The position numbers and the translations under genes were made by a program. Positions 1-64,000 of a DNA stretch of 64,000 nt are shown piece by piece (position 1 is the stretch's first letter; each line of letters begins with the position of its first letter). The notes below the pieces were generated by a model. It saw nothing but the letters and a program-made list of their open reading frames with translations. It did not search any database and was not told the origin of the DNA. This DNA comes from Algoriphagus aquaeductus (lineage in GTDB: Bacteria > Bacteroidota > Bacteroidia > Cytophagales > Cyclobacteriaceae). The stretch lies in NCBI RefSeq assembly GCF_003253485.1, contig NZ_QKTX01000020.1, positions 1 to 64,000 of the forward strand. The letters run 5' to 3'.

Positions 1-105
1 ACCTGTACTCCGGCGATGCACCAGCTCAACAGAAGGACAGAACTCCGGGTAGGCAAAACTTCCTACGGCTACACGGGCAGACAGAAAAAAGTGGACACGA
101 TGTAA
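1..105 (+). CDS. C-terminal end of an OmpA-family protein (5' truncated by window edge)
   Basis: Frame 1 is open from the window edge to the TAA at 103-105 and gives 34 residues. It contains the stretch HQLNRRTELRV, which matches the end of OmpA-like peptidoglycan-binding domains, where a conserved NRRTE segment closes the domain and contacts diaminopimelate. The remaining tail is short and basic. The gene would encode an outer-membrane or periplasmic anchor protein. Only the last domain edge is visible, so the N-terminal architecture (for example TPR or PD40 repeats, common in this phylum) is unknown. Confidence 0.6.
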   Translation, partial: TCTPAMHQLNRRTELRVGKTSYGYTGRQKKVDTM

Positions 106-147
106 GCAAGCAGACCGGGTATCCTGCCCGAAAAAGCACATCAACCA

Positions 148-182
148 AAAAGGCCTCTGGGATATCCTCAGAGGCCTTTTTT
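148..182. terminator. Bidirectional intrinsic terminator
   Basis: The arms AAGGCCTCTG and CAGAGGCCTT form a 10-bp perfect stem around a short loop, with A-runs on the left and T-runs on the right. It sits between the convergent OmpA-like gene and the pseudouridine synthase gene and can serve both. Its end abuts the stop codon of the latter. Confidence 0.85.
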
Positions 183-910
183 TAGATGGTTTTTGAGCTG
201 TCTTTGATCATCTCGCTCAGCTCCAAAAGCTCTTTTTCACTGAGATCTCTCCATTTTCCGACCGGCAGGTCAAGGTGGATATTCATGATTCGGATTCGCT
301 TCAGTTGCTTGACCGTATAGCCAAGATATTCGCACATTCTTCGAATCTGCCGATTCAGGCCCTGTTTCAGGATTATTCTAAACTTGAATTTGTTGATCAG
401 TTCCACTTGGCACGGGTCTGTGACCGTACCCAAAATCGGGATGCCCGCACCCATTCTTTTGATAAAAAAGTCGTTAATCGGTCGGTCTACAGTCACGATG
501 TATTCCTTTTCATGGTTGTTTTTGGACCTCAAAATTTTATTGACAATGTCTCCTTCACTGGTCAGCAGGATCAATCCTTCACTGTCTTTATCCAATCTGC
601 CGATTGGAAAAATCCGCTCTTTGTGGCCAATAAAATCAATGATATTATTTTTTTCTCCTTTAGTATCTGTCGTGGAGACAATGCCTACCGGCTTGTTGAA
701 AGCAATGTAGACATGTTGTTTTTTGGGTTTGCCGACCAATTGTCCATCCACCCGTACCTCATCCTGAGGGAAAACCTTGGTGCCCAATTCGGGAAGTTTT
801 CCATTGATGGTGATCCGCTTTTGCTCCAAAAGTAAATCAGCAGCTCTTCGGGAACAAAACCCTACTTCACTGAGGTATTTGTTGATTCGGATGGAGTTGT
901 CCTGTTCCAT
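182..910 (-). CDS. rluF: 23S rRNA pseudouridine synthase, RluF/RsuA family
   Basis: The product has 242 residues. An N-terminal S4 RNA-binding domain (about residues 7-55, starting [18 protein letters not shown]) is followed by the catalytic domain of the RsuA/RluB/E/F family. The signature [10 protein letters not shown] near residue 104 carries the catalytic Asp107, and [16 protein letters not shown] is the conserved C-terminal motif. The enzyme isomerises uridine to pseudouridine in rRNA; the RluF type acts on 23S U2604 in E. coli. The start at 910 is the natural one because the S4 domain follows directly. The exact rRNA target is inferred from family resemblance. Confidence 0.88.
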
Positions 911-992
911 GGTGAATTTAAAAAGGTGATTTGAACCGAAAAATACTCGATCGAAATCACCTTGTTGAAAATAGGTTAGGAATTAGTAGACT

Positions 993-2300
993 TTATTCCA
1001 ATCCATTGATTTCATATGTTGCTTTCTCAGCGATCAATCTGCCTTCTCCACTCGGATTGATTTGAGCCAAAAGTTGAAGCGCCTGTTCCCTTTTAGCCTG
1101 GAATGCCATCAGATTTGATTTGGAAATCGGTTCTGAAGGAGGAATCTCTTCTTTCAGCCAATCTTCCTGCTTTCCGTTTTTCCAGAATCGGAAACAGAGA
1201 TGGGGGCCTGTCGCCAAACCTGTGCTGCCGACATAGCCAATGACCTGACCTTGACGAACACGTGTACCTGCTTTGATCCCGCTACCGATTTTGGACATGT
1301 GCAAGTATTGAGTGGTGTAGGTGCCGTTATGCTTGATTTTTACATAATTGCCATTAGCAGCAGTATACCGGGCTTCTACTACCGTACCGTCACCCACCGA
1401 TCGGATTTCGGTGCCGGTTTTGGCAGCATAATCTGTCCCCAGATGTGGTTTATAGCGTTTTTGAACCGGATGAAATCGGTTGAGATTATATCTCGAACTG
1501 ATCCGGGTGTATTCCAAAGGATCTCTCAAAAATGCTTTTTTCAATGAATTTCCATCCTGATCGAAGAAATTCAACTCACCGTTTTGCTCAAATGGAATGG
1601 CATGAATGGGCTTGCCTTTGTGCTCAAAGAAGGCCAATTGGAAATCGGTGACATCCACGACCTGTCCTTCAATCAGTTTCTCCTGATAGACCACTTTGAA
1701 AACGTCTCCTTTTTGAAGCGCCTGAAAATCAACGGACCAACCAAAGAGGTCCGCAAATTTGTTGATAACCTTCAAAGAAACATTCTTTTTGTCCATGTCT
1801 ACATACAGGGAATTTTCAATCACTCCTCCTATCTCTCGGATTCGGTATTCTGCTGGCTTTTCCGCCTTGTAGATTTCCATGGAGTCCAGATCAAACACCA
1901 CAAACTCCGCAGGATTGGGCTCATAGATGAAAAATTGGGCTTTTTCGGAGTCGGAGGGGGTAATTACCGTAAACTTCTTATTCGCAGCTATCCATCTCAC
2001 ATCAAAAACGCTCTTCGATTTTTTGGCGATTTCATCAATGATCTGATAGGGTACATTAAACGGGGAAAGAATGGTCGCCAAGGTTTGATTTTTGCTGACT
2101 GTACCTTCTACAATGTGGAGCCCGGTGACATCGATACCGTATAGAAAAACTTGCTTGGGAGGACTGACTAACAAACTGTCTTCGATGGGTTTTTCTGGCT
2201 CATTTGGAAGTTCACTCAGAAAAGGAAGATTTCCCTGGAAAACGGCTGCGGCACTCAAGGTGACTAAGAGGGCGGCTAAGCCTATCCATAATTTCTTCAT
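993..2300 (-). CDS. M23 family metallopeptidase (LytM/MepM-like cell-wall hydrolase)
   Basis: The product has 435 residues. An N-terminal hydrophobic segment (residues 1-22) acts as a signal or membrane anchor. A long periplasmic linker domain follows, then a LytM domain at about 283-380. The first zinc-ligand motif HLGTD is at 286-290. The usual GPHLH motif reads GPHLC here (H367-L-C369), so a Cys replaces the second His, which normally binds zinc. Variants with a non-His residue at this place are, to my knowledge, common in Bacteroidota M23 proteins. The likely role is cleavage of peptide cross-links in peptidoglycan or regulation of such enzymes. It is divergent from aspS across a 294-bp intergenic region. 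Confidence 0.85.
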   Translation of the reverse strand: MKKLWIGLAALLVTLSAAAVFQGNLPFLSELPNEPEKPIEDSLLVSPPKQVFLYGIDVTGLHIVEGTVSKNQTLATILSPFNVPYQIIDEIAKKSKSVFDVRWIAANKKFTVITPSDSEKAQFFIYEPNPAEFVVFDLDSMEIYKAEKPAEYRIREIGGVIENSLYVDMDKKNVSLKVINKFADLFGWSVDFQALQKGDVFKVVYQEKLIEGQVVDVTDFQLAFFEHKGKPIHAIPFEQNGELNFFDQDGNSLKKAFLRDPLEYTRISSRYNLNRFHPVQKRYKPHLGTDYAAKTGTEIRSVGDGTVVEARYTAANGNYVKIKHNGTYTTQYLHMSKIGSGIKAGTRVRQGQVIGYVGSTGLATGPHLCFRFWKNGKQEDWLKEEIPPSEPISKSNLMAFQAKREQALQLLAQINPSGEGRLIAEKATYEINGLE

Positions 2301-2570
2301 TGATACTTGATTAGTAGGCGGTTAAACTGATTTCGGGATTCAATCAAGGAAAAAGATCACTTTTTTCCAAGATAAAGATGGTGCAGTGGCGCATTTCAAC
2401 CAATTTCTATGCCGTTCCTTAGATGAGATACCCCCTGTTTTTCAATAGCTCTGATTTTTAAGTTTTTAAAATTTTCTCTAAAAATCACAGATTCTTCAGT
2501 GAAACTTCTCTTTGGCTATGAATCTTCCAAAGATAGATGGATTACTCTGAAGCAAATATTTATCTTTGAC

Positions 2571-2578
2571 CTCCCAAA
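2571..2578 (+). promoter_or_regulatory. TAnnTTTG -7 promoter element for aspS
   Basis: TATCTTTG matches the Bacteroidota -7 consensus TAnnTTTG. It lies downstream of the most upstream possible start of the aspS frame (2499) and 16 bp before the ATG at 2595, which supports the shorter start. I see no convincing -33 TTTG. Confidence 0.5.
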
Positions 2579-2594
2579 ATCAGGAATAAATAAA

Positions 2595-4349
2595 ATGCTA
2601 AGAACTCATACCTGTGGCGAACTTCGTCTCGATCATGTAAATCAAAAAGTGACATTAGCCGGCTGGGTGCAGCGGGTCAGAAATAAAGGTGGATTGATTT
2701 GGGTAGATTTACGTGACCGCTATGGGGTGACCCAATTGATTTTTGAAGAAGGCTCCACAGACAAATCCCTTTTGGAAAAAGCGGCACAACTGGGCCGGGA
2801 ATTTGTCGTTCAGGCGGTGGGAGTTGTAATCGAACGGACTTCCAAGAATGACAAACTTCCTACAGGTGCTATTGAAATCAAGGCCGAAGAATTGACGGTA
2901 TTGAATCCTGCGAAAGTTCCTCCTTTTATTATAGAAGACGAAACAGACGGAGGAGATGACCTCCGAATGAAGTACCGCTATTTAGATCTCAGAAGAAATG
3001 TCGTCCGGGAGAAGCTCCAACTTCGCCACAGGATGATGCAGGAGACCCGCAAGTACATGGACGGGCAGAATTTCATTGAAGTGGAAACCCCCGTTTTGAT
3101 CAAATCAACACCGGAGGGAGCGCGCGACTTTGTGGTGCCAAGCCGGGTCAATCCGGGAGAGTTTTATGCTTTGCCTCAGTCTCCTCAGACGTTCAAGCAA
3201 CTGTTGATGGTGAGTGGATTTGACCGGTACTTTCAAATAGTGAAATGTTTCCGGGATGAGGACCTTCGGGCAGACCGTCAGCCTGAGTTTACTCAGATCG
3301 ACTGTGAAATGGCTTTTGTGACTCAGGAGGATATTTTAAACACCTTTGAAGGTTTGATCAAGCATCTCTTTTCTGCTGTCAAGGGCATAGAGCTTGGGTA
3401 TGTAGAGCACATGACCTATGCAGATGCAATGAAAGGCTATGGCAATGATAAGCCGGACCTTCGTTTTGATATGAAGTTTGTGGAGCTTGATCATCTGGCC
3501 AAGGGAAAAGGATTCTCCATTTTTGATCAGGCCGAATTGATAGTCGGAATTTGTGCAAAAGGGGCTGCTGAATATACCAGAAAACAAATCGATGAGCTGA
3601 CAGAATGGGTCAAAAGACCACAAATCGGAGCCAAAGGGCTTGTTTACGTCCGATACAATGCAGACGGCACGCTGAAATCCAGCGTGGATAAATTCTACTC
3701 TTCAGAGGATTTGACTTTCTGGGCTCAGGCCTTTGGTGCGCAGCCCGGAGATTTGATGTTGGTTTTGAGCGGAGAGGCAAAAACTGTCAGAAAACAGCTT
3801 TCCGAACTTCGATTGAAGATGGGTGAGGATTTGGGCTTGAGAGACCGAAATGTCTTCAAGCCGCTTTGGGTCGTTGATTTCCCGCTTTTGGAGTGGGATG
3901 AAGAGACGCAACGATTCCATGCCATGCATCATCCGTTTACTTCTCCGAAGCGTGAAGACATTCCACTTTTGGAGACAGACCCAGGTGCTGTTCGGGCCAA
4001 TGCCTACGACTTAGTCATCAACGGAGTCGAAATAGGAGGCGGATCGATCCGTATTCATGACCGTGCTACTCAGCAGCTGATGTTTACTCATCTGGGCTTT
4101 TCCGACGAGGAGGCACAAAAGCAGTTTGGCTTCCTCATGGAGGCTTTTGAATACGGTGCTCCACCGCATGGAGGGATTGCCTTCGGATTTGACCGACTTT
4201 GTGCGATCTTTGGAGGCTCTGACTCGATCCGGGATTATATCGCTTTCCCAAAGAACAATTCAGGAAGAGACGTCATGATCGATTCTCCAAGCACGATTGC
4301 CGACGCCCAGTTGGAGGAACTCTCGATTCGAGTGGCATTGAAAAAATAA
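2595..4349 (+). CDS. aspS: Aspartyl-tRNA synthetase
   Basis: The product has 584 residues from the ATG at 2595, the normal size for bacterial AspRS. The N-terminal OB-fold anticodon-binding domain ([22 protein letters not shown] onward) is followed by the class II catalytic core. Motif 2 is seen as [18 protein letters not shown], and motif 3 as [10 protein letters not shown] near the C-terminus, with a bacterial GAD insertion domain between them. It charges tRNA-Asp. The frame is open up to 2499, but the 32 extra residues are not typical and overlap a promoter box. No neighbour appears to share its operon. Confidence 0.96.
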
Positions 4350-4352
4350 GCT

Positions 4353-4375
4353 AAAAAGGGCCTCGGCCCTTTTTG
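4353..4375 (+). terminator. Intrinsic terminator of aspS
   Basis: AAAAAGGGCC and GGCCCTTTTT form a compact perfect stem four bases after the aspS stop codon and end in a T-run. Confidence 0.88.
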
Positions 4376-4440
4376 CTTTTATAGGCTCCAAGTCAGAAAA
4401 TGCCGGACAGGAGGAAATCTTACCATTAGATTTGGATTTC

Positions 4441-4499
4441 TGCCTTCCCAACTTCCCAACCCTTTTACTTCCCAACCTCCTAACTTCCTAACCTCCTAA
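4441..4499. repeat. Degenerate 16-bp tandem repeat, family ACTTCCYAACYTCCTA
   Basis: Between aspS and the YhhN-like gene the + strand holds two adjacent 16-bp units (ACTTCCCAACCTCCTA, ACTTCCTAACCTCCTA) preceded by more degenerate ones. The same unit family recurs at 43045-43108. The last unit ends at the stop codon of the YhhN-like gene on the minus strand. Confidence 0.7.
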
Positions 4500-4500
4500 A

Positions 4501-5190
4501 TTACTTTGGCGCTACCAAATAAGATCTAATTCCCATCACGATGAGCAATTGGGCTGTGGCATAAGTCCCCATGATCAGAATCCCCGATTCGGGAAAATCC
4601 CTGAAAAATCTGCTGATGGCAATAATACCGTCGGATACAAAAAATAAGACAGCTCCGATAAATACCTGCCAAAAAGAAGCTGGACTACATTTTTTAAAAC
4701 GATCCCTTGCGGTAGCCACCATGCTTACAATCACCAGGATGTAAGCAATGACCGGGATTTTCAGGTTTCCCAAATTGGGATTGACTAAATAGAACACCAG
4801 GGCGGCGGCAATGTAAATCGGTAGATTATAAAAGAAGGATTTGATAAAGTTTACTTCTTCCCTTCGGAGGATCGTGTTTTGGGCTAGTTTAAATCCGATG
4901 ATGTAGCAAATTTGGGCCATCAAAAATGATCCCAAACCATAGACAAAAAGACTCGGCCACATCAACAAGATGTCTCCAATCCATGAAAAAATGAGCGCTG
5001 CCAAAATGGATTTGGAAAGGAGTGTAGTGGAAATCGGTTTGGAGATCTGATAGAAATACAAAATCAACCCCAAAAGAATCAGGGGTTTGGAGTAGAATCT
5101 CAAAGAGGAATTACCCTCAATCAAGAAGGTCAAATCTGCGATGGTCGCCGCCAAAAAGACGTAAAGCCAAATTATGTTTTTGTCTCTCAA
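4501..5190 (-). CDS. YhhN/TMEM86-like lysoplasmalogenase family membrane protein
   Basis: The product has 229 residues and about eight predicted hydrophobic helices. The family pattern is visible: YSKPLILLGLILY, then ALIFSWIGDILLM and GLGSFLMAQICYIIGF, with the conserved Asp of GD in a membrane helix. TMEM86 members hydrolyse the vinyl ether bond of lysoplasmalogens; many bacterial YhhN proteins have no tested substrate, so the reaction is inferred. It is transcribed alone and convergent with aspS. The reading frame ends exactly where a 16-bp repeat begins. Confidence 0.75.
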   Translation of the reverse strand: MRDKNIIWLYVFLAATIADLTFLIEGNSSLRFYSKPLILLGLILYFYQISKPISTTLLSKSILAALIFSWIGDILLMWPSLFVYGLGSFLMAQICYIIGFKLAQNTILRREEVNFIKSFFYNLPIYIAAALVFYLVNPNLGNLKIPVIAYILVIVSMVATARDRFKKCSPASFWQVFIGAVLFFVSDGIIAISRFFRDFPESGILIMGTYATAQLLIVMGIRSYLVAPK

Positions 5191-5535
5191 TGGAATATTA
5201 TTCTGTGTTGGCTACAAGTATTGAAATAAATCTCTGACAAGTTATTACTATTCAATTTTTAATACCGAATCCAAAAAATCTCTTTTTTCGAACTCAGGGG
5301 TATATTTTCCGATTTTTCTTTCGAAAGGAATCCCAAATTCAAAATTTCCCATTAAAAAAAAGACAGGTATTTCTTGAAAAGCAGAAAAATTGTTTGGCAG
5401 GAGGTGTTAAGCTTTCGTTAAAAAATGTGAAATTTGGCAGGCAAAACTTAACGTTAACTACTCAGATCTACAGAGAGTCAACTTTACCTTTGCAGGGAGT
5501 TACAATCAAAACCAACTTTACCAAAATTAAAATTT
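5191..5535. other. Intergenic region upstream of the TonB-dependent receptor
   Basis: This 345-bp AT-rich stretch separates divergent genes and carries the promoter of the receptor near its right end. A short palindrome, TTAACGTTAA, lies at about 5446-5455. No coding signal is seen; the 115-residue frame starting at 5394 has no recognisable motif and overlaps the receptor gene. Confidence 0.5.
5485..5492 (+). promoter_or_regulatory. TAnnTTTG promoter element for the TonB-dependent receptor
   Basis: TACCTTTG matches the Bacteroidota -7 consensus and lies 44 bp upstream of the receptor ATG. The -33 partner is unclear. Confidence 0.5.
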
Positions 5536-8500
5536 ATGAGGCAAAATTTACTGAAGAATTTGCTGGCAGTGGTCATGCTCGTGATGAGCACAGGGCTGGC
5601 ATTATCACAGGGGGTTACCACTTCCGGTATTTCCGGTACGGTGACCGAAGCCAATGGTCAGCCGCTTCCGGGAGCGAACGTGGTTGCAACGCACCTTCCT
5701 TCCGGTACCCGTTACGGTGCAGTATCCAATTTGGAAGGTAAGTATTCCATTCCTGGGATGCGTGTCGGTGGTCCTTACAGACTTTCTGTTTCCTTTATCG
5801 GATTTGCTACTCAGGATGTAGAAGGCATTGTCCTCTCCTTGGGTGTATTTTCCAATGTGAACGTGACCTTGGTCGAAGATGGTCAGCAGCTCTCTGAAGT
5901 TTTGGTTACAGCTAGTCCAAACAGCTTGTTTTCAAACGAAAGAACCGGGGCGAATACATCGATCGACAACAGAACCATCAGTAAGCTTCCCACTATCTCC
6001 AGAAGAATCAGTGATTTTACAAGATTGGCCCCTCAAGCCAATGGGAACTCTTTTGCTGGACAAGATGGCCGTTTGAACAATATCACTGTTGACGGTTCTT
6101 ACTTCAATAACTCTTTCGGTCTTGGCGGACAGCCAGGTGACAGAACAGGTGTTTCTCCGATATCTTTGGACGCAATCGAGCAAATTTCTGTAAACGTTGC
6201 CCCATACGATGTAAGACAAGGTAACTTTACCGGTGCCGGTGTAAACACGGTAACCCGTTCAGGTACCAACGAATTCGAAGGTTCTGCTTACTATTTCTGG
6301 AGAAACAACAACAACGTAGGTACTCAAGCAGGTGAAAACACCTTCAACCCAGGTGATTTTACCTATCGTCAGATTGGTTTCCGTGTAGGTGGTCCGATCA
6401 TCAAAGACAAATTGTTCTTCTTCGCATCTTTCGAAGATGATCAGGAATTGAGACCGGGTACTACTTGGAGAGCCAACAACGGCAACGAACCCATTGAAGG
6501 TAACGTCACCCGAGTTTTGGCTTCAGACCTGGATGGTTTGAGCACGTTCCTGAGAAACAACTTTAACTATGAGACAGGTCCTTACCAAGGATATGACAAT
6601 GAAACCTTGGCAACCAAGTTCCTGGTAAAGTTGGATTACAACATCAACGACAAAAACAAACTTAGCGTCAGATATAACCACTTGGATTCCTCTACTGACG
6701 TATTGCTTTCTAACTCTTCTTCTCTTGGTTTTGGTAACCGTAACCTGAGACCGGAAGGCTTGAACTTCCAAAACTCCAACTACAGCATTTTGGAAAATAT
6801 CCGCTCGATCGTAGCGGAATTGAACACTCGAGTGAGAACCAACATGAGCAATAGCTTGATCGTGGGTTACACCTTCCAGGATGAAAGCCGTGGCAGCCGT
6901 GGAACTTTCTTCCCAATGGTGGATATCCTGAACAATGGTTCTGTTTACACTACATTTGGTTTCGAGCCATTCACTCCAAACAACGAGTTGAGATACAAGA
7001 CTTTCCAAATTCAGGATAACCTCCAGATTTTTGCCGGTAAGCACACCATCACCACCGGTTTCAGCTACGAGTACTATGAGTCTGAAAACGTATTCTTCCC
7101 AGGTTCTCAGTCTGCCTACGTGTACAACTCCTTGGAAGACTTCTACAGAGATGCCAACAACTTCCTCGCAAACGGTAACGCAACCCCATCCGGCGTAGAC
7201 TTAAGAAGATTCCAGGTAAGATGGAATAACATTCCAGGCTCCGAAAAGCCAATTCAGCCATTGGAAGTTAATTATTTCGGGGTGTATGGACAGGATGAAT
7301 TCCAGGCCAGAAACAACCTTAAATTAACAGTAGGTTTGAGAATTGACGTTCCATTCTTCGGTTCCACCGCGCTTAGAAATGAGGAAGTTGAAAAATTCTT
7401 CTTCAAAGATCCGGTTGGAAAATACTACAACACCAGAACAGATCAACTTCCTGAAGCCAACATCCTTTGGTCTCCAAGATTCGGATTCAACTGGGATGTG
7501 TTTGACAACCAAAAAACTCAGGTAAGAGGTGGCACAGGGATCTTCACCGGACGTCCGGCATACGTTTGGATCTCTAACCAGGTAGGTAACAACGGGATTT
7601 TGACAGGTTTCGAGCAGTTGGATTCCAGGGCTAATCAACCGCTTACCTCTAGACCATTCAATCCAGATCCCAATGCTTATAAGCCTGCTGAAGTATCGGG
7701 TACTCCAGCCGCTTCTTACGAGCTCGCTTTGACCGATCCTAACTTCAAATTCCCACAGGTATGGAGAACAAACTTTGCGGTGGATCAAAAACTTCCGGCA
7801 GGTTTGGTTGCTACAGCTGAATTTATCTACAACTCTGACGTAAACGGGGTAGCTTATTACAATGCAAACCTTCCTGTATATCAGTCTTCTTTCTCCGGTC
7901 CGGACAACAGACCAAGATGGACAAACAACCGAATTAACTCCAAAATCCCCAACGCAGTGACCTTAACCAATCAAGCAATCGGTAACTCTTGGGTAGCTTC
8001 CATATCATTGGAAAGACCATTTGCCAATGGCTTGTTTGTGAAAACGGCATACAGCTATGGTGAATCCAGAAATACGGTTGATCCTGGATCAATTGCTGCA
8101 GGTACTTGGTTTAATAATCCGGTCAACAGAGATCCTAACAATCCTACGCTTGGCTTCTCTTCCAACTTTATGGGCCACAGAATATTTGCTACCGCCAGCT
8201 ATACCAAAGATATCTTCAAGTTTGGTAATACTTCAGTTTCCCTATTCTGGGAAGGCCGTACCATCGGGAATGCCAGCTATGTTTTCGGTGGTGACTTAAA
8301 CGGTGATGGAGGTACTTCAAATGACTTGATTTATATTCCAAGAAGCGTAGATGAAATGAACTTCCAGCAGTACACTGCCAGCGGAAGAACATTTACTGCC
8401 GCAGAGCAGGCTGCTGCTTGGGAAGCTTATATTCAGCAAGATAAATACCTCAGCGCTAACAGAGGAAAATACGCGGAAAGAGGAGCGGTCATCATGCCAA

Positions 8501-8823
8501 TGGTATACCGAGCTGATTTCTCTTTTGCACAGCAATTATTCACCAACATCAAGGGCAAGCGTAACTCCCTGGAATTCAGAGTGGATATCCTCAACGTGGG
8601 CAACTTGTTGAACCAGGATTGGGGTATCGGTCAGACTTTCAACTCTACCCAGCCTTTGGTAGTACCTTCAACTGCTCAAGGTGGCCCCATTGGTGCTAAC
8701 GGAAGACCTCAGTACAGATTGAGAAACTTCGGCACTGAGTTGATCTCTGAAACCTTCAGACCAACCGCTGGTGTAGCTGACGTGTGGAGAATGCAGTTTG
8801 GCTTGAGATATATCTTCAATTAA
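5536..8823 (+). CDS. TonB-dependent receptor with carboxypeptidase-regulatory-like N-domain (Oar-like)
   Basis: The product has 1,095 residues. A signal peptide (about 1-25, ending near ALSQG) precedes a CarboxypepD_reg-like beta-sandwich (about 30-115, GTVTEANGQPLPGANVVA), then a plug (LSEVLVTASPN, later FAGQDGRLNNITVDGSYFNN) and a long beta-barrel that ends in an aromatic C-terminal strand (FGLRYIFN), the usual outer-membrane sorting end. It resembles the OmpA-related Oar family rather than SusC and has no SusD partner. The substrate is unknown. Codons such as GGT, AAC and TTC dominate, which suggests high expression. It is monocistronic, with its own promoter box and terminator. Confidence 0.9.
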   Translation: MRQNLLKNLLAVVMLVMSTGLALSQGVTTSGISGTVTEANGQPLPGANVVATHLPSGTRYGAVSNLEGKYSIPGMRVGGPYRLSVSFIGFATQDVEGIVLSLGVFSNVNVTLVEDGQQLSEVLVTASPNSLFSNERTGANTSIDNRTISKLPTISRRISDFTRLAPQANGNSFAGQDGRLNNITVDGSYFNNSFGLGGQPGDRTGVSPISLDAIEQISVNVAPYDVRQGNFTGAGVNTVTRSGTNEFEGSAYYFWRNNNNVGTQAGENTFNPGDFTYRQIGFRVGGPIIKDKLFFFASFEDDQELRPGTTWRANNGNEPIEGNVTRVLASDLDGLSTFLRNNFNYETGPYQGYDNETLATKFLVKLDYNINDKNKLSVRYNHLDSSTDVLLSNSSSLGFGNRNLRPEGLNFQNSNYSILENIRSIVAELNTRVRTNMSNSLIVGYTFQDESRGSRGTFFPMVDILNNGSVYTTFGFEPFTPNNELRYKTFQIQDNLQIFAGKHTITTGFSYEYYESENVFFPGSQSAYVYNSLEDFYRDANNFLANGNATPSGVDLRRFQVRWNNIPGSEKPIQPLEVNYFGVYGQDEFQARNNLKLTVGLRIDVPFFGSTALRNEEVEKFFFKDPVGKYYNTRTDQLPEANILWSPRFGFNWDVFDNQKTQVRGGTGIFTGRPAYVWISNQVGNNGILTGFEQLDSRANQPLTSRPFNPDPNAYKPAEVSGTPAASYELALTDPNFKFPQVWRTNFAVDQKLPAGLVATAEFIYNSDVNGVAYYNANLPVYQSSFSGPDNRPRWTNNRINSKIPNAVTLTNQAIGNSWVASISLERPFANGLFVKTAYSYGESRNTVDPGSIAAGTWFNNPVNRDPNNPTLGFSSNFMGHRIFATASYTKDIFKFGNTSVSLFWEGRTIGNASYVFGGDLNGDGGTSNDLIYIPRSVDEMNFQQYTASGRTFTAAEQAAAWEAYIQQDKYLSANRGKYAERGAVIMPMVYRADFSFAQQLFTNIKGKRNSLEFRVDILNVGNLLNQDWGIGQTFNSTQPLVVPSTAQGGPIGANGRPQYRLRNFGTELISETFRPTAGVADVWRMQFGLRYIFN

Positions 8824-8847
8824 TTCTTAGGACCATCAATCCTTTGT

Positions 8848-8879
8848 AAGAGCCCCGGATTTTTCGGGGCTCTTTTTTT
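8848..8879 (+). terminator. Intrinsic terminator of the TonB-dependent receptor
   Basis: AGAGCCCCG and CGGGGCTCT form a stem followed by seven T residues, 25 bp after the receptor stop. Confidence 0.9.
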
Positions 8880-9345
8880 GGAGGGTGACATATTTTCTTG
8901 AGAGACTATTTGAACCTCATAAATACTGAGTAGAGCTAACGATGTATTTAATTTTAAGTTCTGTTCTAATTCCAGTAGAGTGCGATTTATAGGCTTATGC
9001 CCAATAAGGCCCTCACCATCCACCACATCCCGAACGAGCAAGTGATAGCGCTTCACGATCCCTGTGCCCTCTGTCAGCATAGTGCTAAGGATATCGGGAA
9101 GATTATCCGGGCAGAGCACTCCCAGTAGGACTTTGTGGATGATAGCCCCGGTCGTGTCTGTGTCGAGGCTGTAGGAATTTAGCAGCTGATCAGCCTCCAG
9201 GAGTCGGAGTTCATCACGGCTTCCACCTCTTTCTCAAATTCTACCTGCGATAGCCCATCACAGTCTAAAGCAGGATCTCCGGGATCAGCCAAGGTAGCGA
9301 TCAGCGGATCAAAGATCGGGTGAATCGTGGGAAGGGGATTTACTA
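8880..9345 (-). pseudogene. Decayed, frameshifted coding remnant of unknown family
   Basis: On the minus strand one frame (about 9345 down to 9215) reads as protein-like sequence with FDPLIATLADPGDPALD and VEFEKEVEAVM. A second frame then continues from about 9225 with DELRLLEADQLLNSYSLD and VKRYHLLVRDVVDGEGLIG. The first frame stops just after the switch, so a frameshift near 9205-9225 best explains the pair. The downstream frame runs into the receptor terminator and has no sensible end. I do not recognise the family. Its place at the left edge of the defence island suggests a leftover from an earlier accessory gene. Confidence 0.4.
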
Positions 9346-9671
9346 ACTGGGTAGCTATCTTTCAGCGAATTGTGCTGTAAGATGTGAGGGGTGAATGGTA
9401 GTGGGGAGGACAGGAGATAATTCCTTGAAAACACTAATCTGTACTAGGTTATAATTTTCAAACCAAAAAATTAGGAATTAGAAAAAAGACCTACTAAGTT
9501 TGTAGCGAAAAGATTTGAAAGGGGGATGTTTAGTCTAAAAATTTAATCGATTTAAAAATAATTGAACTGAAAATCAGGTAGATATAAAAAAAGACAACTT
9601 TTTTTCGACCAAACCTCATCTTTTCGTTTTTGTGATTCTATTTATTAACAGAAAGGAGGTGTAAAAAAGAT

Positions 9672-9767
9672 ATGAGTTCGATTCTATTTTTAATAGTGTT
9701 TTTTCAATTTCTAACTGAATTGATTAAGCTGATCAGAGAAATCATGAGGCCAGATGATTTCCTATAA
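9672..9767 (+). CDS. 31-residue hydrophobic peptide with a perfect Shine-Dalgarno site
   Basis: ATG at 9672 to TAA at 9765-9767 gives 31 residues: one hydrophobic helix (SSILFLIVFFQFL) followed by a charged amphipathic tail (TELIKLIREIMRPDDFL). The sequence AGAAAGGAGGTG ends at 9661, 10 bases before the ATG. That is an almost ideal ribosome-binding site, which is rare in Bacteroidota, where translation usually does not depend on this pairing. The size and layout resemble small membrane toxins or phage-derived peptides, but this is inference. An 8-codon ATG frame at 9813-9839 follows, then a terminator. Confidence 0.5.
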   Translation: MSSILFLIVFFQFLTELIKLIREIMRPDDFL

Positions 9768-9841
9768 CATTTTTTTTGTCTGATTTTTAATTTAACGTTA
9801 ACAGTCTAAAAAGATGAAAAAAACAATTAAGATGTCCAATT

Positions 9842-9874
9842 AATCCCTCCGACTCACCTTGGAGGGATTTTTCT
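9842..9874 (+). terminator. Intrinsic terminator after the small peptide gene
   Basis: AATCCCTCC and GGAGGGATT form a 9-bp stem followed by TTTTC and more T residues. It closes the short transcription unit before the restriction-modification gene. Confidence 0.85.
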
Positions 9875-9954
9875 TTTGATAAGACTCATTTTTCAGATAT
9901 CATTATTCCATCAATTGGACTCCCAATTTTTCAATAACCTCATTTTTAAACCCT

Positions 9955-12684
9955 ATGGCCCTTAGCTGGAACGAAATCAAAGATCGCGCACTGCGATTTA
10001 CCAAGGAGTGGGAAGGCGAATCCCGCGAACGCGCAGAAAAAGATACCTTCTGGAATGACTTCTTCAATGTCTTCGGGATCTCCCGTCGCCGATTGGCCAC
10101 TTTTGAGGAGCCGGTCAAGAAGCTGAACAATGCCCAGGGATTTATCGACCTGTTCTGGAAGGGTACGCTCCTCGTCGAGCATAAGTCCAAGGGGCGTAGT
10201 CTGGACGCTGCTTTCGAGCAGGCTTCAGACTACTTCCACGGGATCAAGGAGCACGAGCTGCCCAAATATGTCCTGGTCTCGGACTTCGAAAATTTCCGCC
10301 TCTATGACCTGGACGAAAAGACCGAGCATAGCTTCCACCTCTCCGACTTTCATAAGAATATCAAGCTGTTCGGCTTCATTGCAGGCTATCAGAAGCGCAG
10401 CTTCAAGGATGAGGATGAAGTCAATATCGCAGCGGCCGAGCTGATGGGCAAGCTCCATGATCAGCTGGAGGAGAGCGGCTATCAGGGCCATGATCTGGAA
10501 GTCTATCTGGTCCGCTTGCTGTTCTGCCTCTTTGCGGACGATACCGGGATCTTTGAGAAAGATATATTTAAGGAATTCATCGAGGTAAAAACCTCAGAAG
10601 ACGGTTCTAACCTTGGAGCCCTACTGGCACAGCTTTTCCAAACGCTTAACAGGCCAAAGGAAGCACGGAGCACCATGCTTGATGAGCATTTGAATGCTTT
10701 TCCATATGTAAACGGAAAACTCTTCGAGGAGCCGTTGATGATTCCTTCTTTCAACTCCCGGATGCGGGAGATTCTGCTGCTTTGCAGTGCGCTTAACTGG
10801 GGTAAAATTTCTCCGGCCATCTTCGGCTCCATGTTCCAGTCGGTCATGGATCCCAAGGAGCGGCGCAACTTGGGCGCGCACTACACCTCGGAAAAGAATA
10901 TCCTGAAGTTGATCAAGCCGCTGTTTCTCGATGAGCTATGGGAGGAGTTTCACAAGATCAAGGGCAATAAGCGCCAGCTGCTGGAGTTCCAGATGCGTCT
11001 CGGTAAGCTGAAGTTTCTCGATCCTGCCTGTGGCTGTGGCAACTTCCTGATCATTACCTACCGGGAGATTCGACTGCTCGAGCTGGAGGTGATGAAGGAG
11101 ATCTACAAAGGTCAGCAAGCCATCGGTATCCAGGAGATCCTATGCGTGGATGTGGATCAATTCTATGGGATCGAGTACGACGAGTTTCCGGCCAAGATCG
11201 CTGAGGTTGCACTCTGGCTGATGGATCATCAGATGAACCTCCGGGTTTCGGAAGAGTTCGGTCTCTACTACGCCCGCCTGCCGCTGAAGAAATCCGCCAA
11301 GATCGTCCATGGCAACGCCCTCCGGATCAACTGGGAAGATGTCGTTCCAAAGGAGGAGCTAAGCTTTATCCTGGGTAATCCGCCATTTTATGGAAAGCAA
11401 TATCAATCCAAAGTGCAGAAGGAGGATATGGCTAAGGTTTTCAAAGGGGTTGATGGTGCAGGCGTTTTGGATTATGTGTCCGCTTGGTATTTAAAGGCCT
11501 CTGCTCTAATTGTATCTAGTAAAATCAGAGTAGCCTTTGTTTCTACAAACTCAATTTCGCAAGGCGAACAAACAGGAGTTTTATGGGGTTATTTAGTTAA
11601 GAATTTTGGAGTTAAAATCAATTTTGCTCATCAAACTTTTAATTGGAAGAACGAAGCCAAAGGTAACGCCGCAGTTCATGTGGTCATCATTGGATTTTCC
11701 GTTTTGGAGCAAAATCAAAAGAAGCTTTTTATTTATGATAACATAAATGGTGATCCTATTGAAGTTAGAGTTAAGAGGATTAATCCCTATTTGGTGGAAG
11801 GAAGGGATGTTTTTATCCTGAAAAGGAATAATCTTATTTCTCCACAAGCCCCAAAAATGATAAAGGGTAGTATGCCCAATGATGGTGGCTATTTTTTATT
11901 CAATGAAGAGGAAAAGAATGATTTTTTGAAAACAGAGCCGAACGCCAATGAATGGATAAGAAAATTTATCGGTGGTCGCGAATTCATAAATGGCATTTCG
12001 AGATATTGTTTATGGTTAAAGGGTATAAATCCCAACCAGCTCAGGGCAATGCCAGAGGTTTTGAAAAGAGTCGAATTAGTCAAGGATTTGCGACTTAAAA
12101 GTGACAGAGAAGCAACTAGAAAATCAGCTAAAACGCCAACGTTATTTGGGGAAGACAGGCAACCTGATTTTGATTATTTAGCACTTCCTGAGGTTTCTTC
12201 GGAGAGAAGAGAGTATATCCCAACCGAATACTACACTAGAGAAGTAATCGCTAGCAATAAAGTTTATATGGTTCCAAACTGTGGGCTTTACGGATTTGGA
12301 GTCTTGACTTCAAAAATGTTTATGGTTTGGATTATCTACGTGTCAGGCAGATTAAAGTCAGACTTTTCTATTTCAACGGGAATTGTATATCACAACTTCC
12401 CTTGGCCCAAAAATCCTTCCGACAAGAACAAAGCCCTGGTTGAGGAGAAAGCCCAAAAGGTCATTGATACTCGCGCTAAGTATCCGGACAGCAGCTTGGC
12501 AGATCTCTATGATCCGCTGCTGATGCCTGCGGATCTGGTCAGGGCCCATCAGGAACTTGATCGGGCCGTCGATCAGTGCTACCGCCCGCAGCCATTTACT
12601 ACAGAAATGGCCAGAATTGAGTATCTTTTTGAATTGTATGAGGAGTATTTGACTCCGCTTTTAGGCAAAGGAAGAAAGAAATGA
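9955..12684 (+). CDS. MmeI-like type IIL restriction endonuclease-methyltransferase
   Basis: The product has 909 residues, close to MmeI (about 920). The N-terminal nuclease shows the PD-(D/E)XK pattern D65-x9-E75-x-K77 (IDLFWKGTLLVEHKSKG), the same spacing as in MmeI. A helical connector follows, then an N6-adenine methyltransferase with SAM motif FLDPACGCGNFL (354-365) and catalytic motif NPPF (475-478). A target-recognition domain (about 620-800) and helical C-terminus complete the chain. One polypeptide both modifies and cuts DNA. Codons about 500-820 are clearly more AT-rich than the flanks, which points to exchange of the specificity segment. It ends tail to tail with the NYN gene. YeeA-like orphan methyltransferases are the main alternative, but the intact nuclease motif argues against that. 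Confidence 0.85.
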   Translation: MALSWNEIKDRALRFTKEWEGESRERAEKDTFWNDFFNVFGISRRRLATFEEPVKKLNNAQGFIDLFWKGTLLVEHKSKGRSLDAAFEQASDYFHGIKEHELPKYVLVSDFENFRLYDLDEKTEHSFHLSDFHKNIKLFGFIAGYQKRSFKDEDEVNIAAAELMGKLHDQLEESGYQGHDLEVYLVRLLFCLFADDTGIFEKDIFKEFIEVKTSEDGSNLGALLAQLFQTLNRPKEARSTMLDEHLNAFPYVNGKLFEEPLMIPSFNSRMREILLLCSALNWGKISPAIFGSMFQSVMDPKERRNLGAHYTSEKNILKLIKPLFLDELWEEFHKIKGNKRQLLEFQMRLGKLKFLDPACGCGNFLIITYREIRLLELEVMKEIYKGQQAIGIQEILCVDVDQFYGIEYDEFPAKIAEVALWLMDHQMNLRVSEEFGLYYARLPLKKSAKIVHGNALRINWEDVVPKEELSFILGNPPFYGKQYQSKVQKEDMAKVFKGVDGAGVLDYVSAWYLKASALIVSSKIRVAFVSTNSISQGEQTGVLWGYLVKNFGVKINFAHQTFNWKNEAKGNAAVHVVIIGFSVLEQNQKKLFIYDNINGDPIEVRVKRINPYLVEGRDVFILKRNNLISPQAPKMIKGSMPNDGGYFLFNEEEKNDFLKTEPNANEWIRKFIGGREFINGISRYCLWLKGINPNQLRAMPEVLKRVELVKDLRLKSDREATRKSAKTPTLFGEDRQPDFDYLALPEVSSERREYIPTEYYTREVIASNKVYMVPNCGLYGFGVLTSKMFMVWIIYVSGRLKSDFSISTGIVYHNFPWPKNPSDKNKALVEEKAQKVIDTRAKYPDSSLADLYDPLLMPADLVRAHQELDRAVDQCYRPQPFTTEMARIEYLFELYEEYLTPLLGKGRKK

Positions 12685-12686
12685 GT

Positions 12687-13343
12687 TTATTGCGGGAACC
12701 ACTCAATAGGTTTTCTATAAACCTTTCCGGACCCCTCGATCGTAACTTGATCTGGAAGAATAGCCTTGTTCCATTTTGGTTTGTACGAAGCTAGATCAAG
12801 AGCGGGAAAACTCCTATTTGCCAAGCTACTAGTGAATTTTGTGGGTGGAAAAAGAATCATTAATTCAATGTTTTTGTAAAACTGTTCAACCAGTTTTATA
12901 GGAGGAAGAAAATCTGAGTCTCCTGAAACTAAAACGATTTTATCACTGACCCCATTATGACAATCCTCAACGATTTTAATGGCTAGGTTTACGTCAGTTT
13001 GTTTTTCCTCCCAATGCATAAAAACTCTTCCACAACCGCCATCGGCTCGACAAATCATTTCCTTATCTTGGTATTTACCGTAATGAAGTTTTAGTTTTTC
13101 TCCGTTTAATGCTTTGTTGCAGTTCATAAGGATGTTTTGCCTTATCTGTTTGCCTTTGTTTTTTGGTCGGGCAGTGAAATAGTTAACGCAAACCAGCTCT
13201 TCGTCTTCATTTAAAAATTCCTCGAAAAGCTTAACCAGATTAATCCAGTAAAATTTTCTCCAATCAGGTTTACTCTTGGTCATTGCTTTTAGACCGTAGT
13301 AAAAATTGAAGCCATCGACGTAAAATGAGACCCTTTTCTTCAT
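12687..13343 (-). CDS. NYN domain (LabA/DUF88-like) putative ribonuclease
   Basis: The product has 218 residues from the ATG at 13343. The frame is open up to 13487, but the extra 48 residues cross a terminator hairpin and show no domain. The NYN/PIN-like fold is seen as RVSFYVDGFNFYYGLK at the start, ARPKNKGKQIRQ in the middle, QTDVNLAIKIVEDCHNG, then KIVLVSGDSDFLPPIKLV, which supply the conserved Asp residues that bind metal. LabA-type proteins are frequent in defence islands. RNA cleavage is a family-level inference. It follows the restriction-modification gene on the opposite strand with only two bases between their stops. Confidence 0.8.
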   Translation of the reverse strand: MKKRVSFYVDGFNFYYGLKAMTKSKPDWRKFYWINLVKLFEEFLNEDEELVCVNYFTARPKNKGKQIRQNILMNCNKALNGEKLKLHYGKYQDKEMICRADGGCGRVFMHWEEKQTDVNLAIKIVEDCHNGVSDKIVLVSGDSDFLPPIKLVEQFYKNIELMILFPPTKFTSSLANRSFPALDLASYKPKWNKAILPDQVTIEGSGKVYRKPIEWFPQ

Positions 13344-13355
13344 ACCAGTGGATAT

Positions 13356-13405
13356 AAAAAAAGCCTCATTTAGAGGCTTTTGGCCAATAGGATAAAACCT
13401 ATTGG
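13356..13405 (-). terminator. Terminator and second hairpin in the leader of the NYN gene
   Basis: Read on the minus strand, the hairpin CCAATAGG/CCTATTGG (13384-13405) is followed at once by AAAAGCCTC/GAGGCTTTT (13359-13381) and a T-run, a canonical intrinsic terminator ending about 12 bases before the NYN ATG. It either ends a short upstream RNA or acts as an attenuator for the NYN gene. Confidence 0.65.
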
Positions 13406-13479
13406 GGTGCGTTGTCAATACATTGAATGACATTGCAATACTAATCCAAATACATGATTTGTCAAAGTATTGTTCCGGG

Positions 13480-13512
13480 TTATCCACATTTATTTTAAAA
13501 TAATGTGAATAA
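13480..13512. repeat. 33-bp imperfect palindrome with two DnaA-box-like ends
   Basis: The left end TTATCCACA (13480-13488) and right end TGTGAATAA (13504-13512, reverse complement TTATTCACA) both match the DnaA-box consensus TTATNCACA. The bases between them also pair, around a TTTTAAAA centre. It lies upstream of the NYN gene and could be an operator. Confidence 0.5.
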
Positions 13513-13571
13513 GTGGCTTAAAATCAATTTGGACGGCTCCTTATTTTTTGAAAAAATAGCCTTACATTCCT

Positions 13572-13772
13572 TCACCTGAGGTAAATAGCTGTTAATATAC
13601 TCTCTCCCTCCTTCTTATCCAGGTCAATCGCATAGATATGATACGACTGACTGGTAGCTATTTTGTAGTGCCGCTCGATCATGATATAGTGATTGGCGCT
13701 GAAGTTCTTTAGCCATTTTTCATCCTTTCCATCCCAGAAGATTTCTGGATTTAGGGAATTGATTTCGCAAAA
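13572..13772 (-). pseudogene. C-terminal remnant of an unknown gene
   Basis: A minus-strand frame of about 66 codons ends at the TGA at 13572-13574 and reads as genuine protein (NPEIFWDGKDEKWLKNFS, then IERHYKIATSQSYHIYAIDL). It has no start codon and is preceded by an in-frame TGA. The rest of the gene is absent, so this looks like the tail left behind after replacement of an accessory gene. I do not recognise the family. Confidence 0.4.
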
Positions 13773-13810
13773 TCATCTTTTTTAGTTCCAGATATCCCCT
13801 TTTTTTAATG

Positions 13811-13837
13811 AAAAATACCCAGTAGTGGGTATTTTTT
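13811..13837. repeat. Box A palindrome (AAATACCC...GGGTATTT), island copy 1
   Basis: AAAAATACCC, AGTAGT, GGGTATTTTTT forms a strong hairpin flanked by A and T runs, so it could also terminate transcription in either direction. Near-identical boxes occur at 19012, 23736, 25334 and 53041. Confidence 0.75.
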
Positions 13838-13993
13838 CATCCATGAAACTCCTTTTCTTTAAACAAGAATTTTAATGGAGAAAATAGTTGAGTCTGACTT
13901 TTTCAAAGCAATCGCTATAGTCAAAGCGGAATTGACCCCTCCCAAAATTTGTCCAATCTAATTTGAAAAGGTAGAAACTATAAATCCGTGTCT

Positions 13994-15157
13994 ATGAGCT
14001 GGTTTAAGAGCAATTTTAGATCCAATGACAAGATCTCAATTACTGTGGAAGAAGTAAATCCGCAAACCGAAAATGAATTTCGATTTTTCAACTTTGTAGA
14101 ACGTGAGCAGGTCTTTTTTCTGGAGAAATGGTTTGAGCAGTCCAAAAGGTTAGGCCATCAGTTTAAGCCACAGTATTCAGATGCAATAGTGCAGAAAATC
14201 AGAACTGGAACCTTCAGCAACCCACACAGTTTTCCTGAATATTTCAACTCTGAATTTGACTTTATAGCCATTGATTTCGAAACGGCCAATAATAATAGAG
14301 TGAGCGCTTGCGCTTTGGGTTTGGCATTTGTTAAAAACGACACCTTTGTGCATGAAGAGAAACACTTTATTCTCCCTCCACCTGGTGAAAAAATTCTAAG
14401 TTCTCATGAGCGATTACATGGAATTCAAGAAGAGGACCTAGAATTTGCACTTGATTTTAAAGAACTATGGGATCTAGAGTTTTCTAAATACTTTAATAAT
14501 AATCTCATCGTCTTTCACAATTCGAGTATGGACTTGAGTGTCTTGAAAAGACTATTCTCCCACTACAAGATAGAGAATTACAGCATCGATTACATAGACA
14601 CCATGAGGCTTGCCGAAATATCGGGTAAGCCAAAGAAACTAACTGAGCTTGCAAACCTGTTTGAAGTTCCCATCATTAAGCATCACGATCCTAAAGAAGA
14701 TGCAAAGGCATGCGCTACTATTTTTACGGAACTGAAAGAGCTTGTACCTAATTATCGAGACCTTATACAGATTCTAAATCCTAATCTTATAGCAGAAAAG
14801 CAGTTCTCAAGAGCAGGAAGATTGAAGATTCAAAATGATAATTTGGATATTATCTCGGAATATTCCATTTCAAAAAAAGAGCTTGAGGATCTCCAAATCG
14901 AAGGTTCAGCATTCCTTTTCACAGGGGAGCTTACGGAGGACAGAGAGGACTGTAAGGATTTTATTATGGGGTACGGTGGTCTAATTAAATCAACCATAAC
15001 GAGTAAAGTAGATTATGTGGTTGTTGGAGCTGAATACGGCTGGTCGAAAATCCAAAAAATTCACCTCCTGAATTCCGAAAGAAACCTCCGAATTAGGCTT
15101 CTTTCGAATGCTGACTTTCTACGATTGAAAGAAAGATACGAGAAGTTAAATTTCTAG
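13994..15157 (+). CDS. DnaQ-like 3'-5' exonuclease with C-terminal BRCT domain
   Basis: The product has 387 residues from the ATG at 13994; a GTG two codons upstream is an alternative start. After about 90 residues without a known domain comes the DEDD exonuclease: FIAIDFETANNNRVSACALG (Exo I), VFHNSSMDLSVLKRL (Exo II) and KHHDPKEDAKACATIF (Exo III, with the H-x4-D pattern). The last 90 residues form a BRCT domain (AFLFTGELTEDREDCKDFI, later SKVDYVVVGAEYGWSKIQKI). The arrangement resembles the epsilon-like exonuclease/BRCT proteins common in Bacteroidota and Firmicutes. It probably trims DNA or RNA 3' ends in repair. Its position inside the island also allows a defence role, which is not shown. 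Confidence 0.8.
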   Translation: MSWFKSNFRSNDKISITVEEVNPQTENEFRFFNFVEREQVFFLEKWFEQSKRLGHQFKPQYSDAIVQKIRTGTFSNPHSFPEYFNSEFDFIAIDFETANNNRVSACALGLAFVKNDTFVHEEKHFILPPPGEKILSSHERLHGIQEEDLEFALDFKELWDLEFSKYFNNNLIVFHNSSMDLSVLKRLFSHYKIENYSIDYIDTMRLAEISGKPKKLTELANLFEVPIIKHHDPKEDAKACATIFTELKELVPNYRDLIQILNPNLIAEKQFSRAGRLKIQNDNLDIISEYSISKKELEDLQIEGSAFLFTGELTEDREDCKDFIMGYGGLIKSTITSKVDYVVVGAEYGWSKIQKIHLLNSERNLRIRLLSNADFLRLKERYEKLNF

Positions 15158-15262
15158 GATGAAATCAAGATCAAGCAAATGGGAGATAGCCCTCTCAATT
15201 AGTGCCTATTGATCTTACAAATCAATTAATCGTCTTTTCATTTTAATTTTTAACCTTTCCGG

Positions 15263-17725
15263 ATGCCAGACTTTCCACACCTATTGTACTCCAAAAGCCC
15301 AGATAAAATCAGAGGTTTTAAAAGAAGGAGGGGACGAGATAGAGAAAAAGAAAATCAAAAGCAGGAGCCTTTACCACCTCTATCTCAAGAAAAAAAGCGG
15401 TTTCTGGCAGCTAGACTAGATGTATATGTTTCAGCGGCGGCTAATAGGATCAAAAATAAAACGCTCGAGGTCCCTTCGAATATTGATCTAATTCAGATCA
15501 ATTTTATTGTCACTTTTGATCTTAAGCTAGAAAACTACTTTCTGGGAAAATACAATTTGTCAGTTATTGAAAAATCCAACTTCAACCGAAATGTCCTCTT
15601 CCGTATAGGCAAAGGGAATGAGTTTAAAGCTTTCATTAAGGATGTTACTGCCGTAAGTAGCCTCAGAGAAGGCGAAGATCATCGAAATCAACCTTATTCC
15701 CGATTGGCTTTGATCAGTGATTTCTACCTTCTGGATTCCAATGGAAGGAAAGGCGTTTTATCAGGTCAGGAAAGTTTTATCTTGACTATCTGCGATATAT
15801 TGGAAAACCCTGAAGCTAGGCTGCAGCTTAATTTTATGACCGATTATTTAAATTCAAAGGGAGTTGAAATAATTGGCAATCAGGAGGCACAAAATCTTCT
15901 TTTTCTTAAAAAAGGCTTCTCCGGACTAGATCAAATTCTTGCTGATAACTTCGATATCGTCAGACTAATCACCTCAGCGAGAGTACCCCTTGTCAAACCT
16001 GGAACGGTCGCCACGCCTATTCGCGCTTATGGATTCGAGGCAGTCATCGAAGAAGAACTGCCTATTGTTTGTGTGGTCGATACGGGTATTCAGTCATCTG
16101 TTGATCCCCTCAAGAAGTTATTAACCGGTATTTCCAGTGACCATACAGGCACTGCTCCCTTTTGGGATGATTCAGGGCATGGTACGGCAGTGGCAGGTCT
16201 AATTGCATTTGGAACAGATTTTTTTAATACCTGGTTGAGGGAAATTCCCGCTAAGGCAAGATTGGCGGTGATAAAGGCTATCCATCAAGAAAACGATGAC
16301 TTGAACATTGTAGCCTTAATTAATGACATTCAGGAACTGCACCTTAGATACGGGATCAGGATTTTCAATATCTCCTTAAATCTTCCCGGTTCAAAACCTT
16401 ACAACGGACCTGTAGGTAAGTTTGCTTACGAATTGGACAAGCTTGCTTATGAATTGGACATCCTTATTGTCAATTCTGTAGGCAACTATAGTTTGGATGA
16501 CATGGATTATTGGGTGTTTGATGGCTCTTTGGATCCTGTTGCTCATTATCCCTCATTTTATTACCAAACGAATCCGGAAATTCCTGGTCATTCCTGTGAA
16601 TTTACCAATCTACAAGAGCCTGCGGAATCCATGAACAACATTTCTGTTGGAGCCTTGGCAGGAAATTTCGAAAATGGAGTCACAGATGGGATTACCCCTG
16701 CCAGAGAATATCCAGCATATTATTCCCGGAAGTTTCATTGGGATATGTCAATCACGATAAATGGTTCAAAGCTTAAGAAAAGCCAAAAGAATAAGCACTT
16801 GGTAAAGCCAGACTTGGTGTTTGAGGGTGGGGATTATTTGAGTCAGGAAGCTGCCATGGAAGTGCTCACCAGTCCCCAAGATAATTCGCCCTACTATGGA
16901 AGACTGGCCGGGACCAGTCTGTCCACTCCTTTGGTCGCCTCCCTGATAGCCCAATTGGTAAAGGAATATCCAACACTAAAGATGACTTCCATTAAAGCGT
17001 TGCTAATTAACTCGGCTGCGTCTCCAAGTGGGACCAATCCACCTCATTTTAATTCAGCAGATGGCAAAAAATTGTATCGTAAACTTACTGGGTTTGGACG
17101 GCCAAATCCTGATCGGCTATTGGAAGGCAATCCTGATTCGATCACTTTTGTGATTGAGGACTCTATTACGTTTGATGATTTCTATTCCTTTGAGCTGAAT
17201 TTTCCGGATTGGGTGTTGTCAACCCAAAATAAGATCGAACTCAGGGCTACATTGGTCTACAAATTCCTTCCAGTCCCCAACAATCATTTAGCTTATCTTC
17301 CCCTGCACATCTCTTTTGGAATATTCAAGCCAGTGGATGTTTCTATCTTGTCTAAACAGGATTTGGAGAATTTCCGATTACGATCAGGAGTCTCTTGGGC
17401 AGAGGATCACTTTGGGGTAGAGGATAGGATATTTTCCAATGTTCAGATGCTTTCTTTCCCTATTTCCAGTCAACACTTTGATCCTGATAATCCTTCAGTT
17501 TCCATAGCCATGCGTTGTCATGGCAAATCAACTATTCCAGATTGGGCTTCCAGGCATTTGCAAAATGAAGAGCATCCATTCTCATTGGTGATTAGCCTTA
17601 GGGAAATCCCAAAAACAAAGGGCTCCAACCTTTCAGGATCGCTTTATAAGGATGTCATGCTGTTGAACGGCCTTCAGGCAATTGCTGATTTGGAGGCAGG
17701 ATCGTCTTTGGAGGCAGAAAATTAG
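15263..17725 (+). CDS. S8 family subtilisin-like serine peptidase paired with an AAA ATPase
   Basis: The product has 820 residues and no signal peptide, so it should act in the cytoplasm. The catalytic triad is present: Asp273 (CVVDTGIQ), His306 (DDSGHGTAVAGLIA) and Ser552 (GRLAGTSLSTPLVAS), with an oxyanion-site Asn in LIVNSVGN. About 250 N-terminal residues form an uncharacterised domain with a basic stretch (GFKRRRGRDREK). A C-terminal extension of about 200 residues looks like a beta-rich domain. Its stop codon overlaps the stop of the AAA gene on the other strand. Cytoplasmic subtilase/AAA pairs recur in accessory regions and are often suspected to be defence modules; usually they are co-directional. 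Confidence 0.82.
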   Translation: MPDFPHLLYSKSPDKIRGFKRRRGRDREKENQKQEPLPPLSQEKKRFLAARLDVYVSAAANRIKNKTLEVPSNIDLIQINFIVTFDLKLENYFLGKYNLSVIEKSNFNRNVLFRIGKGNEFKAFIKDVTAVSSLREGEDHRNQPYSRLALISDFYLLDSNGRKGVLSGQESFILTICDILENPEARLQLNFMTDYLNSKGVEIIGNQEAQNLLFLKKGFSGLDQILADNFDIVRLITSARVPLVKPGTVATPIRAYGFEAVIEEELPIVCVVDTGIQSSVDPLKKLLTGISSDHTGTAPFWDDSGHGTAVAGLIAFGTDFFNTWLREIPAKARLAVIKAIHQENDDLNIVALINDIQELHLRYGIRIFNISLNLPGSKPYNGPVGKFAYELDKLAYELDILIVNSVGNYSLDDMDYWVFDGSLDPVAHYPSFYYQTNPEIPGHSCEFTNLQEPAESMNNISVGALAGNFENGVTDGITPAREYPAYYSRKFHWDMSITINGSKLKKSQKNKHLVKPDLVFEGGDYLSQEAAMEVLTSPQDNSPYYGRLAGTSLSTPLVASLIAQLVKEYPTLKMTSIKALLINSAASPSGTNPPHFNSADGKKLYRKLTGFGRPNPDRLLEGNPDSITFVIEDSITFDDFYSFELNFPDWVLSTQNKIELRATLVYKFLPVPNNHLAYLPLHISFGIFKPVDVSILSKQDLENFRLRSGVSWAEDHFGVEDRIFSNVQMLSFPISSQHFDPDNPSVSIAMRCHGKSTIPDWASRHLQNEEHPFSLVISLREIPKTKGSNLSGSLYKDVMLLNGLQAIADLEAGSSLEAEN

Positions 17726-18759
17726 ACTTTACCGGAGTTACTGATTGCGGTTTTTTCTTCCTCAATCAATTTTTCCCAGATTGCCTTATCAATCTCAACT
17801 TTAGCAGGTACCAAATCAGTCTCCAACTTATACAGACTCCGCTTCATAGCCGAGATAAGGGTCTTTTGGATGCTATAGAAGGACAGCCCTTTTGCCTTCT
17901 GGATCAATCTTTTAATTCCTGATTTGCTGCCCAAGGTAAATACCCCACGCTTGAGTGTCAATTGGATTAACTCCTCGATTTCATGTTCGGCGGGAAGCTC
18001 AAATCCAATCTGGGTATCAAACCTTCTTATTAAGGCATCATCCAGCATGCCAACCTGATTGGTGGCAGCGATCACGATGGTGGACTGAGGCAGGTAGTCA
18101 AACAATTGAAGGATGGTGTTCACCACACGCTTCATTTCACCATGGTCTTGGCTGTAGTCCCTCACCTTGCCCAAGGAGTCAAACTCATCCAAAAACAGAA
18201 TGTAATCCCCTGAGGCAGCCATTTTAAATATTTTCGCGAGATTTTTACTGGTTTCCCCAAGCTTGGAGGAGACGATTGCTCCAAGATTTACCACCAGTAG
18301 GATTTTTTCTAGTTCCCCGGCAATGACATAGGACGCCAAAGTCTTCCCGCAACCCGATGGACCATAAAATAGGATTTTATGAGCTATGGGTAGATCCAGT
18401 GCTTGAAGTAGGTTTTTTTTGCGATGCTCCAGAATAAAATGATCAAGCGATTCTTTGATTTGAGGAGTGCAGATTAGGTCAGATAGTCGGTAGTCCGAAG
18501 TGACTTGGTCAAGAATCAACTCATCTACCCCTTTGCTGTTTGGAGTTTCAAATCGGATTCCAGAACTGGTCTTTAGGGATCCTCCCGAGGAGTGATGGCG
18601 GATGGCTTCTTTCAGAATAGACTGTAGCTGTATGGCCAGATTGGTTTTTTTGCTTTTCCGTGCATGCTCGATCATCTCCTGAAGGGAGTCCTTCAGCTTT
18701 TCCTGGTCATTTTCAAGACCAAACCGGGCAATATCTTTGATGTAATCGAACTGTGTCAC
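17722..18759 (-). CDS. AAA family ATPase, partner of the S8 peptidase
   Basis: The product has 345 residues. A helical N-terminal 80 residues precede a classic AAA module: Walker A GPSGCGKT (133-140), Walker B ILFLDEFD (187-194), sensor 1 Asn in AATNQ, and the arginine-finger pair in ALIRRFDTQIGF. A helical lid domain follows. Its stop codon TAA overlaps the TAG of the subtilase gene (17722-17725), so the genes are exactly tail to tail. It may unfold or recognise substrates for the peptidase, by analogy with other AAA/protease pairs. Three operator-like repeats lie just upstream of its start. Confidence 0.82.
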   Translation of the reverse strand: MTQFDYIKDIARFGLENDQEKLKDSLQEMIEHARKSKKTNLAIQLQSILKEAIRHHSSGGSLKTSSGIRFETPNSKGVDELILDQVTSDYRLSDLICTPQIKESLDHFILEHRKKNLLQALDLPIAHKILFYGPSGCGKTLASYVIAGELEKILLVVNLGAIVSSKLGETSKNLAKIFKMAASGDYILFLDEFDSLGKVRDYSQDHGEMKRVVNTILQLFDYLPQSTIVIAATNQVGMLDDALIRRFDTQIGFELPAEHEIEELIQLTLKRGVFTLGSKSGIKRLIQKAKGLSFYSIQKTLISAMKRSLYKLETDLVPAKVEIDKAIWEKLIEEEKTAISNSGKV

Positions 18760-18786
18760 TTGCGGGAGCGCATTAAATGATTATGA

Positions 18787-18843
18787 TTTGCGAAAATCAC
18801 TCCAATAATTCTGCGATATTCACTTAAATCCGCGAAAATCGCT
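18787..18843 (-). promoter_or_regulatory. Three direct copies of GCGAWAWTCRC upstream of the AAA gene
   Basis: TGCGAAAATCACT (18789-18801), TGCGATATTCACT (18812-18824) and CGCGAAAATCGCT (18831-18843) are spaced 23 and 19 bp apart. Each copy is itself a near palindrome, GCGA-nnn-TCRC. They start 30 bp before the AAA gene, which fits an operator array or iteron-like binding site for a regulator. Confidence 0.5.
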
Positions 18844-19011
18844 AAAAGTATACTTACAAAGTAAGCATTTTGTTGACAAAGTCTCTTGCCATCTATTAAA
18901 AACTAATCGAGATATTTGACTTTGAGTAAAGAATTTTTGAACCGGTGAGAAAGCAATTTGATCTGTGGATAAAAATTGAATTCAAGGACTGAATTTTTTT
19001 AACCTTAACCC

Positions 19012-19215
19012 AAAAATACCCACTAGTCGAGGACTAAGCTTTAAGAAACAATCCGGTAGGACTGAGCGTCAAGAATTAATTCAGAAGATTAATCTAGCGA
19101 GGTGCCATTATGCAGGGAGGCCTTTTAGCCTTGGTCGGGATCTAGGGCGGACAAATCCTACCCAGTCAAAACGAGCATTTGACTACACCAGACGAAGGGT
19201 TAAGAATCCTCCCTT
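19012..19215. repeat. Composite intergenic element, copy 1 (segments A-half, B, D)
   Basis: A half box AAAAATACCCACTAGT (19012-19027) is followed by segment B (TTAAGAAACAATCCGGTAGG at about 19041, then CTAGCGAGGTGCC and TGCAGGGAGG) and by segment D (GGCGGACAAATCCTACCCAG, later GCATTTGACTACACCAGACG). The same segments occur in the same order at 25331-25745. No coding sequence is present. It separates the AAA gene from the 3' end of the Avs-like gene. Confidence 0.65.
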
Positions 19216-19247
19216 ATCCCTAACATTTTTGCAGTCTTTTCTATATT

Positions 19248-22200
19248 TTAATTCAATACATTTTCCATGGCTTCCAGTGCTTTATATCTTATTGAAGGAA
19301 TGCCAAGAAGTCTATCGAAACAGTCCAATGCCGTCTTTTGCTCTTCACGGTATTTAAAGGGTTCAAGCCTTAGTCTGGAATAAATTGCTAATACCAGAAT
19401 CAATGGTTCATCACCAGAATAGGCTTTCTTGCTGATATCAACCTTGTCCGGAATATTCATTTTTACAAGTAAATCCAAACATTCTTTTGGATATAAAGAT
19501 GAACACTCTGTCAAAAACTCCAACAGGTATCTTGGATCGTTACTGAATTGATTGGTAGCAATATATTTTTCCATGAAGCTGTAAAGCTCTCCAAAGTTTT
19601 CAATTTTAAACACCCTTAGCACTAGCCCAGAAAATTCGTGTGAAAGATCGAATTCGTTATGTGACAAACATCTTTCCAATACTTGCACTGATCGCTGATC
19701 AACTATACCATCCTTAATCAAAAAACTTTCTGCTACCTCGATGGCACATTCTATCGCTTTCTGGCCCAGCCCCATAAAACGGTCATACATTTTGAAATCA
19801 TTAATATGATCAAAGAGCCAGCTGTTTACAAAAAAGTAGCATTTATCATATAATTCTTCGTGCAATAGCATTTCTTCAAAATAGAAACCCATTCTATCAT
19901 GGAACTTATTGTTAAAATACTGTGCAGGATTGATGGAACATTCTAATACCCGTGAATCTTTTTGGGCGATAAGCTTCTTGAAAATTACGAAGGAACGTTC
20001 GATATCAAAGTGGTTCAAGTAGGCAAGATGAAACATTACACCTGCCAGAATTGTAGTTGATGGATTATTTTTGGGATCAATAGCGAATTCAATCGTAGAG
20101 AGCACGTCCTCCTTGTAGTTTGGATAATCGAACAGGTAAAACAAGTTATAAATCGCTGATCCTCTTGGTGTATTGATAAAATCTGAAATCGGATGATTAG
20201 GGTTTAGCAAATCATCGCGATATCCTTCTGATTTGGCAATTCCAATCAAGAAATCCTTGATATCTTCAGTAACCTGCTTCGTGTCGATTAGGTATTTAAT
20301 ATGCCAAGTAACATAAAGAGTAAATTCTCTGTTTAAGGATAGCTTTATTTCCCTTCTAACAAGGTTGGCGACCTCTTTAGGGTTATATTTTGCCTTGATC
20401 AATGCAGATATACCATGAGAGATGTAACGATAAGATATACCCTTTTCATTAAACAGCTGCCCAATAAAATTACAGAAATGTTCGGGACGCCTTTCCACTA
20501 CGCTTTCAAAAGATCTCGAAAGCTCAAGTATACCTCCCTTGAAAAAATCAGCAGATTTAAAATCCTCATCAATTTTCCGCATACTTTTTAACCAGGCATC
20601 GTAACTGAATTTGTTAAAATTCGCATTCGATAATGGGGAACCTACACCCCCAAACCTACTATTGCCACTATCCAGAGCTCTGTTATGATCGATTCGTCCA
20701 AAACGTCTTTCCAATACAATATATATTAGCTTTAACTCACGATCTTTTTCCAGAACTATTTCGGGAAGTGCTTTTAAAAACAAGTACTTTTTTCGGCCGA
20801 TGGTGAGGCTAAATTTCTTCTTTCCATTTTCTTCATATTTCCATATCTCATAGGGATGGGTGATATTTAGTAGTAGTTTTTTAACCCTTTGGTATTGCCT
20901 TAGATCAAAAAGAGATATGGCTTTAGCAATCATTCTGCGAATGTTTAGCTGGAAAAAATCATCTTCCCCCATCAGACCATTCTTGGCTTCGATGATCAAT
21001 AGTAGTTGGTAGATTTCCTCAATAAATTCACTACTCCTATCCCGCATCAATTTTGTTAAAAGAGTGAGCAAAGCAACATAGTTCGTCGAGGAATGTTTTT
21101 GGATAAGTTCTTTAAGTACTTTTCTTTCGCACGTGCTGTAATATTTAAGCAGGTAAAAATCTATTGATTTTTCATCTTCGCTGTCTTTATATAACAATCC
21201 GTTATCAAGCTGATAGGAGCCTAGCAGTTCGGAGGTAATTCCTAAATATTCAAAATAATAGGCGTGTTTGGTTTCTTCCAGAATTTCTAATTGAACAGAG
21301 AGCAAAAATTCAGCGGTCTTTTGAGGGTTTTGTTGATACAAATTATCAATAATTCTATCAAAGCGATGGTCGAATCTAAAACGTTTAGTACGGCTTTTTG
21401 TCTTCAAAATTACTGGCTTGAGCTTTCCAAATACATATTCCAGATTAAAAGGAGCTATTTTTTTTAAAGTCTCAAAATACCAAAGTTCTGTATTCTCATC
21501 GTATAGAAAGTAGTTATCAAAATAGGGTAAAAGTTTGGCATCCCAGTTTTTGACACTCGGTATAATGTCTGCTATAAACTTATTTTTTTCTCCAAAATTG
21601 CCATTTTCTAAATGATCCAAAACAAGCTTTGCATTATGGTTGATGTTTCGGTAAAGAATTCTGAACACATCATTTTGATTACCATAAAGCAGATGATTTG
21701 AAATAAAAAACTCGATCCAACCTTTTGAATTGAATAAGTCAAGAAACAATTTCCCATATTCATTCGCTAGCATATCACATACCAGCTCTTTCTCCTTCTG
21801 CGATGGATTTTCTACAAGTCCAAGTTCCAGTATAAATAAATATTTGATATGATACCTGATCTGGTCGTGATCAATTATATTTTTATAGAGTTCTATATAT
21901 TTTTTATGATCGGCCTCCCTAAGGTACTCAATAACGGTCTTGATCAAAGACCTGATATACAGGTTCTGTCCTTCCTCAAAAATATAGTCGATCAGTTTTC
22001 TGTCGGAGATTACGAACCATCGAGCCAGATAATACTCATAAAATGATTGATGAAAGAAAGAAAGTTTACTTTCGTTCTGTACCAGGATTTCATGGGATAC
22101 TAGATAACTTATTTCTGGTTTGAATTCTTCTAGATATTTCAGCTCAATTAGATTTGGATGCTGTTCATACATCCTTTTCACAATTGCATTTAGGCATTCG

Positions 22201-23528
22201 GTGAGCAATAGTTCTCTCGGGATCATCACTTGACTCCATAATTCGGAATAGAGTTTAGTCAATGAGATCCTTGACTGTTTCTGCAACAGTTGCTCTAAAT
22301 TTGGAATTTTGGTGAAAAGTTCAAGATTATAAGGTATCGTAAGCAGTTCGATCAGAAGTTTATTTTTTGTTTCGAGTTTAAGTAGCTTTAAAATGTCTGT
22401 TACTTCCGTCTCAGACAACTTTCCAACCTCAATCTGCTTGATAACATGTGTGTCATTGAATTTTCTCAGATCGGCATCGTAATCAAGATCGAAACTCCTG
22501 GTCGAGATTATAATTCTTGCATTTGGCAGCTTGAGCAGTTCCTGAATAAGCTTTATATATGTCTTTAGCCATCTCCTGTCCGATGATAAGGTTTGGGATA
22601 GTGCGTCTAGTTGGTCAAGTACAACTACAAATTTTTCACCTTTGTCCCGAAGTGTGTTAAAAAGTTCATTGAATGATGCTAAATCGGTAAACAGCTGTTT
22701 AGCAAGGCCGTCCAAATTTACATCATAAAACTGGTCACACTTGATAGCAAGGACATTATATTCGTTTTCATTTGCCAATTGATAATAGACATCATGCAGA
22801 ATTGTTGTTTTACCAACCCCTTTTTTACCTTTTACGACAAGCATCTTTTCTAAAATCTCCTTGCCAGGCAAATCCCTCTTTACCCATGTTACAATTTCCT
22901 GGACTGCTTGCCTCTCTACATGTGCTAGCTTATTCTTCGAAAAGTAATTTTTGAGGTTCCTAACATAGTTCGAAGCAGATAAAATTTCTTGATTCAGGTC
23001 AAACTTTTTGCCGACTACAGCACTGTGAATATCTCTTACTGCGTTTTTTATTTCTATTTCAAAGGCTTCATCATACAGGCCGAAGGTTTTTAATTCATCG
23101 ATAAGATCGGCTCCATCCATAAGTTTGATGCAATCATTTGGTAATCCAAAGGTGTTTATCTGCCTATGCTTCCAACTTGCCCACCATTTGTGCTCTTGGA
23201 TACTTAACTTTCCGGGCAAGCAAAGTATCCAATTGCTGACCTTAAAATCACTTGAACCTATAGCAGTCTTAAAGGATTTCCTTACCTGGGCCTTTTGTGA
23301 CTCCTCGAAACCGTTGACAAAAAACTTGCATTGGATGACCTTTATTGGCTGGTTTTGAATATCTCCAATAAATACATCGACTCCACCGTCACCGATATCA
23401 ACCCGTACCGATTTCACGCATTCCCCCTTAAATTTATGTTTGAATAGCGTAGTACAGATGTCTTCAAATTTGCTTCGGGCACCAGATGTGGTGTATCTAT
23501 TGACCAGGGAAATCCATTCGTCCATCAT
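19248..23528 (-). CDS. Avs-like STAND NTPase with N-terminal Mrr-type nuclease
   Basis: The product has 1,426 residues. The N-terminal nuclease (about 15-150) has the Mrr/PD-(D/E)XK layout GGVDVFIGD and VIQCKFF, with D51, Q66 and K68; Gln in place of Glu is typical of Mrr proteins. A P-loop STAND/NACHT-like NTPase follows, with Walker A GKKGVGKTT (234-242) and Walker B VVVLDQLDALSQ (from 301). The remaining 1,000 residues are almost all helical and lack a known enzymatic motif, as expected for a TPR/HEAT-like sensor. This order (effector, NTPase, sensor) is that of antiviral STAND proteins, which bind conserved phage proteins and then cut DNA. The sensor does not let me assign an Avs subtype. 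It is a single-gene unit on the minus strand. Confidence 0.75.
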   Translation of the reverse strand: MMDEWISLVNRYTTSGARSKFEDICTTLFKHKFKGECVKSVRVDIGDGGVDVFIGDIQNQPIKVIQCKFFVNGFEESQKAQVRKSFKTAIGSSDFKVSNWILCLPGKLSIQEHKWWASWKHRQINTFGLPNDCIKLMDGADLIDELKTFGLYDEAFEIEIKNAVRDIHSAVVGKKFDLNQEILSASNYVRNLKNYFSKNKLAHVERQAVQEIVTWVKRDLPGKEILEKMLVVKGKKGVGKTTILHDVYYQLANENEYNVLAIKCDQFYDVNLDGLAKQLFTDLASFNELFNTLRDKGEKFVVVLDQLDALSQTLSSDRRWLKTYIKLIQELLKLPNARIIISTRSFDLDYDADLRKFNDTHVIKQIEVGKLSETEVTDILKLLKLETKNKLLIELLTIPYNLELFTKIPNLEQLLQKQSRISLTKLYSELWSQVMIPRELLLTECLNAIVKRMYEQHPNLIELKYLEEFKPEISYLVSHEILVQNESKLSFFHQSFYEYYLARWFVISDRKLIDYIFEEGQNLYIRSLIKTVIEYLREADHKKYIELYKNIIDHDQIRYHIKYLFILELGLVENPSQKEKELVCDMLANEYGKLFLDLFNSKGWIEFFISNHLLYGNQNDVFRILYRNINHNAKLVLDHLENGNFGEKNKFIADIIPSVKNWDAKLLPYFDNYFLYDENTELWYFETLKKIAPFNLEYVFGKLKPVILKTKSRTKRFRFDHRFDRIIDNLYQQNPQKTAEFLLSVQLEILEETKHAYYFEYLGITSELLGSYQLDNGLLYKDSEDEKSIDFYLLKYYSTCERKVLKELIQKHSSTNYVALLTLLTKLMRDRSSEFIEEIYQLLLIIEAKNGLMGEDDFFQLNIRRMIAKAISLFDLRQYQRVKKLLLNITHPYEIWKYEENGKKKFSLTIGRKKYLFLKALPEIVLEKDRELKLIYIVLERRFGRIDHNRALDSGNSRFGGVGSPLSNANFNKFSYDAWLKSMRKIDEDFKSADFFKGGILELSRSFESVVERRPEHFCNFIGQLFNEKGISYRYISHGISALIKAKYNPKEVANLVRREIKLSLNREFTLYVTWHIKYLIDTKQVTEDIKDFLIGIAKSEGYRDDLLNPNHPISDFINTPRGSAIYNLFYLFDYPNYKEDVLSTIEFAIDPKNNPSTTILAGVMFHLAYLNHFDIERSFVIFKKLIAQKDSRVLECSINPAQYFNNKFHDRMGFYFEEMLLHEELYDKCYFFVNSWLFDHINDFKMYDRFMGLGQKAIECAIEVAESFLIKDGIVDQRSVQVLERCLSHNEFDLSHEFSGLVLRVFKIENFGELYSFMEKYIATNQFSNDPRYLLEFLTECSSLYPKECLDLLVKMNIPDKVDISKKAYSGDEPLILVLAIYSRLRLEPFKYREEQKTALDCFDRLLGIPSIRYKALEAMENVLN

Positions 23529-23735
23529 ATATATTTATAATTGGTTAAATCCCATAAATGGATTGGGAAGAACCTCTTAAACAGACCTATAAATACAGAT
23601 AGGGAGGTTTACTCAAAAGTAACCAATTCAATAAAAAAGAGAAAATATGATTTCAAGACAATTTTTTTCCTACTTCGGATTTAAAAAACCTCGTTAAACC
23701 ACTCAAAAAACCTCACTTTTTCCGCATTCACCCCC

Positions 23736-23975
23736 AAAATACCCAGTACTGGGTATTTTTTAGTTTCAGATTTTTCCCTTTCTTTAGCAACCAACTCACT
23801 ACCATCCAATTGCCAATCCTTAACGAATCAAACGATTCCAGCATTTCTGAGATTTCTTGATTTTCCGTTTCTTCAAAATGCTTCGACTCGAGGCTAGGGC
23901 TGTCTGGAATGGGCCGGAATATTCAATCTTTCGCTGCTTGATCGCCTTCTCCTTAAGGAGAATGTAGGGGTGAGG
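23736..23975. repeat. Composite intergenic element, copy 2 (segments A, C)
   Basis: It begins with a perfect 24-bp palindrome, AAAATACCCAGT joined to its reverse complement (23736-23759). About 215 bp of segment C follow, including CAACTCACTACCATCCAATT, GATTCCAGCATTTC and TGATCGCCTTCTCCTTAAGG. The same segment C is at 25412-25630. Fragments of segment C read as protein on the minus strand, but the two copies do not keep one frame. Confidence 0.7.
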
Positions 23976-24111
23976 TAGAATTGGCAGTTTTAACTGCAAT
24001 CTGGGATACCGTTTTCCTAAGGCCTCTCTTTTTTGGCCAGATTGCGTTTAAAACTCTTTACGTTACCAGCAATAATAGCGGACATGACACGAACTAATAA
24101 AATTAGAAATT

Positions 24112-24543
24112 ATGAGTGACGAAAAAATAGACAAAGAACAATCGGACTCGCAGAGTGAAAAGTCATCTGACAAAGGAAACGAAAGTCCAAAATCAAGAAA
24201 GGCTTTTTCAAAATTAAGACGTGAACTTTCTGACGAAGAATTAAATTCTCCTGCTGTTCAAAAATTGCTTTTGGACAACCTTGACCAACTCGAAAACACA
24301 AATTTTGAGTTGGAAATATTTGAAGAAAATTTTCATGCTGTTGACAAAGAAAAAGCAGTTCTTGAAGAAAAACTTAAAAGCACTAAATCATCTGAAATCT
24401 TATATACGTTCACTTTGACAATTGGTGCTGCAATTATGGGCTTAGCACCAACTTTTTGGACGACAGGTTACGGATGGTTAGTTGTAATAGTTGGTTTTCT
24501 ATTAGTGCTTGGTGGTTTAATTTCTAAATTTGCAAACAGATGA
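24112..24543 (+). CDS. Coiled-coil protein with two C-terminal membrane helices
   Basis: The product has 143 residues and is not recognised. A charged, probably disordered N-terminus (1-30, rich in Ser, Asp, Lys) is followed by a helical segment likely to form a coiled coil (about 35-95, with ENTNFELEIFEENFHAVDKE). Two closely spaced hydrophobic helices (ILYTFTLTIGAAIMGLA and GWLVVIVGFLLVLGGLI) close the chain, with a short cytoplasmic tail. Its stop overlaps the start of the next gene by four bases, so the two are translationally coupled. Small two-helix membrane proteins of this type often act as effectors in defence pairs. That role is a guess from the setting. Confidence 0.65.
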   Translation: MSDEKIDKEQSDSQSEKSSDKGNESPKSRKAFSKLRRELSDEELNSPAVQKLLLDNLDQLENTNFELEIFEENFHAVDKEKAVLEEKLKSTKSSEILYTFTLTIGAAIMGLAPTFWTTGYGWLVVIVGFLLVLGGLISKFANR

Positions 24544-24902
24544 GTATTCAAATAAAATATATAAAGAATAATGGTTCAGCAGACGAAGAACGTATCGTTT
24601 TTGAAGTCACTAAAGATTGTGATATAGGATATTACTTAGTTTGCGATACCTCTTACACTTCAGACGGAAAAGTTTCAAATAAATTGAGACATCCATACTG
24701 GTTTCCAGACAAAGATGTTAAAATTGGCGACCTTGTTGTTTTATATACAAAAAAAGGGACAAACAACTCAAGAGTGAACAAAGACGGTAGCACTTCTCAT
24801 TTCTTTTATTGGGGTTTGGACAAAACAATTATTAATAATGACAATGACTGCATAGTCCTAATTGAATCTAAGAATTGGACAGTAAAAGGTGTTAAAGGAT
24901 AG
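24540..24902 (+). CDS. Hypothetical beta-rich protein, partner of the two-helix membrane protein
   Basis: The product has 120 residues with no signal peptide. It is rich in predicted beta strands, with KIGDLVVLYTKKGTNN in the middle followed by SHFFYWGLDKTI. The pattern of a glycine-containing turn before a hydrophobic strand and an aromatic SHFFYWG stretch is reminiscent of PUA/EVE-like barrels, but I cannot assign it to a family. It overlaps the upstream gene by ATGA and is followed directly by the right inverted repeat of the cassette. A sensing role paired with the membrane effector is possible. Confidence 0.6.
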   Translation: MSIQIKYIKNNGSADEERIVFEVTKDCDIGYYLVCDTSYTSDGKVSNKLRHPYWFPDKDVKIGDLVVLYTKKGTNNSRVNKDGSTSHFFYWGLDKTIINNDNDCIVLIESKNWTVKGVKG

Positions 24903-24962
24903 AATTACTGCTGGTAACAACTAAGCTTTCGTGCGGCTTGCAAAGCCAAGCATGAAACCGCT

Positions 24963-24980
24963 TCCCGAAAGCTTTCGGGA
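24963..24980. repeat. Perfect 18-bp palindrome
   Basis: TCCCGAAAG and CTTTCGGGA form a perfect palindrome just downstream of the cassette, inside non-coding DNA. It may be a hairpin of a dispersed repeat or an operator. Confidence 0.55.
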
Positions 24981-25330
24981 CGGAGAGGTTCTTATAGGGA
25001 TTGAGTCAGGATTCTTGGAGGTATTTGAGGAGGCTGTTCAAGTCAAAAAGTAAATCCTACCTACCAAAATCAACATATAGTCAAAAAATTGGATCTTTTT
25101 CAGTCCCTCCAAACTTGTTTTGGAAGGGCTTTTTTGTAGCTCGGGCATAGCTTCCCCAGCCCGACAAAAATCCGGAATCAAAATGGGATGGATTCGGATG
25201 AAAAGGTCGCCTTTGGCGGGCCCCTTTTTGGCTGTCTTTGGATGCTTATCATACTCTTCTTCTGGCATCATGAGATATCATCAACCCCAAAAATTCTCTC
25301 TTCCCCCTCCCTTTTTTCTCCTTTACCACA

Positions 25331-25745
25331 ATAATACCCAGTACCAAAACAAGCCCTTAAGAAACAGTCCGGTGGACTGTTTTAGCGAGGGGCCAGCTTG
25401 CAGGGTTGCTTAGTTCCAGATTTTTCTCTTTCTTGAGGAACCAACTCACTACCATCCAATTGCTATCCTTTATCCAAACTAAATGATTCCAGCATTTCGG
25501 AGAATTCTTGATTTCCGCTTTCTGATAGATGCTCCGGTTCAATAGAGTACAGTAAGAATTAGAACAGAATCTCTAAGTCTACCACTGCTTGATCGCCTTC
25601 TCCTTAAGGAGAATGAGGGATGAGGTAGTGTGGGAAGAGTGAGGTAGCAAAGCCAATTGAAAATTGTTAAGGAAATAAGGGTGGAATTGCAAATCCCACC
25701 CAATCAAACGAAATTTGACTACTCCCAGAAGGATTAATCATATTC
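25331..25745. repeat. Composite intergenic element, copy 3 (segments A-half, B, C, D)
   Basis: This is the fullest copy. The half box AATACCCAGTAC (about 25333) is followed by segment B (AAGAAACAGTCCGGTGGACT, then GCGAGGGGCCAGCTTGCAGG, 25359-25405), segment C (25412-25630, matching copy 2) and segment D (AAATCCCACCCAATCAAACG, then AATTTGACTACTCCCAGAAG, to 25745). Segment B contains the hairpin CAGTCC-GGT-GGACTG. No credible gene lies in this 900-bp gap. Confidence 0.7.
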
Positions 25746-25768
25746 CTATTTGATGCATTTGCAAATTT

Positions 25769-25802
25769 TTTGAGCCGTTACTGATTCAATGTTGTAAATT
25801 TG
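25769..25802 (+). promoter_or_regulatory. Bacteroidota-type promoter for the AAA-nuclease pair
   Basis: TTTG at 25769-25772 and TAAATTTG at 25795-25802 match the -33 and -7 elements, with a 22-bp spacing that is slightly long. The ATG follows 19 bp later. Confidence 0.5.
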
Positions 25803-25821
25803 TTAGACTTACATTAAAAAA

Positions 25822-27072
25822 ATGAGCAGGATAAGAATTAAAAATTTTGGACCAATAAAAGAGGGCATCAAAGATAATGATGGTTGGATTGACATTAAAA
25901 AAGTAACGGTTTTTATTGGAAATCAAGGTTCAGGAAAAAGCACAGTTGCTAAACTAATTTCCACGTTCACATGGATTGAAAAGGCTCTAACACGTGGCGA
26001 CTACGACAAAAGGCACTTTGAAAGAAAAAACAAACTGAAAAATCAATACTTAAAATATCACAGAATTGAAAACTATTTTTCTAATCATGAAAATCAAAAT
26101 AGAACTCTTATAGAGTATTTCGGTGATTCTTTCAATATAGCTTATGAAAATGGTAATCTTTACATCGAAGATGCCAAGAATGGATATTATCCATTACCAC
26201 AAATAATGTATGTTCCTGCTGAAAGAAATTTTATTGCTAATGTAAAAAAAGCAAAAGCACTTAGTCTCACTTCTGATTCGTTAATTGAATTTGTGTCCGA
26301 ATACAACAATGCATTGAATTCAATGAAAGGTAGTATTAAATTGCCTATTAGTAAGGTTCAGGTTGAATATAATAGATTAAATGATATCGTATATTTAAAA
26401 GGGGATGACTATAAAATTAAATTGACTGAATCCTCAAGTGGTTATCAGTCATTAGTGCCGTTGTATCTTGTTTCCACGTATTTAGGTAATTCTGTCAAAA
26501 ATCAAAGTGAAAATGATAAAGAGTTAATGACAAGTGAACAAAGAGAACGTTTTAGAAAGCAAGTACAAGCTATATTCATTAATGATGACTTGACGGAAGA
26601 GCAAAAAAGAATAGCGATTTCGGAAGAGGCAAAGAAATTTAATAAAACTGCCTTTATAAATATTGTAGAAGAACCTGAGCAAAATTTATTTCCAAGTTCA
26701 CAAAAGGAGATGTTGTTTAGTTTGTTGGCAGTAAATAATATGAATAAAGGCAATAAATTAATTATGACCACGCACAGTCCATATTTGATTAATTATTTAA
26801 CATTAGCAGTTAAAGCAGGTAACCTTTTTGAAAAAAGTGTGACTTCTGAAGAAAAAAGTAATTTTAAAATGGCTTTATCAAAGGTAGTTCCGATAGATTC
26901 AGTCGTTAATCATAATGATTTAGCTATTTATGAGTTGAATGAAGAAGATGGGACCATTATATTATTGGACAGTTATAGAGGTTTACCATCTGACGAAAAT
27001 TATTTAAATCAAGGACTAGCAGAAAGTAATGAATTATTTGCTCAATTATTAGACCTTCAACAAGCCTTATGA
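25822..27072 (+). CDS. AAA ATPase (OLD/RecF-like, AAA_15 type) paired with a nuclease
   Basis: The product has 416 residues. The ABC/RecF-like ATPase begins with RIKNFGPI and Walker A GNQGSGKST (33-41). A helical insertion follows, then the signature-like SSSGYQSLVPLYL, Walker B INIVEEPEQNLFP and the switch His in MTTHSPYLINYL. There is no TOPRIM domain, so it is not a full OLD nuclease. The following gene starts within its stop codon (ATGA) and encodes a PD-(D/E)XK nuclease, which forms a two-gene unit like Septu, but with a different nuclease. By analogy the ATPase would sense phage activity and license the nuclease. A promoter box lies upstream. The gene is AT-rich compared with the core genome, consistent with transfer. 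Confidence 0.8.
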   Translation: MSRIRIKNFGPIKEGIKDNDGWIDIKKVTVFIGNQGSGKSTVAKLISTFTWIEKALTRGDYDKRHFERKNKLKNQYLKYHRIENYFSNHENQNRTLIEYFGDSFNIAYENGNLYIEDAKNGYYPLPQIMYVPAERNFIANVKKAKALSLTSDSLIEFVSEYNNALNSMKGSIKLPISKVQVEYNRLNDIVYLKGDDYKIKLTESSSGYQSLVPLYLVSTYLGNSVKNQSENDKELMTSEQRERFRKQVQAIFINDDLTEEQKRIAISEEAKKFNKTAFINIVEEPEQNLFPSSQKEMLFSLLAVNNMNKGNKLIMTTHSPYLINYLTLAVKAGNLFEKSVTSEEKSNFKMALSKVVPIDSVVNHNDLAIYELNEEDGTIILLDSYRGLPSDENYLNQGLAESNELFAQLLDLQQAL

Positions 27073-27575
27073 GTACTAATTTTTCTGAATTGAGCTGTCA
27101 GACTTATTCCTCTGCTAAGCTTTTTGGTATTTGTGATGATCCACCACCTGCCTCAATTCCAGCTTATATAGATGAGAAGAATGGTGCGAAATGGATAGCT
27201 GTTGTTGTAAATGATGACAAATTTGAGGTGACATTTACTGCGATCGACAACTGTATTGTGATAAAAAGAGCTGACGGAAAACTAGCTAAACGTTGTGATG
27301 GTGTTTTAACTTATGATTCAACAATAATATTTGTAGAATTAAAGCAAAGGGGTGCCTTAGGGAATGAATGGGTAAAAGATGCTGAAAAACAGCTTAAGGT
27401 CACAATTGGGTATTTTGAGTTTGAAGATGAAGCTGAAAACTATGAACAAAAGAAAGCATATATAGCAAATAGTGAACGTCCAAAGTTTAAAGTAAGCCAA
27501 TTAAAACGGATGGAGCAGTTTTTTAATGAAACTGGTTATGTGTTAAGAATTGAGAATAGAATTATACTTTATTGA
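27069..27575 (+). CDS. PD-(D/E)XK nuclease-like partner of the AAA ATPase
   Basis: The product has 168 residues. The core is CDGVLTYDSTIIFVELKQRG, giving D77-x12-E90-x-K92 on two adjacent predicted strands, the normal restriction-nuclease signature. A helical C-terminal part with a Lys-rich stretch (RPKFKVSQLKRMEQFF) could hold DNA. Four-base overlap with the ATPase gene shows coupled translation. I do not recognise a named defence system with exactly this pair, so the function as effector is inferred from the motif and the coupling. Confidence 0.7.
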   Translation: MSTNFSELSCQTYSSAKLFGICDDPPPASIPAYIDEKNGAKWIAVVVNDDKFEVTFTAIDNCIVIKRADGKLAKRCDGVLTYDSTIIFVELKQRGALGNEWVKDAEKQLKVTIGYFEFEDEAENYEQKKAYIANSERPKFKVSQLKRMEQFFNETGYVLRIENRIILY

Positions 27576-27841
27576 GAACAAACCTAGTTGTCATATTGGA
27601 CGAATGGTGAACAACCTTCTTCACTAAGGACTAAGTAAAGCTTTTCACCTTGAAAATCCGGAAGACGTTGACTCCCTGAATCCGGAGGGTTTTCCAAAGC
27701 AGAATTTGTTTTATTGCGCCAATTTCACCTGACATTTCGAGAATGTTGACTCTTTAAAGAAGGATTCAGGCTGGATTCCGGAGCATATTGTCCCCACATT
27801 TCAAGGTTTTTGTTTCTTGTCAATTCACTAATCATTAAGTT

Positions 27842-28678
27842 TTATAGCTCTTCATCTATTTTAAAATTTATTGCTCTCGAATATTCACCTAAATCAATAG
27901 CTGCCACCGTCCCTATACTTTGCTGCAAATAACGAAGCAATTGAAAGAAAAATGAGACAAGGGAGACATCAGCTTTACTAAATTCAATGTTTTCTATTGT
28001 TCTGGTATGATAGTAGTCGTTGATACGCTGTTCATAGTTTGTCGTATTAACATCCTCATCACCCACATAATCTACGAAAAAAGCACCGTAATCCACTGCG
28101 CATCCCATATCTATGCTCTGAAAACCGATTAAGTTTTTTAAATGATTTTCAACAGTCTCCGTTTTCTTAAAACTATTGGTACTTGTTAAAATACCTCCTA
28201 GGATTTTTGTCAAGGGTCTTGGGTCATATTTTTTGCCTCGATCAATTATTGAAGTAGTTGTGCGTTTTAATCGTCTTACACTTTCTATTTTTTTTCCTGC
28301 ATACTCAATGTAGCTGATTGAATCTTTACCGGAAGTGATCGAGCCTTTTAGGTCAGGCTTAACTTCAAATATTGCATATACACCCTCTGCTGGAATATAG
28401 TGGATGCCATTTTGAGTCAGAACAAATGGAGTGTACTGTTGGTCATAAATCACCAAATCTATTTGATCACTAAGCTGGCCTGTACTATCTATAACAATTG
28501 CCTTATCGATGCAGTATCTATTTGGTAGGTACTTTCGCAACCATTCAATCCATGTGTCCTCTAAAGAATCTCCTTTGGAACCAGGATGTAAAATAAAATC
28601 TCTGTTTGTGCTCAGTTGAGCAGACATTTGATTTTGAAGACCGGAAAATAATTGCTTTAAACTAATTTTATCTGCCAT
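27842..28678 (-). CDS. nucC: NucC-like cyclic-trinucleotide-activated DNA endonuclease (CBASS effector)
   Basis: The product has 278 residues. It follows the NucC pattern closely: HPGSKGDSLEDTWIEWL (31-47), YLPNRY, then DQIDLVIYDQQYTPF and IPAEGVYAIFEVK. These give the active site D74, E105 and K107, the same arrangement as in E. coli NucC. NucC trimers bind cyclic tri-AMP, join into hexamers and cut all double-stranded DNA, killing the infected cell. A C-terminal extension beyond residue 240 is slightly longer than in E. coli. It is the last gene of the CBASS operon, six bases after the ATPase gene. Confidence 0.88.
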   Translation of the reverse strand: MADKISLKQLFSGLQNQMSAQLSTNRDFILHPGSKGDSLEDTWIEWLRKYLPNRYCIDKAIVIDSTGQLSDQIDLVIYDQQYTPFVLTQNGIHYIPAEGVYAIFEVKPDLKGSITSGKDSISYIEYAGKKIESVRRLKRTTTSIIDRGKKYDPRPLTKILGGILTSTNSFKKTETVENHLKNLIGFQSIDMGCAVDYGAFFVDYVGDEDVNTTNYEQRINDYYHTRTIENIEFSKADVSLVSFFFQLLRYLQQSIGTVAAIDLGEYSRAINFKIDEEL

Positions 28679-28683
28679 TATCT

Positions 28684-29619
28684 TTAAATTTCTTTAAATG
28701 GAGGTGTGGGATAAATTGTTCTTGCTAGAGCTATCGCTCTTTCGGGTTCTACACCTTTATTGGGATATGCGTCAAGTACCAATGCAGGTATTAGACGTTG
28801 AACCAAATCAGAAAAAGTAAAACCATAGGTGCGTTCACCATTGGAACCCGTAAGTTTTACTATTTCTTCAATTTGAGTTAATGTAAAGCCCAATTCTGTT
28901 AGTGGTTCGACTAATAAAATATGGCGTGCTTCTTCATTTGGCCTGCTAAAATAGATGATCTCTGCTGCGCGGCGCCTAATTGCTGGATCGAGTGAATTGG
29001 GACGGTTGGTGCACATGATCACCGCGGCTGGGTATTTTCCATTACCTAGCGCATCTATGCCTCTTATGAAAGCGTTTACGCCTGCCTTATCTTCATGGTG
29101 CATTTGATCATTTTCCCGTGATTGGGCTAAAGCATCGGCCTCATCCACCAACAAGATTACTGCCCCTTTAGATTTTTGATCACCATCTTTAAGTTTCTTG
29201 GCTCTATCAATTGTGTAATCAAATGCTGCTGAAATAAGCTGAGTCATTTGACCTACGCGGCCTTGTCCTCTTGTAGCTAGTGATAATGGAAAAAGCTCAA
29301 CATCAATTTTTTCCTCACGCGCTACTGCATCTCCAATAGTGTATGCTAATTCAGATTTACCTGAGCCAACATCTCCGGCCAAAACGATTAAAGGTGGACG
29401 TCTCAAAACGAAATTGGTAATTCTGTTTGCACCAGGATGAAAGTTGTTTGCCCAATCTTTGATGCCAAATGGATTGACCAAAAGGCCTAGGATTTTTCTT
29501 AGCGTTTCTTTAGTACCATCCAATCCAACCAACAAATTGAATCGTTCTCTCATGTTGGGATCTGGAAACGAGATAGTTTGCTCGAATAATTCCGAAAATG
29601 TAGGTTTAGTTTCACCCAT
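28684..29619 (-). CDS. cap6: TRIP13/Pch2-like AAA ATPase of type III CBASS (Cap6)
   Basis: The product has 311 residues. Walker A is GDVGSGKS (82-89), Walker B VILLVDEAD (154-162), and the arginine fingers lie in LDPAIRRRAAEIIYF. The N-terminal segment with FNLLVGLDGTKETL and the short length match bacterial TRIP13 partners of CD-NTases. In known type III systems this enzyme pulls the HORMA protein out of its active complex with the cyclase and so switches signalling off. It lies two bases from the HORMA gene stop and just before nucC, the standard order. Confidence 0.85.
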   Translation of the reverse strand: MGETKPTFSELFEQTISFPDPNMRERFNLLVGLDGTKETLRKILGLLVNPFGIKDWANNFHPGANRITNFVLRRPPLIVLAGDVGSGKSELAYTIGDAVAREEKIDVELFPLSLATRGQGRVGQMTQLISAAFDYTIDRAKKLKDGDQKSKGAVILLVDEADALAQSRENDQMHHEDKAGVNAFIRGIDALGNGKYPAAVIMCTNRPNSLDPAIRRRAAEIIYFSRPNEEARHILLVEPLTELGFTLTQIEEIVKLTGSNGERTYGFTFSDLVQRLIPALVLDAYPNKGVEPERAIALARTIYPTPPFKEI

Positions 29620-29621
29620 GA

Positions 29622-30137
29622 TTAGAAACTTTTAAGTGACGAACGATCAAGGGTCCTGCCTCCTGAAGAATAACTTTTATCAGAACTCATGTAACCATTG
29701 ATGCCTGGTGCCGATCCAACGCTTCTTATAAAGGGTAGACTTTTTTCAAAATTGGCAAGTTCAGCCGAAGTCAAATTGCTGTAATCCGAATTCCATATCA
29801 TGAATGAAGCAAAAAATGCCCCATTTATATCTGCACCTGCTCTGATTTTTCCAGGGTCATCATCAACGGATGAAAGATTTGATAGATCACGAGCTGAGTA
29901 CCGCAAAGTCGGTTCGATCCAATTGTCATTGCGTTTAAATCCATAGGTGACTTCAGCCAGAAATCCCTTTTTTAAAAATTCAGTTAATTCTGCTTCATAT
30001 AAAGCGATAGTTGAATCACTTGGAGAGCCATATAACCGTTGTATCCTTTTTAGGTCAGTAGCAACCTTGGAAGCCAAGTATTTGGCATGCGTTGTTGTAA
30101 AAGTAGTAGTCTGTGAATATGTGTAACTTAAACTCAT
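29622..30137 (-). CDS. cap7: Bacterial HORMA-domain protein of type III CBASS (Cap7)
   Basis: The product has 171 residues. It starts SYTYSQTTTFTTTHAKYLAS, followed by KVATDLKRIQRLYGSPSD and EVTYGFKRNDNWIEPTLRYS, the typical opening of bacterial HORMA proteins that accompany CdnC-type cyclases. Such proteins bind a closure peptide from phage or host and then activate the cyclase. The Gly/Ser-rich C-terminus (residues 140-171) may carry the safety-belt or an internal closure motif. It is placed between the cyclase and TRIP13 genes with gaps of 12 and 2 bases, so the operon is tight. Confidence 0.8.
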   Translation of the reverse strand: MSLSYTYSQTTTFTTTHAKYLASKVATDLKRIQRLYGSPSDSTIALYEAELTEFLKKGFLAEVTYGFKRNDNWIEPTLRYSARDLSNLSSVDDDPGKIRAGADINGAFFASFMIWNSDYSNLTSAELANFEKSLPFIRSVGSAPGINGYMSSDKSYSSGGRTLDRSSLKSF

Positions 30138-30149
30138 AAATTGATTTGT

Positions 30150-31115
30150 TTAGATTTGAAATGATGAACCAAATACTTTTTGCCAGTAATAGACTGTTTT
30201 TTCTTTTGTTGTTGCATTAAGAGCTGCGTCTATAGCATCACCTGCGTCTAAAGCGGCATCAACAATAGCTTGTGCTTGAATAGAAGTATAGAGCCTGGCG
30301 GCATTGTTTTTTGGATTTACTGGGTCAACTATTTTGACGCGCTCCGAAAATGCGGAAGTAGTCGGTTTTTGAAAGTAATCGTTAAAGGCAATAAGTTCTT
30401 CAAGATTGCTTGTCGCTAGATAGGTAAAGAAGCTCTGAAGTGCTTCTGGGTAGTCTGAAAAGTCGATACCATCATCCAGAAGCTTTGCCATGATTAATTC
30501 TATCATGAACGATTTGAATTTAAAATTGGGGTTTTCCAACTTTTGTACTTTAGCCCATTTTTTCACAAGTCGTATGGTCTGAGAGAAATGGTTTGGCTGT
30601 ATTGATTTCCTGTTTCTGATGAATTCTAGATGTCTAGGAATGCAAGTCGCCAAATAGGATCCATCATCTTGACTAATCAGTTTTCCGTACCAATTGGGAT
30701 CTCCTTCGTAAACAATTGGCACAATATCTATGTCTAGGCCGGATCCCCTAAATGAGATTGTCACCGAGTAGGTGTTCGGTCGTACTTGTTCTGGCTGTAG
30801 ATTCGGAAATGCCTTTCTAAGTTTTTTTGCCAGGTATTCAACTAATTCTTTAACATTTTTAAGGTCCTCAGAACATTTGACATAACAAGCCATGTCAATA
30901 TCGTTCAGATCTCGAAGGGCAGTTCCCTTTGCCAAGCTTCCGGACAGGAGTATTTTCTTTAATGTAAAATCTGGATGTTCTCGAAGGTAATTTGTTACTT
31001 TTTCCCTGACCCTTCTCGCTTGTTCGCGATATTCATCTGCCCATTCTTTCGGAAGATTTACTTTGTCTTTGGCGTATTGGGCTATTTCATCTTGCCCCAC
31101 ATGTATTCTTGACAT
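30150..31115 (-). CDS. cdnC: CBASS oligonucleotide cyclase (CD-NTase, CdnC-like)
   Basis: The product has 321 residues. The nucleotidyltransferase core shows LLSGSLAKGTALRDLNDIDM, with the GS motif at 59-60 and Asp72/Asp74, and a third Asp in SGLDIDIVPIVYEG. An OAS-like helical C-terminal domain (VKKWAKVQKLENPNFKFKSF, later ARLYTSIQAQAIVDAALDAG) completes the fold. With HORMA, TRIP13 and NucC downstream, the expected product is cyclic tri-AMP. It follows a 57-residue gene after an 11-base gap. The system has every part needed for function. Confidence 0.88.
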   Translation of the reverse strand: MSRIHVGQDEIAQYAKDKVNLPKEWADEYREQARRVREKVTNYLREHPDFTLKKILLSGSLAKGTALRDLNDIDMACYVKCSEDLKNVKELVEYLAKKLRKAFPNLQPEQVRPNTYSVTISFRGSGLDIDIVPIVYEGDPNWYGKLISQDDGSYLATCIPRHLEFIRNRKSIQPNHFSQTIRLVKKWAKVQKLENPNFKFKSFMIELIMAKLLDDGIDFSDYPEALQSFFTYLATSNLEELIAFNDYFQKPTTSAFSERVKIVDPVNPKNNAARLYTSIQAQAIVDAALDAGDAIDAALNATTKEKTVYYWQKVFGSSFQI

Positions 31116-31126
31116 ATTTATTTAGT

Positions 31127-31300
31127 TTATTTCTCCTTTCTCACTCCTTTAAAAGGTTCCCCGTCCTTCTTCCCATCCATAAATTTCCCGGTTTCTTTGT
31201 CTCGTTTGGTCCAGATTCCAGTTTTGGGATTTAGGACTTGGGACCGACCGGTAACTGCCCCTTTTCTTGCGTTATCGCCATATGGTTTGTTTCTTGCCAT
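31127..31300 (-). CDS. 57-residue basic protein leading the CBASS operon
   Basis: ATG at 31298-31300 to TAA at 31127-31129 encodes 57 residues that are highly basic and Gly-rich (start MARNKPYGDNARKGAVTGRS, later NPKTGIWTKRDKETGKFMDG). It ends 11 bases before the cyclase start on the same strand. From memory, proteins of this kind are widespread in Bacteroidota and Proteobacteria, often beside accessory genes, with no proven role. The charge suggests nucleic-acid binding, or it could provide a peptide for the HORMA protein. It is easily missed because of its size. Confidence 0.7.
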   Translation of the reverse strand: MARNKPYGDNARKGAVTGRSQVLNPKTGIWTKRDKETGKFMDGKKDGEPFKGVRKEK

Positions 31301-31428
31301 TTTTTTGGATTTAGTTCTTTACATTGACTACTAAAAGCGTTAGATTAACCTAACCTTGGAAAAGCAGTCAGCCATACTACTAAAACCATTACTAACGGTA
31401 TTGGGTAGTCAATGTGTAATGTTGAAAA
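31301..31428. promoter_or_regulatory. Divergent control region with an 11-bp inverted repeat
   Basis: ACATTGACTAC (31321-31331) and GTAGTCAATGT (31405-31415) are perfect inverted copies 73 bp apart, each close to one of the two divergent starts (CBASS and sigma factor). The inner part holds GTTAG/CTAAC pairs. It probably binds a regulator of one or both units. Confidence 0.55.
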
Positions 31429-32109
31429 ATGAACAAAAGTCAAGACTTGAATAGCGAATCAACGGAGAACCTCCTGGAGTATATCCAATGGAAAGACGAT
31501 CCTGACTATACGGAAATTGCCAAGGAGGCATTTAGAGTGTTTACTTTCCGGTATCAGTTAGAACTTCTAAGGAAACTTACTCCAATTTGTAAAAATTGGG
31601 GATATGACAAACAGGTTGCCACAGAATTAGCTTACGAGGCCTTTAACCGCATTTGGAAATATCCCAAATTTGACCTTTCAAAATCAAAGCAAAAAGATTA
31701 TGACACCGCTGTTAAGTTTTATCTCTATGCTATTGCTAAACGACTTTTAGCTGACTACAAAAAAAATGAGACAGGCGTACCGAACCCATTTACAGGAAAT
31801 GAAGTAATAATTCGTGAATTGCCCGATATAGAAATATTAAGCGATGGCAATAAATTCCGTAAAGCAGAGTTGGTAAAAATGTACGAGTTATTAGATGCAG
31901 CATTGTCAAGACTTACACCAAAACACAAGATAATTTATCTAACATACAAACATTACGAATCATTGACAAACGAGGGGTACAATTTACCGAGACATTTAAC
32001 AAAGAAATTACAGGACGAACTTGACCTAACGCAAAACAGTATTCGTGTTTACAAGAAACAAGCAATTGAAGCAGTTAATACACATTTAAAAATATATGGC
32101 TCAAAATAA
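31429..32109 (+). CDS. Sigma-70-like (ECF-type) protein
   Basis: The product has 226 residues. The first half resembles sigma region 2 (LLRKLTPICKNWGYDKQVATELAYEAFNRIW, then FYLYAIAKRLLADYKK) and the second half region 4 (LLDAALSRLTPKHKIIYLTYKHYES, ending TQNSIRVYKKQAIEAVNTHL). It lies in a three-gene set with a small protein and an ImmA/IrrE-type protease, all overlapping. It may direct transcription of this module or act as the regulator freed by the protease. It is divergent from the CBASS operon across a shared control region, so a link is conceivable. Composition is AT-rich and unlike the core genome. Confidence 0.65.
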   Translation: MNKSQDLNSESTENLLEYIQWKDDPDYTEIAKEAFRVFTFRYQLELLRKLTPICKNWGYDKQVATELAYEAFNRIWKYPKFDLSKSKQKDYDTAVKFYLYAIAKRLLADYKKNETGVPNPFTGNEVIIRELPDIEILSDGNKFRKAELVKMYELLDAALSRLTPKHKIIYLTYKHYESLTNEGYNLPRHLTKKLQDELDLTQNSIRVYKKQAIEAVNTHLKIYGSK

Positions 32110-32449
32110 AAAACATATTACTCCAGAGAACATAACTGAATGGTTATCTTCTACGGGTTTCCTTTTCCCAAGGAACGAAGTTGAGCTTGAAAGATTTGAA
32201 AAACTAAATGGTGATGTTGATTTCGGCTTAACAGGGATAGAGATTGACCCTGATAAAATCATTAACGGCACTTTTAGAGAGAAAAAAATCGTAAAAATGC
32301 CTTCTGATATCAATCAGGAAGAAATTAACCCATATCGTATGGCAGCACGTAATGGCAATAACTTGCCAAAGCACATTATGGACAAAATCAAGAAAAATCA
32401 AAGTAAACCAAAAGATGATTCAGACGGGTCGGAAAACACAAATATGTAA
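32096..32449 (+). CDS. 117-residue hypothetical protein between sigma factor and metallopeptidase
   Basis: The frame starts 14 bases inside the sigma gene; ATG at 32096 overlaps its end. The product is hydrophilic, with no signal peptide or membrane helix. It contains EVELERFEKLNGDVDFGLTG and NPYRMAARNGNNLPKHIMDK and ends in a charged Ser/Asp-rich tail. I do not recognise the family. Being sandwiched between a sigma factor and an ImmA/IrrE-like protease, it is a candidate anti-sigma factor or protease substrate. That is inference from position. Confidence 0.6.
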   Translation: MAQNKKHITPENITEWLSSTGFLFPRNEVELERFEKLNGDVDFGLTGIEIDPDKIINGTFREKKIVKMPSDINQEEINPYRMAARNGNNLPKHIMDKIKKNQSKPKDDSDGSENTNM

Positions 32450-33251
32450 ATTAGCAGAATATATTGCTAATGAGTTTTCAGACAAAAATCTTACTTTACT
32501 TGATGAGATTGCCAAGTTTGAAGATGTCCCGATTCATTTTGACAACTACGAAAACGCTTTTGACGGAATGTTGCTATATGATACAGACAGCAAAGACTTT
32601 CACATTCACATAAACATTGATAACGGGAACAAGCAAAACTCTAAACGTGGAAGATTTACACTTGCTCACGAACTCGGTCATTTTTTCTTGGACGAACATC
32701 GATTGGGTTTAAAATACGGTTTGCTTGAACCACACGCTTCATTTCATAACATCAATCACAAATCGGCAATTGAATTAGAAGCAGACTATTTTGCTAGTTG
32801 CTTACTAATGCCAAAAGACAAATTCAGAAACTTTTCTGCAGAGCACAGGAGACTAACAAGGAATAAAAAGTTCTCTCTTGATACAATTCTCGGTCTTTCA
32901 AGTAGCTTTCAAACTAGCGTATTATCCACTCTTATGCGTTTCGGAGAAGTTGGAACACATGAAATATTTGCTGTAATTTCAAAAGACAATGTTGCTAAAT
33001 GGTATGTAAAAAGTGCTGATTTTCCAAATTGGACTTTTAAGTTCAGAATAGGTGACGCTGTTCCCCAAACTACAGTTGCAGGAGAGTATTTCACAAAAGA
33101 AAACAGTAAATACACAGGAATAGAATCTGTATCAGCAGATGACTGGTTTTACATACCTTCAAATGATAACAGAGCAGGCAGAAAAATGTATGAGCAATGC
33201 TTTTATTCCGAAAGCTATGGATATGTAATAAGTTTAATATGGTTTGATTGA
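32415..33251 (+). CDS. ImmA/IrrE family metallo-endopeptidase
   Basis: The product has 278 residues from the ATG at 32415, which overlaps the previous gene by 35 bases; a frame open to 32352 adds only unlikely sequence. The zinc-binding HExxH is in FTLAHELGHFFLDEH, with a third ligand in AIELEADYFASCLLMP (E-x-x-x-D/E pattern of the family). ImmA cleaves a repressor to induce a mobile element, and IrrE/PprI cleaves DdrO after radiation. The small upstream protein or the sigma factor is the likely substrate here. The C-terminal 120 residues look like a separate sensory domain. Confidence 0.8.
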   Translation: MIQTGRKTQICKLAEYIANEFSDKNLTLLDEIAKFEDVPIHFDNYENAFDGMLLYDTDSKDFHIHINIDNGNKQNSKRGRFTLAHELGHFFLDEHRLGLKYGLLEPHASFHNINHKSAIELEADYFASCLLMPKDKFRNFSAEHRRLTRNKKFSLDTILGLSSSFQTSVLSTLMRFGEVGTHEIFAVISKDNVAKWYVKSADFPNWTFKFRIGDAVPQTTVAGEYFTKENSKYTGIESVSADDWFYIPSNDNRAGRKMYEQCFYSESYGYVISLIWFD

Positions 33252-33373
33252 ATTATTCTTAAGTAAATACCCTACTTATACATCTATTTTACACTCTCGC
33301 TATCATCTATAGATTTTAGTGAAATTACATATGTTTCAATGCAGGGTTTTGTTATTTTTAGTAATTTGGAACC

Positions 33374-34258
33374 ATGAATTTGAACGAGAAATTATCCCGT
33401 TTGCCAAAACCTAAGCAAGAAGAAATTGCCAAAGCCTTGGATATTATTCTGAAAATTGCTAATCCTGAGAAGGTGATCCTTTTTGGAAGTTATGCCAAAG
33501 GTAAATGGGTGGATGATATTACTATGGAAGATGGAATAACTTTCCATTATCAGAGTGATTTTGATTTTTTGGTGGTGATAAAGGATGATTCAATCAAAGA
33601 ATTTGAGCTAAAAAGTAAAATTGAAAATAGGGCATTCAATTCCGTTCGAGGTATTGTAAGTCCTCTTGTCCATAGCATTGATTACATCAATGAGGGGCTT
33701 ATTGTTGGACAGTACTTTTTTAAGGAAATTATCGAAGAAGGAATCTTACTTTATGATACTGGGACTTCCTCTTTTGTCTCACCAAAGGAGCTTTCGCCTT
33801 TCCAGATGTTTGAAAGAGCCCAAGAATATTTTGAGATTTGGTTCCAGATGGGTAAGGATTTTTTAATCGATGGAAATAATTGCTTGAAAAGGGGAAGTTT
33901 CAGGAAGGCAATGTTTGAATATCATCAAGCCGTCGAACATTTTTATGCTTCTATTCTTTTAGTATTAAAAGGATTTAAGCCTAAGTCTCATAATATTGAA
34001 GGTTTGAGAACTTATTCAAAACACCTTAGTAGTGAGTTATTCCTATTATTCGATTTTTCTAGTGACAACCCATCTGAACGACTTCATCTGGAAGCTTTAA
34101 AAAAAGGTTATATCGATGCTCGATACAGCCGAAAGTACAAAGTTTCCTTAGAGGACTGTGTTTTCGTCAAAAAGAAGGTAAGTAAAATGCAAGCCATAGT
34201 TAAAAACGCATGTTTATCAGAAATGCAAAAACTTAAAAACTCACTCAAATCTGAATAA
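33374..34258 (+). CDS. MNT-HEPN fusion (nucleotidyltransferase with HEPN domain)
   Basis: The product has 294 residues. The N-terminal minimal nucleotidyltransferase has ILFGSYAKGKW and the DxD in SDFDFLVVI. The C-terminal HEPN domain starts near residue 165 (RGSFRKAMFEYHQAVEHFYA) and includes DARYSRKYKV near its end. In HEPN/MNT toxin-antitoxin pairs the NTase modifies and silences the HEPN ribonuclease; here both are in one chain. The classic Rx4-6H motif is not clear, so RNase activity is unsure. Its end overlaps the XRE gene on the opposite strand by 18 bases. Confidence 0.75.
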   Translation: MNLNEKLSRLPKPKQEEIAKALDIILKIANPEKVILFGSYAKGKWVDDITMEDGITFHYQSDFDFLVVIKDDSIKEFELKSKIENRAFNSVRGIVSPLVHSIDYINEGLIVGQYFFKEIIEEGILLYDTGTSSFVSPKELSPFQMFERAQEYFEIWFQMGKDFLIDGNNCLKRGSFRKAMFEYHQAVEHFYASILLVLKGFKPKSHNIEGLRTYSKHLSSELFLLFDFSSDNPSERLHLEALKKGYIDARYSRKYKVSLEDCVFVKKKVSKMQAIVKNACLSEMQKLKNSLKSE

Positions 34259-34462
34259 ATCTTCAATTTTTACTTCAAGGGCATTAGCAATTTGCAATAC
34301 CAAATATGCTGAAGGATTTACCAATCCCCTTTCAAGTCGGCTAATTGCTTGATAGTCTTTCTCAATAAGGTCACCAAGTTTTCCTTGAGTTAGGTTTTTT
34401 TCCTCTCTTAAGGTTTTAATTTTTCGCCCCAATTTTATTCTAAAATCCTCCAAACCTTCCAT
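34241..34462 (-). CDS. XRE-family helix-turn-helix regulator
   Basis: The product has 73 residues, a single HTH_3 domain: RIKLGRKIKTLREEKNLTQG, then KDYQAISRLERGLVNPSAYL and IANALEVKIEDLF. Such short regulators control toxin-antitoxin or phage-like genes. It overlaps tail to tail with the MNT-HEPN gene, so the two may repress each other by antisense transcription or belong to the same module. No obvious operator is seen upstream. Confidence 0.82.
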   Translation of the reverse strand: MEGLEDFRIKLGRKIKTLREEKNLTQGKLGDLIEKDYQAISRLERGLVNPSAYLVLQIANALEVKIEDLFRFE

Positions 34463-34611
34463 TAGGAGGGAATTTGGGCACTATATGAAAAAATATACTA
34501 AACATATTTGTTTTATTAGGTGAGATTATTTATGTTTGATTACTTATCATCCTCATTGCCGGTCTGAGAAGCCATAAACCGTGGATGATGAATAATTTGA
34601 ATTACGACATT

Positions 34612-34694
34612 GGAAGTGCGGCCTCCCATTTATTGGATCGAGGCTCGGGCATCTTCTCAGGCCCCAGCAATGGGACAGGGAGGCTAGCACTTCC
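34612..34694. repeat. Long hairpin in non-coding DNA
   Basis: GGAAGTGC (34612-34619) pairs with GCACTTCC (34687-34694), GCCTCCC (34621-34627) with GGGAGGC (34678-34684), and CCCATT with AATGGG. The result is a nested 83-base stem-loop typical of a structured RNA or a non-autonomous element. The 65-codon frame across it follows from the hairpin and is not taken as a gene. Confidence 0.55.
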
Positions 34695-34805
34695 GGTACA
34701 TTGGTTGATAGCCCGTATTGGTCAGAAGACCGGGGGCTCCTTTGAGATTCTGTTTCCTAGGAAACCGAAGAATCCCATCTGAGGGTTTTACGATTCACTT
34801 TTCTA

Positions 34806-34850
34806 CTCGGATTGCTCCTTTGCGCAGGGACACACCACTACTAATCCGAG
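34806..34850. repeat. Structured repeat family E, copy 1
   Basis: CTCGGATT (34806-34813) pairs with AATCCGAG (34843-34850). The inside reads GCTCC, a variable stretch, AGGGAC and CACCACTACT. A second copy with compensating changes in the stems is at 35120-35164. Confidence 0.6.
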
Positions 34851-35119
34851 GTTCCTTTTCCTAGTCAAACCTATTCTTTGTCGCCAGAAGTATTCCTTGG
34901 CACGGTGGAAATCCATGATTTCTTTGAAGTATCTGGCCTGCCTGCCGAAGGTAGGTATCAAGTATCAAAAAGTGGACGAACCGAAATCCGAATTCCGCAA
35001 TCCGAAATTCCAATTTCTTCAATTATGTCAGCACGTTCAATCCCGACTCCCAGAGTCCTCCAGAGCACCAAGCTGCTCTTCAAAAACCTGATCAAAAACC
35101 CCACCTGATCATTTTTCGC

Positions 35120-35164
35120 CCCTGATTGCTCCCGTACCTACGGGACTACCACTACGAATCAGGG
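35120..35164. repeat. Structured repeat family E, copy 2
   Basis: CCCTGATT (35120-35127) pairs with AATCAGGG (35157-35164). The inside reads GCTCCCGTACCTACGGGACT followed by ACCACTACG, with an inner hairpin CCCGT/ACGGG. Stems differ from copy 1 but keep pairing, while the ATTGCTCC and CCACTAC segments are shared. Confidence 0.6.
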
Positions 35165-35221
35165 TGTACCACGCGTCATTAAGGAAAATCCAAAAGCTGG
35201 ATTGTTACCGTGAACCCACTA

Positions 35222-35330
35222 TCTCACCGACCTGGTGTATTTCACTCCGACGTAGGAGGAGTGTATTTCGCGCTAGCATATCTCAGCAAAGCGATATCTC
35301 GTGAAGCATAGTTCAGCGGAGCGGTATCTC
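35222..35330. repeat. TAT(C/T)TC-spaced hairpin array 1
   Basis: Short hairpin cores such as ACTCCGACGTAGGAGGAGT, GCGCTAGC, AGCAAAGC and AGCGGAGCGG alternate with TATTTC or TATCTC spacers. A homologous array lies at 35535-35637. There is no coding sequence. Confidence 0.65.
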
Positions 35331-35534
35331 TTTCCTTGTGACGCTCCAAGAAGGAGCCGATCGACTGCAGCGTATCTTTTTCCTTCTACTATCTACCTAT
35401 TTCTTAACCCATTGATTGCTTGTCTTATACGGAGTCAGGATGGAATGCTATTTCCTAAAGTGAAATATCATTGAAATACAGTTGAAATAAAGCCGCCTTC
35501 GACGTCTGAAATACTTGAACCCGATTCGGAACCC

Positions 35535-35637
35535 CATATTTCACCGACCGCAGGGAGGTGTATTTCACTCCGACGCAGGAGGAGTATATCTCGCGCAGCA
35601 TATCTCAGCGCAGCGGTATCTCGCGCAGCATATCTCT
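35535..35637. repeat. TAT(C/T)TC-spaced hairpin array 2
   Basis: The order is TATTTC, ACCGACCGCAGGGAGGTG, TATTTC, ACTCCGACGCAGGAGGAG, TATATCTC, GCGCAGCA, TATCTC, AGCGCAGCGG, TATCTC, GCGCAGCA, TATCTC. Almost every core has a GCAG loop between complementary bases. It ends 36 bases before the TlpA-like gene. Confidence 0.65.
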
Positions 35638-35673
35638 CCCTAATCCAAGCAATCATTACAAACCACTAGTAGC

Positions 35674-37671
35674 ATGAAAAAATTTCTATTCACATGCTTC
35701 CTGGCATTGCCATGCCTTTTCGGAAGCACAACGGTACTGAGAAAAGTTGCTGAGTCACCCCCCGAACCGCCTTTACATCGATTGGCGGTTCACGTCTCTC
35801 CACATTCAGGAGACACCCATCGGGGCGGGCTATTCTCCCGTCCCGATACCTTCGCTCAGCTAGATAACTCAGCAGAAACCTCTGTTGAAGCCATCTACAC
35901 CACCGATGTATCGGCCATTGACGGTGGGCCCATACTTCGGTCATCGGACATCCGACACCCGACATCCCTTCCGTCTTCCGTCTCCGCCTGCCCGCCGTGG
36001 CGGGGTCTTCCATCTACTTCGAAATTAAATTTTGGTTTAGTTGATAGCTACCTTGACATGGGTGCAGGGGAGGAGGCCACCAGTCTCCAACCCGCCCCGG
36101 TCACGGTCTTGGCTCATCCAACACCTGTCATCCCGCACCCCGCATCCGTCATCTGGGGACGAATCTCCGAATACGGCGACCGATCCCAAATCAAGCTTAC
36201 CATTTACCCGGAATACTACTTTCCAAGTACCAAGGCACCGGGTTCCAACCTGCTTTATCTGCCCCTCAAACTTGGGAACATCATGGAAGGTGGCTATCCC
36301 AAAGACCGATCCTTCCAGTACAATCTTGAATCCAGAAATCAGAAACAGTGGTTTTCTTTATCCCTAGGCGAGACAAGCGCCTTTTTGGACAGATTCCTTA
36401 TTGAAGCCGGTGACAGTATTCAGGTTTTTCTCAACCTGGAATCCAATGCCCTGGTATTTGCAGGTCCTGCAGCAGAGAAATTTAAACTCCAGCAGGGACT
36501 TGCCCTGATCGCAGCCGAAGCTATCGCCAGAACTACGCCTGTCCTCTATACCCAAAACCCGGAACTGGTCCTTCAGGATCCGGAATACCGCGCTCAAATG
36601 GAAGAAGCCAAAGCGAGTGCTGGGCCGGTGCTTGAGATCAAAAAGCGGAGCATGTCTGAACTTGATAGACTGGCAAATTATGATGTCTATCAGGAAGGCG
36701 GCCAGTTACTCGAGTCATGGAGCTGGATTGATTCTTTCACCGGAAGAGTCCCTGAGAATTATCAGGCCTTTTTCAGAAAGGAAGCCGAACTCAGCGCATG
36801 GAAGCAATACATGAATAAAATTTATTCCCACCTGATTTATGCTTCCAAAGAAAGTAGGGATACGCTGTTTATTGAGCGTGCAAAGGAAGTTGGACTTCAT
36901 GCTATCAGAAAGGCAGAAACCTTTTTGGAGGAAAATCTGGATCCAAGTTCGGCGGCAATGATGGATTACCTCTCCGCCAAAACCAAACTTCAAAGCTTGA
37001 TTTTCGACAAAGATTTGATGGATGTTGCGGAATTCATCCCACAGCACTACTGGCGGGAAAAATATCTGGTAAGCCATTTCTATGAATCCTACCAGCGAAT
37101 AAGCCAGGTTGATGAGCAACTGGAGCATTGGATATCTACTGTTGAGAACCCTGACTTTCGTCAGCGCCTGATAGAAATCCGAGACCTAAAAGGCTCAGGA
37201 AAGCTAGTCTCAGGATTCGAGTTCCTGGACGATAAGGGGGATTTAAAAACCTTCGAAGAGGTAAGTCAGGCCGATTTGATTCTGGTGGAATTCTGGATCA
37301 CGGGCTGCAAAGCCTGCGTGGCTTTCAATGAAAGAACCTTAGCTGTCCTGAAAGAAAAGTTTGGGGAGGACCCCAGATTTCAGATTATCACCGTCTCCGC
37401 TGATTTCAATCCGGAACTCTGGAAATCCAGCCTTGAGTCCGGCAGATATACCCAACCTGAATTCACCAATCTCTATACAGGCCCACGCAATCGAAACCAC
37501 CCGTTCTTGGTCCGATACGGGATCAGTTCCTTTCCCAACCGCATCCTGATCAACCGGGAAGGCAAGTTTGTCCAAACTTCCCAAGTTCCCTTTCTGGCGC
37601 CGGATCTGATTCAACTCATCGAATCCTATTTAGAACCAAATTCATCTACTAACCCTACTAATACATTATGA
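35674..37671 (+). CDS. TlpA-like thioredoxin-fold protein with repeat-derived N-terminal insert
   Basis: The product has 665 residues. A signal peptide (MKKFLFTCFLALPCLFGS) is followed by about 110 residues rich in Pro, Ser, His and Arg that are encoded by hairpin DNA, for example GAACCGCC/GGCGGTTC at 35764-35792 and the CGGGGCGGG/CCCGTCCCG pair at about 35820-35850. From about residue 160 the chain becomes normal: a beta-rich domain, a helical region, then a thioredoxin fold with GCKAC (C545-x-x-C548). TlpA-like proteins reduce or exchange disulfides in the periplasm. Its last codon overlaps the SusC start (ATGA), so it belongs to the SusCD operon. Without the insert it would be about 550 residues. 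Confidence 0.75.
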   Translation: MKKFLFTCFLALPCLFGSTTVLRKVAESPPEPPLHRLAVHVSPHSGDTHRGGLFSRPDTFAQLDNSAETSVEAIYTTDVSAIDGGPILRSSDIRHPTSLPSSVSACPPWRGLPSTSKLNFGLVDSYLDMGAGEEATSLQPAPVTVLAHPTPVIPHPASVIWGRISEYGDRSQIKLTIYPEYYFPSTKAPGSNLLYLPLKLGNIMEGGYPKDRSFQYNLESRNQKQWFSLSLGETSAFLDRFLIEAGDSIQVFLNLESNALVFAGPAAEKFKLQQGLALIAAEAIARTTPVLYTQNPELVLQDPEYRAQMEEAKASAGPVLEIKKRSMSELDRLANYDVYQEGGQLLESWSWIDSFTGRVPENYQAFFRKEAELSAWKQYMNKIYSHLIYASKESRDTLFIERAKEVGLHAIRKAETFLEENLDPSSAAMMDYLSAKTKLQSLIFDKDLMDVAEFIPQHYWREKYLVSHFYESYQRISQVDEQLEHWISTVENPDFRQRLIEIRDLKGSGKLVSGFEFLDDKGDLKTFEEVSQADLILVEFWITGCKACVAFNERTLAVLKEKFGEDPRFQIITVSADFNPELWKSSLESGRYTQPEFTNLYTGPRNRNHPFLVRYGISSFPNRILINREGKFVQTSQVPFLAPDLIQLIESYLEPNSSTNPTNTL

Positions 37672-40600
37672 AGCATTTAGCAATCCTACTGCTGCTACTT
37701 GGGTCCTGGGCTTTCCCGAGCTTGGCCCAAAATCAGGAACTGTTCCGTGGCAGAGTCATTTCGGGAGAAAGCAGGCAGGCCCTGCCTGGGGCCACCGTCA
37801 AAGTTGGGGACACCCAAACTGTCACCATCTCTGATGAAAATGGAGAATTCCGTCTCAGACTCCCTCAGGGAGCCTATAAGCTGCTCATAAGTTTCATCGG
37901 TTTTGAATCGGTCGAAATCAGTGTTTCGGTTCCTCAGTCCGAACCCACGATCATCACTTTAATTCCATCAGATCTTCAGCTTGCGGGTGTGGATGTTATG
38001 TCCACGGGCTATCAGGATATCCCCAAAGAAAGGGTGACAGGCTCCTTTGTCACAGTTGACAATGAATTGATCAATCGAAGTGTCAGTCCGGATATCATTT
38101 CCCGACTCAATAATGTCACTTCCGGGTTGCTGATCAATCCACAGGCAGGAGCGAATCAACAACTATCCATCCGTGGGCAAAGTACCTTTCTTGCCAATAC
38201 CCAACCCCTGATCATCGTGGATAATTTCCCTTATGACGGTCCCCTGGAAAATATCAATCCCAATGATGTAGAAAGCATTACAGTCTTGCGGGACGCCGCT
38301 GCGGCTTCTATCTGGGGAGCTAGGGCCGGGAATGGAGTAATTGTCATCACCACAAAAAACGGAGAATATAAGCAGCCTCTTAGGGTTTCCTTCAATGCCA
38401 ACACGACCATCTTTGAACAACCGGATGCCTTCTATGCCCAAAAAATGAGTCCTGCCGATTTTCTGGAGGTGGAAGAGTTACTGTTTTCCAGAAATTTCTA
38501 CAATTCGGCACTGACATCGCCTAACCGCAATCCTATTTCCCCGGGAGTTGAGCTCTTGGATGCCTTGCAAAGGGGACAGATCACTCAGGATGAAGCAGAC
38601 AGACAGTTGGCCGCTTTGAGAGGGCTGGATTTGAGAAATGATATAAACCAATATTTCTACCAACCCCAAATTGATCAGCAATACGCCTTTCAGGTGAGCG
38701 GAGGAGGGGAGAAGCAGCGATTTGGAATTTCTCTCGGATATGATGCAACCCGTGAAAACATTAAGGCCAATGACCGAAACCGGATTTCATTCAAAGGCAA
38801 CCAGGAATTCATGCTGTGGAAAGGTCGAATTACCCTATCCAACCAACTTGCACTGATTCAAAATCGGAGTACGGTTAATAATCAAGGCCTTCAGGAGTTG
38901 GTAATTTCTCCGGGAACCGAACTTTATCCCTATGCCAGACTTACTGATGACCAAGGAAATCCCCTTCCGGTGGTTCGTGATTTTAGAAGGAGTTACGTTT
39001 TGGGAGCTGAAGAAGCGGGTTTCTTAAACTGGGAATATTTCCCATTGAATGATATTGGCCAATCAGTGGTCTCCAATAGATCCACAGAAATCCGTTGGAC
39101 GAGCGGACTGGTTTTCAAACTGGCAAAAGGGCTTCAGGCAGAAGCAAGTTACCAATATTGGAACAACTCCGCTTCAAGGGAAAATTACAACAGTCCTGAA
39201 AGCTATTTCTCCAGAAATCTGATCAATACTTTTTCCCAACGGAGGCAAGATGGTTCGTTTGTTTATCCGGTGCCAAGGGGAGCGATACTGGATAGAGCAT
39301 CTTCAGATGGAGTCAGCCATCAGTTTCGAAGCTTAATCCGCTACTCAGGAACCGTTGGTAAGCACAGTATAAACGCATTGGCAGGATTTGAGGCAAAAGA
39401 TTACCAGTTTAATTCGTATTCCAACCGCTTTTATGGCTACAACCGAAAGCTTGCCAGCACTATACCCGTGGATTATATTAATACCTATCCCTACTCTTAT
39501 AATCCTTCACTTTTAAGAAATATTCCGTTTTCTACAGGATTAATGGACTTGACTGACCGATTTCTATCTTACTATGGAAATGTCGGATATACCTATGACA
39601 ACAAACTGGATGTCACCTTAAGTGCAAGAAAAGACCAGTCCAATCTTTTTGGAGTCAGAACAAATCAACGTGGAGTTCCGCTCTATTCCTTGGGTTTGGG
39701 TTGGGCAATTAGTGAGATGAGTTTCTACAAGTTTGACCAGCTGCCATATTTGAAGGTCAGAACTTCCTATGGCTATAACGGAAACATTGACAAAAGCCTG
39801 ACAGGAGAAACTACAGCGCTGTTTCTGACCAGTTCTCCTTTCGGTTTTAATTCCGGAACCCCTTTCGCCAGAATCATTAATCCACCCTATCCGGACCTCC
39901 GATGGGAGCGGATTAAAATAATAAATCTGGGAGTGGATTTTGAAACCAAAAACGGCAGACTTTCAGGTTCGGCGGAATACTACTGGAAAAATGGGCTTGA
40001 CCTGATAGCCAGTACCCAACTACCTCCATCCAGCGGCCTGGATTCTTTCAGAGGCAATTCTGCAAATACTGCCGGACAGGGTATGGATATTATCCTGAAT
40101 ACCAAAAACCTTCAGGGTGTGTGGAACTGGGATACTCAAATCCTATTCAGCACCAACAAAGAGATTGTGACAAAATACCTCCTGGAGGAACCGGTGAATA
40201 ATGTGCTCATCGACGGGGGCTTTGGCTTTGGTTCAGTCTCACCGGTAGAGGGCTATCCTTTGTATCCCTTGTTCAGTTACCGATGGGCAGGGCTGAGTGC
40301 TGACACTGGAAATCCGATGGGGTATTTGGACGGAAGTCCATCCGACAATTTCCTGGCAATCATCCAGAATTCTGGAATTGAGGATTTGGTGTTTCATGGA
40401 TCAGCCAGACCTACGGTTTTTGGAGCGATCCGAAATACAGTTGGGTGGAAAGGATTGTCCTTTTCATTCAACATTGCCTACAAGTTAGGCTACTACTACA
40501 GACGCAATTCGGTGCTGTATTCATCCCTTTTGGGAGGGATGCCAGGGCATTCTGATTATTCACTTCGATGGCAAAATCCCGGAGATGAGCTGATCACAGA

Positions 40601-40886
40601 TGTGCCATCAGTCCCTCTGGTGCGAAATGTCAATCGTGATAACCTTCACCGTTTTTCTGAGGCGTTGGTCGAGCGGGGTGATCATATCCGCTTTCAGGAT
40701 ATCAGCATCAGTTACAGGTTTTCTGAAAATGCAAAGACTAGAAAAGTATTCAGTAATCTGGAAGTGTATTCCTACCTGAATAATCTGGGCATTATTTGGA
40801 AAGCTTCTTCCGATCCACTGGATCCTGAATTCCGAAACCTTAATCCCATGCGTTCCTTTTCACTTGGCCTCAGGGGTAATTTCTGA
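37668..40886 (+). CDS. SusC/RagA family TonB-linked outer-membrane transporter
   Basis: The product has 1,072 residues. A signal peptide ends near LAQNQ, then a CarboxypepD_reg-like domain (FRGRVISGESRQALPGATVK) and the SusC plug (LSIRGQSTFLANTQPLIIVD, then INPNDVESITVLRDAAAASI and WGARAGNGVIVITTKNG) lead into a 22-strand-type barrel ending GLRGNF. The plug signature is diagnostic for the SusC/RagA group, which imports glycans or peptides together with a SusD lid. The coupled TlpA-like protein and nearby MauE-like gene argue against a polysaccharide locus, as no glycoside hydrolase is present. Peptide or metal-peptide uptake is a fair guess. Confidence 0.9.
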   Translation: MKHLAILLLLLGSWAFPSLAQNQELFRGRVISGESRQALPGATVKVGDTQTVTISDENGEFRLRLPQGAYKLLISFIGFESVEISVSVPQSEPTIITLIPSDLQLAGVDVMSTGYQDIPKERVTGSFVTVDNELINRSVSPDIISRLNNVTSGLLINPQAGANQQLSIRGQSTFLANTQPLIIVDNFPYDGPLENINPNDVESITVLRDAAAASIWGARAGNGVIVITTKNGEYKQPLRVSFNANTTIFEQPDAFYAQKMSPADFLEVEELLFSRNFYNSALTSPNRNPISPGVELLDALQRGQITQDEADRQLAALRGLDLRNDINQYFYQPQIDQQYAFQVSGGGEKQRFGISLGYDATRENIKANDRNRISFKGNQEFMLWKGRITLSNQLALIQNRSTVNNQGLQELVISPGTELYPYARLTDDQGNPLPVVRDFRRSYVLGAEEAGFLNWEYFPLNDIGQSVVSNRSTEIRWTSGLVFKLAKGLQAEASYQYWNNSASRENYNSPESYFSRNLINTFSQRRQDGSFVYPVPRGAILDRASSDGVSHQFRSLIRYSGTVGKHSINALAGFEAKDYQFNSYSNRFYGYNRKLASTIPVDYINTYPYSYNPSLLRNIPFSTGLMDLTDRFLSYYGNVGYTYDNKLDVTLSARKDQSNLFGVRTNQRGVPLYSLGLGWAISEMSFYKFDQLPYLKVRTSYGYNGNIDKSLTGETTALFLTSSPFGFNSGTPFARIINPPYPDLRWERIKIINLGVDFETKNGRLSGSAEYYWKNGLDLIASTQLPPSSGLDSFRGNSANTAGQGMDIILNTKNLQGVWNWDTQILFSTNKEIVTKYLLEEPVNNVLIDGGFGFGSVSPVEGYPLYPLFSYRWAGLSADTGNPMGYLDGSPSDNFLAIIQNSGIEDLVFHGSARPTVFGAIRNTVGWKGLSFSFNIAYKLGYYYRRNSVLYSSLLGGMPGHSDYSLRWQNPGDELITDVPSVPLVRNVNRDNLHRFSEALVERGDHIRFQDISISYRFSENAKTRKVFSNLEVYSYLNNLGIIWKASSDPLDPEFRNLNPMRSFSLGLRGNF

Positions 40887-40960
40887 TCCTGATCCTCCGG
40901 GAGATTTTCTCATAGGGATGGATTCAACCCGGGGGATTTTAACCTTAATTCTCTCTAATT

Positions 40961-42319
40961 ATGAAAAATATCAATTATACAATCATCGCATTTGCACTGA
41001 TAGTGATTAGTGGATGCACAGGCTTTCTAGATGAAAGGCCAAATAAGGGAATACTGATACCTACCACGGCGGAAGATATCAGGGCACTGTTGGATAATGA
41101 CACAGATCTTAATGTTGTCCCGGCATTTGGCTTACTTTCTTCTGATGATTTGGTAATCAACGATCAGGGATGGGGATCCCTGAGTTCTCCCTCAGAGCAA
41201 AACGCCTACATCTGGAATGAAGAGGTGTGGGCAGGTGAGGCATCTGCCGATTGGGCCAGGCTCTATCGGGTTATTTTTGTTTCAAACATTGCCTTGGAAC
41301 AGGCCGAATTGCTCCCCGCCAGCGAGGAGGTTTCAAAACTGAAAGCTGAAGCGTTATTTCATAGAGCTCATGCTCACTTTATGTTAGCGCAGGTATTTTC
41401 TCCAGCCTACTTTCAGGGAGTAACTGATCAGGAACTTGGAATCCCATTAAGACTGAACACTGAAATTCTTGAACGATCACCAAGAATTCCTCTTAGGGAT
41501 TATTATAAGGTGGTAATTAATGACCTTGAAATCGCCTTTGAAAGCTTGCCTATGTCGGAGCCGTTAAAGACAAGGCCATCTAAGTTGACTGCCAAGGCTT
41601 TATTGGCAAGAGTTTACCTGACCATGGGAATGTATGACCTGGCAGAAGAGGCCGCAAACTGGATATTAGAAAGGCCTGAAGTATCACTCCTTAACTATCA
41701 GGATTTAAATCCCTCAACCACTTATCCCTTTGTGGTTTACAATTCTGAAGTGATTTTTAATTCCGTCATTTTATCCCATAGTTATGCCAGTGTGGGAAAT
41801 GTCAATGTTTGGATCAATCCGGAATTGTATCAGAGATATGAGGAGGGAGATTTGCGAAAGGTATTGTTTGCGATACCCCGTGCAAATGGAGGGATTTCTT
41901 TCAAAGGACAGTACACAGGGAGAGCCGCAAGGTTTGGAGGAATTGCATTGGATGAAATGTATTTCATAAAAGCAGAATGCCTTGCCAGAAAAAATGATTC
42001 TGTGGGTGCACTTAAAACTTTAAACGATCTCCTGAAAACAAGATATAAGGTGGGGAGTTTTTCGGGCTTTGAGGGGCTTTCGGGTATAAACCTGCTCAAG
42101 AAGGTGTTGGAAGAAAAAAGGAAAAGCCTGGTTTATAGGGGGATCAATTGGATTGATTTGAGGAGGCTGAACTTTGAGCCAGCATTTCAGCGCACAATCG
42201 AAAGAAAGATTTCCGGTGTAACCTATCGATTGACTCCTTTGTCGAAAAAATATGTGTTGCCCATTCCGGATAATGAATTGAATTTAAACCCAATTGATCA
42301 AACTGATCGAAGAGATTGA
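40961..42319 (+). CDS. SusD/RagB family substrate-binding lipoprotein
   Basis: The product has 452 residues. The lipobox is in ALIVISGCTGFLDERP, placing lipidated Cys19 at the mature N-terminus. TPR-like helices follow (KLKAEALFHRAHAHFMLAQV), and the typical C-terminal part includes YFIKAECLARKNDSVGALKT and RGINWIDLRRLN. It forms the hinged lid over the SusC barrel and binds the ligand. The start is 74 bases after the SusC stop, and a terminator follows. Confidence 0.88.
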   Translation: MKNINYTIIAFALIVISGCTGFLDERPNKGILIPTTAEDIRALLDNDTDLNVVPAFGLLSSDDLVINDQGWGSLSSPSEQNAYIWNEEVWAGEASADWARLYRVIFVSNIALEQAELLPASEEVSKLKAEALFHRAHAHFMLAQVFSPAYFQGVTDQELGIPLRLNTEILERSPRIPLRDYYKVVINDLEIAFESLPMSEPLKTRPSKLTAKALLARVYLTMGMYDLAEEAANWILERPEVSLLNYQDLNPSTTYPFVVYNSEVIFNSVILSHSYASVGNVNVWINPELYQRYEEGDLRKVLFAIPRANGGISFKGQYTGRAARFGGIALDEMYFIKAECLARKNDSVGALKTLNDLLKTRYKVGSFSGFEGLSGINLLKKVLEEKRKSLVYRGINWIDLRRLNFEPAFQRTIERKISGVTYRLTPLSKKYVLPIPDNELNLNPIDQTDRRD

Positions 42320-42323
42320 ACTA

Positions 42324-42353
42324 GTGGGGAGGTATGCCCTCCCCACAACTTTT
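42324..42353. terminator. Terminator between SusD and the DUF6520 gene
   Basis: GTGGGGAGG (42324-42332) and CCTCCCCAC (42338-42346) form a perfect stem, with AACTTTT after it. It lies between two convergent genes. Confidence 0.75.
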
Positions 42354-42603
42354 AGGGTAAAATCCTGAAAGTACCATTTTGAATGACAGTGCCATTTGGC
42401 GAGTCATACAAGCAATCTCCAGTTGATACGCACTCATAATCCTCATCAGGTTCCCAAGTGGTCACATTGATGAATTGGCCTGGGTTTGCCGGATCTTCAG
42501 CAAACAGCTGATTCGGCACGGGATTGGCAATATTCATTGCCATGGCCAAGGTTGCTCCCAGCACCAATGCCAGTGCAGGAAGCAGTTTTTGAATTTTAAT
42601 CAT
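42352..42603 (-). CDS. DUF6520-like small secreted protein
   Basis: The product has 83 residues from the ATG at 42603; a TTG two codons upstream is less likely. A signal peptide (LLPALALVLGATLAMAM) precedes a short mature chain with two Cys (YECVSTGDCLYDSP). This size, the LPALALVLGA core and the C-terminal Cys pair match the DUF6520 family of Bacteroidota, whose role is unknown. MauE-like or DoxX-like genes tend to neighbour such peptides, as here. The Cys pair would be a possible substrate of the TlpA-like and MauE-like redox proteins of this locus. Confidence 0.65.
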   Translation of the reverse strand: MIKIQKLLPALALVLGATLAMAMNIANPVPNQLFAEDPANPGQFINVTTWEPDEDYECVSTGDCLYDSPNGTVIQNGTFRILP

Positions 42604-42791
42604 AACCAACGACCCTTTTTTAACCCATCAAAAAGGGACAAACCGTTTCATCCACTGCCTACTCTGAAAAGGGTTTTCGGCATCTCCCTTTTGGGGTTCA
42701 TTGGTATTGACCAGTCTCTCACCCTGGCCATCGAGAGAAATGAACCTCTTTTTGTATTTTTTGCAGCCAATCCTTGCAACTATGTGGCTGC

Positions 42792-42826
42792 GGAGCGGTG
42801 ATCCCACCTCACCGCTCCATTTTTTT
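42792..42826 (+). terminator. Strong intrinsic terminator on the + strand
   Basis: GGAGCGGTGA (42792-42801) and TCACCGCTCC (42809-42818) form a 10-bp stem followed by seven T residues. The + strand just upstream has a frame of about 45 codons without a clear start that ends at 42801, so a small transcript may end here, opposite to the annotated genes. Confidence 0.7.
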
Positions 42827-42886
42827 AACCTTTGAGTGCGCCGCGGCGACTCGAAGGTTTGAATTAGTGTTCATTGCTTGGTCAAA

Positions 42887-43099
42887 TTAGCAACTGCTCT
42901 GTATCCAGTCCTGCCTTCCAATAGGAAGGAATAAAACCTCGCCCCTGAGAGTGTCATCACTCACGGCTTTTAGAGTCAACTGTTGTCCTGCTTCTCCAGA
43001 AGCTGGACCCTTTATGTCGACACCCCGACAACTCGACAAACTCCATACTTCCTGACTCCCATACTTCCCAACCCCCATACTTCCTAGCTCCCATACTCC
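42887..43099 (-). pseudogene. Severed C-terminal part of the MauE-like protein
   Basis: This stretch is in the same frame as the upstream MauE-like gene and, after the repeat, reads CRGVDIKGPASGEAGQQLTL, then KAVSDDTLRGEVLFLPIGRQ and a stop at 42887. Only one TAG (43100-43102) inside a tandem repeat parts it from the gene. It is therefore best seen as the original tail, cut off by a C-to-T change in the repeat. Confidence 0.55.
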
Positions 43100-43108
43100 C
43101 TAACTCCC
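43045..43108. repeat. Four tandem 16-bp units across the 3' end of the MauE-like gene
   Basis: The units are ATACTTCCTGACTCCC, ATACTTCCCAACCCCC, ATACTTCCTAGCTCCC and ATACTCCCTAACTCCC (43045-43108). They are the same family as the repeat at 4441-4499. The stop codon of the MauE-like frame lies in the last unit. Confidence 0.85.
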
Positions 43109-43528
43109 AAGCTTCCCCGCCTCCAACCTCAATCCCCAAACTGCCAACCCATTCAAGCCCAGATTTAGTATAAAGTGCTCTGCCCATCCAAGACTCTCAA
43201 TGATCCCGGCACAGTTACAGGGTACCCGAGGAAAGGCTCCTACCCAGATCAGTCCCACATAAGTGATAAATACCGTCAGCAAAAGAATGCTTCCAAGGTA
43301 TCCCCACCAGCGTGTGACAGAAAAAAGTAGGAGCAGGGCGATTAGCAACTCGATCCCGGGTATTGAAAAGGCCAGGTATTCTTCCAGCCAGTTGGGCATG
43401 GGTTGATTCAGAAAGGCCTTGCGACTCTGATCAAATCGGATCAGTTTTTCCAATCCGGTGTAGGCCCATATAAAAGTTAAAATTGCTGAGGGCCAGCTTG
43501 TGAAATTCAATTTCCCCTTCCTATCCAT
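43100..43528 (-). CDS. MauE/DoxX-like four-helix membrane protein (truncated by repeat)
   Basis: The product has 142 residues and four hydrophobic helices (PSAILTFIWAYTGLEKLI, SIPGIELLIALLLLFSV, YLGSILLLTVFITYVGLI, HFILNLGLNGLAVWGL). Between helices 3 and 4 it has FPRVPCNCAGIIESLGW, with the CxC redox motif typical of MauE proteins. MauE supports disulfide chemistry of methylamine dehydrogenase, and relatives in Bacteroidota work with small Cys-containing peptides. The last residues (EAGKLGS) come from a repeat, and the frame goes on after its stop into a protein-like tail, so the gene may be shortened. It is upstream of and co-directional with the DUF6520 gene. Confidence 0.72.
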   Translation of the reverse strand: MDRKGKLNFTSWPSAILTFIWAYTGLEKLIRFDQSRKAFLNQPMPNWLEEYLAFSIPGIELLIALLLLFSVTRWWGYLGSILLLTVFITYVGLIWVGAFPRVPCNCAGIIESLGWAEHFILNLGLNGLAVWGLRLEAGKLGS

Positions 43529-43972
43529 ACTGCGCGATCATGTTGGGATAAAATTCTGCCAGGGAGAAAAAAATTAAAACTAAATGGTAAAATGAGCCGC
43601 TATTTTGGTAAAAATGGCTTGGAAAAGGGTAAAATTGGTGAATAGGGAGTCTTCAATTTTAGCTGAAATACAGCCAATTGCACCAAAGAATCAGTGGTAG
43701 AAGTCAATGGGTAAGACAGTCCTAAGTTTTATTTTGTTATATGAATTTTCTCAAATACTTCTCCATATTTATGGCATCTGTAGGTCAAAGTTTTTACAGG
43801 GCCATGATTTAATTCTAAGATTTCTTAATTCTAATCAAGTAAATACTTGCTAGTTAATTGATTTATATTAATTTAGGAGAGTAATTAATTTTGAGTTTTT
43901 CGAAAAACTGCTTTTCAGGTGGACAGGCTTTTGCAAGGATTTAGCCGGTCTTTTTGTAAAATTTCCTAACTA
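43529..43972. other. AT-rich intergenic region, no gene seen
   Basis: This 444-bp stretch between divergent units contains only short frames. It has no strong hairpin; the sequence TTAATTGATTTATATTAATT at about 43854 is a weak palindrome that may belong to the promoter of the small downstream gene. Confidence 0.4.
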
Positions 43973-44209
43973 ATGGATTTAAAAGGTAGAATGGTGATTT
44001 ATGCCCAGGACATCATGATCTTTACGGGAAGGAGCAGATCGTTTGCCTATAATGCGTTAAACGAAGTGAGGAGGCAAATTGGCAAATCCAAATCTAAATT
44101 ATTGACCTTTCAGGAGTTTGCCGATTATCATGGTATCCCAGTCGATGAACTGATTGAATCAGTTCAAAAAGGAACCCAAAAAAAAGGACCGGGTAGTTCC
44201 CGATCCTAA
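43973..44209 (+). CDS. Small DNA-binding-like protein, paralogue of the 49415 gene
   Basis: The product has 78 residues. Its core (GRMVIYAQDIMIFTGRSRSF, then LLTFQEFADYHGIPVDEL) aligns with the protein at 49415-49609, sharing VIYAxDIxxxTGRSxR, a central IRxxxxKSK-like part and an EFxxxxGIxxxEL end. Two predicted helices around TGRS and a final helix suggest a compact HTH or excisionase-like fold. I know no function. At its 3' end the run of eight A residues (44178-44185) leads into a second open frame. It lies upstream of a LytS/LytTR pair. Confidence 0.65.
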   Translation: MDLKGRMVIYAQDIMIFTGRSRSFAYNALNEVRRQIGKSKSKLLTFQEFADYHGIPVDELIESVQKGTQKKGPGSSRS

Positions 44210-44321
44210 ACTGGGTATTTCCCACCGGAATGACGATCCGGTAATCTACCTGTTGAAAGTGTACATGGCTTTCGCCATCCTGATTTTGTGTTGGGATACT
44301 ATCCCTGTCCGGAAATTTTAG
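44178..44321 (+). other. Shifted-frame extension of the 43973 gene with a membrane helix
   Basis: From the A8 run, the frame one base ahead stays open for 48 codons to the TAG at 44319 and reads as protein: DPKLGISHRNDDPVIYLLKV, then YMAFAILILCWDTIPVRKF. It has one good membrane helix and no start codon at its beginning. A one-base loss in the A run (by transcriptional slippage, +1 ribosomal shift or a mutation/sequence error) would fuse it to the 78-residue protein. Confidence 0.5.
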
Positions 44322-44484
44322 ATTCTAGTAATGGTGGTAAGGCATTCTCGAAAAAAACTGGCTGTGACGGACCTTGTTTTTTCGGAATTCAATTCTCCCA
44401 TTGGATTGATTCGTGTGTTATTCAAGGCTTTCTTGAATTGCTGGTACGCATTTGAGTTTTTCATACTGTTTAATTTTGATTCAG

Positions 44485-45627
44485 ATGAAAACTAGTATCC
44501 TCTTTTTTGTCAAAAAAGTAACAGGTAAAATCGACCATCTTAAGGGTAAAATCAGAGCGAAAGCAGGTAATTTCAGCTTTTCGAAGCTGGTTTGGGATTA
44601 TCCCATTCTATTCTTGGGTATTTTCTGGACGATTTACTTTTTGCTGGATCTGATGATCACAACGTGGGTATTGGATTTATCTATTGATGATTTTCTTATT
44701 CCTATTTTTCATTGGCTTGGTGGTTTTTTTACCATGGTAGTGTATATAGGTTTCGTATTGCCATTATTTTTTAAGCAAAAAAGACGAATCCTAGCCTTGA
44801 ATATTCTTGCTATATCGGCGGCAGGATTTATCATGCTGAAATTTGGATTAACCGAAGCCTTTAAAGCCATAGAAAGGATATCGATTGCTTTTATAGTCTA
44901 TGAAAGTTTAAGGCTCTTTCAATACCTGTTTGTGACCGGATTGTATTGGAAAATGATTCAGGACCTTGAGGTTCAAAAGCAGAATTTGAAATTGAAGTTC
45001 GAAATGGAAATATTGGAACTCGAAAGGAGAGCCATGAAAATGAGCCCTCATTTTTTTCTCAATACGCTAACCATTTCAATCCATGAGGCGACCAGGGCCA
45101 TACCCGAATTTTGGGATATCTACGGGGATTTGCTGAAACTCATCCGCTATTCATTTAAAGATTATAAGGCATCCAATTCCTTGCAGCATGAAGTTTCTGC
45201 CGTAGCGTGCTTTTTTAGGTGTCAATCTAAGAGATTTGAAAAGATGGCTGTTGACTTCCAATGTAGCGTACCTCGGGAAATTGCCAAAACTCTCCCTTTC
45301 CCCAAATTATGTCTCTTGACAGCCATAGAGAACCTTTTTTTTTACGGAGTTTATGAGGATCCTGAAAGTCCGGCATTGGTTAGTATTGATTTGAATACAG
45401 TTAATCCGAAAGTGCCTTTTCTTTCATTTAAGATTTCCAATAAAATCGATGCCAGCAAATCTGAACAAGGGCATGGGTTTGGGCTAAATGCGCTGAAAAA
45501 TATCATGAAATCCCAATTTGGGAAGAATTTTGAGATGAAAATAGAGGAAAAAGATCTGCATTATTCACTTCAAATGACTGTATGTTATGCAAACTCAACC
45601 TATCCTGAAGATCGGACTTGTGGATGA
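44485..45627 (+). CDS. LytS/YehU-like sensor histidine kinase
   Basis: The product has 380 residues from the ATG at 44485; a start at 44452 would add 11 residues. Three to four membrane helices (about 40-140) precede a coiled-coil linker (LKLKFEMEILELERRAMKM) and the His_kinase domain with the phosphoacceptor in SPHFFLNTLTISIHEA. The N box is IENLFFYG and the G box GHGFGLNALKN. It overlaps the response-regulator gene by 41 bases. The ligand is unknown. It is encoded facing the dehydratase gene and may control that locus or the neighbouring accessory genes. Confidence 0.82.
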   Translation: MKTSILFFVKKVTGKIDHLKGKIRAKAGNFSFSKLVWDYPILFLGIFWTIYFLLDLMITTWVLDLSIDDFLIPIFHWLGGFFTMVVYIGFVLPLFFKQKRRILALNILAISAAGFIMLKFGLTEAFKAIERISIAFIVYESLRLFQYLFVTGLYWKMIQDLEVQKQNLKLKFEMEILELERRAMKMSPHFFLNTLTISIHEATRAIPEFWDIYGDLLKLIRYSFKDYKASNSLQHEVSAVACFFRCQSKRFEKMAVDFQCSVPREIAKTLPFPKLCLLTAIENLFFYGVYEDPESPALVSIDLNTVNPKVPFLSFKISNKIDASKSEQGHGFGLNALKNIMKSQFGKNFEMKIEEKDLHYSLQMTVCYANSTYPEDRTCG

Positions 45628-46321
45628 TGAACAAGGCCAGTTGGATTACCTGACAAATTTGATATCCAGAAATGAAGGGTATGAAGTAGCTTTTGCCAGT
45701 ACGCAGCCTCTGGAAGCGCTCCAATGGATTCAAAACAATCCCATAGATATTCTGATCCTCGATTTAATTATGCCCAAACTCGGCGGCTTAGAGTTGGCCA
45801 AAAGGATTCAGGGTCTGCAAATTCCCATTATTATTTGTTCGGCGCATGGGGATTTGGCCCTGGAAGGCTATAAAATCAAAGCCTTAAGCTTTCTGGAGAA
45901 ACCCTCTTCTCCGACCGATTTGACTGATGCTTTGGAGTATGCCAGAGAAATGTCTGAAAAGTTCAAATTGCACAGAAAGGTTTTTCAGGAAAATGTAATT
46001 GTAATAGGCAATAATAAGACGCTCGAAAAAGTGGTGATTCAAACTTCCGAGGTTTGTATTCTCGAGCAAAATGCGAAATTCACTAAAATCCATTTAATCA
46101 ATGGTCAAATAGTGGAGGTGAAACAAACGCTGGATACTACTCTTGGACAGATGAAGAGTTCGACTATGATGCGTGTCCATAAATCATTTGCCGTAAATGC
46201 AGCTTATCTTCATAAAGTAAAGGGCTATGAATGTGAGATGAAAAACGGAGTCACTGCAAGGATCAGCAGGTCCCACAAAAAGGAATTTTATAGGCAGATT
46301 GCCGATGGTTTCTCCATCTAG
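45587..46321 (+). CDS. LytTR-family response regulator
   Basis: The product has 244 residues. The receiver domain has the acidic pair D13/D14 (GLVDDEQG), phosphoacceptor D59 (ILILDLIMPKLGG) and the Lys of SFLEKPSSP. The C-terminal LytTR DNA-binding domain is seen as CILEQNAKFTKIHLINGQIV and MRVHKSFAVNAAYLHKVKGY. It pairs with the upstream LytS-like kinase. LytTR proteins bind direct repeats about 10 bp apart in promoter DNA. I did not find a clear site in the neighbouring promoters by eye. Confidence 0.88.
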   Translation: MQTQPILKIGLVDDEQGQLDYLTNLISRNEGYEVAFASTQPLEALQWIQNNPIDILILDLIMPKLGGLELAKRIQGLQIPIIICSAHGDLALEGYKIKALSFLEKPSSPTDLTDALEYAREMSEKFKLHRKVFQENVIVIGNNKTLEKVVIQTSEVCILEQNAKFTKIHLINGQIVEVKQTLDTTLGQMKSSTMMRVHKSFAVNAAYLHKVKGYECEMKNGVTARISRSHKKEFYRQIADGFSI

Positions 46322-46339
46322 ATCAATACTCCATATGGC

Positions 46340-48958
46340 TCAAATGACGGATTGAATATGTCTGGTAATTTGAGGATTGGGCTGAATCATTTGGATGAGC
46401 CAATCTTCATTTTCCAAGATTCCGCTTCTGCTCGAGCCATATCTCCTTTTTCCCAATTCCCGGTATATCCGATACCAAAGTTCCAGTTCATGAACCCTGG
46501 CATCCAATGGAAAAAATCTGTTGACCATCATGTGCATATGATTCATTAAGAATGTTTTGGAGTAGCTGTTCCAGATGAAAGGATGACTTCTGAGAATTTC
46601 AAGGTATTTCCGATCCTCGAAGCCAAAAGATGAGTAATTATTGAGGTAGCTGAATCTGAATTTAAACTCGCTGGTCAATTGATTTTTTTGTTCTTTACAC
46701 AACCATTTGAAGTACTCAAAAAATATCTCAGCCTTATCTAAGGAATAAATTATCCAAATCCATAAACCGGTTAAAAAATTCAGTTTTTGCTGCTGAGGTA
46801 TGAGAAGATTGATATTGTAATCCGGGTGAAACCGGAATAGAAATTCACTTTCCAAACAAAAAAGTTTTTCCGATTTGGCATAATCCTCAAAACCATATTT
46901 TTCAGTTTCCGGAAAATAATGGGCTTTAGTCCAGGTAATCTCTTCCAGGTCGAGATGGCAGGTCAGGGATAACAAAAATTTTGACGTTTTCTTGGGCGTA
47001 TAAATCCTCAATCGGATTTCATGTTCGGTCGATTTTTGGTAAACCAAGTAATACCACTTCGCCTTATACTTGAAACCTTCTATATGAAAATAGTCCCGAA
47101 TGTATTCAAGTGTTTCCAACAGATCGGAATAGGGAGTTTTTAAAATCAGATAAATCCAATTCGGGTCTGAAAAATAAATGGGATTAAAAGGAGTTTGGAT
47201 CGGTAGATGATCAATTTTCTGGGTGTGCCGATAGATGAATTGTGGAAATAGCGGAACCCTACTGGAATTGGAAATCAGGTCAGATTCAATCCACGGTGCT
47301 TCATTTAGGGTCAACTCTCCAGATCGATTGAGCTCTTGCCAAAGAATTTCCTGATCTGTCGGAATTTCTTTTTCAAGCAACAATTCCCGGTCCTCTATGC
47401 CTGCCAAAAATCTGCCCGGGATCTCTGTCTGCTCCAAATGGAATAGGAAAGAATCCTTGGTCTTAAAGGAAGATCGTGCCAGCTTCCAGGATTTTGGCTG
47501 AATGATCAAATCTCCCCATTTAAGTTCTAAACCTGTTCCCAAATTTTTTCCATTTGGTGTATAAGCTAAAAATTTGTAATGATCCTGTAGCGCAATTTGC
47601 CAGAGTAGCTTCATTAGTGGATGTGTGATCTGATCTCCATGAAGCGGGTGAAGGACTACTGGGATAATTTCCTTTTTACATTGATGGTGCAAAAGGTAAA
47701 TCCTGTCTCCCTCGGCTCCTAGCCAAATATCATCCAGTCCAATCTGTTTTTCTGAGACTTTGGGTAGGGGACTGATTTTCCAGTCAAACAATTCGGCTCC
47801 TTCGCAGATTGCCTGAACTTTTGGAGATTCAAAAAGATCCAATTGCGCAAAAATCAAATCCTTGGATGCATAGATGCTTTCTTTAAGCGTCTTTCCGTAA
47901 TCCTGAAAATAAGAATATTGGTTAAACCTTCCCAAATAAGCAAAAGGGCGATTGCAGACCATATTTTCAATGATCGGATTTCCATCTTTTCCAATTCTGA
48001 ATACAAGTTGAAGGTCATGAATACCTCTTGGTAAGCGTGCTTTGGGAACGAGCTTTTTTAGATCCAGTGAATCGGGAAGGTGATTTGGGATAGTGGCCTT
48101 AGGAGGAGGAGGTGTTTTTCCAAAAATCATCTGTTTCTCCAAAAAATCAGAATCAGATAAAAGAGCGTATAAACAGATTTGTCGGTCATCGTACCTATCC
48201 ACAAACCATTTGATGAAATCTTTGGTATAGGAATTTTTGGATTCCACAAACAAGCCTCCGGATTCAGCGATAAATTCATCCAAAACTTCTTTGACTTGAT
48301 AAGAAATGTGCATTTGGTCAGGAACTTCAGCATTGATGCTCTGGGCCACAGAAGAAGTATATTGGTGACTTGGATAGAAAAATCCGGTAGAAAGCAGCTC
48401 CTCCAGTTTCTCTTCATCCAGGTTTGGCTTTTTAAATTCTGGTTTTTTCCCTTGACAATCGACTGCAATGTTGTGGTATGCTATTGAAAGAAATTTGTCC
48501 AAAAAATCATTTTTTTCAATTTTGGATTGACACCATTTGGAAAGTCTCCTATCATAGGTTAACGCTTGATGATAACCAAATCTAAGGGTCAATCCCGGCA
48601 TGGGTATAAAAACCTGCTCTGCAAGTTTTCCATTCAAATTGTGAGAATTTAAAGGTTTGCTTTGATGAAAATGGGGATTAAGGGAAGGTGGTCCTTGCGT
48701 GGTTTTTGACCAAGATGCCAGTCCCATTCCAGCTAATTTGCCAAATGGAGTCGGACGAAATCTTCCTCTTATGAGGTATTTTCTCACCTTGAGCTGCAAT
48801 GGCTCGGGAAGAGAAGCATAGGATCTAAATGCTATTGAATTAAAAAGATCGGGGCTACTGACTTCAATTGCCGCTAAGATTTTGCTCCAGTTTTGTTCCA
48901 GTTGGTCAAGATCATTGATCTCAAAATCAAACAGTGGAATTCGGTATATCAGATTCAT
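46340..48958 (-). CDS. LanB-type lantibiotic dehydratase (class I lanthipeptide), apparently without partners
   Basis: The product has 872 residues from the ATG at 48958; a frame open to 49030 adds 24 unlikely residues. The N-terminal glutamylation domain has the signature YLIRGRFRPTPFGKLAGMGL (about 61-80). The C-terminal SpaB_C-type elimination domain covers about 640-872, with YFPETEKYGFEDYAKSEKLF and a closing MNHMHMMVNRFFPLDARVHE. LanB enzymes use glutamyl-tRNA to dehydrate Ser and Thr in a precursor peptide. No cyclase, transporter or Cys-rich precursor is seen next to it, so it is an orphan here or works on a distant peptide. It ends 18 bp from the response-regulator gene on the other strand. 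Confidence 0.82.
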   Translation of the reverse strand: MNLIYRIPLFDFEINDLDQLEQNWSKILAAIEVSSPDLFNSIAFRSYASLPEPLQLKVRKYLIRGRFRPTPFGKLAGMGLASWSKTTQGPPSLNPHFHQSKPLNSHNLNGKLAEQVFIPMPGLTLRFGYHQALTYDRRLSKWCQSKIEKNDFLDKFLSIAYHNIAVDCQGKKPEFKKPNLDEEKLEELLSTGFFYPSHQYTSSVAQSINAEVPDQMHISYQVKEVLDEFIAESGGLFVESKNSYTKDFIKWFVDRYDDRQICLYALLSDSDFLEKQMIFGKTPPPPKATIPNHLPDSLDLKKLVPKARLPRGIHDLQLVFRIGKDGNPIIENMVCNRPFAYLGRFNQYSYFQDYGKTLKESIYASKDLIFAQLDLFESPKVQAICEGAELFDWKISPLPKVSEKQIGLDDIWLGAEGDRIYLLHHQCKKEIIPVVLHPLHGDQITHPLMKLLWQIALQDHYKFLAYTPNGKNLGTGLELKWGDLIIQPKSWKLARSSFKTKDSFLFHLEQTEIPGRFLAGIEDRELLLEKEIPTDQEILWQELNRSGELTLNEAPWIESDLISNSSRVPLFPQFIYRHTQKIDHLPIQTPFNPIYFSDPNWIYLILKTPYSDLLETLEYIRDYFHIEGFKYKAKWYYLVYQKSTEHEIRLRIYTPKKTSKFLLSLTCHLDLEEITWTKAHYFPETEKYGFEDYAKSEKLFCLESEFLFRFHPDYNINLLIPQQQKLNFLTGLWIWIIYSLDKAEIFFEYFKWLCKEQKNQLTSEFKFRFSYLNNYSSFGFEDRKYLEILRSHPFIWNSYSKTFLMNHMHMMVNRFFPLDARVHELELWYRIYRELGKRRYGSSRSGILENEDWLIQMIQPNPQITRHIQSVI

Positions 48959-49414
48959 GGCCTTTCGTTTCCCCAATTCTAACCGAACGCTATTGTCTGA
49001 AAAAGCTAAAGGAAAAAACGGTTGCCTCAACGGAAAAATTGGTCTGTTAAGAGGTAATTTCTATCAAGAGTTAGCGTTCAGACTTTCTCCAAAGAATGCA
49101 TGATAGGATAGTCAGTTTGGATTAAGCAGTGACTAAATCCTTGTCCTGCTTTTCCAATTTTTAATTAAGAGTCCACAAATTCCACAGAATCCACCCACAT
49201 TTTGATTTTTAATTGGCTTGATCCAGTTTCGTAGCAAGCAATTGCAGGTAGTTGATCATCAGTCTGATGATCGAATATATCGCGAGCGATATCGGGTTAA
49301 AGCTTAGGAGCTTTTGGAGAGCGATAGGAGCAGGGCGGCTTCCAGGTCAGCCCTTGCATCCGCTGCTTTTTTGGACAATACAGAATTCGAAGACTCATAA
49401 ACAACTTACTCTTG
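48959..49414. other. Intergenic region upstream of the dehydratase
   Basis: No precursor-like peptide gene was found on either strand. The palindromic stretch ATATCGCGAGCGATAT lies at about 49277-49292. The rest shows short frames only. Confidence 0.4.
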
Positions 49415-49609
49415 ATGCAAACCAAACGGTGTGTAATCTATGCCAAGGATATCCAACGGATCACCGGGCGTAGTGTACGGTATAGTCATGAGGTGATCCG
49501 TAAAATCCGTCACCTGACCGAAAAATCGAAAGGCCAGTATGTGACCGTGGCGGAGTTCTCTGCATTTTCGGGAATATCCGAATCTGAGCTTTCGGCCTAC
49601 CTCAATTAA
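49415..49609 (+). CDS. Small DNA-binding-like protein, paralogue of the 43973 gene
   Basis: The product has 64 residues from the ATG at 49415, with a TTG one codon earlier. It reads MQTKRCVIYAKDIQRITGRS, then VRYSHEVIRKIRHLTEKSKG and TVAEFSAFSGISESELSAYL. It shares the whole plan with the 78-residue protein 5.4 kb upstream but lacks the basic tail and A-run. It stands ahead of the DUF6266/DUF5675 group and may regulate it. Confidence 0.65.
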   Translation: MQTKRCVIYAKDIQRITGRSVRYSHEVIRKIRHLTEKSKGQYVTVAEFSAFSGISESELSAYLN

Positions 49610-49850
49610 GTTGATTCCCCCAGCTAATCCAAGGCAGTCTACATTCAAAGTCTAGAGTAACTGCAGGGAGTCTTACATTTCCTTCGGGGATTGTACCGTC
49701 TCCCTACCTCCTGGATTCGGTCCGGGTATTGCCTCAGGCAATAAAATCCCGGTAAACAGACGGTAACCAAACCGTAAAATCGTCAGGGCCGCTGTAGGGC
49801 GACTACCCATTTACTATCCATCTGTTAAAACTTACAACTGACTACGAATT

Positions 49851-50510
49851 ATGGCAATTTTAAATCATCCTTTTCTGGGCCAGATCTCAGGCAAACTGGG
49901 CAATCTGGTCATTTATCAGCTCAACGGAACCACCATTGTCCGGGAGAAGCCGCATTGGAAAAAGAGTTATCAGCCCACCACACTTCAGCTGCTGTATCAG
50001 CAAAAATTCAAGAAAGCGACCGAAGGACTGCGACCGCTGGGCAAATTGCTCGACCGGGGGTATGGGGAGTTAATTACCCCCACCCGTAAAGGCTTTCATC
50101 TTGCCCTGTCCCATACCCTAAAATCAGCCATGGTAGAGACCGAAGACGAGCCCAGGGTCAATTTTGAAGCGGTTTTAATTTCGACAGGTTTTGTTTCTCC
50201 CTTTGAAAATTACCGTTTGGAGTGGCTTGAAGCAGGTAAAATCCAGCTTCACTGGGAGTTTCGGGGCAATTACGGGAATGCCAGAGACACTGACCAGACC
50301 TGGATTGTCCTGTATAATCCTGACCAGGGCATTGTAGAGGAGTACCGGGAGTCGGTGTTTCGGAGAAGCCAGTCCCAAGAAGTTTTGTTATCTCCCAGAA
50401 TAGACCTTTCCGGGGCATTTATTTACCTGTCTTTTTATCGAAAACTCAGGAATGAAAAACTGAGGTTTTCAAACTCGGTCTGTATCAATCTGGCAACCAA
50501 CACAGGCTGA
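49851..50510 (+). CDS. DUF6266 family protein
   Basis: The product has 219 residues. The start AILNHPFLGQISGKLGNLVI followed by NGTTIVREKPHWKKSYQPTT fits the DUF6266 pattern, in which a GxSGKxGxxV turn begins a repeat-like N-terminal part. The C-terminal half is a beta-rich domain (KIQLHWEFRGNYGNARDTDQ). No signal peptide is present. The family is confined mainly to Bacteroidota and has no known function; the next gene has the same plan, so the two are probably distant paralogues. Phage- or tailocin-related structure is one possibility. Confidence 0.7.
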   Translation: MAILNHPFLGQISGKLGNLVIYQLNGTTIVREKPHWKKSYQPTTLQLLYQQKFKKATEGLRPLGKLLDRGYGELITPTRKGFHLALSHTLKSAMVETEDEPRVNFEAVLISTGFVSPFENYRLEWLEAGKIQLHWEFRGNYGNARDTDQTWIVLYNPDQGIVEEYRESVFRRSQSQEVLLSPRIDLSGAFIYLSFYRKLRNEKLRFSNSVCINLATNTG

Positions 50511-50545
50511 AGCAAAGGGAGGAGAAATCCCCAAACGATGAATAT

Positions 50546-50582
50546 AAAGGGTCGGAAATAAGTATTCCGGCCTTTTCTTTTT
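50546..50582 (+). terminator. Intrinsic terminator after the DUF6266 gene
   Basis: AAGGGTCGGAA and TTCCGGCCTT form an imperfect stem, followed by a T-rich run, 36 bases after the stop. Confidence 0.75.
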
Positions 50583-50713
50583 CCCCTAATCTACTTAAAA
50601 CCAGTGCGAGAAGTGGTAAAAAGTGCAGAAAACGGCAAGGAATGCATGTTTGGTTGAAACTTGATTTTTGGCCTTTCATCTTGGAGGTATGTTTCACTAA
50701 AACCCATTTAACT

Positions 50714-51460
50714 ATGGCAAAACAGACGAGTATAATCACACTGAAGGGGAGAGTCGGGAGACTGTCCTTCTACAAGACCCGAGACGGCTACCTCGCCCGG
50801 GAAAAGGGAGGGGTGGAAAAATCCAGGATCATGAATGATCCGAGGTATGCCCGAACCCGGGAAAACATGCGCGAGTTTGCAGACAATGCCAATTCCACCA
50901 AGTTGGTGAAAGATGCCCTTCGTACGGTGACCACCAAGGTGAGCGATCAGCGCTTGGGCTTGCGGCTAAATCAACGGCTGATGAAAGTGCTCAAGTCGGA
51001 TGAGATCAGTATCCGTGGGGAGCGCAAGGTGAAAAACGGCAACTGGGATTTGTTGGGCGGAATGGAACTGAACATCCGTGCTTCGCTGACCAAAACCCTG
51101 CTCTTTCAAATCCAGCCGGTGGACTCAGCGGCGACCTGGGAAATTCAGATTCCGGCATTTCTGCCCACCAATGAGATAGCTTATCCGGTGGAAGCACAGG
51201 GGTTTAAAATCACCGCCACGGGCGTGGGTTTGGATTTTGACGCCAATACCCGCTCTATCCAGACTTCGGCGACTCCCATTCTTCCGGTATCGGTTCCGAT
51301 GGAAGCTACGGTGCTTTCCATTGATAAGTCCCAGTTGAGTGGCACCCATTTCCTGTTTGTGCTGAGCGTAGAGTTTTACCTCAATGTCAATCAGGAGGAT
51401 TATCACCTGAACAACGGGGATTACAATGCGGGTCAAATCCTAGGGGTAAGTAAAACCTGA
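50714..51460 (+). CDS. DUF6266-like protein, second copy
   Basis: The product has 248 residues from the ATG at 50714; the frame is open to 50642 but the extra part spans an intergenic region. It reads IITLKGRVGRLSFYKTRDGY, then REKGGVEKSRIMNDPRYART, and RTVTTKVSDQRLGLRLNQRL. The GRVGRLSFYK turn is equivalent to GKLGNLVIYQ in the upstream protein. The C-terminal half is beta-rich. It starts the operon that continues with the DUF5675 gene four bases later. Function is unknown. Confidence 0.65.
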   Translation: MAKQTSIITLKGRVGRLSFYKTRDGYLAREKGGVEKSRIMNDPRYARTRENMREFADNANSTKLVKDALRTVTTKVSDQRLGLRLNQRLMKVLKSDEISIRGERKVKNGNWDLLGGMELNIRASLTKTLLFQIQPVDSAATWEIQIPAFLPTNEIAYPVEAQGFKITATGVGLDFDANTRSIQTSATPILPVSVPMEATVLSIDKSQLSGTHFLFVLSVEFYLNVNQEDYHLNNGDYNAGQILGVSKT

Positions 51461-51464
51461 GCTG

Positions 51465-51893
51465 ATGCGATTGCTTCTCAAACGTAGATACACTCCCCGG
51501 GGCACTCCGGGGAGGCTTTACCTGGGACATCGCCCACTCTGCCTGATGCGGGAAGCTCCCAAGGCCTGCTATGGCGGGGAGCATAGCTGCCTGAGCGAGG
51601 GCGTGTATGAGCTCCAGCCGGAACATAGCGAAGCGGAGGGTTGGATGATCCGGGTAGGGAAACAGGGCTGGATCAAATCCCTGGGCCCGGATCATCTTCC
51701 GACCTCCGGAATCATGGCCCCCGTGACCTGCTATCGGGCAGAGGGTAGACCCTTGTTTACCCGCTTGGCTTTTCAGCGCTTGTTCGATGAACTGGGCTGC
51801 TGTTGGGAGCGGGGAGAAGTAGTGGAGTTGCAGGTAGTGTCTGTGGGAGTTCCTTACCTCAGGGAATCATGCCGGATACCCTCGTACTCCTAG
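51465..51893 (+). CDS. DUF5675 family protein
   Basis: The product has 142 residues. The central part HSCLSEGVYELQPEHSEAEG followed by GWMIRVGKQGWIKSLGPDHL matches the DUF5675 layout (cLpeGxY, then a GW and an I-x-P-like segment). It is Cys-rich for a cytoplasmic protein (five Cys). The family occurs in phages and bacteria, often beside holin-like genes, as here, so a role in lysis or tail assembly is plausible. It overlaps the next gene by 25 bases. Confidence 0.65.
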   Translation: MRLLLKRRYTPRGTPGRLYLGHRPLCLMREAPKACYGGEHSCLSEGVYELQPEHSEAEGWMIRVGKQGWIKSLGPDHLPTSGIMAPVTCYRAEGRPLFTRLAFQRLFDELGCCWERGEVVELQVVSVGVPYLRESCRIPSYS

Positions 51894-52096
51894 GTTGGGT
51901 AGGAGCGATCTTATCGCTGTTACTCTCGGTGATCGCCTATTTTCTGAAGTTGTTGATCCAGGACTTCAGGCAAATCAGGGATCAGTTTCAGGTGCTGAAA
52001 GAAGCAGTGGTCCGACTGGAAAGCCAGCAGGAATGGGTTAGGTCTTTTCTGGGCAAAGGAGCTGTTTCGAGAAGCCTGAAGAGAACTAGTATCTAG
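51869..52096 (+). CDS. Small holin-like membrane protein with coiled-coil tail
   Basis: The product has 75 residues from the ATG at 51869. One N-terminal membrane helix (LVLLGWVGAILSLLLSVIAY) is followed by an amphipathic helix likely to form a coiled coil (DFRQIRDQFQVLKEAVVRLE). The last codons (RTSI) and the TAG stop are supplied by the tandem repeat that begins at 52085, so the original C-terminus may have differed. It overlaps the DUF5675 gene, indicating coupled translation. Confidence 0.6.
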   Translation: MPDTLVLLGWVGAILSLLLSVIAYFLKLLIQDFRQIRDQFQVLKEAVVRLESQQEWVRSFLGKGAVSRSLKRTSI

Positions 52097-52208
52097 TATC
52101 TAGTATCAAGTAGCTAGTATCAAGAAGCGAGAGGCAAGAAGCAAGAGCCAAATCTCTAATCTCTTAATCTCTTATCTCTTAATCTCAAATCTCAAATCTC
52201 AAATTTTA
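52085..52208. repeat. Two adjacent low-complexity arrays (CTAGTATC and TCTCTTAA types)
   Basis: 52085-52150 holds drifting units of CTAGTATC and CAAGAAGC type. 52150-52208 holds drifting 7-9 base units such as TCTCTTAA and TCTCAAA. Together they fill the gap between two small membrane protein genes. Confidence 0.75.
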
Positions 52209-52218
52209 AATCAAAACA

Positions 52219-52473
52219 ATGAACACACTCCAAGAACTCCAATACCGGGCCGTTGCGCCCACGCCTCCTTTCTTCCAAAAGTTGAAGAGAGTGGGATTGA
52301 TCATCGCAGCCGTAGGAATAGCCGTGGTCACCGCTCCGGGATTCGTTCCCGAGCTGGTGCAGTCCATCGCAGGCTACGCCATCACGGCAGGGACTATCCT
52401 GGTCAGCATTTGTCAGTTGACCGTGGATGAAGCCCGACTCGAGGATAAGCTCCTCTCGGGAATACACCATTAA
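52219..52473 (+). CDS. Small two-helix membrane protein
   Basis: The product has 84 residues. Two hydrophobic helices (RVGLIIAAVGIAVVTAPGF and IAGYAITAGTILVSICQL) are joined by a short turn, with a polar N-terminus and a charged end (TVDEARLEDKLLSG). The size and topology resemble holins. It closes the DUF6266/DUF5675 group and is followed by a terminator. Function is inferred only from topology and neighbours. Confidence 0.6.
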   Translation: MNTLQELQYRAVAPTPPFFQKLKRVGLIIAAVGIAVVTAPGFVPELVQSIAGYAITAGTILVSICQLTVDEARLEDKLLSGIHH

Positions 52474-52490
52474 CCAAACAGACCCAATAC

Positions 52491-52523
52491 AAAACCCGGA
52501 CAGGCTTCCTGTACGGGTTTTTT
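52491..52523 (+). terminator. Intrinsic terminator after the holin-like gene
   Basis: AAAACCCG and CGGGTTTT enclose an inner ACAGG/CCTGT stem, followed by a T-run. Confidence 0.85.
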
Positions 52524-53040
52524 CTAAAGGTTTAATGTATTCCCCTTAAAAAAAGTACTTCAGATAGATGCTTTTCCATTTTTTGGGTTTTCCTAAAACC
52601 ATCCTTTTTCAACTAGGTTGAAAATGGGACTCATTTTCTGGAAATATGGATCCAACAATTGGGAATATGATTTTGGTCAGAATAATTGACCGGAAATGCA
52701 ATGTTCTGGCAACAAACTCTAAGTAATAACCTAATGGGATATGCTCAGACAACTATGAAAAATTCTCTAATTGAATAGAGGTATTGGATTTTAGTATAAA
52801 ATACTAATTTTTTTTCTTGATAATTATTAAGAAAAAATAGTGTTTATCCATGAAAATATCATAAAAATGTTCTTAAATTTTTTTGTGTTTGAATTTTCAA
52901 AAATTTTTTTTCAATAAACTCAAAAAACTTATTTCATCAAACAATAATCAGGATGTCCTAAAGAAAAAATATTTCGTCACGCTTTAAATTCGGTTTATTT
53001 CAAAATTTTATTTTGAATAATAAAAAAAATAACAAATTTC
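52524..53040. other. AT-rich leader region before the RHS locus
   Basis: This stretch is strongly AT-rich with several poly-T and poly-A runs (52810-53035) and no coding frame. It probably holds the RHS promoter; no TAnnTTTG with a good -33 partner stood out. Confidence 0.4.
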
Positions 53041-53060
53041 AATACCCTATATCGGGTATT
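53041..53060. repeat. Box A-like palindrome upstream of the RHS gene
   Basis: AATACCC, TATATC, GGGTATT, then a T-run. It is the same arrangement as the island boxes and lies 58 bp before the RHS start, where it could act as a leader terminator. Confidence 0.55.
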
Positions 53061-53117
53061 TTTTATTTTATAGTTTTTGCTGAATTTTTGACATCAGAAT
53101 TGTTAACCTTTTGTTTT

Positions 53118-56100
53118 ATGAATAAGTTTTTTACCGCCGGGATTTTATTTTCCATGTATGTGTTTTTGCAACCGAGTCAACTTTTTGCCCAGTTGCCGGG
53201 GGATGTAGCCTCCCAGATTGAAAAAATTACACCTAAGTCGGCCCAAAATTCCCCCAATGCTGCCGGCATCCAAAAGTACGGGGATTTCAATGTGAACCTG
53301 TACACCGGTATACCCGATATCAGTATTCCTATTTTTGAGATAGATGCAGGGTCGATCAAGGTTCCTATTGTTTTAACCTACCATGCCGGAGGTATCCGGT
53401 ATACTGATAAGGCTTCTTGGGCTGGATTAGGTTGGTCGATCCAAGCAGGTGGGCAGGTCACCCGAACTGTTAACGGCAAAGCAGACGAATCAAATTTTTT
53501 GTCCATAACCAATGACTACAACGTAGATCCCTTTAATTTCTGCGCAAATTTTAACTACAAGGAACTAACAGCTACAGGAACCAATGACCGGGAACCGGAT
53601 TTGTTTTCTTACAATTACCCCGGTGCAAGTGGACGATTTGTCCTGAGACAGGGTGGGCAACCTCCTTTGTTATTTCCTGAAAGTGCAATCAAACTTGTAC
53701 GCAGTCCAAATTATTTTGACATTACCGATACTCAGGGGTTAATGTATCGTTTTGGCGCGGACTGGAATGGACAGAACGGACATCGCGAATTGTTAAGTAG
53801 CTCTTCGGGATCCATTAACACTTCAGCGATCTCAACTTGGTACCTTCAGGAAATTAAAACCCAGCATTCTGATGATTATGTGACTTTTAAGTATCAGGAT
53901 CTTGGGACAATCACAACCACAGAAGTTGAAAGCAATATTACCCTGATGGACCAGTGTAATACGGGAGATGCGGTTTTGCTTCCCTGTAACTCTTACAGTC
54001 CCGTAACCACTTTTGTTTCCACCAGCAGCACAATCACCCAATTAGCGTTGGATGAAATTTATTTTAAGACGGGTAAAGTAAGATTTGTTTTAGGAACTAC
54101 CCGAACAGATTTGCCGGGAAGTCCATCCATTGAACGCTTGAGCAGAATAGAAATTTATTCCAAGCTAAACGGCCAATATTACCTGGAAAAATCTTATGTA
54201 TTGCTCAATTCGGGCAATTTCAAGCTTGCCTCCAACAATGGAGATGCTCGAATGAAGTTGGATGGATTGGAAATAAGAGACGGTTCGAATACACTGATAA
54301 ATAAGTACAGTTTTACCTACCATACCAATACATTTTCATGGGATTTGGTAGAAGGATCTCACCGCCGGGATTTATTTGGATTCTACAATGGGAAAACCAA
54401 CAACACCAATCTGATTCCTCAGGAATCGGTCCAATATCAAGCCAACAGCTCTACAGGTGTAACGAATATTTCGATCGGGGGGGCAGACAGAAGCACCGAT
54501 ACTACTTTTTACAAAGAAGGGGTGCTCAAAAGAATCACTTTTCCTACTGGAGGATATACCGAATTTGAGTTTGAACCTCATAAGTATTCTGATGCGGGTG
54601 TAACCAAATATGGAGCAGGTCTGAGAATCAAGAAAATCATCAAGAATGATGGGCAAAACAGCTATAGCACCCTATACCGATATGGAAACAACGACGACGG
54701 ATTTGGTCATAAAAATTTTGATGTCAGAAATTTCCATTTTTTAACCACCCAATATAAGCGGGATGTCGTTTCAGGTACACCAAATCAACGTCAGTTTCGG
54801 GTTAGGTCATGGGTCTCTAATTCGGTAGTAGGTCCTGGTTTTGATGACAGTCCGGTGGTTTATACCCGAATTGCTGAATATGCCAACGGCACAAATGCAA
54901 ATGGAAAAACCATTTATGAGTTTGACAATAATGTCTTGATACCCGATGGGGTATTTACGGTCCAATATTCCAATAAAACTTGGAGAAACAGAAAAAGCTG
55001 GGAAAGGGGAAAACTTACCAAAGTTCTGAAATATGATAACCTCAACGCCTTAAAGGAGGTGGTTACCAAGTCTTACACCAAGTTTAAGGGACAGACCTTG
55101 AATATCGGACAGGCAGGGGCTCAAGTAATTATAGGGGAGGAAGTTGGAGGATTTTTCTACTATTGTCCGGGTACAGGAGGGGGATACCCATATGATGGCC
55201 ACCGATACATGATTGCAACGCTTACACAGGACGTTGGGGTGTATCTGGAGACTACTTCCAAGCAGACGCTCTATTATGGATCGGATTCGGTAGAAAATCT
55301 GACTACCCGCGATTTTAATCCCACCTATCTTCAGCCTAGTTTTGAAGAAACGAGTACTTCACCTAATCCCATTTCTATTCGAAAAATCATCCGTTACAAT
55401 TATGATATTGTAAATGCAGGAACCGTTTACACTGGGGCCCCGGAAGCCCTGAGGCAATTACTTCTCCGAAACATGCTTACTCCGGTAGAGCAGTATACGC
55501 AAGTTAGGGAGGCTTCTAGAGCCAATGTTGTCGTGGCAGGTCAAGTTACCAATTATGCTTTGGTTTCGGGTACGTCTTGGTATTTACCGTCGCAGGCTTA
55601 CTTTTTGGAAACCGCATCACCTGTTCCCAGTAGCAATTACGCTCAGGTTTCGACCTCTGGAACAAGTGCACTTTCTAGGGATTCCAGATATAGGCTTAGG
55701 ATGTCTATGACCGGCTATGATACCCGTGGTAATCTGATTCAATATAACCTTTCGGATGGGAGCACTCATTCAATAATCTACGGTTACGAAGGAGAATATG
55801 TAGTAGCTGAGGCTAAAAATTCAGCTTTGGGAAACATTGCATACACCTCATTTGAAACTAATGAGAAGGGAGGATGGACCTATGCCGGGGTAGAATCGGA
55901 TGTGATGCAGGGAGAGGCCAAAACCGGGAATAAGGTATACCTTCTCAATAACGGTCAGGTCAGTAAATCTGTCTCTGGGGCGTATAAACTCAGTTTTTGG
56001 ATCAGAAGGAATTCAGGTACAGCGGGTACCTTGACTATTAATGGCACTGCCTATACGGGTACAATAGACAACACCTGGCGGTTGGTGGAAGTAAATGGGT

Positions 56101-56336
56101 CGGGAAGTGTCACCATCAGCGGCTCAGGGACCCTGATAGATGAACTGCGGGTACATCCCACAGTCTCTCAGATGACTACCTATACCCATAGACCATTGGT
56201 AGGAATCCGATCCCAAGTTGATCCCCGAAATCAGGGGACTTATTATCACTATGATCCTTTTGGCCGGTTGGAAACGGTGACCAATGACCTGGGGCATGTT
56301 TTAAAGCATTACGAATACACCTACATCAAGCCTTAA
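53118..56336 (+). CDS. RHS/YD-repeat shell protein, N-terminal half of a split RHS
   Basis: The product has 1,072 residues from the ATG at 53118, where a signal peptide begins (MNKFFTAGILFSMYVFLQPS); the longer frame from 53013 is less likely. The N-domain has GDFNVNLYTGIPDISIPIFE and KVPIVLTYHAGGIRYTDKAS, a pattern that opens Bacteroidota RHS proteins and resembles the TcB shell. A beta-sandwich domain follows near residues 890-1010 (YTSFETNEKGGWTYAGVESD). It ends with a YD-repeat (YYHYDPFGRLETVTNDLGHV) and no toxin. The RHS core is in the gene 560 bp downstream, so the two likely form one cage together. Confidence 0.75.
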   Translation: MNKFFTAGILFSMYVFLQPSQLFAQLPGDVASQIEKITPKSAQNSPNAAGIQKYGDFNVNLYTGIPDISIPIFEIDAGSIKVPIVLTYHAGGIRYTDKASWAGLGWSIQAGGQVTRTVNGKADESNFLSITNDYNVDPFNFCANFNYKELTATGTNDREPDLFSYNYPGASGRFVLRQGGQPPLLFPESAIKLVRSPNYFDITDTQGLMYRFGADWNGQNGHRELLSSSSGSINTSAISTWYLQEIKTQHSDDYVTFKYQDLGTITTTEVESNITLMDQCNTGDAVLLPCNSYSPVTTFVSTSSTITQLALDEIYFKTGKVRFVLGTTRTDLPGSPSIERLSRIEIYSKLNGQYYLEKSYVLLNSGNFKLASNNGDARMKLDGLEIRDGSNTLINKYSFTYHTNTFSWDLVEGSHRRDLFGFYNGKTNNTNLIPQESVQYQANSSTGVTNISIGGADRSTDTTFYKEGVLKRITFPTGGYTEFEFEPHKYSDAGVTKYGAGLRIKKIIKNDGQNSYSTLYRYGNNDDGFGHKNFDVRNFHFLTTQYKRDVVSGTPNQRQFRVRSWVSNSVVGPGFDDSPVVYTRIAEYANGTNANGKTIYEFDNNVLIPDGVFTVQYSNKTWRNRKSWERGKLTKVLKYDNLNALKEVVTKSYTKFKGQTLNIGQAGAQVIIGEEVGGFFYYCPGTGGGYPYDGHRYMIATLTQDVGVYLETTSKQTLYYGSDSVENLTTRDFNPTYLQPSFEETSTSPNPISIRKIIRYNYDIVNAGTVYTGAPEALRQLLLRNMLTPVEQYTQVREASRANVVVAGQVTNYALVSGTSWYLPSQAYFLETASPVPSSNYAQVSTSGTSALSRDSRYRLRMSMTGYDTRGNLIQYNLSDGSTHSIIYGYEGEYVVAEAKNSALGNIAYTSFETNEKGGWTYAGVESDVMQGEAKTGNKVYLLNNGQVSKSVSGAYKLSFWIRRNSGTAGTLTINGTAYTGTIDNTWRLVEVNGSGSVTISGSGTLIDELRVHPTVSQMTTYTHRPLVGIRSQVDPRNQGTYYHYDPFGRLETVTNDLGHVLKHYEYTYIKP

Positions 56337-56346
56337 TCCAACTGAT

Positions 56347-56808
56347 ATGAGACTCTTTATTTTACTTATGCTTGTTAATTTTTCGATCCCCTGTTTTTCG
56401 CAGGATTTGGCTCCAAATGGTAACCTTTCCAAGGGGGATCAAAAGATGTTCGGAATCTGGAAATATGATGTTTCCATCCAAAAAAAGGAAATACCTGCAG
56501 CTAAGAATTTTTCAGCCGATGAGGCAGGCAAAGCCGAGGAAAAGAGATTTTGGAAAAAAACCGAATCATGGGTTTGCCACCTGAAAGAGGATAAGACCTT
56601 TTTAAGGGCCTGGGTCGAAAACGGGGCTTTGCAGGAAGAGGTGGGAAACTGGGTTTTTGATGAGTCATCTATGATATTGACCTTGAAGCTTGAAAAAGAA
56701 GAGCTGGCCTATGAAGTGGTTTTTCAGGAAAAGGGACAGCGTTGGAAGCCACTTAGGAAAGAGAAGGAAGAGTTTAATGTATTGTTTTTGAAACGTTTGG
56801 GGTCATGA
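56347..56808 (+). CDS. Secreted lipocalin-like protein between the two RHS genes
   Basis: The product has 153 residues with a signal peptide (MRLFILLMLVNFSIPCFSQD). The mature chain begins with a GIWKYDVS-type lipocalin-like strand, then VCHLKEDKTFLRAW and GNWVFDESSMILTLKL, the same order of elements as in the candidate immunity protein at 61225. It starts 10 bases after the first RHS gene. It may be an older immunity protein or a periplasmic chaperone for RHS secretion. Confidence 0.6.
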   Translation: MRLFILLMLVNFSIPCFSQDLAPNGNLSKGDQKMFGIWKYDVSIQKKEIPAAKNFSADEAGKAEEKRFWKKTESWVCHLKEDKTFLRAWVENGALQEEVGNWVFDESSMILTLKLEKEELAYEVVFQEKGQRWKPLRKEKEEFNVLFLKRLGS

Positions 56809-56896
56809 GATCTGGCCGGTGTGACTTTTCTGCCCCTTTGTTGACAGTCCAAATGGATGGATTTTATGGAGGTATTAAAAATTTAATTATAATCGT

Positions 56897-59800
56897 ATGA
56901 AATCACTTTTTGCGTTCGCACTAATTTTTACCCTTTGTAAGGGTTTGTCGGCACAGGTTGTCTCTTCTTCAGCCTGTACCACAGTATTGCCCTCAGCCCC
57001 GTCCGAGACTATTACCGCAAGTAATTCAGTCAATCTCATTGCACAAAATGCCCCATCAGGATTTGCGTACCGATGGTACGATTCGAATGGTACTACCTTG
57101 CTTTCAAGCAGTCAGGTATTCAGTACACCGATAATTACAGCTTCTCGGTTATTTTATTTGGCCTATGTACACTCTTCTTCCGGATGTTTGACGACGAAGG
57201 TGCCAGTCTGGGTGTACTTCTATCCTGAAAATCTCAACTGGGTAAGAGAATACAGTTCACGGGATACCCTGACCAATGCCTTTTCCCTTCGTGGCTCAGC
57301 GCATAAGGTGTCCTATAAATCAACCAACTACCATGACGGATTGGGAAGGACTGTTCAAACTGTCCAACTCTCAGCTTCATCGGATGGTTCGGATGTGGTC
57401 GGTACCTTGGCTTTCGATGCTTTTGGAAGGCAGTATCGGGACTATTTGCCATTCCCGAATAACGACTCCGGCTCCAAAGGAAAATTCCGGACCAATGCAG
57501 CTTCCCTGAACTCGACCTACTATACCACTGCTTACAGTGATTCCAAGGGCTACGCTGACAAGACGTTTGAATCCTCCCCTTTAAATCGCGTGATCAAACA
57601 GGGGGTTCCTGGTGTAGCTTGGAATAATAAAGATGTCCAAATCAATGAGTTGACCAATACCGCGTCAGAAGAGGTACGGATCTGGACTTTGGATGGATCC
57701 GGTTTACCCGTAACCTCAGCAAATTTTGCTACCGGCATGCTGAACAAAACGGAGGTGTTTGATGAAGATCTTCGGCGGGTAATTGAGTATAAGGACAAGT
57801 TGGGAAGATTGATTTTGAAGAAAGTTCAGGAATCGGGCAGTCCATCTGTTACCCATACAGGCTGGCTTTGTACTTATTATGTCTATGATTCATTTGGACG
57901 ATTGCGGGTAGTAATGCCTCCGAAAGCAGTTTTTGAAATCATCTCAAATAGCCAAAGTTCTACAGCTGCGACCATCCGGGATGGACTGTATTACCTTTAT
58001 ACCTACGATGAAAGGGGTCGGCAAATCACCAAAAAACTTCCGGACAAAGGAATTGAAGAAATGGTCTATGACCTTCAGGACCGCTTGGTGGCCTATCGGG
58101 ATGCAAATCTGGCAGGTCTGGGCAAGTGGCTTTACACGAAGTATGATGCTTTGGGAAGGGAAGTCATGACTGGATTGGTGACTAATTCGTCGGACAGACA
58201 AACGCTGCAAACTACCATCAACACACTTGGTGCCAATAATGCGGTGATCAATGCGACCTCCGGCAAAACGGGAACTACCAATGCGGGAGGTTTCCCTAGA
58301 GCCATAGACGGGGGAGAAGGAGAAGTTTTGACCGTCAACTATTTTGACCATTACACTTTCAGAAAAGGGACGCTTACCTATTCCAAACCAAATACCGCTT
58401 ACCATGATCAGACGACTAAAACCCACGGATTACTGACAGGAAAATTGGTTCGGAATCTAGACAACAACACCTTGTATGAAACGGCCATTTATTATGATGA
58501 TTTGGGGCGATTGATTCAGACCATTGAGGACCATCATTTGGGGGGTACAATCCGATCCTCTTCCCGATTTGATTTTGAAAACAAGCCTATCGAGACCATT
58601 TCCCAACTTACTACCCCGGGAACCCAAACCATTACCAAAAACTATGCTTACAACAATGCAGGTCTATTGACCTCCATTTCCCATAAAATCAATTCAGACC
58701 CGGCGGTCACCTTGGTCAATTTTCAGTATGACCAACTTGGGCAACTGACCAATAAAACTTTTCCTGTGGCTGCCAATGCGGCGATGAATTATACCTACAA
58801 TATCAGAGGTTGGCTGAAGCGCATCAACAATCCTCAGGAAAGCAATGCCACAGACAAAGTGTTTGCTCAGGAATTGTTTTATGAATCGGGTGGTGATTCT
58901 CCCCAATTCAACGGAAATATTTCAAAAGCAGAGTGGCGAGGTCAAGACAATACAAAAAGGATCTATAATTATTTCTATGATGCCAACAACAGGATCAAGG
59001 ACGCCTTGTATACGGTACCGGATTACAGCTGGCAAGATGGAAGGTATAATATTGGCTATGTGAATTACGATGCAAACGGGAACATTCAGACCCTGCAACG
59101 AGTCAACCAACAGACTGCCAGTATCTGGGCTTTGGTGGATAATCTCGCCTACAGCTATGGGACGCATAGCAACAAGCTGACCTATGTCTATGATTACCAG
59201 ACTAATCCAACCTATCTGGCCAAAGATTACAAAAACCTGGGAACCAGTACCTACAATTACGATGCTAACGGAAATCTGTTGGGGAATAATGATCAATACA
59301 GCGTGGTCATTACCTACAATCACCTAAACCTTCCCAAGTCCATTGTCTTCTCAGGGACTGGGAGAAGCCTCACCTATTGGTACAATGCCGAAGGAGTGAA
59401 GGTTCGTCAGGTAAATGTAGAAGGGGCCACTACCACTACGTTGGATTATTTGGGGGAATTTGTGTTTGAAAAAATCAATTCGGGTGCCAATACACTGTCC
59501 TATATCATGCATGAGGAAGGACGCGCTGCCTATGAGAATTCAGCGTTCCAATACGAATTCTTCGTCAAAGATCATTTGGGAAATGTACGTCAGGTAGTCC
59601 GTGCACCACAGTCCACGCTTAGAATGGCAACCATGGAGCCTGAAAAGGCCGAAGAGGAGGAGGAGCTGTTTGACAATATCAAGGAATCTCGCCAAGGCGC
59701 AAGTGAGCATAACAAGACCCCCGGAGGCTATGCGACAGCGTGGCTCAATGCGGATCGTGGAAGAATACTTGGTCCTTCCCGAAGTCAGGAAGTGCAGCAG

Positions 59801-61210
59801 GGAGACAGTGTGGAGATCGGAGTTTTTGGGAAATATATGGATCCTAAGAAAGTCAGATTAAGCCCGGCCAGTTTCGTTCGAACAGGATTGGACCAAAAGA
59901 TAATCCGAACCTTAGGGGAGTATGGTCAGAATCTGGCAGCCTCTCCCAATGAAATAGCGATCGCCAATGTAATCGCCTTGGTAATCTCAGAAGTACAGCA
60001 AAAACCTGCACCCGAGGCCTATATGGGCTATGCACTCTATGATTCGGATTCCGTCTTATATGAGCAAGGTAAAGTCGTCTTAAGTAAGGAAGCAAGAAAT
60101 AAGCATGAGGAACTGATACAAAAGCTGGCGATCAAAAAGGATGGGTATATCGAGACCTATTTGGTCAATGAAACATCTGAAAACGTTTGGTTTGACCAGT
60201 TCCGGATCATGAGTACAGGTCCCTTGATCGTGCAGGAGACCCATTATGATCCTTGGGGGGTAGATCTCTCGGGACTAGGATACCAATATGGAGGAATCAA
60301 GGTGAATCCTTACCTTTATAATGGCAAAGAGCTGACTAGTGGCCTTGGAGTGATTATGTATGATTACGGAGCGAGGTTTTACATTCCGGCGATTGGTAGA
60401 TGGTTTGTGCATGATCCTTTGGCGGAGAAGGCGAGAAGACAAAGTCCATATAACTACGCACTCAACAATCCGATGCGTTTTATCGACCCGGATGGCATGG
60501 AGGCGTATTCGGTGATGGGGGGGATTACGGTAGATGGGTATTTAGCTCCTGAAGACGTAAACATGCCAATATCCCCAAATGGAGGAGGAAAAGAAGTCCA
60601 ACGTAAAAATGCAGAACGAGCCAAGCAACAACAAGAATCGCGAAATAGAGTAAATAATGAAATTAGGCAGAGGGCTGGATTAAGGGTAAATGAAAATATG
60701 GCTTCAAGTATGTCCTTTCCAGAAAGATCTCTACCAAATTTAATGGTTGCGGAAAGGGCTCAAAATGTAAGTGATTTAATAAATCCAAGCGGTGGAGCAT
60801 TAAGAGGGCAGGATGCTTATGGAAGTGGGCACTTTGGAGCCTCTCGAGATGGAGGTGGCAGGAAGCATATGGGTATTGATATCTTAACGACTGTGGGTCA
60901 AAATTTGGTGTCTCCGGTTACAGGTAGTGCTGTGAATTATACTGGGGCTACCTCTGGAAAGCCTATGATCGATATCACACCTTCTAACTCGACCTTAGGT
61001 ATTGATAAAGTAAGAATATTATATGTTAATATTCCTTCTGGTGTGAATGCTTGGAAAAAATATAATGTTACAGCTGGGCAAACAATAATTGGCACAGCTG
61101 CTAATTTAGGAGCATTGGGTTACCCTAAAGGCATAACTCCACACATTCATGTACAAATAATGGTAAAAGGGAATTGGGTTGATCCAACTCCATATTTCTT
61201 TGGACGATAA
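56897..61210 (+). CDS. RHS core protein with C-terminal LytM (M23)-like toxin
   Basis: The product has 1,437 residues. A signal peptide ends at GLSAQ, then a DUF6443-like entry domain (LNWVREYSSRDTLTNAFSLR) and many YD repeats. The RHS core lies at about 1136-1200 ([40 protein letters not shown], then [12 protein letters not shown]), the usual cleavage and toxin boundary. The variable tip ends in an M23 peptidase: H1324-MGI-D1328 and H1416-I-H1418 keep both zinc motifs, followed by WVDPTPYF. It should cut peptidoglycan peptides in a rival periplasm. The gene just downstream encodes an exported protein, as expected for immunity to such a toxin. Confidence 0.85.
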   Translation: MKSLFAFALIFTLCKGLSAQVVSSSACTTVLPSAPSETITASNSVNLIAQNAPSGFAYRWYDSNGTTLLSSSQVFSTPIITASRLFYLAYVHSSSGCLTTKVPVWVYFYPENLNWVREYSSRDTLTNAFSLRGSAHKVSYKSTNYHDGLGRTVQTVQLSASSDGSDVVGTLAFDAFGRQYRDYLPFPNNDSGSKGKFRTNAASLNSTYYTTAYSDSKGYADKTFESSPLNRVIKQGVPGVAWNNKDVQINELTNTASEEVRIWTLDGSGLPVTSANFATGMLNKTEVFDEDLRRVIEYKDKLGRLILKKVQESGSPSVTHTGWLCTYYVYDSFGRLRVVMPPKAVFEIISNSQSSTAATIRDGLYYLYTYDERGRQITKKLPDKGIEEMVYDLQDRLVAYRDANLAGLGKWLYTKYDALGREVMTGLVTNSSDRQTLQTTINTLGANNAVINATSGKTGTTNAGGFPRAIDGGEGEVLTVNYFDHYTFRKGTLTYSKPNTAYHDQTTKTHGLLTGKLVRNLDNNTLYETAIYYDDLGRLIQTIEDHHLGGTIRSSSRFDFENKPIETISQLTTPGTQTITKNYAYNNAGLLTSISHKINSDPAVTLVNFQYDQLGQLTNKTFPVAANAAMNYTYNIRGWLKRINNPQESNATDKVFAQELFYESGGDSPQFNGNISKAEWRGQDNTKRIYNYFYDANNRIKDALYTVPDYSWQDGRYNIGYVNYDANGNIQTLQRVNQQTASIWALVDNLAYSYGTHSNKLTYVYDYQTNPTYLAKDYKNLGTSTYNYDANGNLLGNNDQYSVVITYNHLNLPKSIVFSGTGRSLTYWYNAEGVKVRQVNVEGATTTTLDYLGEFVFEKINSGANTLSYIMHEEGRAAYENSAFQYEFFVKDHLGNVRQVVRAPQSTLRMATMEPEKAEEEEELFDNIKESRQGASEHNKTPGGYATAWLNADRGRILGPSRSQEVQQGDSVEIGVFGKYMDPKKVRLSPASFVRTGLDQKIIRTLGEYGQNLAASPNEIAIANVIALVISEVQQKPAPEAYMGYALYDSDSVLYEQGKVVLSKEARNKHEELIQKLAIKKDGYIETYLVNETSENVWFDQFRIMSTGPLIVQETHYDPWGVDLSGLGYQYGGIKVNPYLYNGKELTSGLGVIMYDYGARFYIPAIGRWFVHDPLAEKARRQSPYNYALNNPMRFIDPDGMEAYSVMGGITVDGYLAPEDVNMPISPNGGGKEVQRKNAERAKQQQESRNRVNNEIRQRAGLRVNENMASSMSFPERSLPNLMVAERAQNVSDLINPSGGALRGQDAYGSGHFGASRDGGGRKHMGIDILTTVGQNLVSPVTGSAVNYTGATSGKPMIDITPSNSTLGIDKVRILYVNIPSGVNAWKKYNVTAGQTIIGTAANLGALGYPKGITPHIHVQIMVKGNWVDPTPYFFGR

Positions 61211-61224
61211 TTTATAACGTAACT

Positions 61225-61644
61225 ATGAAAATAAGTTTTAATTTAGTTTTAGTAGTATTTCTATTTAGCAATAGAACTTGCTCTCAAAGTATTAATGAAA
61301 ATTTAATAGGTCATTGGTTGTACGTAGGAACAGAGGAAACAAAAAAAGGGGAGATTGAATGTCCTGATCTTTTGGTATTGAACAAAAATGGAAATTATTC
61401 TATACTAAATGATTGCTATGGAGGTGATATTGAAAATCCAATAGTTGAGCAAGGCCAATGGAAATTTGATCCTAAAGAAAATAAAATATTACTAACAAAT
61501 AGGAAGTTTTTTGGGAATTATATCTTTCATGATTCTGTTCCAATACTACAATTGTATGTAAAGATGAGTACAGATAAACTATTAAATATTTGTTTTGATA
61601 GAGAGGAGTGTATTATTGAGAATTATGAGAATATTTTAGGCTAA
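61225..61644 (+). CDS. Candidate periplasmic immunity protein for the peptidase toxin
   Basis: The product has 139 residues with an N-terminal signal peptide (ISFNLVLVVFLFSNRTCSQS). The mature part is lipocalin-like: LIGHWLYVGTEETKKGEIEC, LLVLNKNGNYSILNDCYGGD and EQGQWKFDPKENKILLTNRK. It starts 14 bases after the toxin gene and shares that gene's AT-rich composition, the classic tip-immunity pairing. Export fits a toxin that acts on the cell wall. Direct evidence for binding is lacking. Confidence 0.7.
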   Translation: MKISFNLVLVVFLFSNRTCSQSINENLIGHWLYVGTEETKKGEIECPDLLVLNKNGNYSILNDCYGGDIENPIVEQGQWKFDPKENKILLTNRKFFGNYIFHDSVPILQLYVKMSTDKLLNICFDREECIIENYENILG

Positions 61645-61734
61645 AATAAAAAGTAAATGCAGCTTTTTACCCTCTCTGTTACCAAGGTATTAGTCATAAT
61701 AATCCCAAATTAAGGGACCATTGCCAAAGTGATT

Positions 61735-62101
61735 GATTGCCTTAGTAATTTCAGAAGTCCAGCGAAAGCCGGCTCCGGAAGCCTATATGGGCTATGCGCT
61801 TTATGATGCAGACAGTAATCTGTATGAACAAGGAAAGGTCATCCTATCCAAAAGAGCCCGAAACAAACACGAGGAACTGATTCAAAAGCTGGCGATCAAG
61901 AAGGATGGCTAGATTGAGACCTACCTGGTCAATGAAACGGCTGAGAACGTATGGTTTGACCAGTTCCGAATCATGAGCACGGGTCCACTGATCGTGCAAG
62001 AGACCCATGGCGCCTGTCCCGATGAACGCAGCGATATCGGGAATCCTTGGGGAGTGGATCTCTCGGGACTAGGTTACCAATATGGAGAGGACCGAGCGTA
62101 A
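61735..62101 (+). pseudogene. Decayed copy of the RHS segment before a displaced tip
   Basis: The sequence follows the intact gene from LVISEVQ to GLGYQYG (compare 59975-60295) with one in-frame TAG (61910-61912, TAT to TAG by position), and a 36-base insert at 62009-62044 that replaces two codons. It then runs into a second insert and stops at 62099-62101. It cannot give a full RHS protein. It is a relic of an earlier tip exchange and a stretch of homology for further ones. Confidence 0.85.
62009..62044. repeat. In-frame palindromic insert in the RHS relic
   Basis: A 36-base piece with stem TCCCGAT/ATCGGGA adds 12 codons (GACPDERSDIGN) in place of the two codons YD seen in the intact gene, and keeps the frame. 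Confidence 0.7.
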
Positions 62102-62150
62102 ATAATCAGTCTTGTGGACTGATTTAGCGAGGGGCCAGTTTGCAGGGCTG
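62102..62150. repeat. Segment B of the composite element, inserted in the RHS relic
   Basis: AATCAGTCTTGTGGACTGAT then TTAGCGAGGGGCCAGTTTGC and AGGGCTGG matches segment B at 25359-25407. It interrupts the RHS relic between the codons for QYGG and VNPY; its end supplies the TTG start of the next frame. Confidence 0.75.
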
Positions 62151-63099
62151 GGTGAATCCTTACCTTTATAATGGTAAAGAGCTGACTAGTGGCCTTGGAG
62201 TGATTATGTATGATTACGGAGCAAGATTCTACATCCCGGCGATTGGGAGATGGTTTGTGCATGATCCTTTGTCGGAGTTGATGAGAAGTAATTCCCCATA
62301 TAATTATACCTTCAATAACCCCCTAAGGTTTATTGATCCAGACGGGATGGCTCCTTATTCAGTACAGGGGACACCGGTAGTTTCAGGAGAAAGTATGAGC
62401 CAGGATTGCCCTAATTGCTCAAATGAAGAAGAAAATGGTTCAATATATGGTGAAGGTGCAGTAGTCCAGAATCGTTTTGGAGCATCCCAATATCGGGATG
62501 GTAAATGGGTGAAAATATGGTCTGCTCCTATGAGTGAAAATAGTTCTGAAGGAATAAGAATTAATGGGATGTTTGGAGGTGGAAGTAATGGTTCTGGGAC
62601 CAAAGAAAATAAAAGTGTAGGACAGCCAGGAACCTTAGAGAGCATGATTCCTATTTGGGGAAGTGGTAAGGCTGCAGTAGACGATTTCCAAAATGGTAAA
62701 TATGGTTGGGCAGCATTTAATTCAGCTATTGCAATTTCTGATATTTTCTTGGTTAAATCTATTGCTACAGGAATTGGAAAAGGTGCTTGGAAATTGGGTT
62801 CTCATTCATGGAGCGCTACCAGAAAATGGCTGAATAAAAAAGGCTATGCAGAATCAGGACAACCAGTTCATCACTGGGCTATACATCAATCAACTGCTAA
62901 AAAATACGGTTTGGAAGCGGTAGCAAATCAACCTTGGAATTTGATGACATTTCCAAATCAAAGTTTACATTTTAGAGCAGGTCATGGTTTGAATTATTTG
63001 GGACAGCCAGGCTATGGGGCATTAGGTCAGTATTGGTATGGTACTCCTACTTGGTTTAAAGCAGGTACTATTTCAGGCGGGGGGCGAATTGTAGATTAA
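62140..63099 (+). CDS. Displaced RHS core fragment with putative HNH-like nuclease tip
   Basis: The frame begins with a TTG inside the inserted repeat and enters the RHS core at [20 protein letters not shown]. After DPDGM the tip differs wholly from the first one: a pre-toxin part with [20 protein letters not shown], then [20 protein letters not shown] and [20 protein letters not shown]. The HH...NQPWNLM...H arrangement is typical of HNH-fold (LHH/SHH/GH-E-like) nuclease toxins. Without its own RHS shell it should be silent until recombined onto the main gene. The product from this start is 319 residues. Confidence 0.7.
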
Positions 63100-63111
63100 A
63101 TTGAAAATTAT

Positions 63112-63531
63112 ATGCGAGCTGAATTAAAATATCCTGTAATAGTGCTTCCAAAAAAGGATAATATGGTCTATGTATACTTCAAGGAAAAAGACCTTAAATC
63201 TACTAGTGAAGAGCTCCTTCGTAAATTAGATTATACAAGCTTTGAATTGATAGACGAATCAGGAGCTAAATTTAAAATTAAGAAAGCGTTTAAAGTAAAA
63301 TTTCTTGGCTTTTGGGGCTTTAATCCCCTTTTAAAAGGAAGGCAAATATTGATTGATTTTGAGTATGAACCGGAGGTTACACAAGTTTTATTAAGTGATT
63401 TCAAAAATGAAGTTTTAAATAGGATTGACATAACAAAATTTATATGGAAATCAGGATGGGATATAATCGAATTAAAAGAAGCGGTAAAAAAAAGTTCTTC
63501 ATTTAAAGAAATTGCAAACTTGCTTAAGTAA
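63112..63531 (+). CDS. Candidate cytoplasmic immunity protein for the nuclease tip
   Basis: The product has 139 residues with no signal peptide. It is mixed alpha/beta and charged (YPVIVLPKKDNMVYVYFKEK, FELIDESGAKFKIKKAF, then DIIELKEAVKKSSSFKEIAN). It begins 12 bases after the nuclease tip. A cytoplasmic location fits a nuclease toxin, in contrast to the exported protein beside the peptidase toxin. The family is not recognised. Confidence 0.65.
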   Translation: MRAELKYPVIVLPKKDNMVYVYFKEKDLKSTSEELLRKLDYTSFELIDESGAKFKIKKAFKVKFLGFWGFNPLLKGRQILIDFEYEPEVTQVLLSDFKNEVLNRIDITKFIWKSGWDIIELKEAVKKSSSFKEIANLLK

Positions 63532-63662
63532 TCATGGTGTTTAAATGTTTTACTTTACTTATTGATATAAGTAAGTCACCAAGTCGTTTATAAAACAATA
63601 GTCATCAGATTTTCCAAGGATTCCACTGAGTCATAAATTGGTTTTTTTTTACTTAATTCAGT

Positions 63663-64000
63663 TTGGATAGAAACCGGACTTTGGGGCCTTCCCGGAGCCT
63701 TGAGGTCCAACAAGGAGACAGTTTGGAGATCGGGGTTTTTGGGAAGTATGTGGATCCTAAGAAAGTTAGGCTAAGCCCAGCCAGTTTCGTTCGAACAGGA
63801 TTGGACCAAAAGATTATTCGAACATTAGCCGAGTATGGTCAGAATTTGGCAGCTGCTCCTAATTAAATCGCCATTGCCAATTTGATTGCCTTGGTAATCT
63901 CAGAAGTCCAGCAAAAACCTGTTCCAGAAGCCTATATGGGGTATGCGCTCTATGATTCTGATTCGGTTTTATATGAGCAAGGTAAAGTCGTACTAAGTAA
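63663..64000 (+). pseudogene. Second decayed RHS segment, start of another displaced tip
   Basis: From LGPSRSLEVQQGDSLEIGVF it follows the intact gene (59760 onward) with a GAA-to-TAA stop at 63864-63866, and continues in frame to the window edge (VISEVQQKPVPEAYMGYALY). It begins further upstream in the RHS sequence than the first relic, so the two were formed by separate events. A third tip is expected beyond the window. Confidence 0.85.

Follow-up and report, generated by a model that had tools for sequence, protein, structure and literature searches.

A composite hairpin-rich element at module borders in the defence islands of Algoriphagus aquaeductus and its relatives

It is an open question how defence genes come to be neighbours and change hands as units. 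CALINs are clusters of attC sites without an integrase, and group IIC introns insert at attC sites. REP elements and BIMEs go with RAYT transposases, and the BOX elements of pneumococcus are modular and ordered, with optional parts and intergenic copies. A review counts the Bacteroidota among the phyla with integrons (PMC8618304), and the complete integron that IntegronFinder 2.0 gives for the Bacteroidetes is the one of Salinibacter ruber M1 (PMC9024848). In the genome described here and its relatives module borders are directly readable: the islands contain a shared element, a copy of it that is chimeric where modules differ, and the ends of integron-type cassettes, and they point to an unmodelled integron branch in the Bacteroidota.

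The window, that is, the whole stretch of DNA analysed, comprises bases 1-64000 of a 66.7-kb contig of Algoriphagus aquaeductus (genome of 4.9 Mb in 47 contigs). It contains copies of a composite, non-coding and hairpin-rich element, here called E, whose parts were named leader, A palindrome, B hairpin, C, T hairpin and D. A profile (E1) built from 18 long copies of several species has a consensus of 645 nt with a fixed order of leader, A, an optional B, C, T, a partial C repeat with a second T, and D. The copies in the window are eroded, the longest spanning ~455 nt (Table 1). Like the pneumococcal BOX elements, E consists of ordered modules with optional parts, a likeness of layout, but it is longer and lies between modules in islands. 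An Rfam search of the window at gathering level returned only DUF805b and no described RNA family for E, the miRNA names below the cut-off being meaningless here. Among the matches listed in a literature search, no title or abstract opening dealt with such an element or with cassette arrays in Algoriphagus.

Table 1. Coordinates of the parts of E, the putative cassette and the inserted hairpins in the window.
Feature	Position	Strand	Basis or remark
A palindrome alone	13814..13833	none	upstream of the DEDDh gene (13988-15157)
Half A palindrome	19012..19026	+	76% over 71 nt with the 25331 region
B hairpin unit	19057..19120	+	covariation
D segment	19131..19191	+	R1 263-328 (E = 0.1, weak); E1 594-660
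Leader immediately 5' of A	23711..23737	+	repeat family D2; alignment
A palindrome, full	23738..23757	none	palindrome search
C core and T hairpin, CTCCTTAAGGAG...GGGGTGAGGT	23760..23989	+	R1 2.8e-65 (itself an R1 seed); 82% to C9 copy
X motif ending CTTTAC	24014..24061	+	also present on C31 and at two loci of one relative; borders the cassette start on its left
Putative integron-type gene cassette, ORFs 24112-24543 and 24540-24902	24062..24918	+	exact inverted 9-mers
attC-like hairpin	24911..24971	+	R3 68.4 bits, 2.9e-16 (one of the nine R3 seeds); fold z -3.35
Longest window copy: leader, half A, B, C, T, D	25282..25735	+	E1 198-667; R1 25404-25736 at 2.8e-76 (R1 seed)
Half A inside the 25282-25735 copy	near 25333-25344	+	sequence
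B hairpin inside the 25282-25735 copy	25352..25410	+	covariation
D inside the 25282-25735 copy	about 25640-25735	+	sequence
TCCCGA...TCGGGA hairpin inserted in Rhs-type pseudogene	62010..62042 (limits approximate)	+	absent from 60241-60360 paralogue
B hairpin inserted in the same Rhs-type pseudogene	62090..62149	+	paralogue around 60241-60360 without B

The first-pass annotation of the window had described four segments, A to D, all in one orientation. The four segments are real, placed as described and all on the + strand, but they make up only part of the picture: C consists of two pieces, the core and the T hairpin, and has a second subfamily that was beyond the reach of that annotation. 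The same list omitted a feature at 23990-24983 comprising the X motif, the cassette ends and an attC-like hairpin. Pairwise alignment of the four regions gave scores above the best of 40 shuffles for four of the six pairs (162, 43.7, 42.8 and 26.5 bits, the last being a weak match of a 14-nt half palindrome in opposite-strand reading) but not for the other two (13811 with 25331, and 19012 with 23736). The 162-bit pair is the C segment common to 23760-23978 and 25410-25628, with 77.6% identity over 223 nt, the best of 40 base-composition shuffles reaching 24.7 bits. The possibility that C is a pseudogene fragment was rejected, as no single frame is open across all copies. Likewise, A is not solely a part of E, because it also occurs alone and has been seen in this state in other genera of the family. 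Of ten palindromes with at most one mismatch, five have no C, and two of these five (13811 and C31:12752) retain a short C2-like flank. The lone A at 13811 had been taken for a copy of the element, but A by itself is no evidence of E. This A has at most such a flank: a match to the second-subfamily model R2 (13798-13875, 2e-8) suggests that a short C2-like sequence may follow the palindrome at 13814.

The C segment has nine copies in this genome, divided between two subfamilies. The model of the first subfamily (R1) finds four C cores (C9:176237, C31:3592-3260, C20:25404 and C20:23735, C20 being the window contig and C9, C29, C31 and C34 other contigs of the same genome), and R2 finds five copies (C29, C31 twice, C34 and C9:173869); in both cases these are the seeds of the model. 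At E = 1, R1 revealed no C core in the genome beyond both groups and weak partial matches. The element thus occurs outside the window on C9 (two), C31 (two joints), C29 and C34, and the C-type copies together with two partial window joints give ten joints. Eight of the ten have a PADLOC match (E ≤ 1e-3) as direct neighbour; for C29 and C34 the scan covered the downstream side, where the gene had no PADLOC match at either joint. Joints in the window lie beside HEC-09, a DEDDh exonuclease, IetAS (IetS and IetA), a NACHT protein whose start is LmuA-like, and PDC-M29, and the window island also encodes a type IIG enzyme. On other contigs, the copies adjoin bSEFIR, SIR2-HerA, a PLD protein and Fic, with an Mrr-type nuclease and capP/capH one or two genes beyond these neighbours.

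In the relatives, R1 matches at E ≤ 0.01 were found in 54 of 72 genomes, many of them to the T-D part only, and the counts per genome are lower bounds because 22 candidates per genome were scored. In 757 kb of islands, a set that includes own loci and was picked for having E matches, profile E1 gave 130 merged matches. An even spread of copies over all intergenic regions, which the first-pass annotation had set against its own idea, was not observed: eight 20-kb background stretches of this genome (160 kb) contained none, and evenly spaced background of two closed relatives (398 kb) contained two, one of them at an island edge. Named genomes matched a 34-base att pattern of this genus in 12 stretches, one belonging to Echinicola salinicaeni and the other 11 to Algoriphagus. 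The genus was therefore taken to be Algoriphagus, very likely the one genus of the Cyclobacteriaceae in whose islands E lies at borders.

PADLOC matches were also found among the genes behind E in relatives (16 of 40 at E ≤ 1e-3, distributed as 5, 0, 4 and 7 over the batches, so that one batch of ten had no defence match; 14 of 40 at E ≤ 1e-10). These 40 genes stem from 48 elements, minus nine (opposite-strand nearest genes, repeats and a near-identical copy) and plus a second gene behind the L192 element, the L-numbered loci being stretches of relatives' genomes. As a control, 100 background genes matched 26 families at 1e-10, corresponding to about 12 genes and at most 27; this control comes from the present genome and not from relatives, and the figure of about 12 was read from family names on the assumption that same-named models hit one protein. 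Against 12/100, the 14/40 is significant (p = 0.003), whereas against 27 the comparison of 35% with 27% says little. The enrichment beside defence genes that had been anticipated is clear in this genome and moderate in relatives.

Genes next to E mostly share its orientation (41/48 downstream and 39/48 upstream, matches above 1e-5 excluded), in part because island genes are co-directional; the counts are not independent, since pieces of one element were counted apart. By GC skew, the leading-strand orientation applies to 30/30 matches in one closed genome and 19/21 in another (49/51). Of the 16 islands of these two genomes, grouped by hand, 15 agree with the broad GC-skew half (p = 0.006 versus background genes, 178/284 of which are on the leading strand), with a few single skew samples of opposite sign and one island near the switch point. 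The skew was sampled in two of the five closed genomes searched, the other three holding 11 matches.

Such an arrangement could also reflect regulation, with A acting as an operator and E as a structured 5' region controlling the downstream defence module. The detected part of E lies at a median of 151 nt from the next gene versus 364 nt from the previous one, the latter value being inflated because the left part of E went undetected in that count, and single A palindromes are located ~60-75 nt before several start codons. However, the gene behind the element at 19012 (19248-23528) lies on the minus strand, the B stems vary freely, and the genes after E have no single common function, making a role of E as a leader improbable.

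The hairpins within E have properties of their own. B shows covariation (paired cells 93.8%, two-sided changes in 15 cells, 0/500 shuffles doing as well) and thus has the covarying hairpin with a fixed flank that characterizes REP elements. Rhs-type paralogues in the window represent empty sites for B and T: the copy at 60241-60360 is without both hairpins, and two others carry both. At this site B replaces about 8 nt, and no target duplication was seen. The TCCCGA/TCGGGA hairpins also occur in some elements, within the T stem, and in the window cassette, within its att core. B and T therefore behave as separately inserted hairpins, which gives partial substance to the earlier suggestion that the joints are relics of a spread element, and the pattern looks like the accretion of short mobile hairpins. 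REP elements and BIMEs are among the nearest likenesses: B, T and D, too, are short and hairpin-shaped, have fixed flanks and are both dispersed and clustered, and RAYT-family genes are present (eight PF01797 matches). Unlike in those systems, the palindromes beside the eight matches are mostly other ones when read by eye; a distantly D-like hairpin lies ~500 nt from the L026 gene. These flanks make it less likely that B and D stem from RAYT genes, for D to a lesser degree.

Mobile hairpins might also explain the whole element passively. Independent REP- or MITE-like hairpins would land preferentially in non-essential island borders, face one replication direction for mechanical reasons and inherit their order from a few old piles, while the modules turn over by other means. 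The empty sites in the Rhs paralogue fit such a process, as does the finding that A, B and D each also occur singly, with lone D pieces elsewhere in this genome; leading-strand orientation agrees with mobility via single-stranded DNA. Two observations are unexpected if E is mere clutter, namely the conservation of the full order over a 645-nt consensus in 18 copies of several species and the chimeric copy at a module difference described below, and we regard a purely passive origin as possible, though doubtful.

On balance, we slightly favour the interpretation of E as a composite element at the borders of exchangeable island modules, which grew from REP-like hairpins and offers homology for module recombination. 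A worked example comes from a pair of relatives. In locus L182, two blocks enclose a segment of about 5.2 kb that holds two further elements and is bordered by an element on each side; L223, from another relative, has these blocks (93% and 97%) with a single element between them. In the L223 element, which is chimeric, 183 nt on one side match one L182 border element and its flank with 95% identity, and 157 nt on the opposite side match the second border element with 97%, as predicted for the shorter allele by recombination between E copies. Genomes differing by modules between two copies, which the first-pass annotation had proposed to look for among strains, were thus encountered once (a difference of about 5 kb), between species; all module comparisons made here are between species, and this is the one clear chimeric joint worked out. 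The notion of the joints as recombination points is supported in part, by the clustering and by this joint.

Further modules have one or both ends at E. A cytosine-methyltransferase module of L174 and L187 is 91-95% identical and has E at either end, whereas the neighbours further out differ. The 1.8-kb module of L184 and L224 (99% identical) has its right end at E in both loci and its left end in one only, and another species shares 1.7 kb of C31 at 98-99% identity, a stretch with one end breaking inside E. The IetAS module of the window has a counterpart (72.7%) in one relative, within an array of elements. Other strongly similar blocks of the same comparison end away from elements.

The statistics of block ends are less direct. 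A first test with E masked was biased by the masking, and repeats without masking and with an intergenic null weakened the result. Among the 126 block ends, 24 were within E on both sides, compared with 0.96 expected for random and 7.7 for intergenic positions (0/1000 draws), an excess that is confounded because the fast-diverging E can itself end an alignment. On at least one side, 35 block ends were in E versus 50.8 expected under the intergenic null, that is, below expectation, and this one-sided count is in line with passive accumulation of hairpins. Near-identical IS copies of L181, L183 and L184 and block ends within 80 nt of the end of a sequence were left out of these counts. The worked L182/L223 case carries more weight than the block-end statistics. 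The E copies compared are mostly 66-88% alike and therefore a poor substrate for homologous recombination now.

Given the anatomy, the clustering, the covariation and the chimeric joint, we infer a process in which REP-like hairpins would accrete at module borders, at least one of them probably an integron-type cassette border, and thereby build up E. The many co-oriented copies would then supply the homology by which recombination between them could delete, add or swap the modules in between; E is not proposed to be the target of a recombinase of its own. Algoriphagus may in this manner shuffle defence genes like beads on a string.

The cassette border in question lies between the elements at 23736 and 25331, where a module of two small genes opens with GTTACCAGC at 24062, closes with GCTGGTAAC at 24910-24918 and is followed by a hairpin. 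Judging from these ends, the border of the module at 24062-24918 is most probably that of an integron-type cassette, and the X motif to its left may be read as the right half of an att site. The hairpin is one of nine attC-like hairpins from which model R3 was built. The attC-like structure with R, spacer and L arms has 83.3% of cells paired and 14 changed on both sides (0/500 shuffles doing as well); in the window copy, the 3' core from about 24963 is replaced by a TCCCGA/TCGGGA hairpin, breaking the R arm. In 874 kb of islands and own loci, R3 found 13 sites (E < 1e-3), its nine seeds included, and in 558 kb of background none; the R3 sites detected across the genus, in 35 of 71 genomes, were counted as the independent result.

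Exact inverted partners of 9-10 nt are present upstream at a cassette-like distance for 14 of 31 usable R3 sites and missing for 17; 34 sites had been found, three without a usable tag were dropped, some sites are copies of each other, and the shuffled-tag rates were ≤0.04 for each of the 14. Around ORFs, inverted ends form 28 pairs per 219 ORFs in loci chosen for att sites versus 1/501 in the background. The frequency in relatives' E islands was 9/667 (p = 0.05 versus background), with only a few pairs preceding an attC by eye, and own islands had 1/56 with no att-like site after it; exactly one pair is in the window. With their GTT...AAC ends, in most cases followed by an att-like sequence after the stop codon, the window module and the 28 pairs in relatives resemble integron cassettes and CALINs. 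Four of ten proteins encoded beside attC-like sites gave PADLOC matches at E ≤ 1e-3. E itself differs from integron cassettes and CALINs in having a 645-nt consensus and in not being cassette-specific. A GTT/AAC inverted cassette core at the D end was found neither in the E copies read by eye nor in the consensus, and the identity of E with an integron attC was rejected for this reason.

The recombinase genes of relatives add a further likeness to integrons. Behind five of nine such genes (L305, L306, L307, L311 and L312), the first cassette starts within 28-89 nt of the tyrosine recombinase and has its inverted partner at a gene end. Two more of the nine are accompanied by 9-mer pairs away from a gene end, which were judged to be chance; 28 of 400 background windows likewise have a pair. 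In contrast to integrons, the recombinase in the five loci reads in the same direction as the cassettes, and no IntI-family integrase exceeded the TIGR02249 cut-off of 265 bits in any of 71 genomes, the matches coming in two pieces and the best listed summing to about 230 bits. The L307 recombinase has IntI4 as its best PDB match (2a3v, 3.5e-41, in two stretches), and that of L311 prefers XerC/XerA-like chains. Seven of eight loci with a recognised recombinase gene contain no E match; the element and the integron features therefore overlap but are distinct.

An integron system is a likely first source of some modules. Whether the joints as such descend from it is more questionable: they would once have been attC or attI sites, with E as their remnant or replacement, and the modules would first have moved site-specifically. 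The window cassette and the restriction of R3 sites to islands and own loci speak for this, as does the proximity of the two kinds of feature, E lying about 30-330 nt downstream of five attC-like sites (L185:6435, L174:3575, window 24911, L032:3912 and L240:8297) and ending no more than ~25 nt from the X motif at its copies in the window, on C31 and at two loci of one relative. The scarcity of inverted-end pairs in relatives' E islands, the several joints without an att trace and the absence of E from most recombinase loci argue against it, and we consider this descent to be a weaker possibility. Equally tentative is a combined scheme in which a separate tyrosine-recombinase lineage outside the IntI model would run an integron-like system with cassettes that include defence genes. 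Its decayed att sites would gather REP-like hairpins, the pile-up would become a shared joint for homologous recombination, and shuffling would pass from site-specific to homology-driven. These accounts are not mutually exclusive, and the probabilities that we give to the module-border reading and its rivals overlap.

Directly behind attC-like sites on C31 lie remnants with a domain-V-like stem, a likeness to group IIC introns, with an Rfam Intron_gpII score of 30.8 bits, below the cut-off of 40.

In five loci of relatives (L305, L306, L307, L311 and L312), tyrosine recombinase genes are followed by a small hairpin and then by integron-type cassettes, all immediately adjoining, and the cassettes are co-directional with the preceding recombinase gene. 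L311 and L312 carry a series of several such cassettes behind this gene. In L307, the hairpin separating the recombinase from the first cassette has the same arms as the A-type palindrome AATACCC-6N-GGGTATT. In several Cyclobacteriaceae genera, such palindromes precede start codons by approximately 60–75 nt, and they may represent operators.

Many of the attC-like hairpins (sites matched by the R3 model) have a constant sequence, GTTGCACGGAACCGG..., on their 3' side, for example in L305, L313 and L322, as if each were the terminal site of its array, and several contigs stop at this flank. Two attC-like sites have a TCCCGA/TCGGGA hairpin within, or in place of, their 3' core or flank. On L032, remnants immediately 3' of attC-like sites contain a stem resembling domain V of group II introns. 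The only named match of the 34-base att pattern outside Algoriphagus is L330 from Echinicola salinicaeni.

At three positions in L175 and L177, the D end of the element, the composite non-coding joint between defence modules, is fused directly to sequence that by eye resembles fragments of tyrosine recombinase genes and a RadC-like gene. One B hairpin and one T hairpin are inserted in each of two Rhs-type pseudogene tails. The RAYT transposase family has eight matches in the A. aquaeductus genome (L023–L030), several with their own abundant palindromes at the flanks, and a distantly D-like hairpin is located near one of them (L026).

Positions of the features in the window, elsewhere in the same genome and in relatives (L-numbers denote loci)
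Feature	Position	Remark
TCCCGA/TCGGGA hairpin at attC-like site	window 24963-24980	
TCCCGA/TCGGGA hairpin at attC-like site	L312 near 14930	
DUF805b RNA	window 42656-42690	Rfam RF02914, score over cut-off
AATACCC-6N-GGGTATT palindrome	window 53041-53060	also L011, L017, L070, L072, L074
Rhs-type pseudogene tails	window 61700-63100; same contig (C20) 63900-64500	
RAYT matches	contigs C7 (two), C12, C9, C10, C25, C8, C4	
D end joined to RadC-like or tyrosine recombinase pieces	L175:4134, L177:9307, L177:12867	
Domain-V-like remnant	L032:2407-2502	30.8 bits, below cut-off 40
Domain-V-like remnant	behind L032:5112	judged by eye
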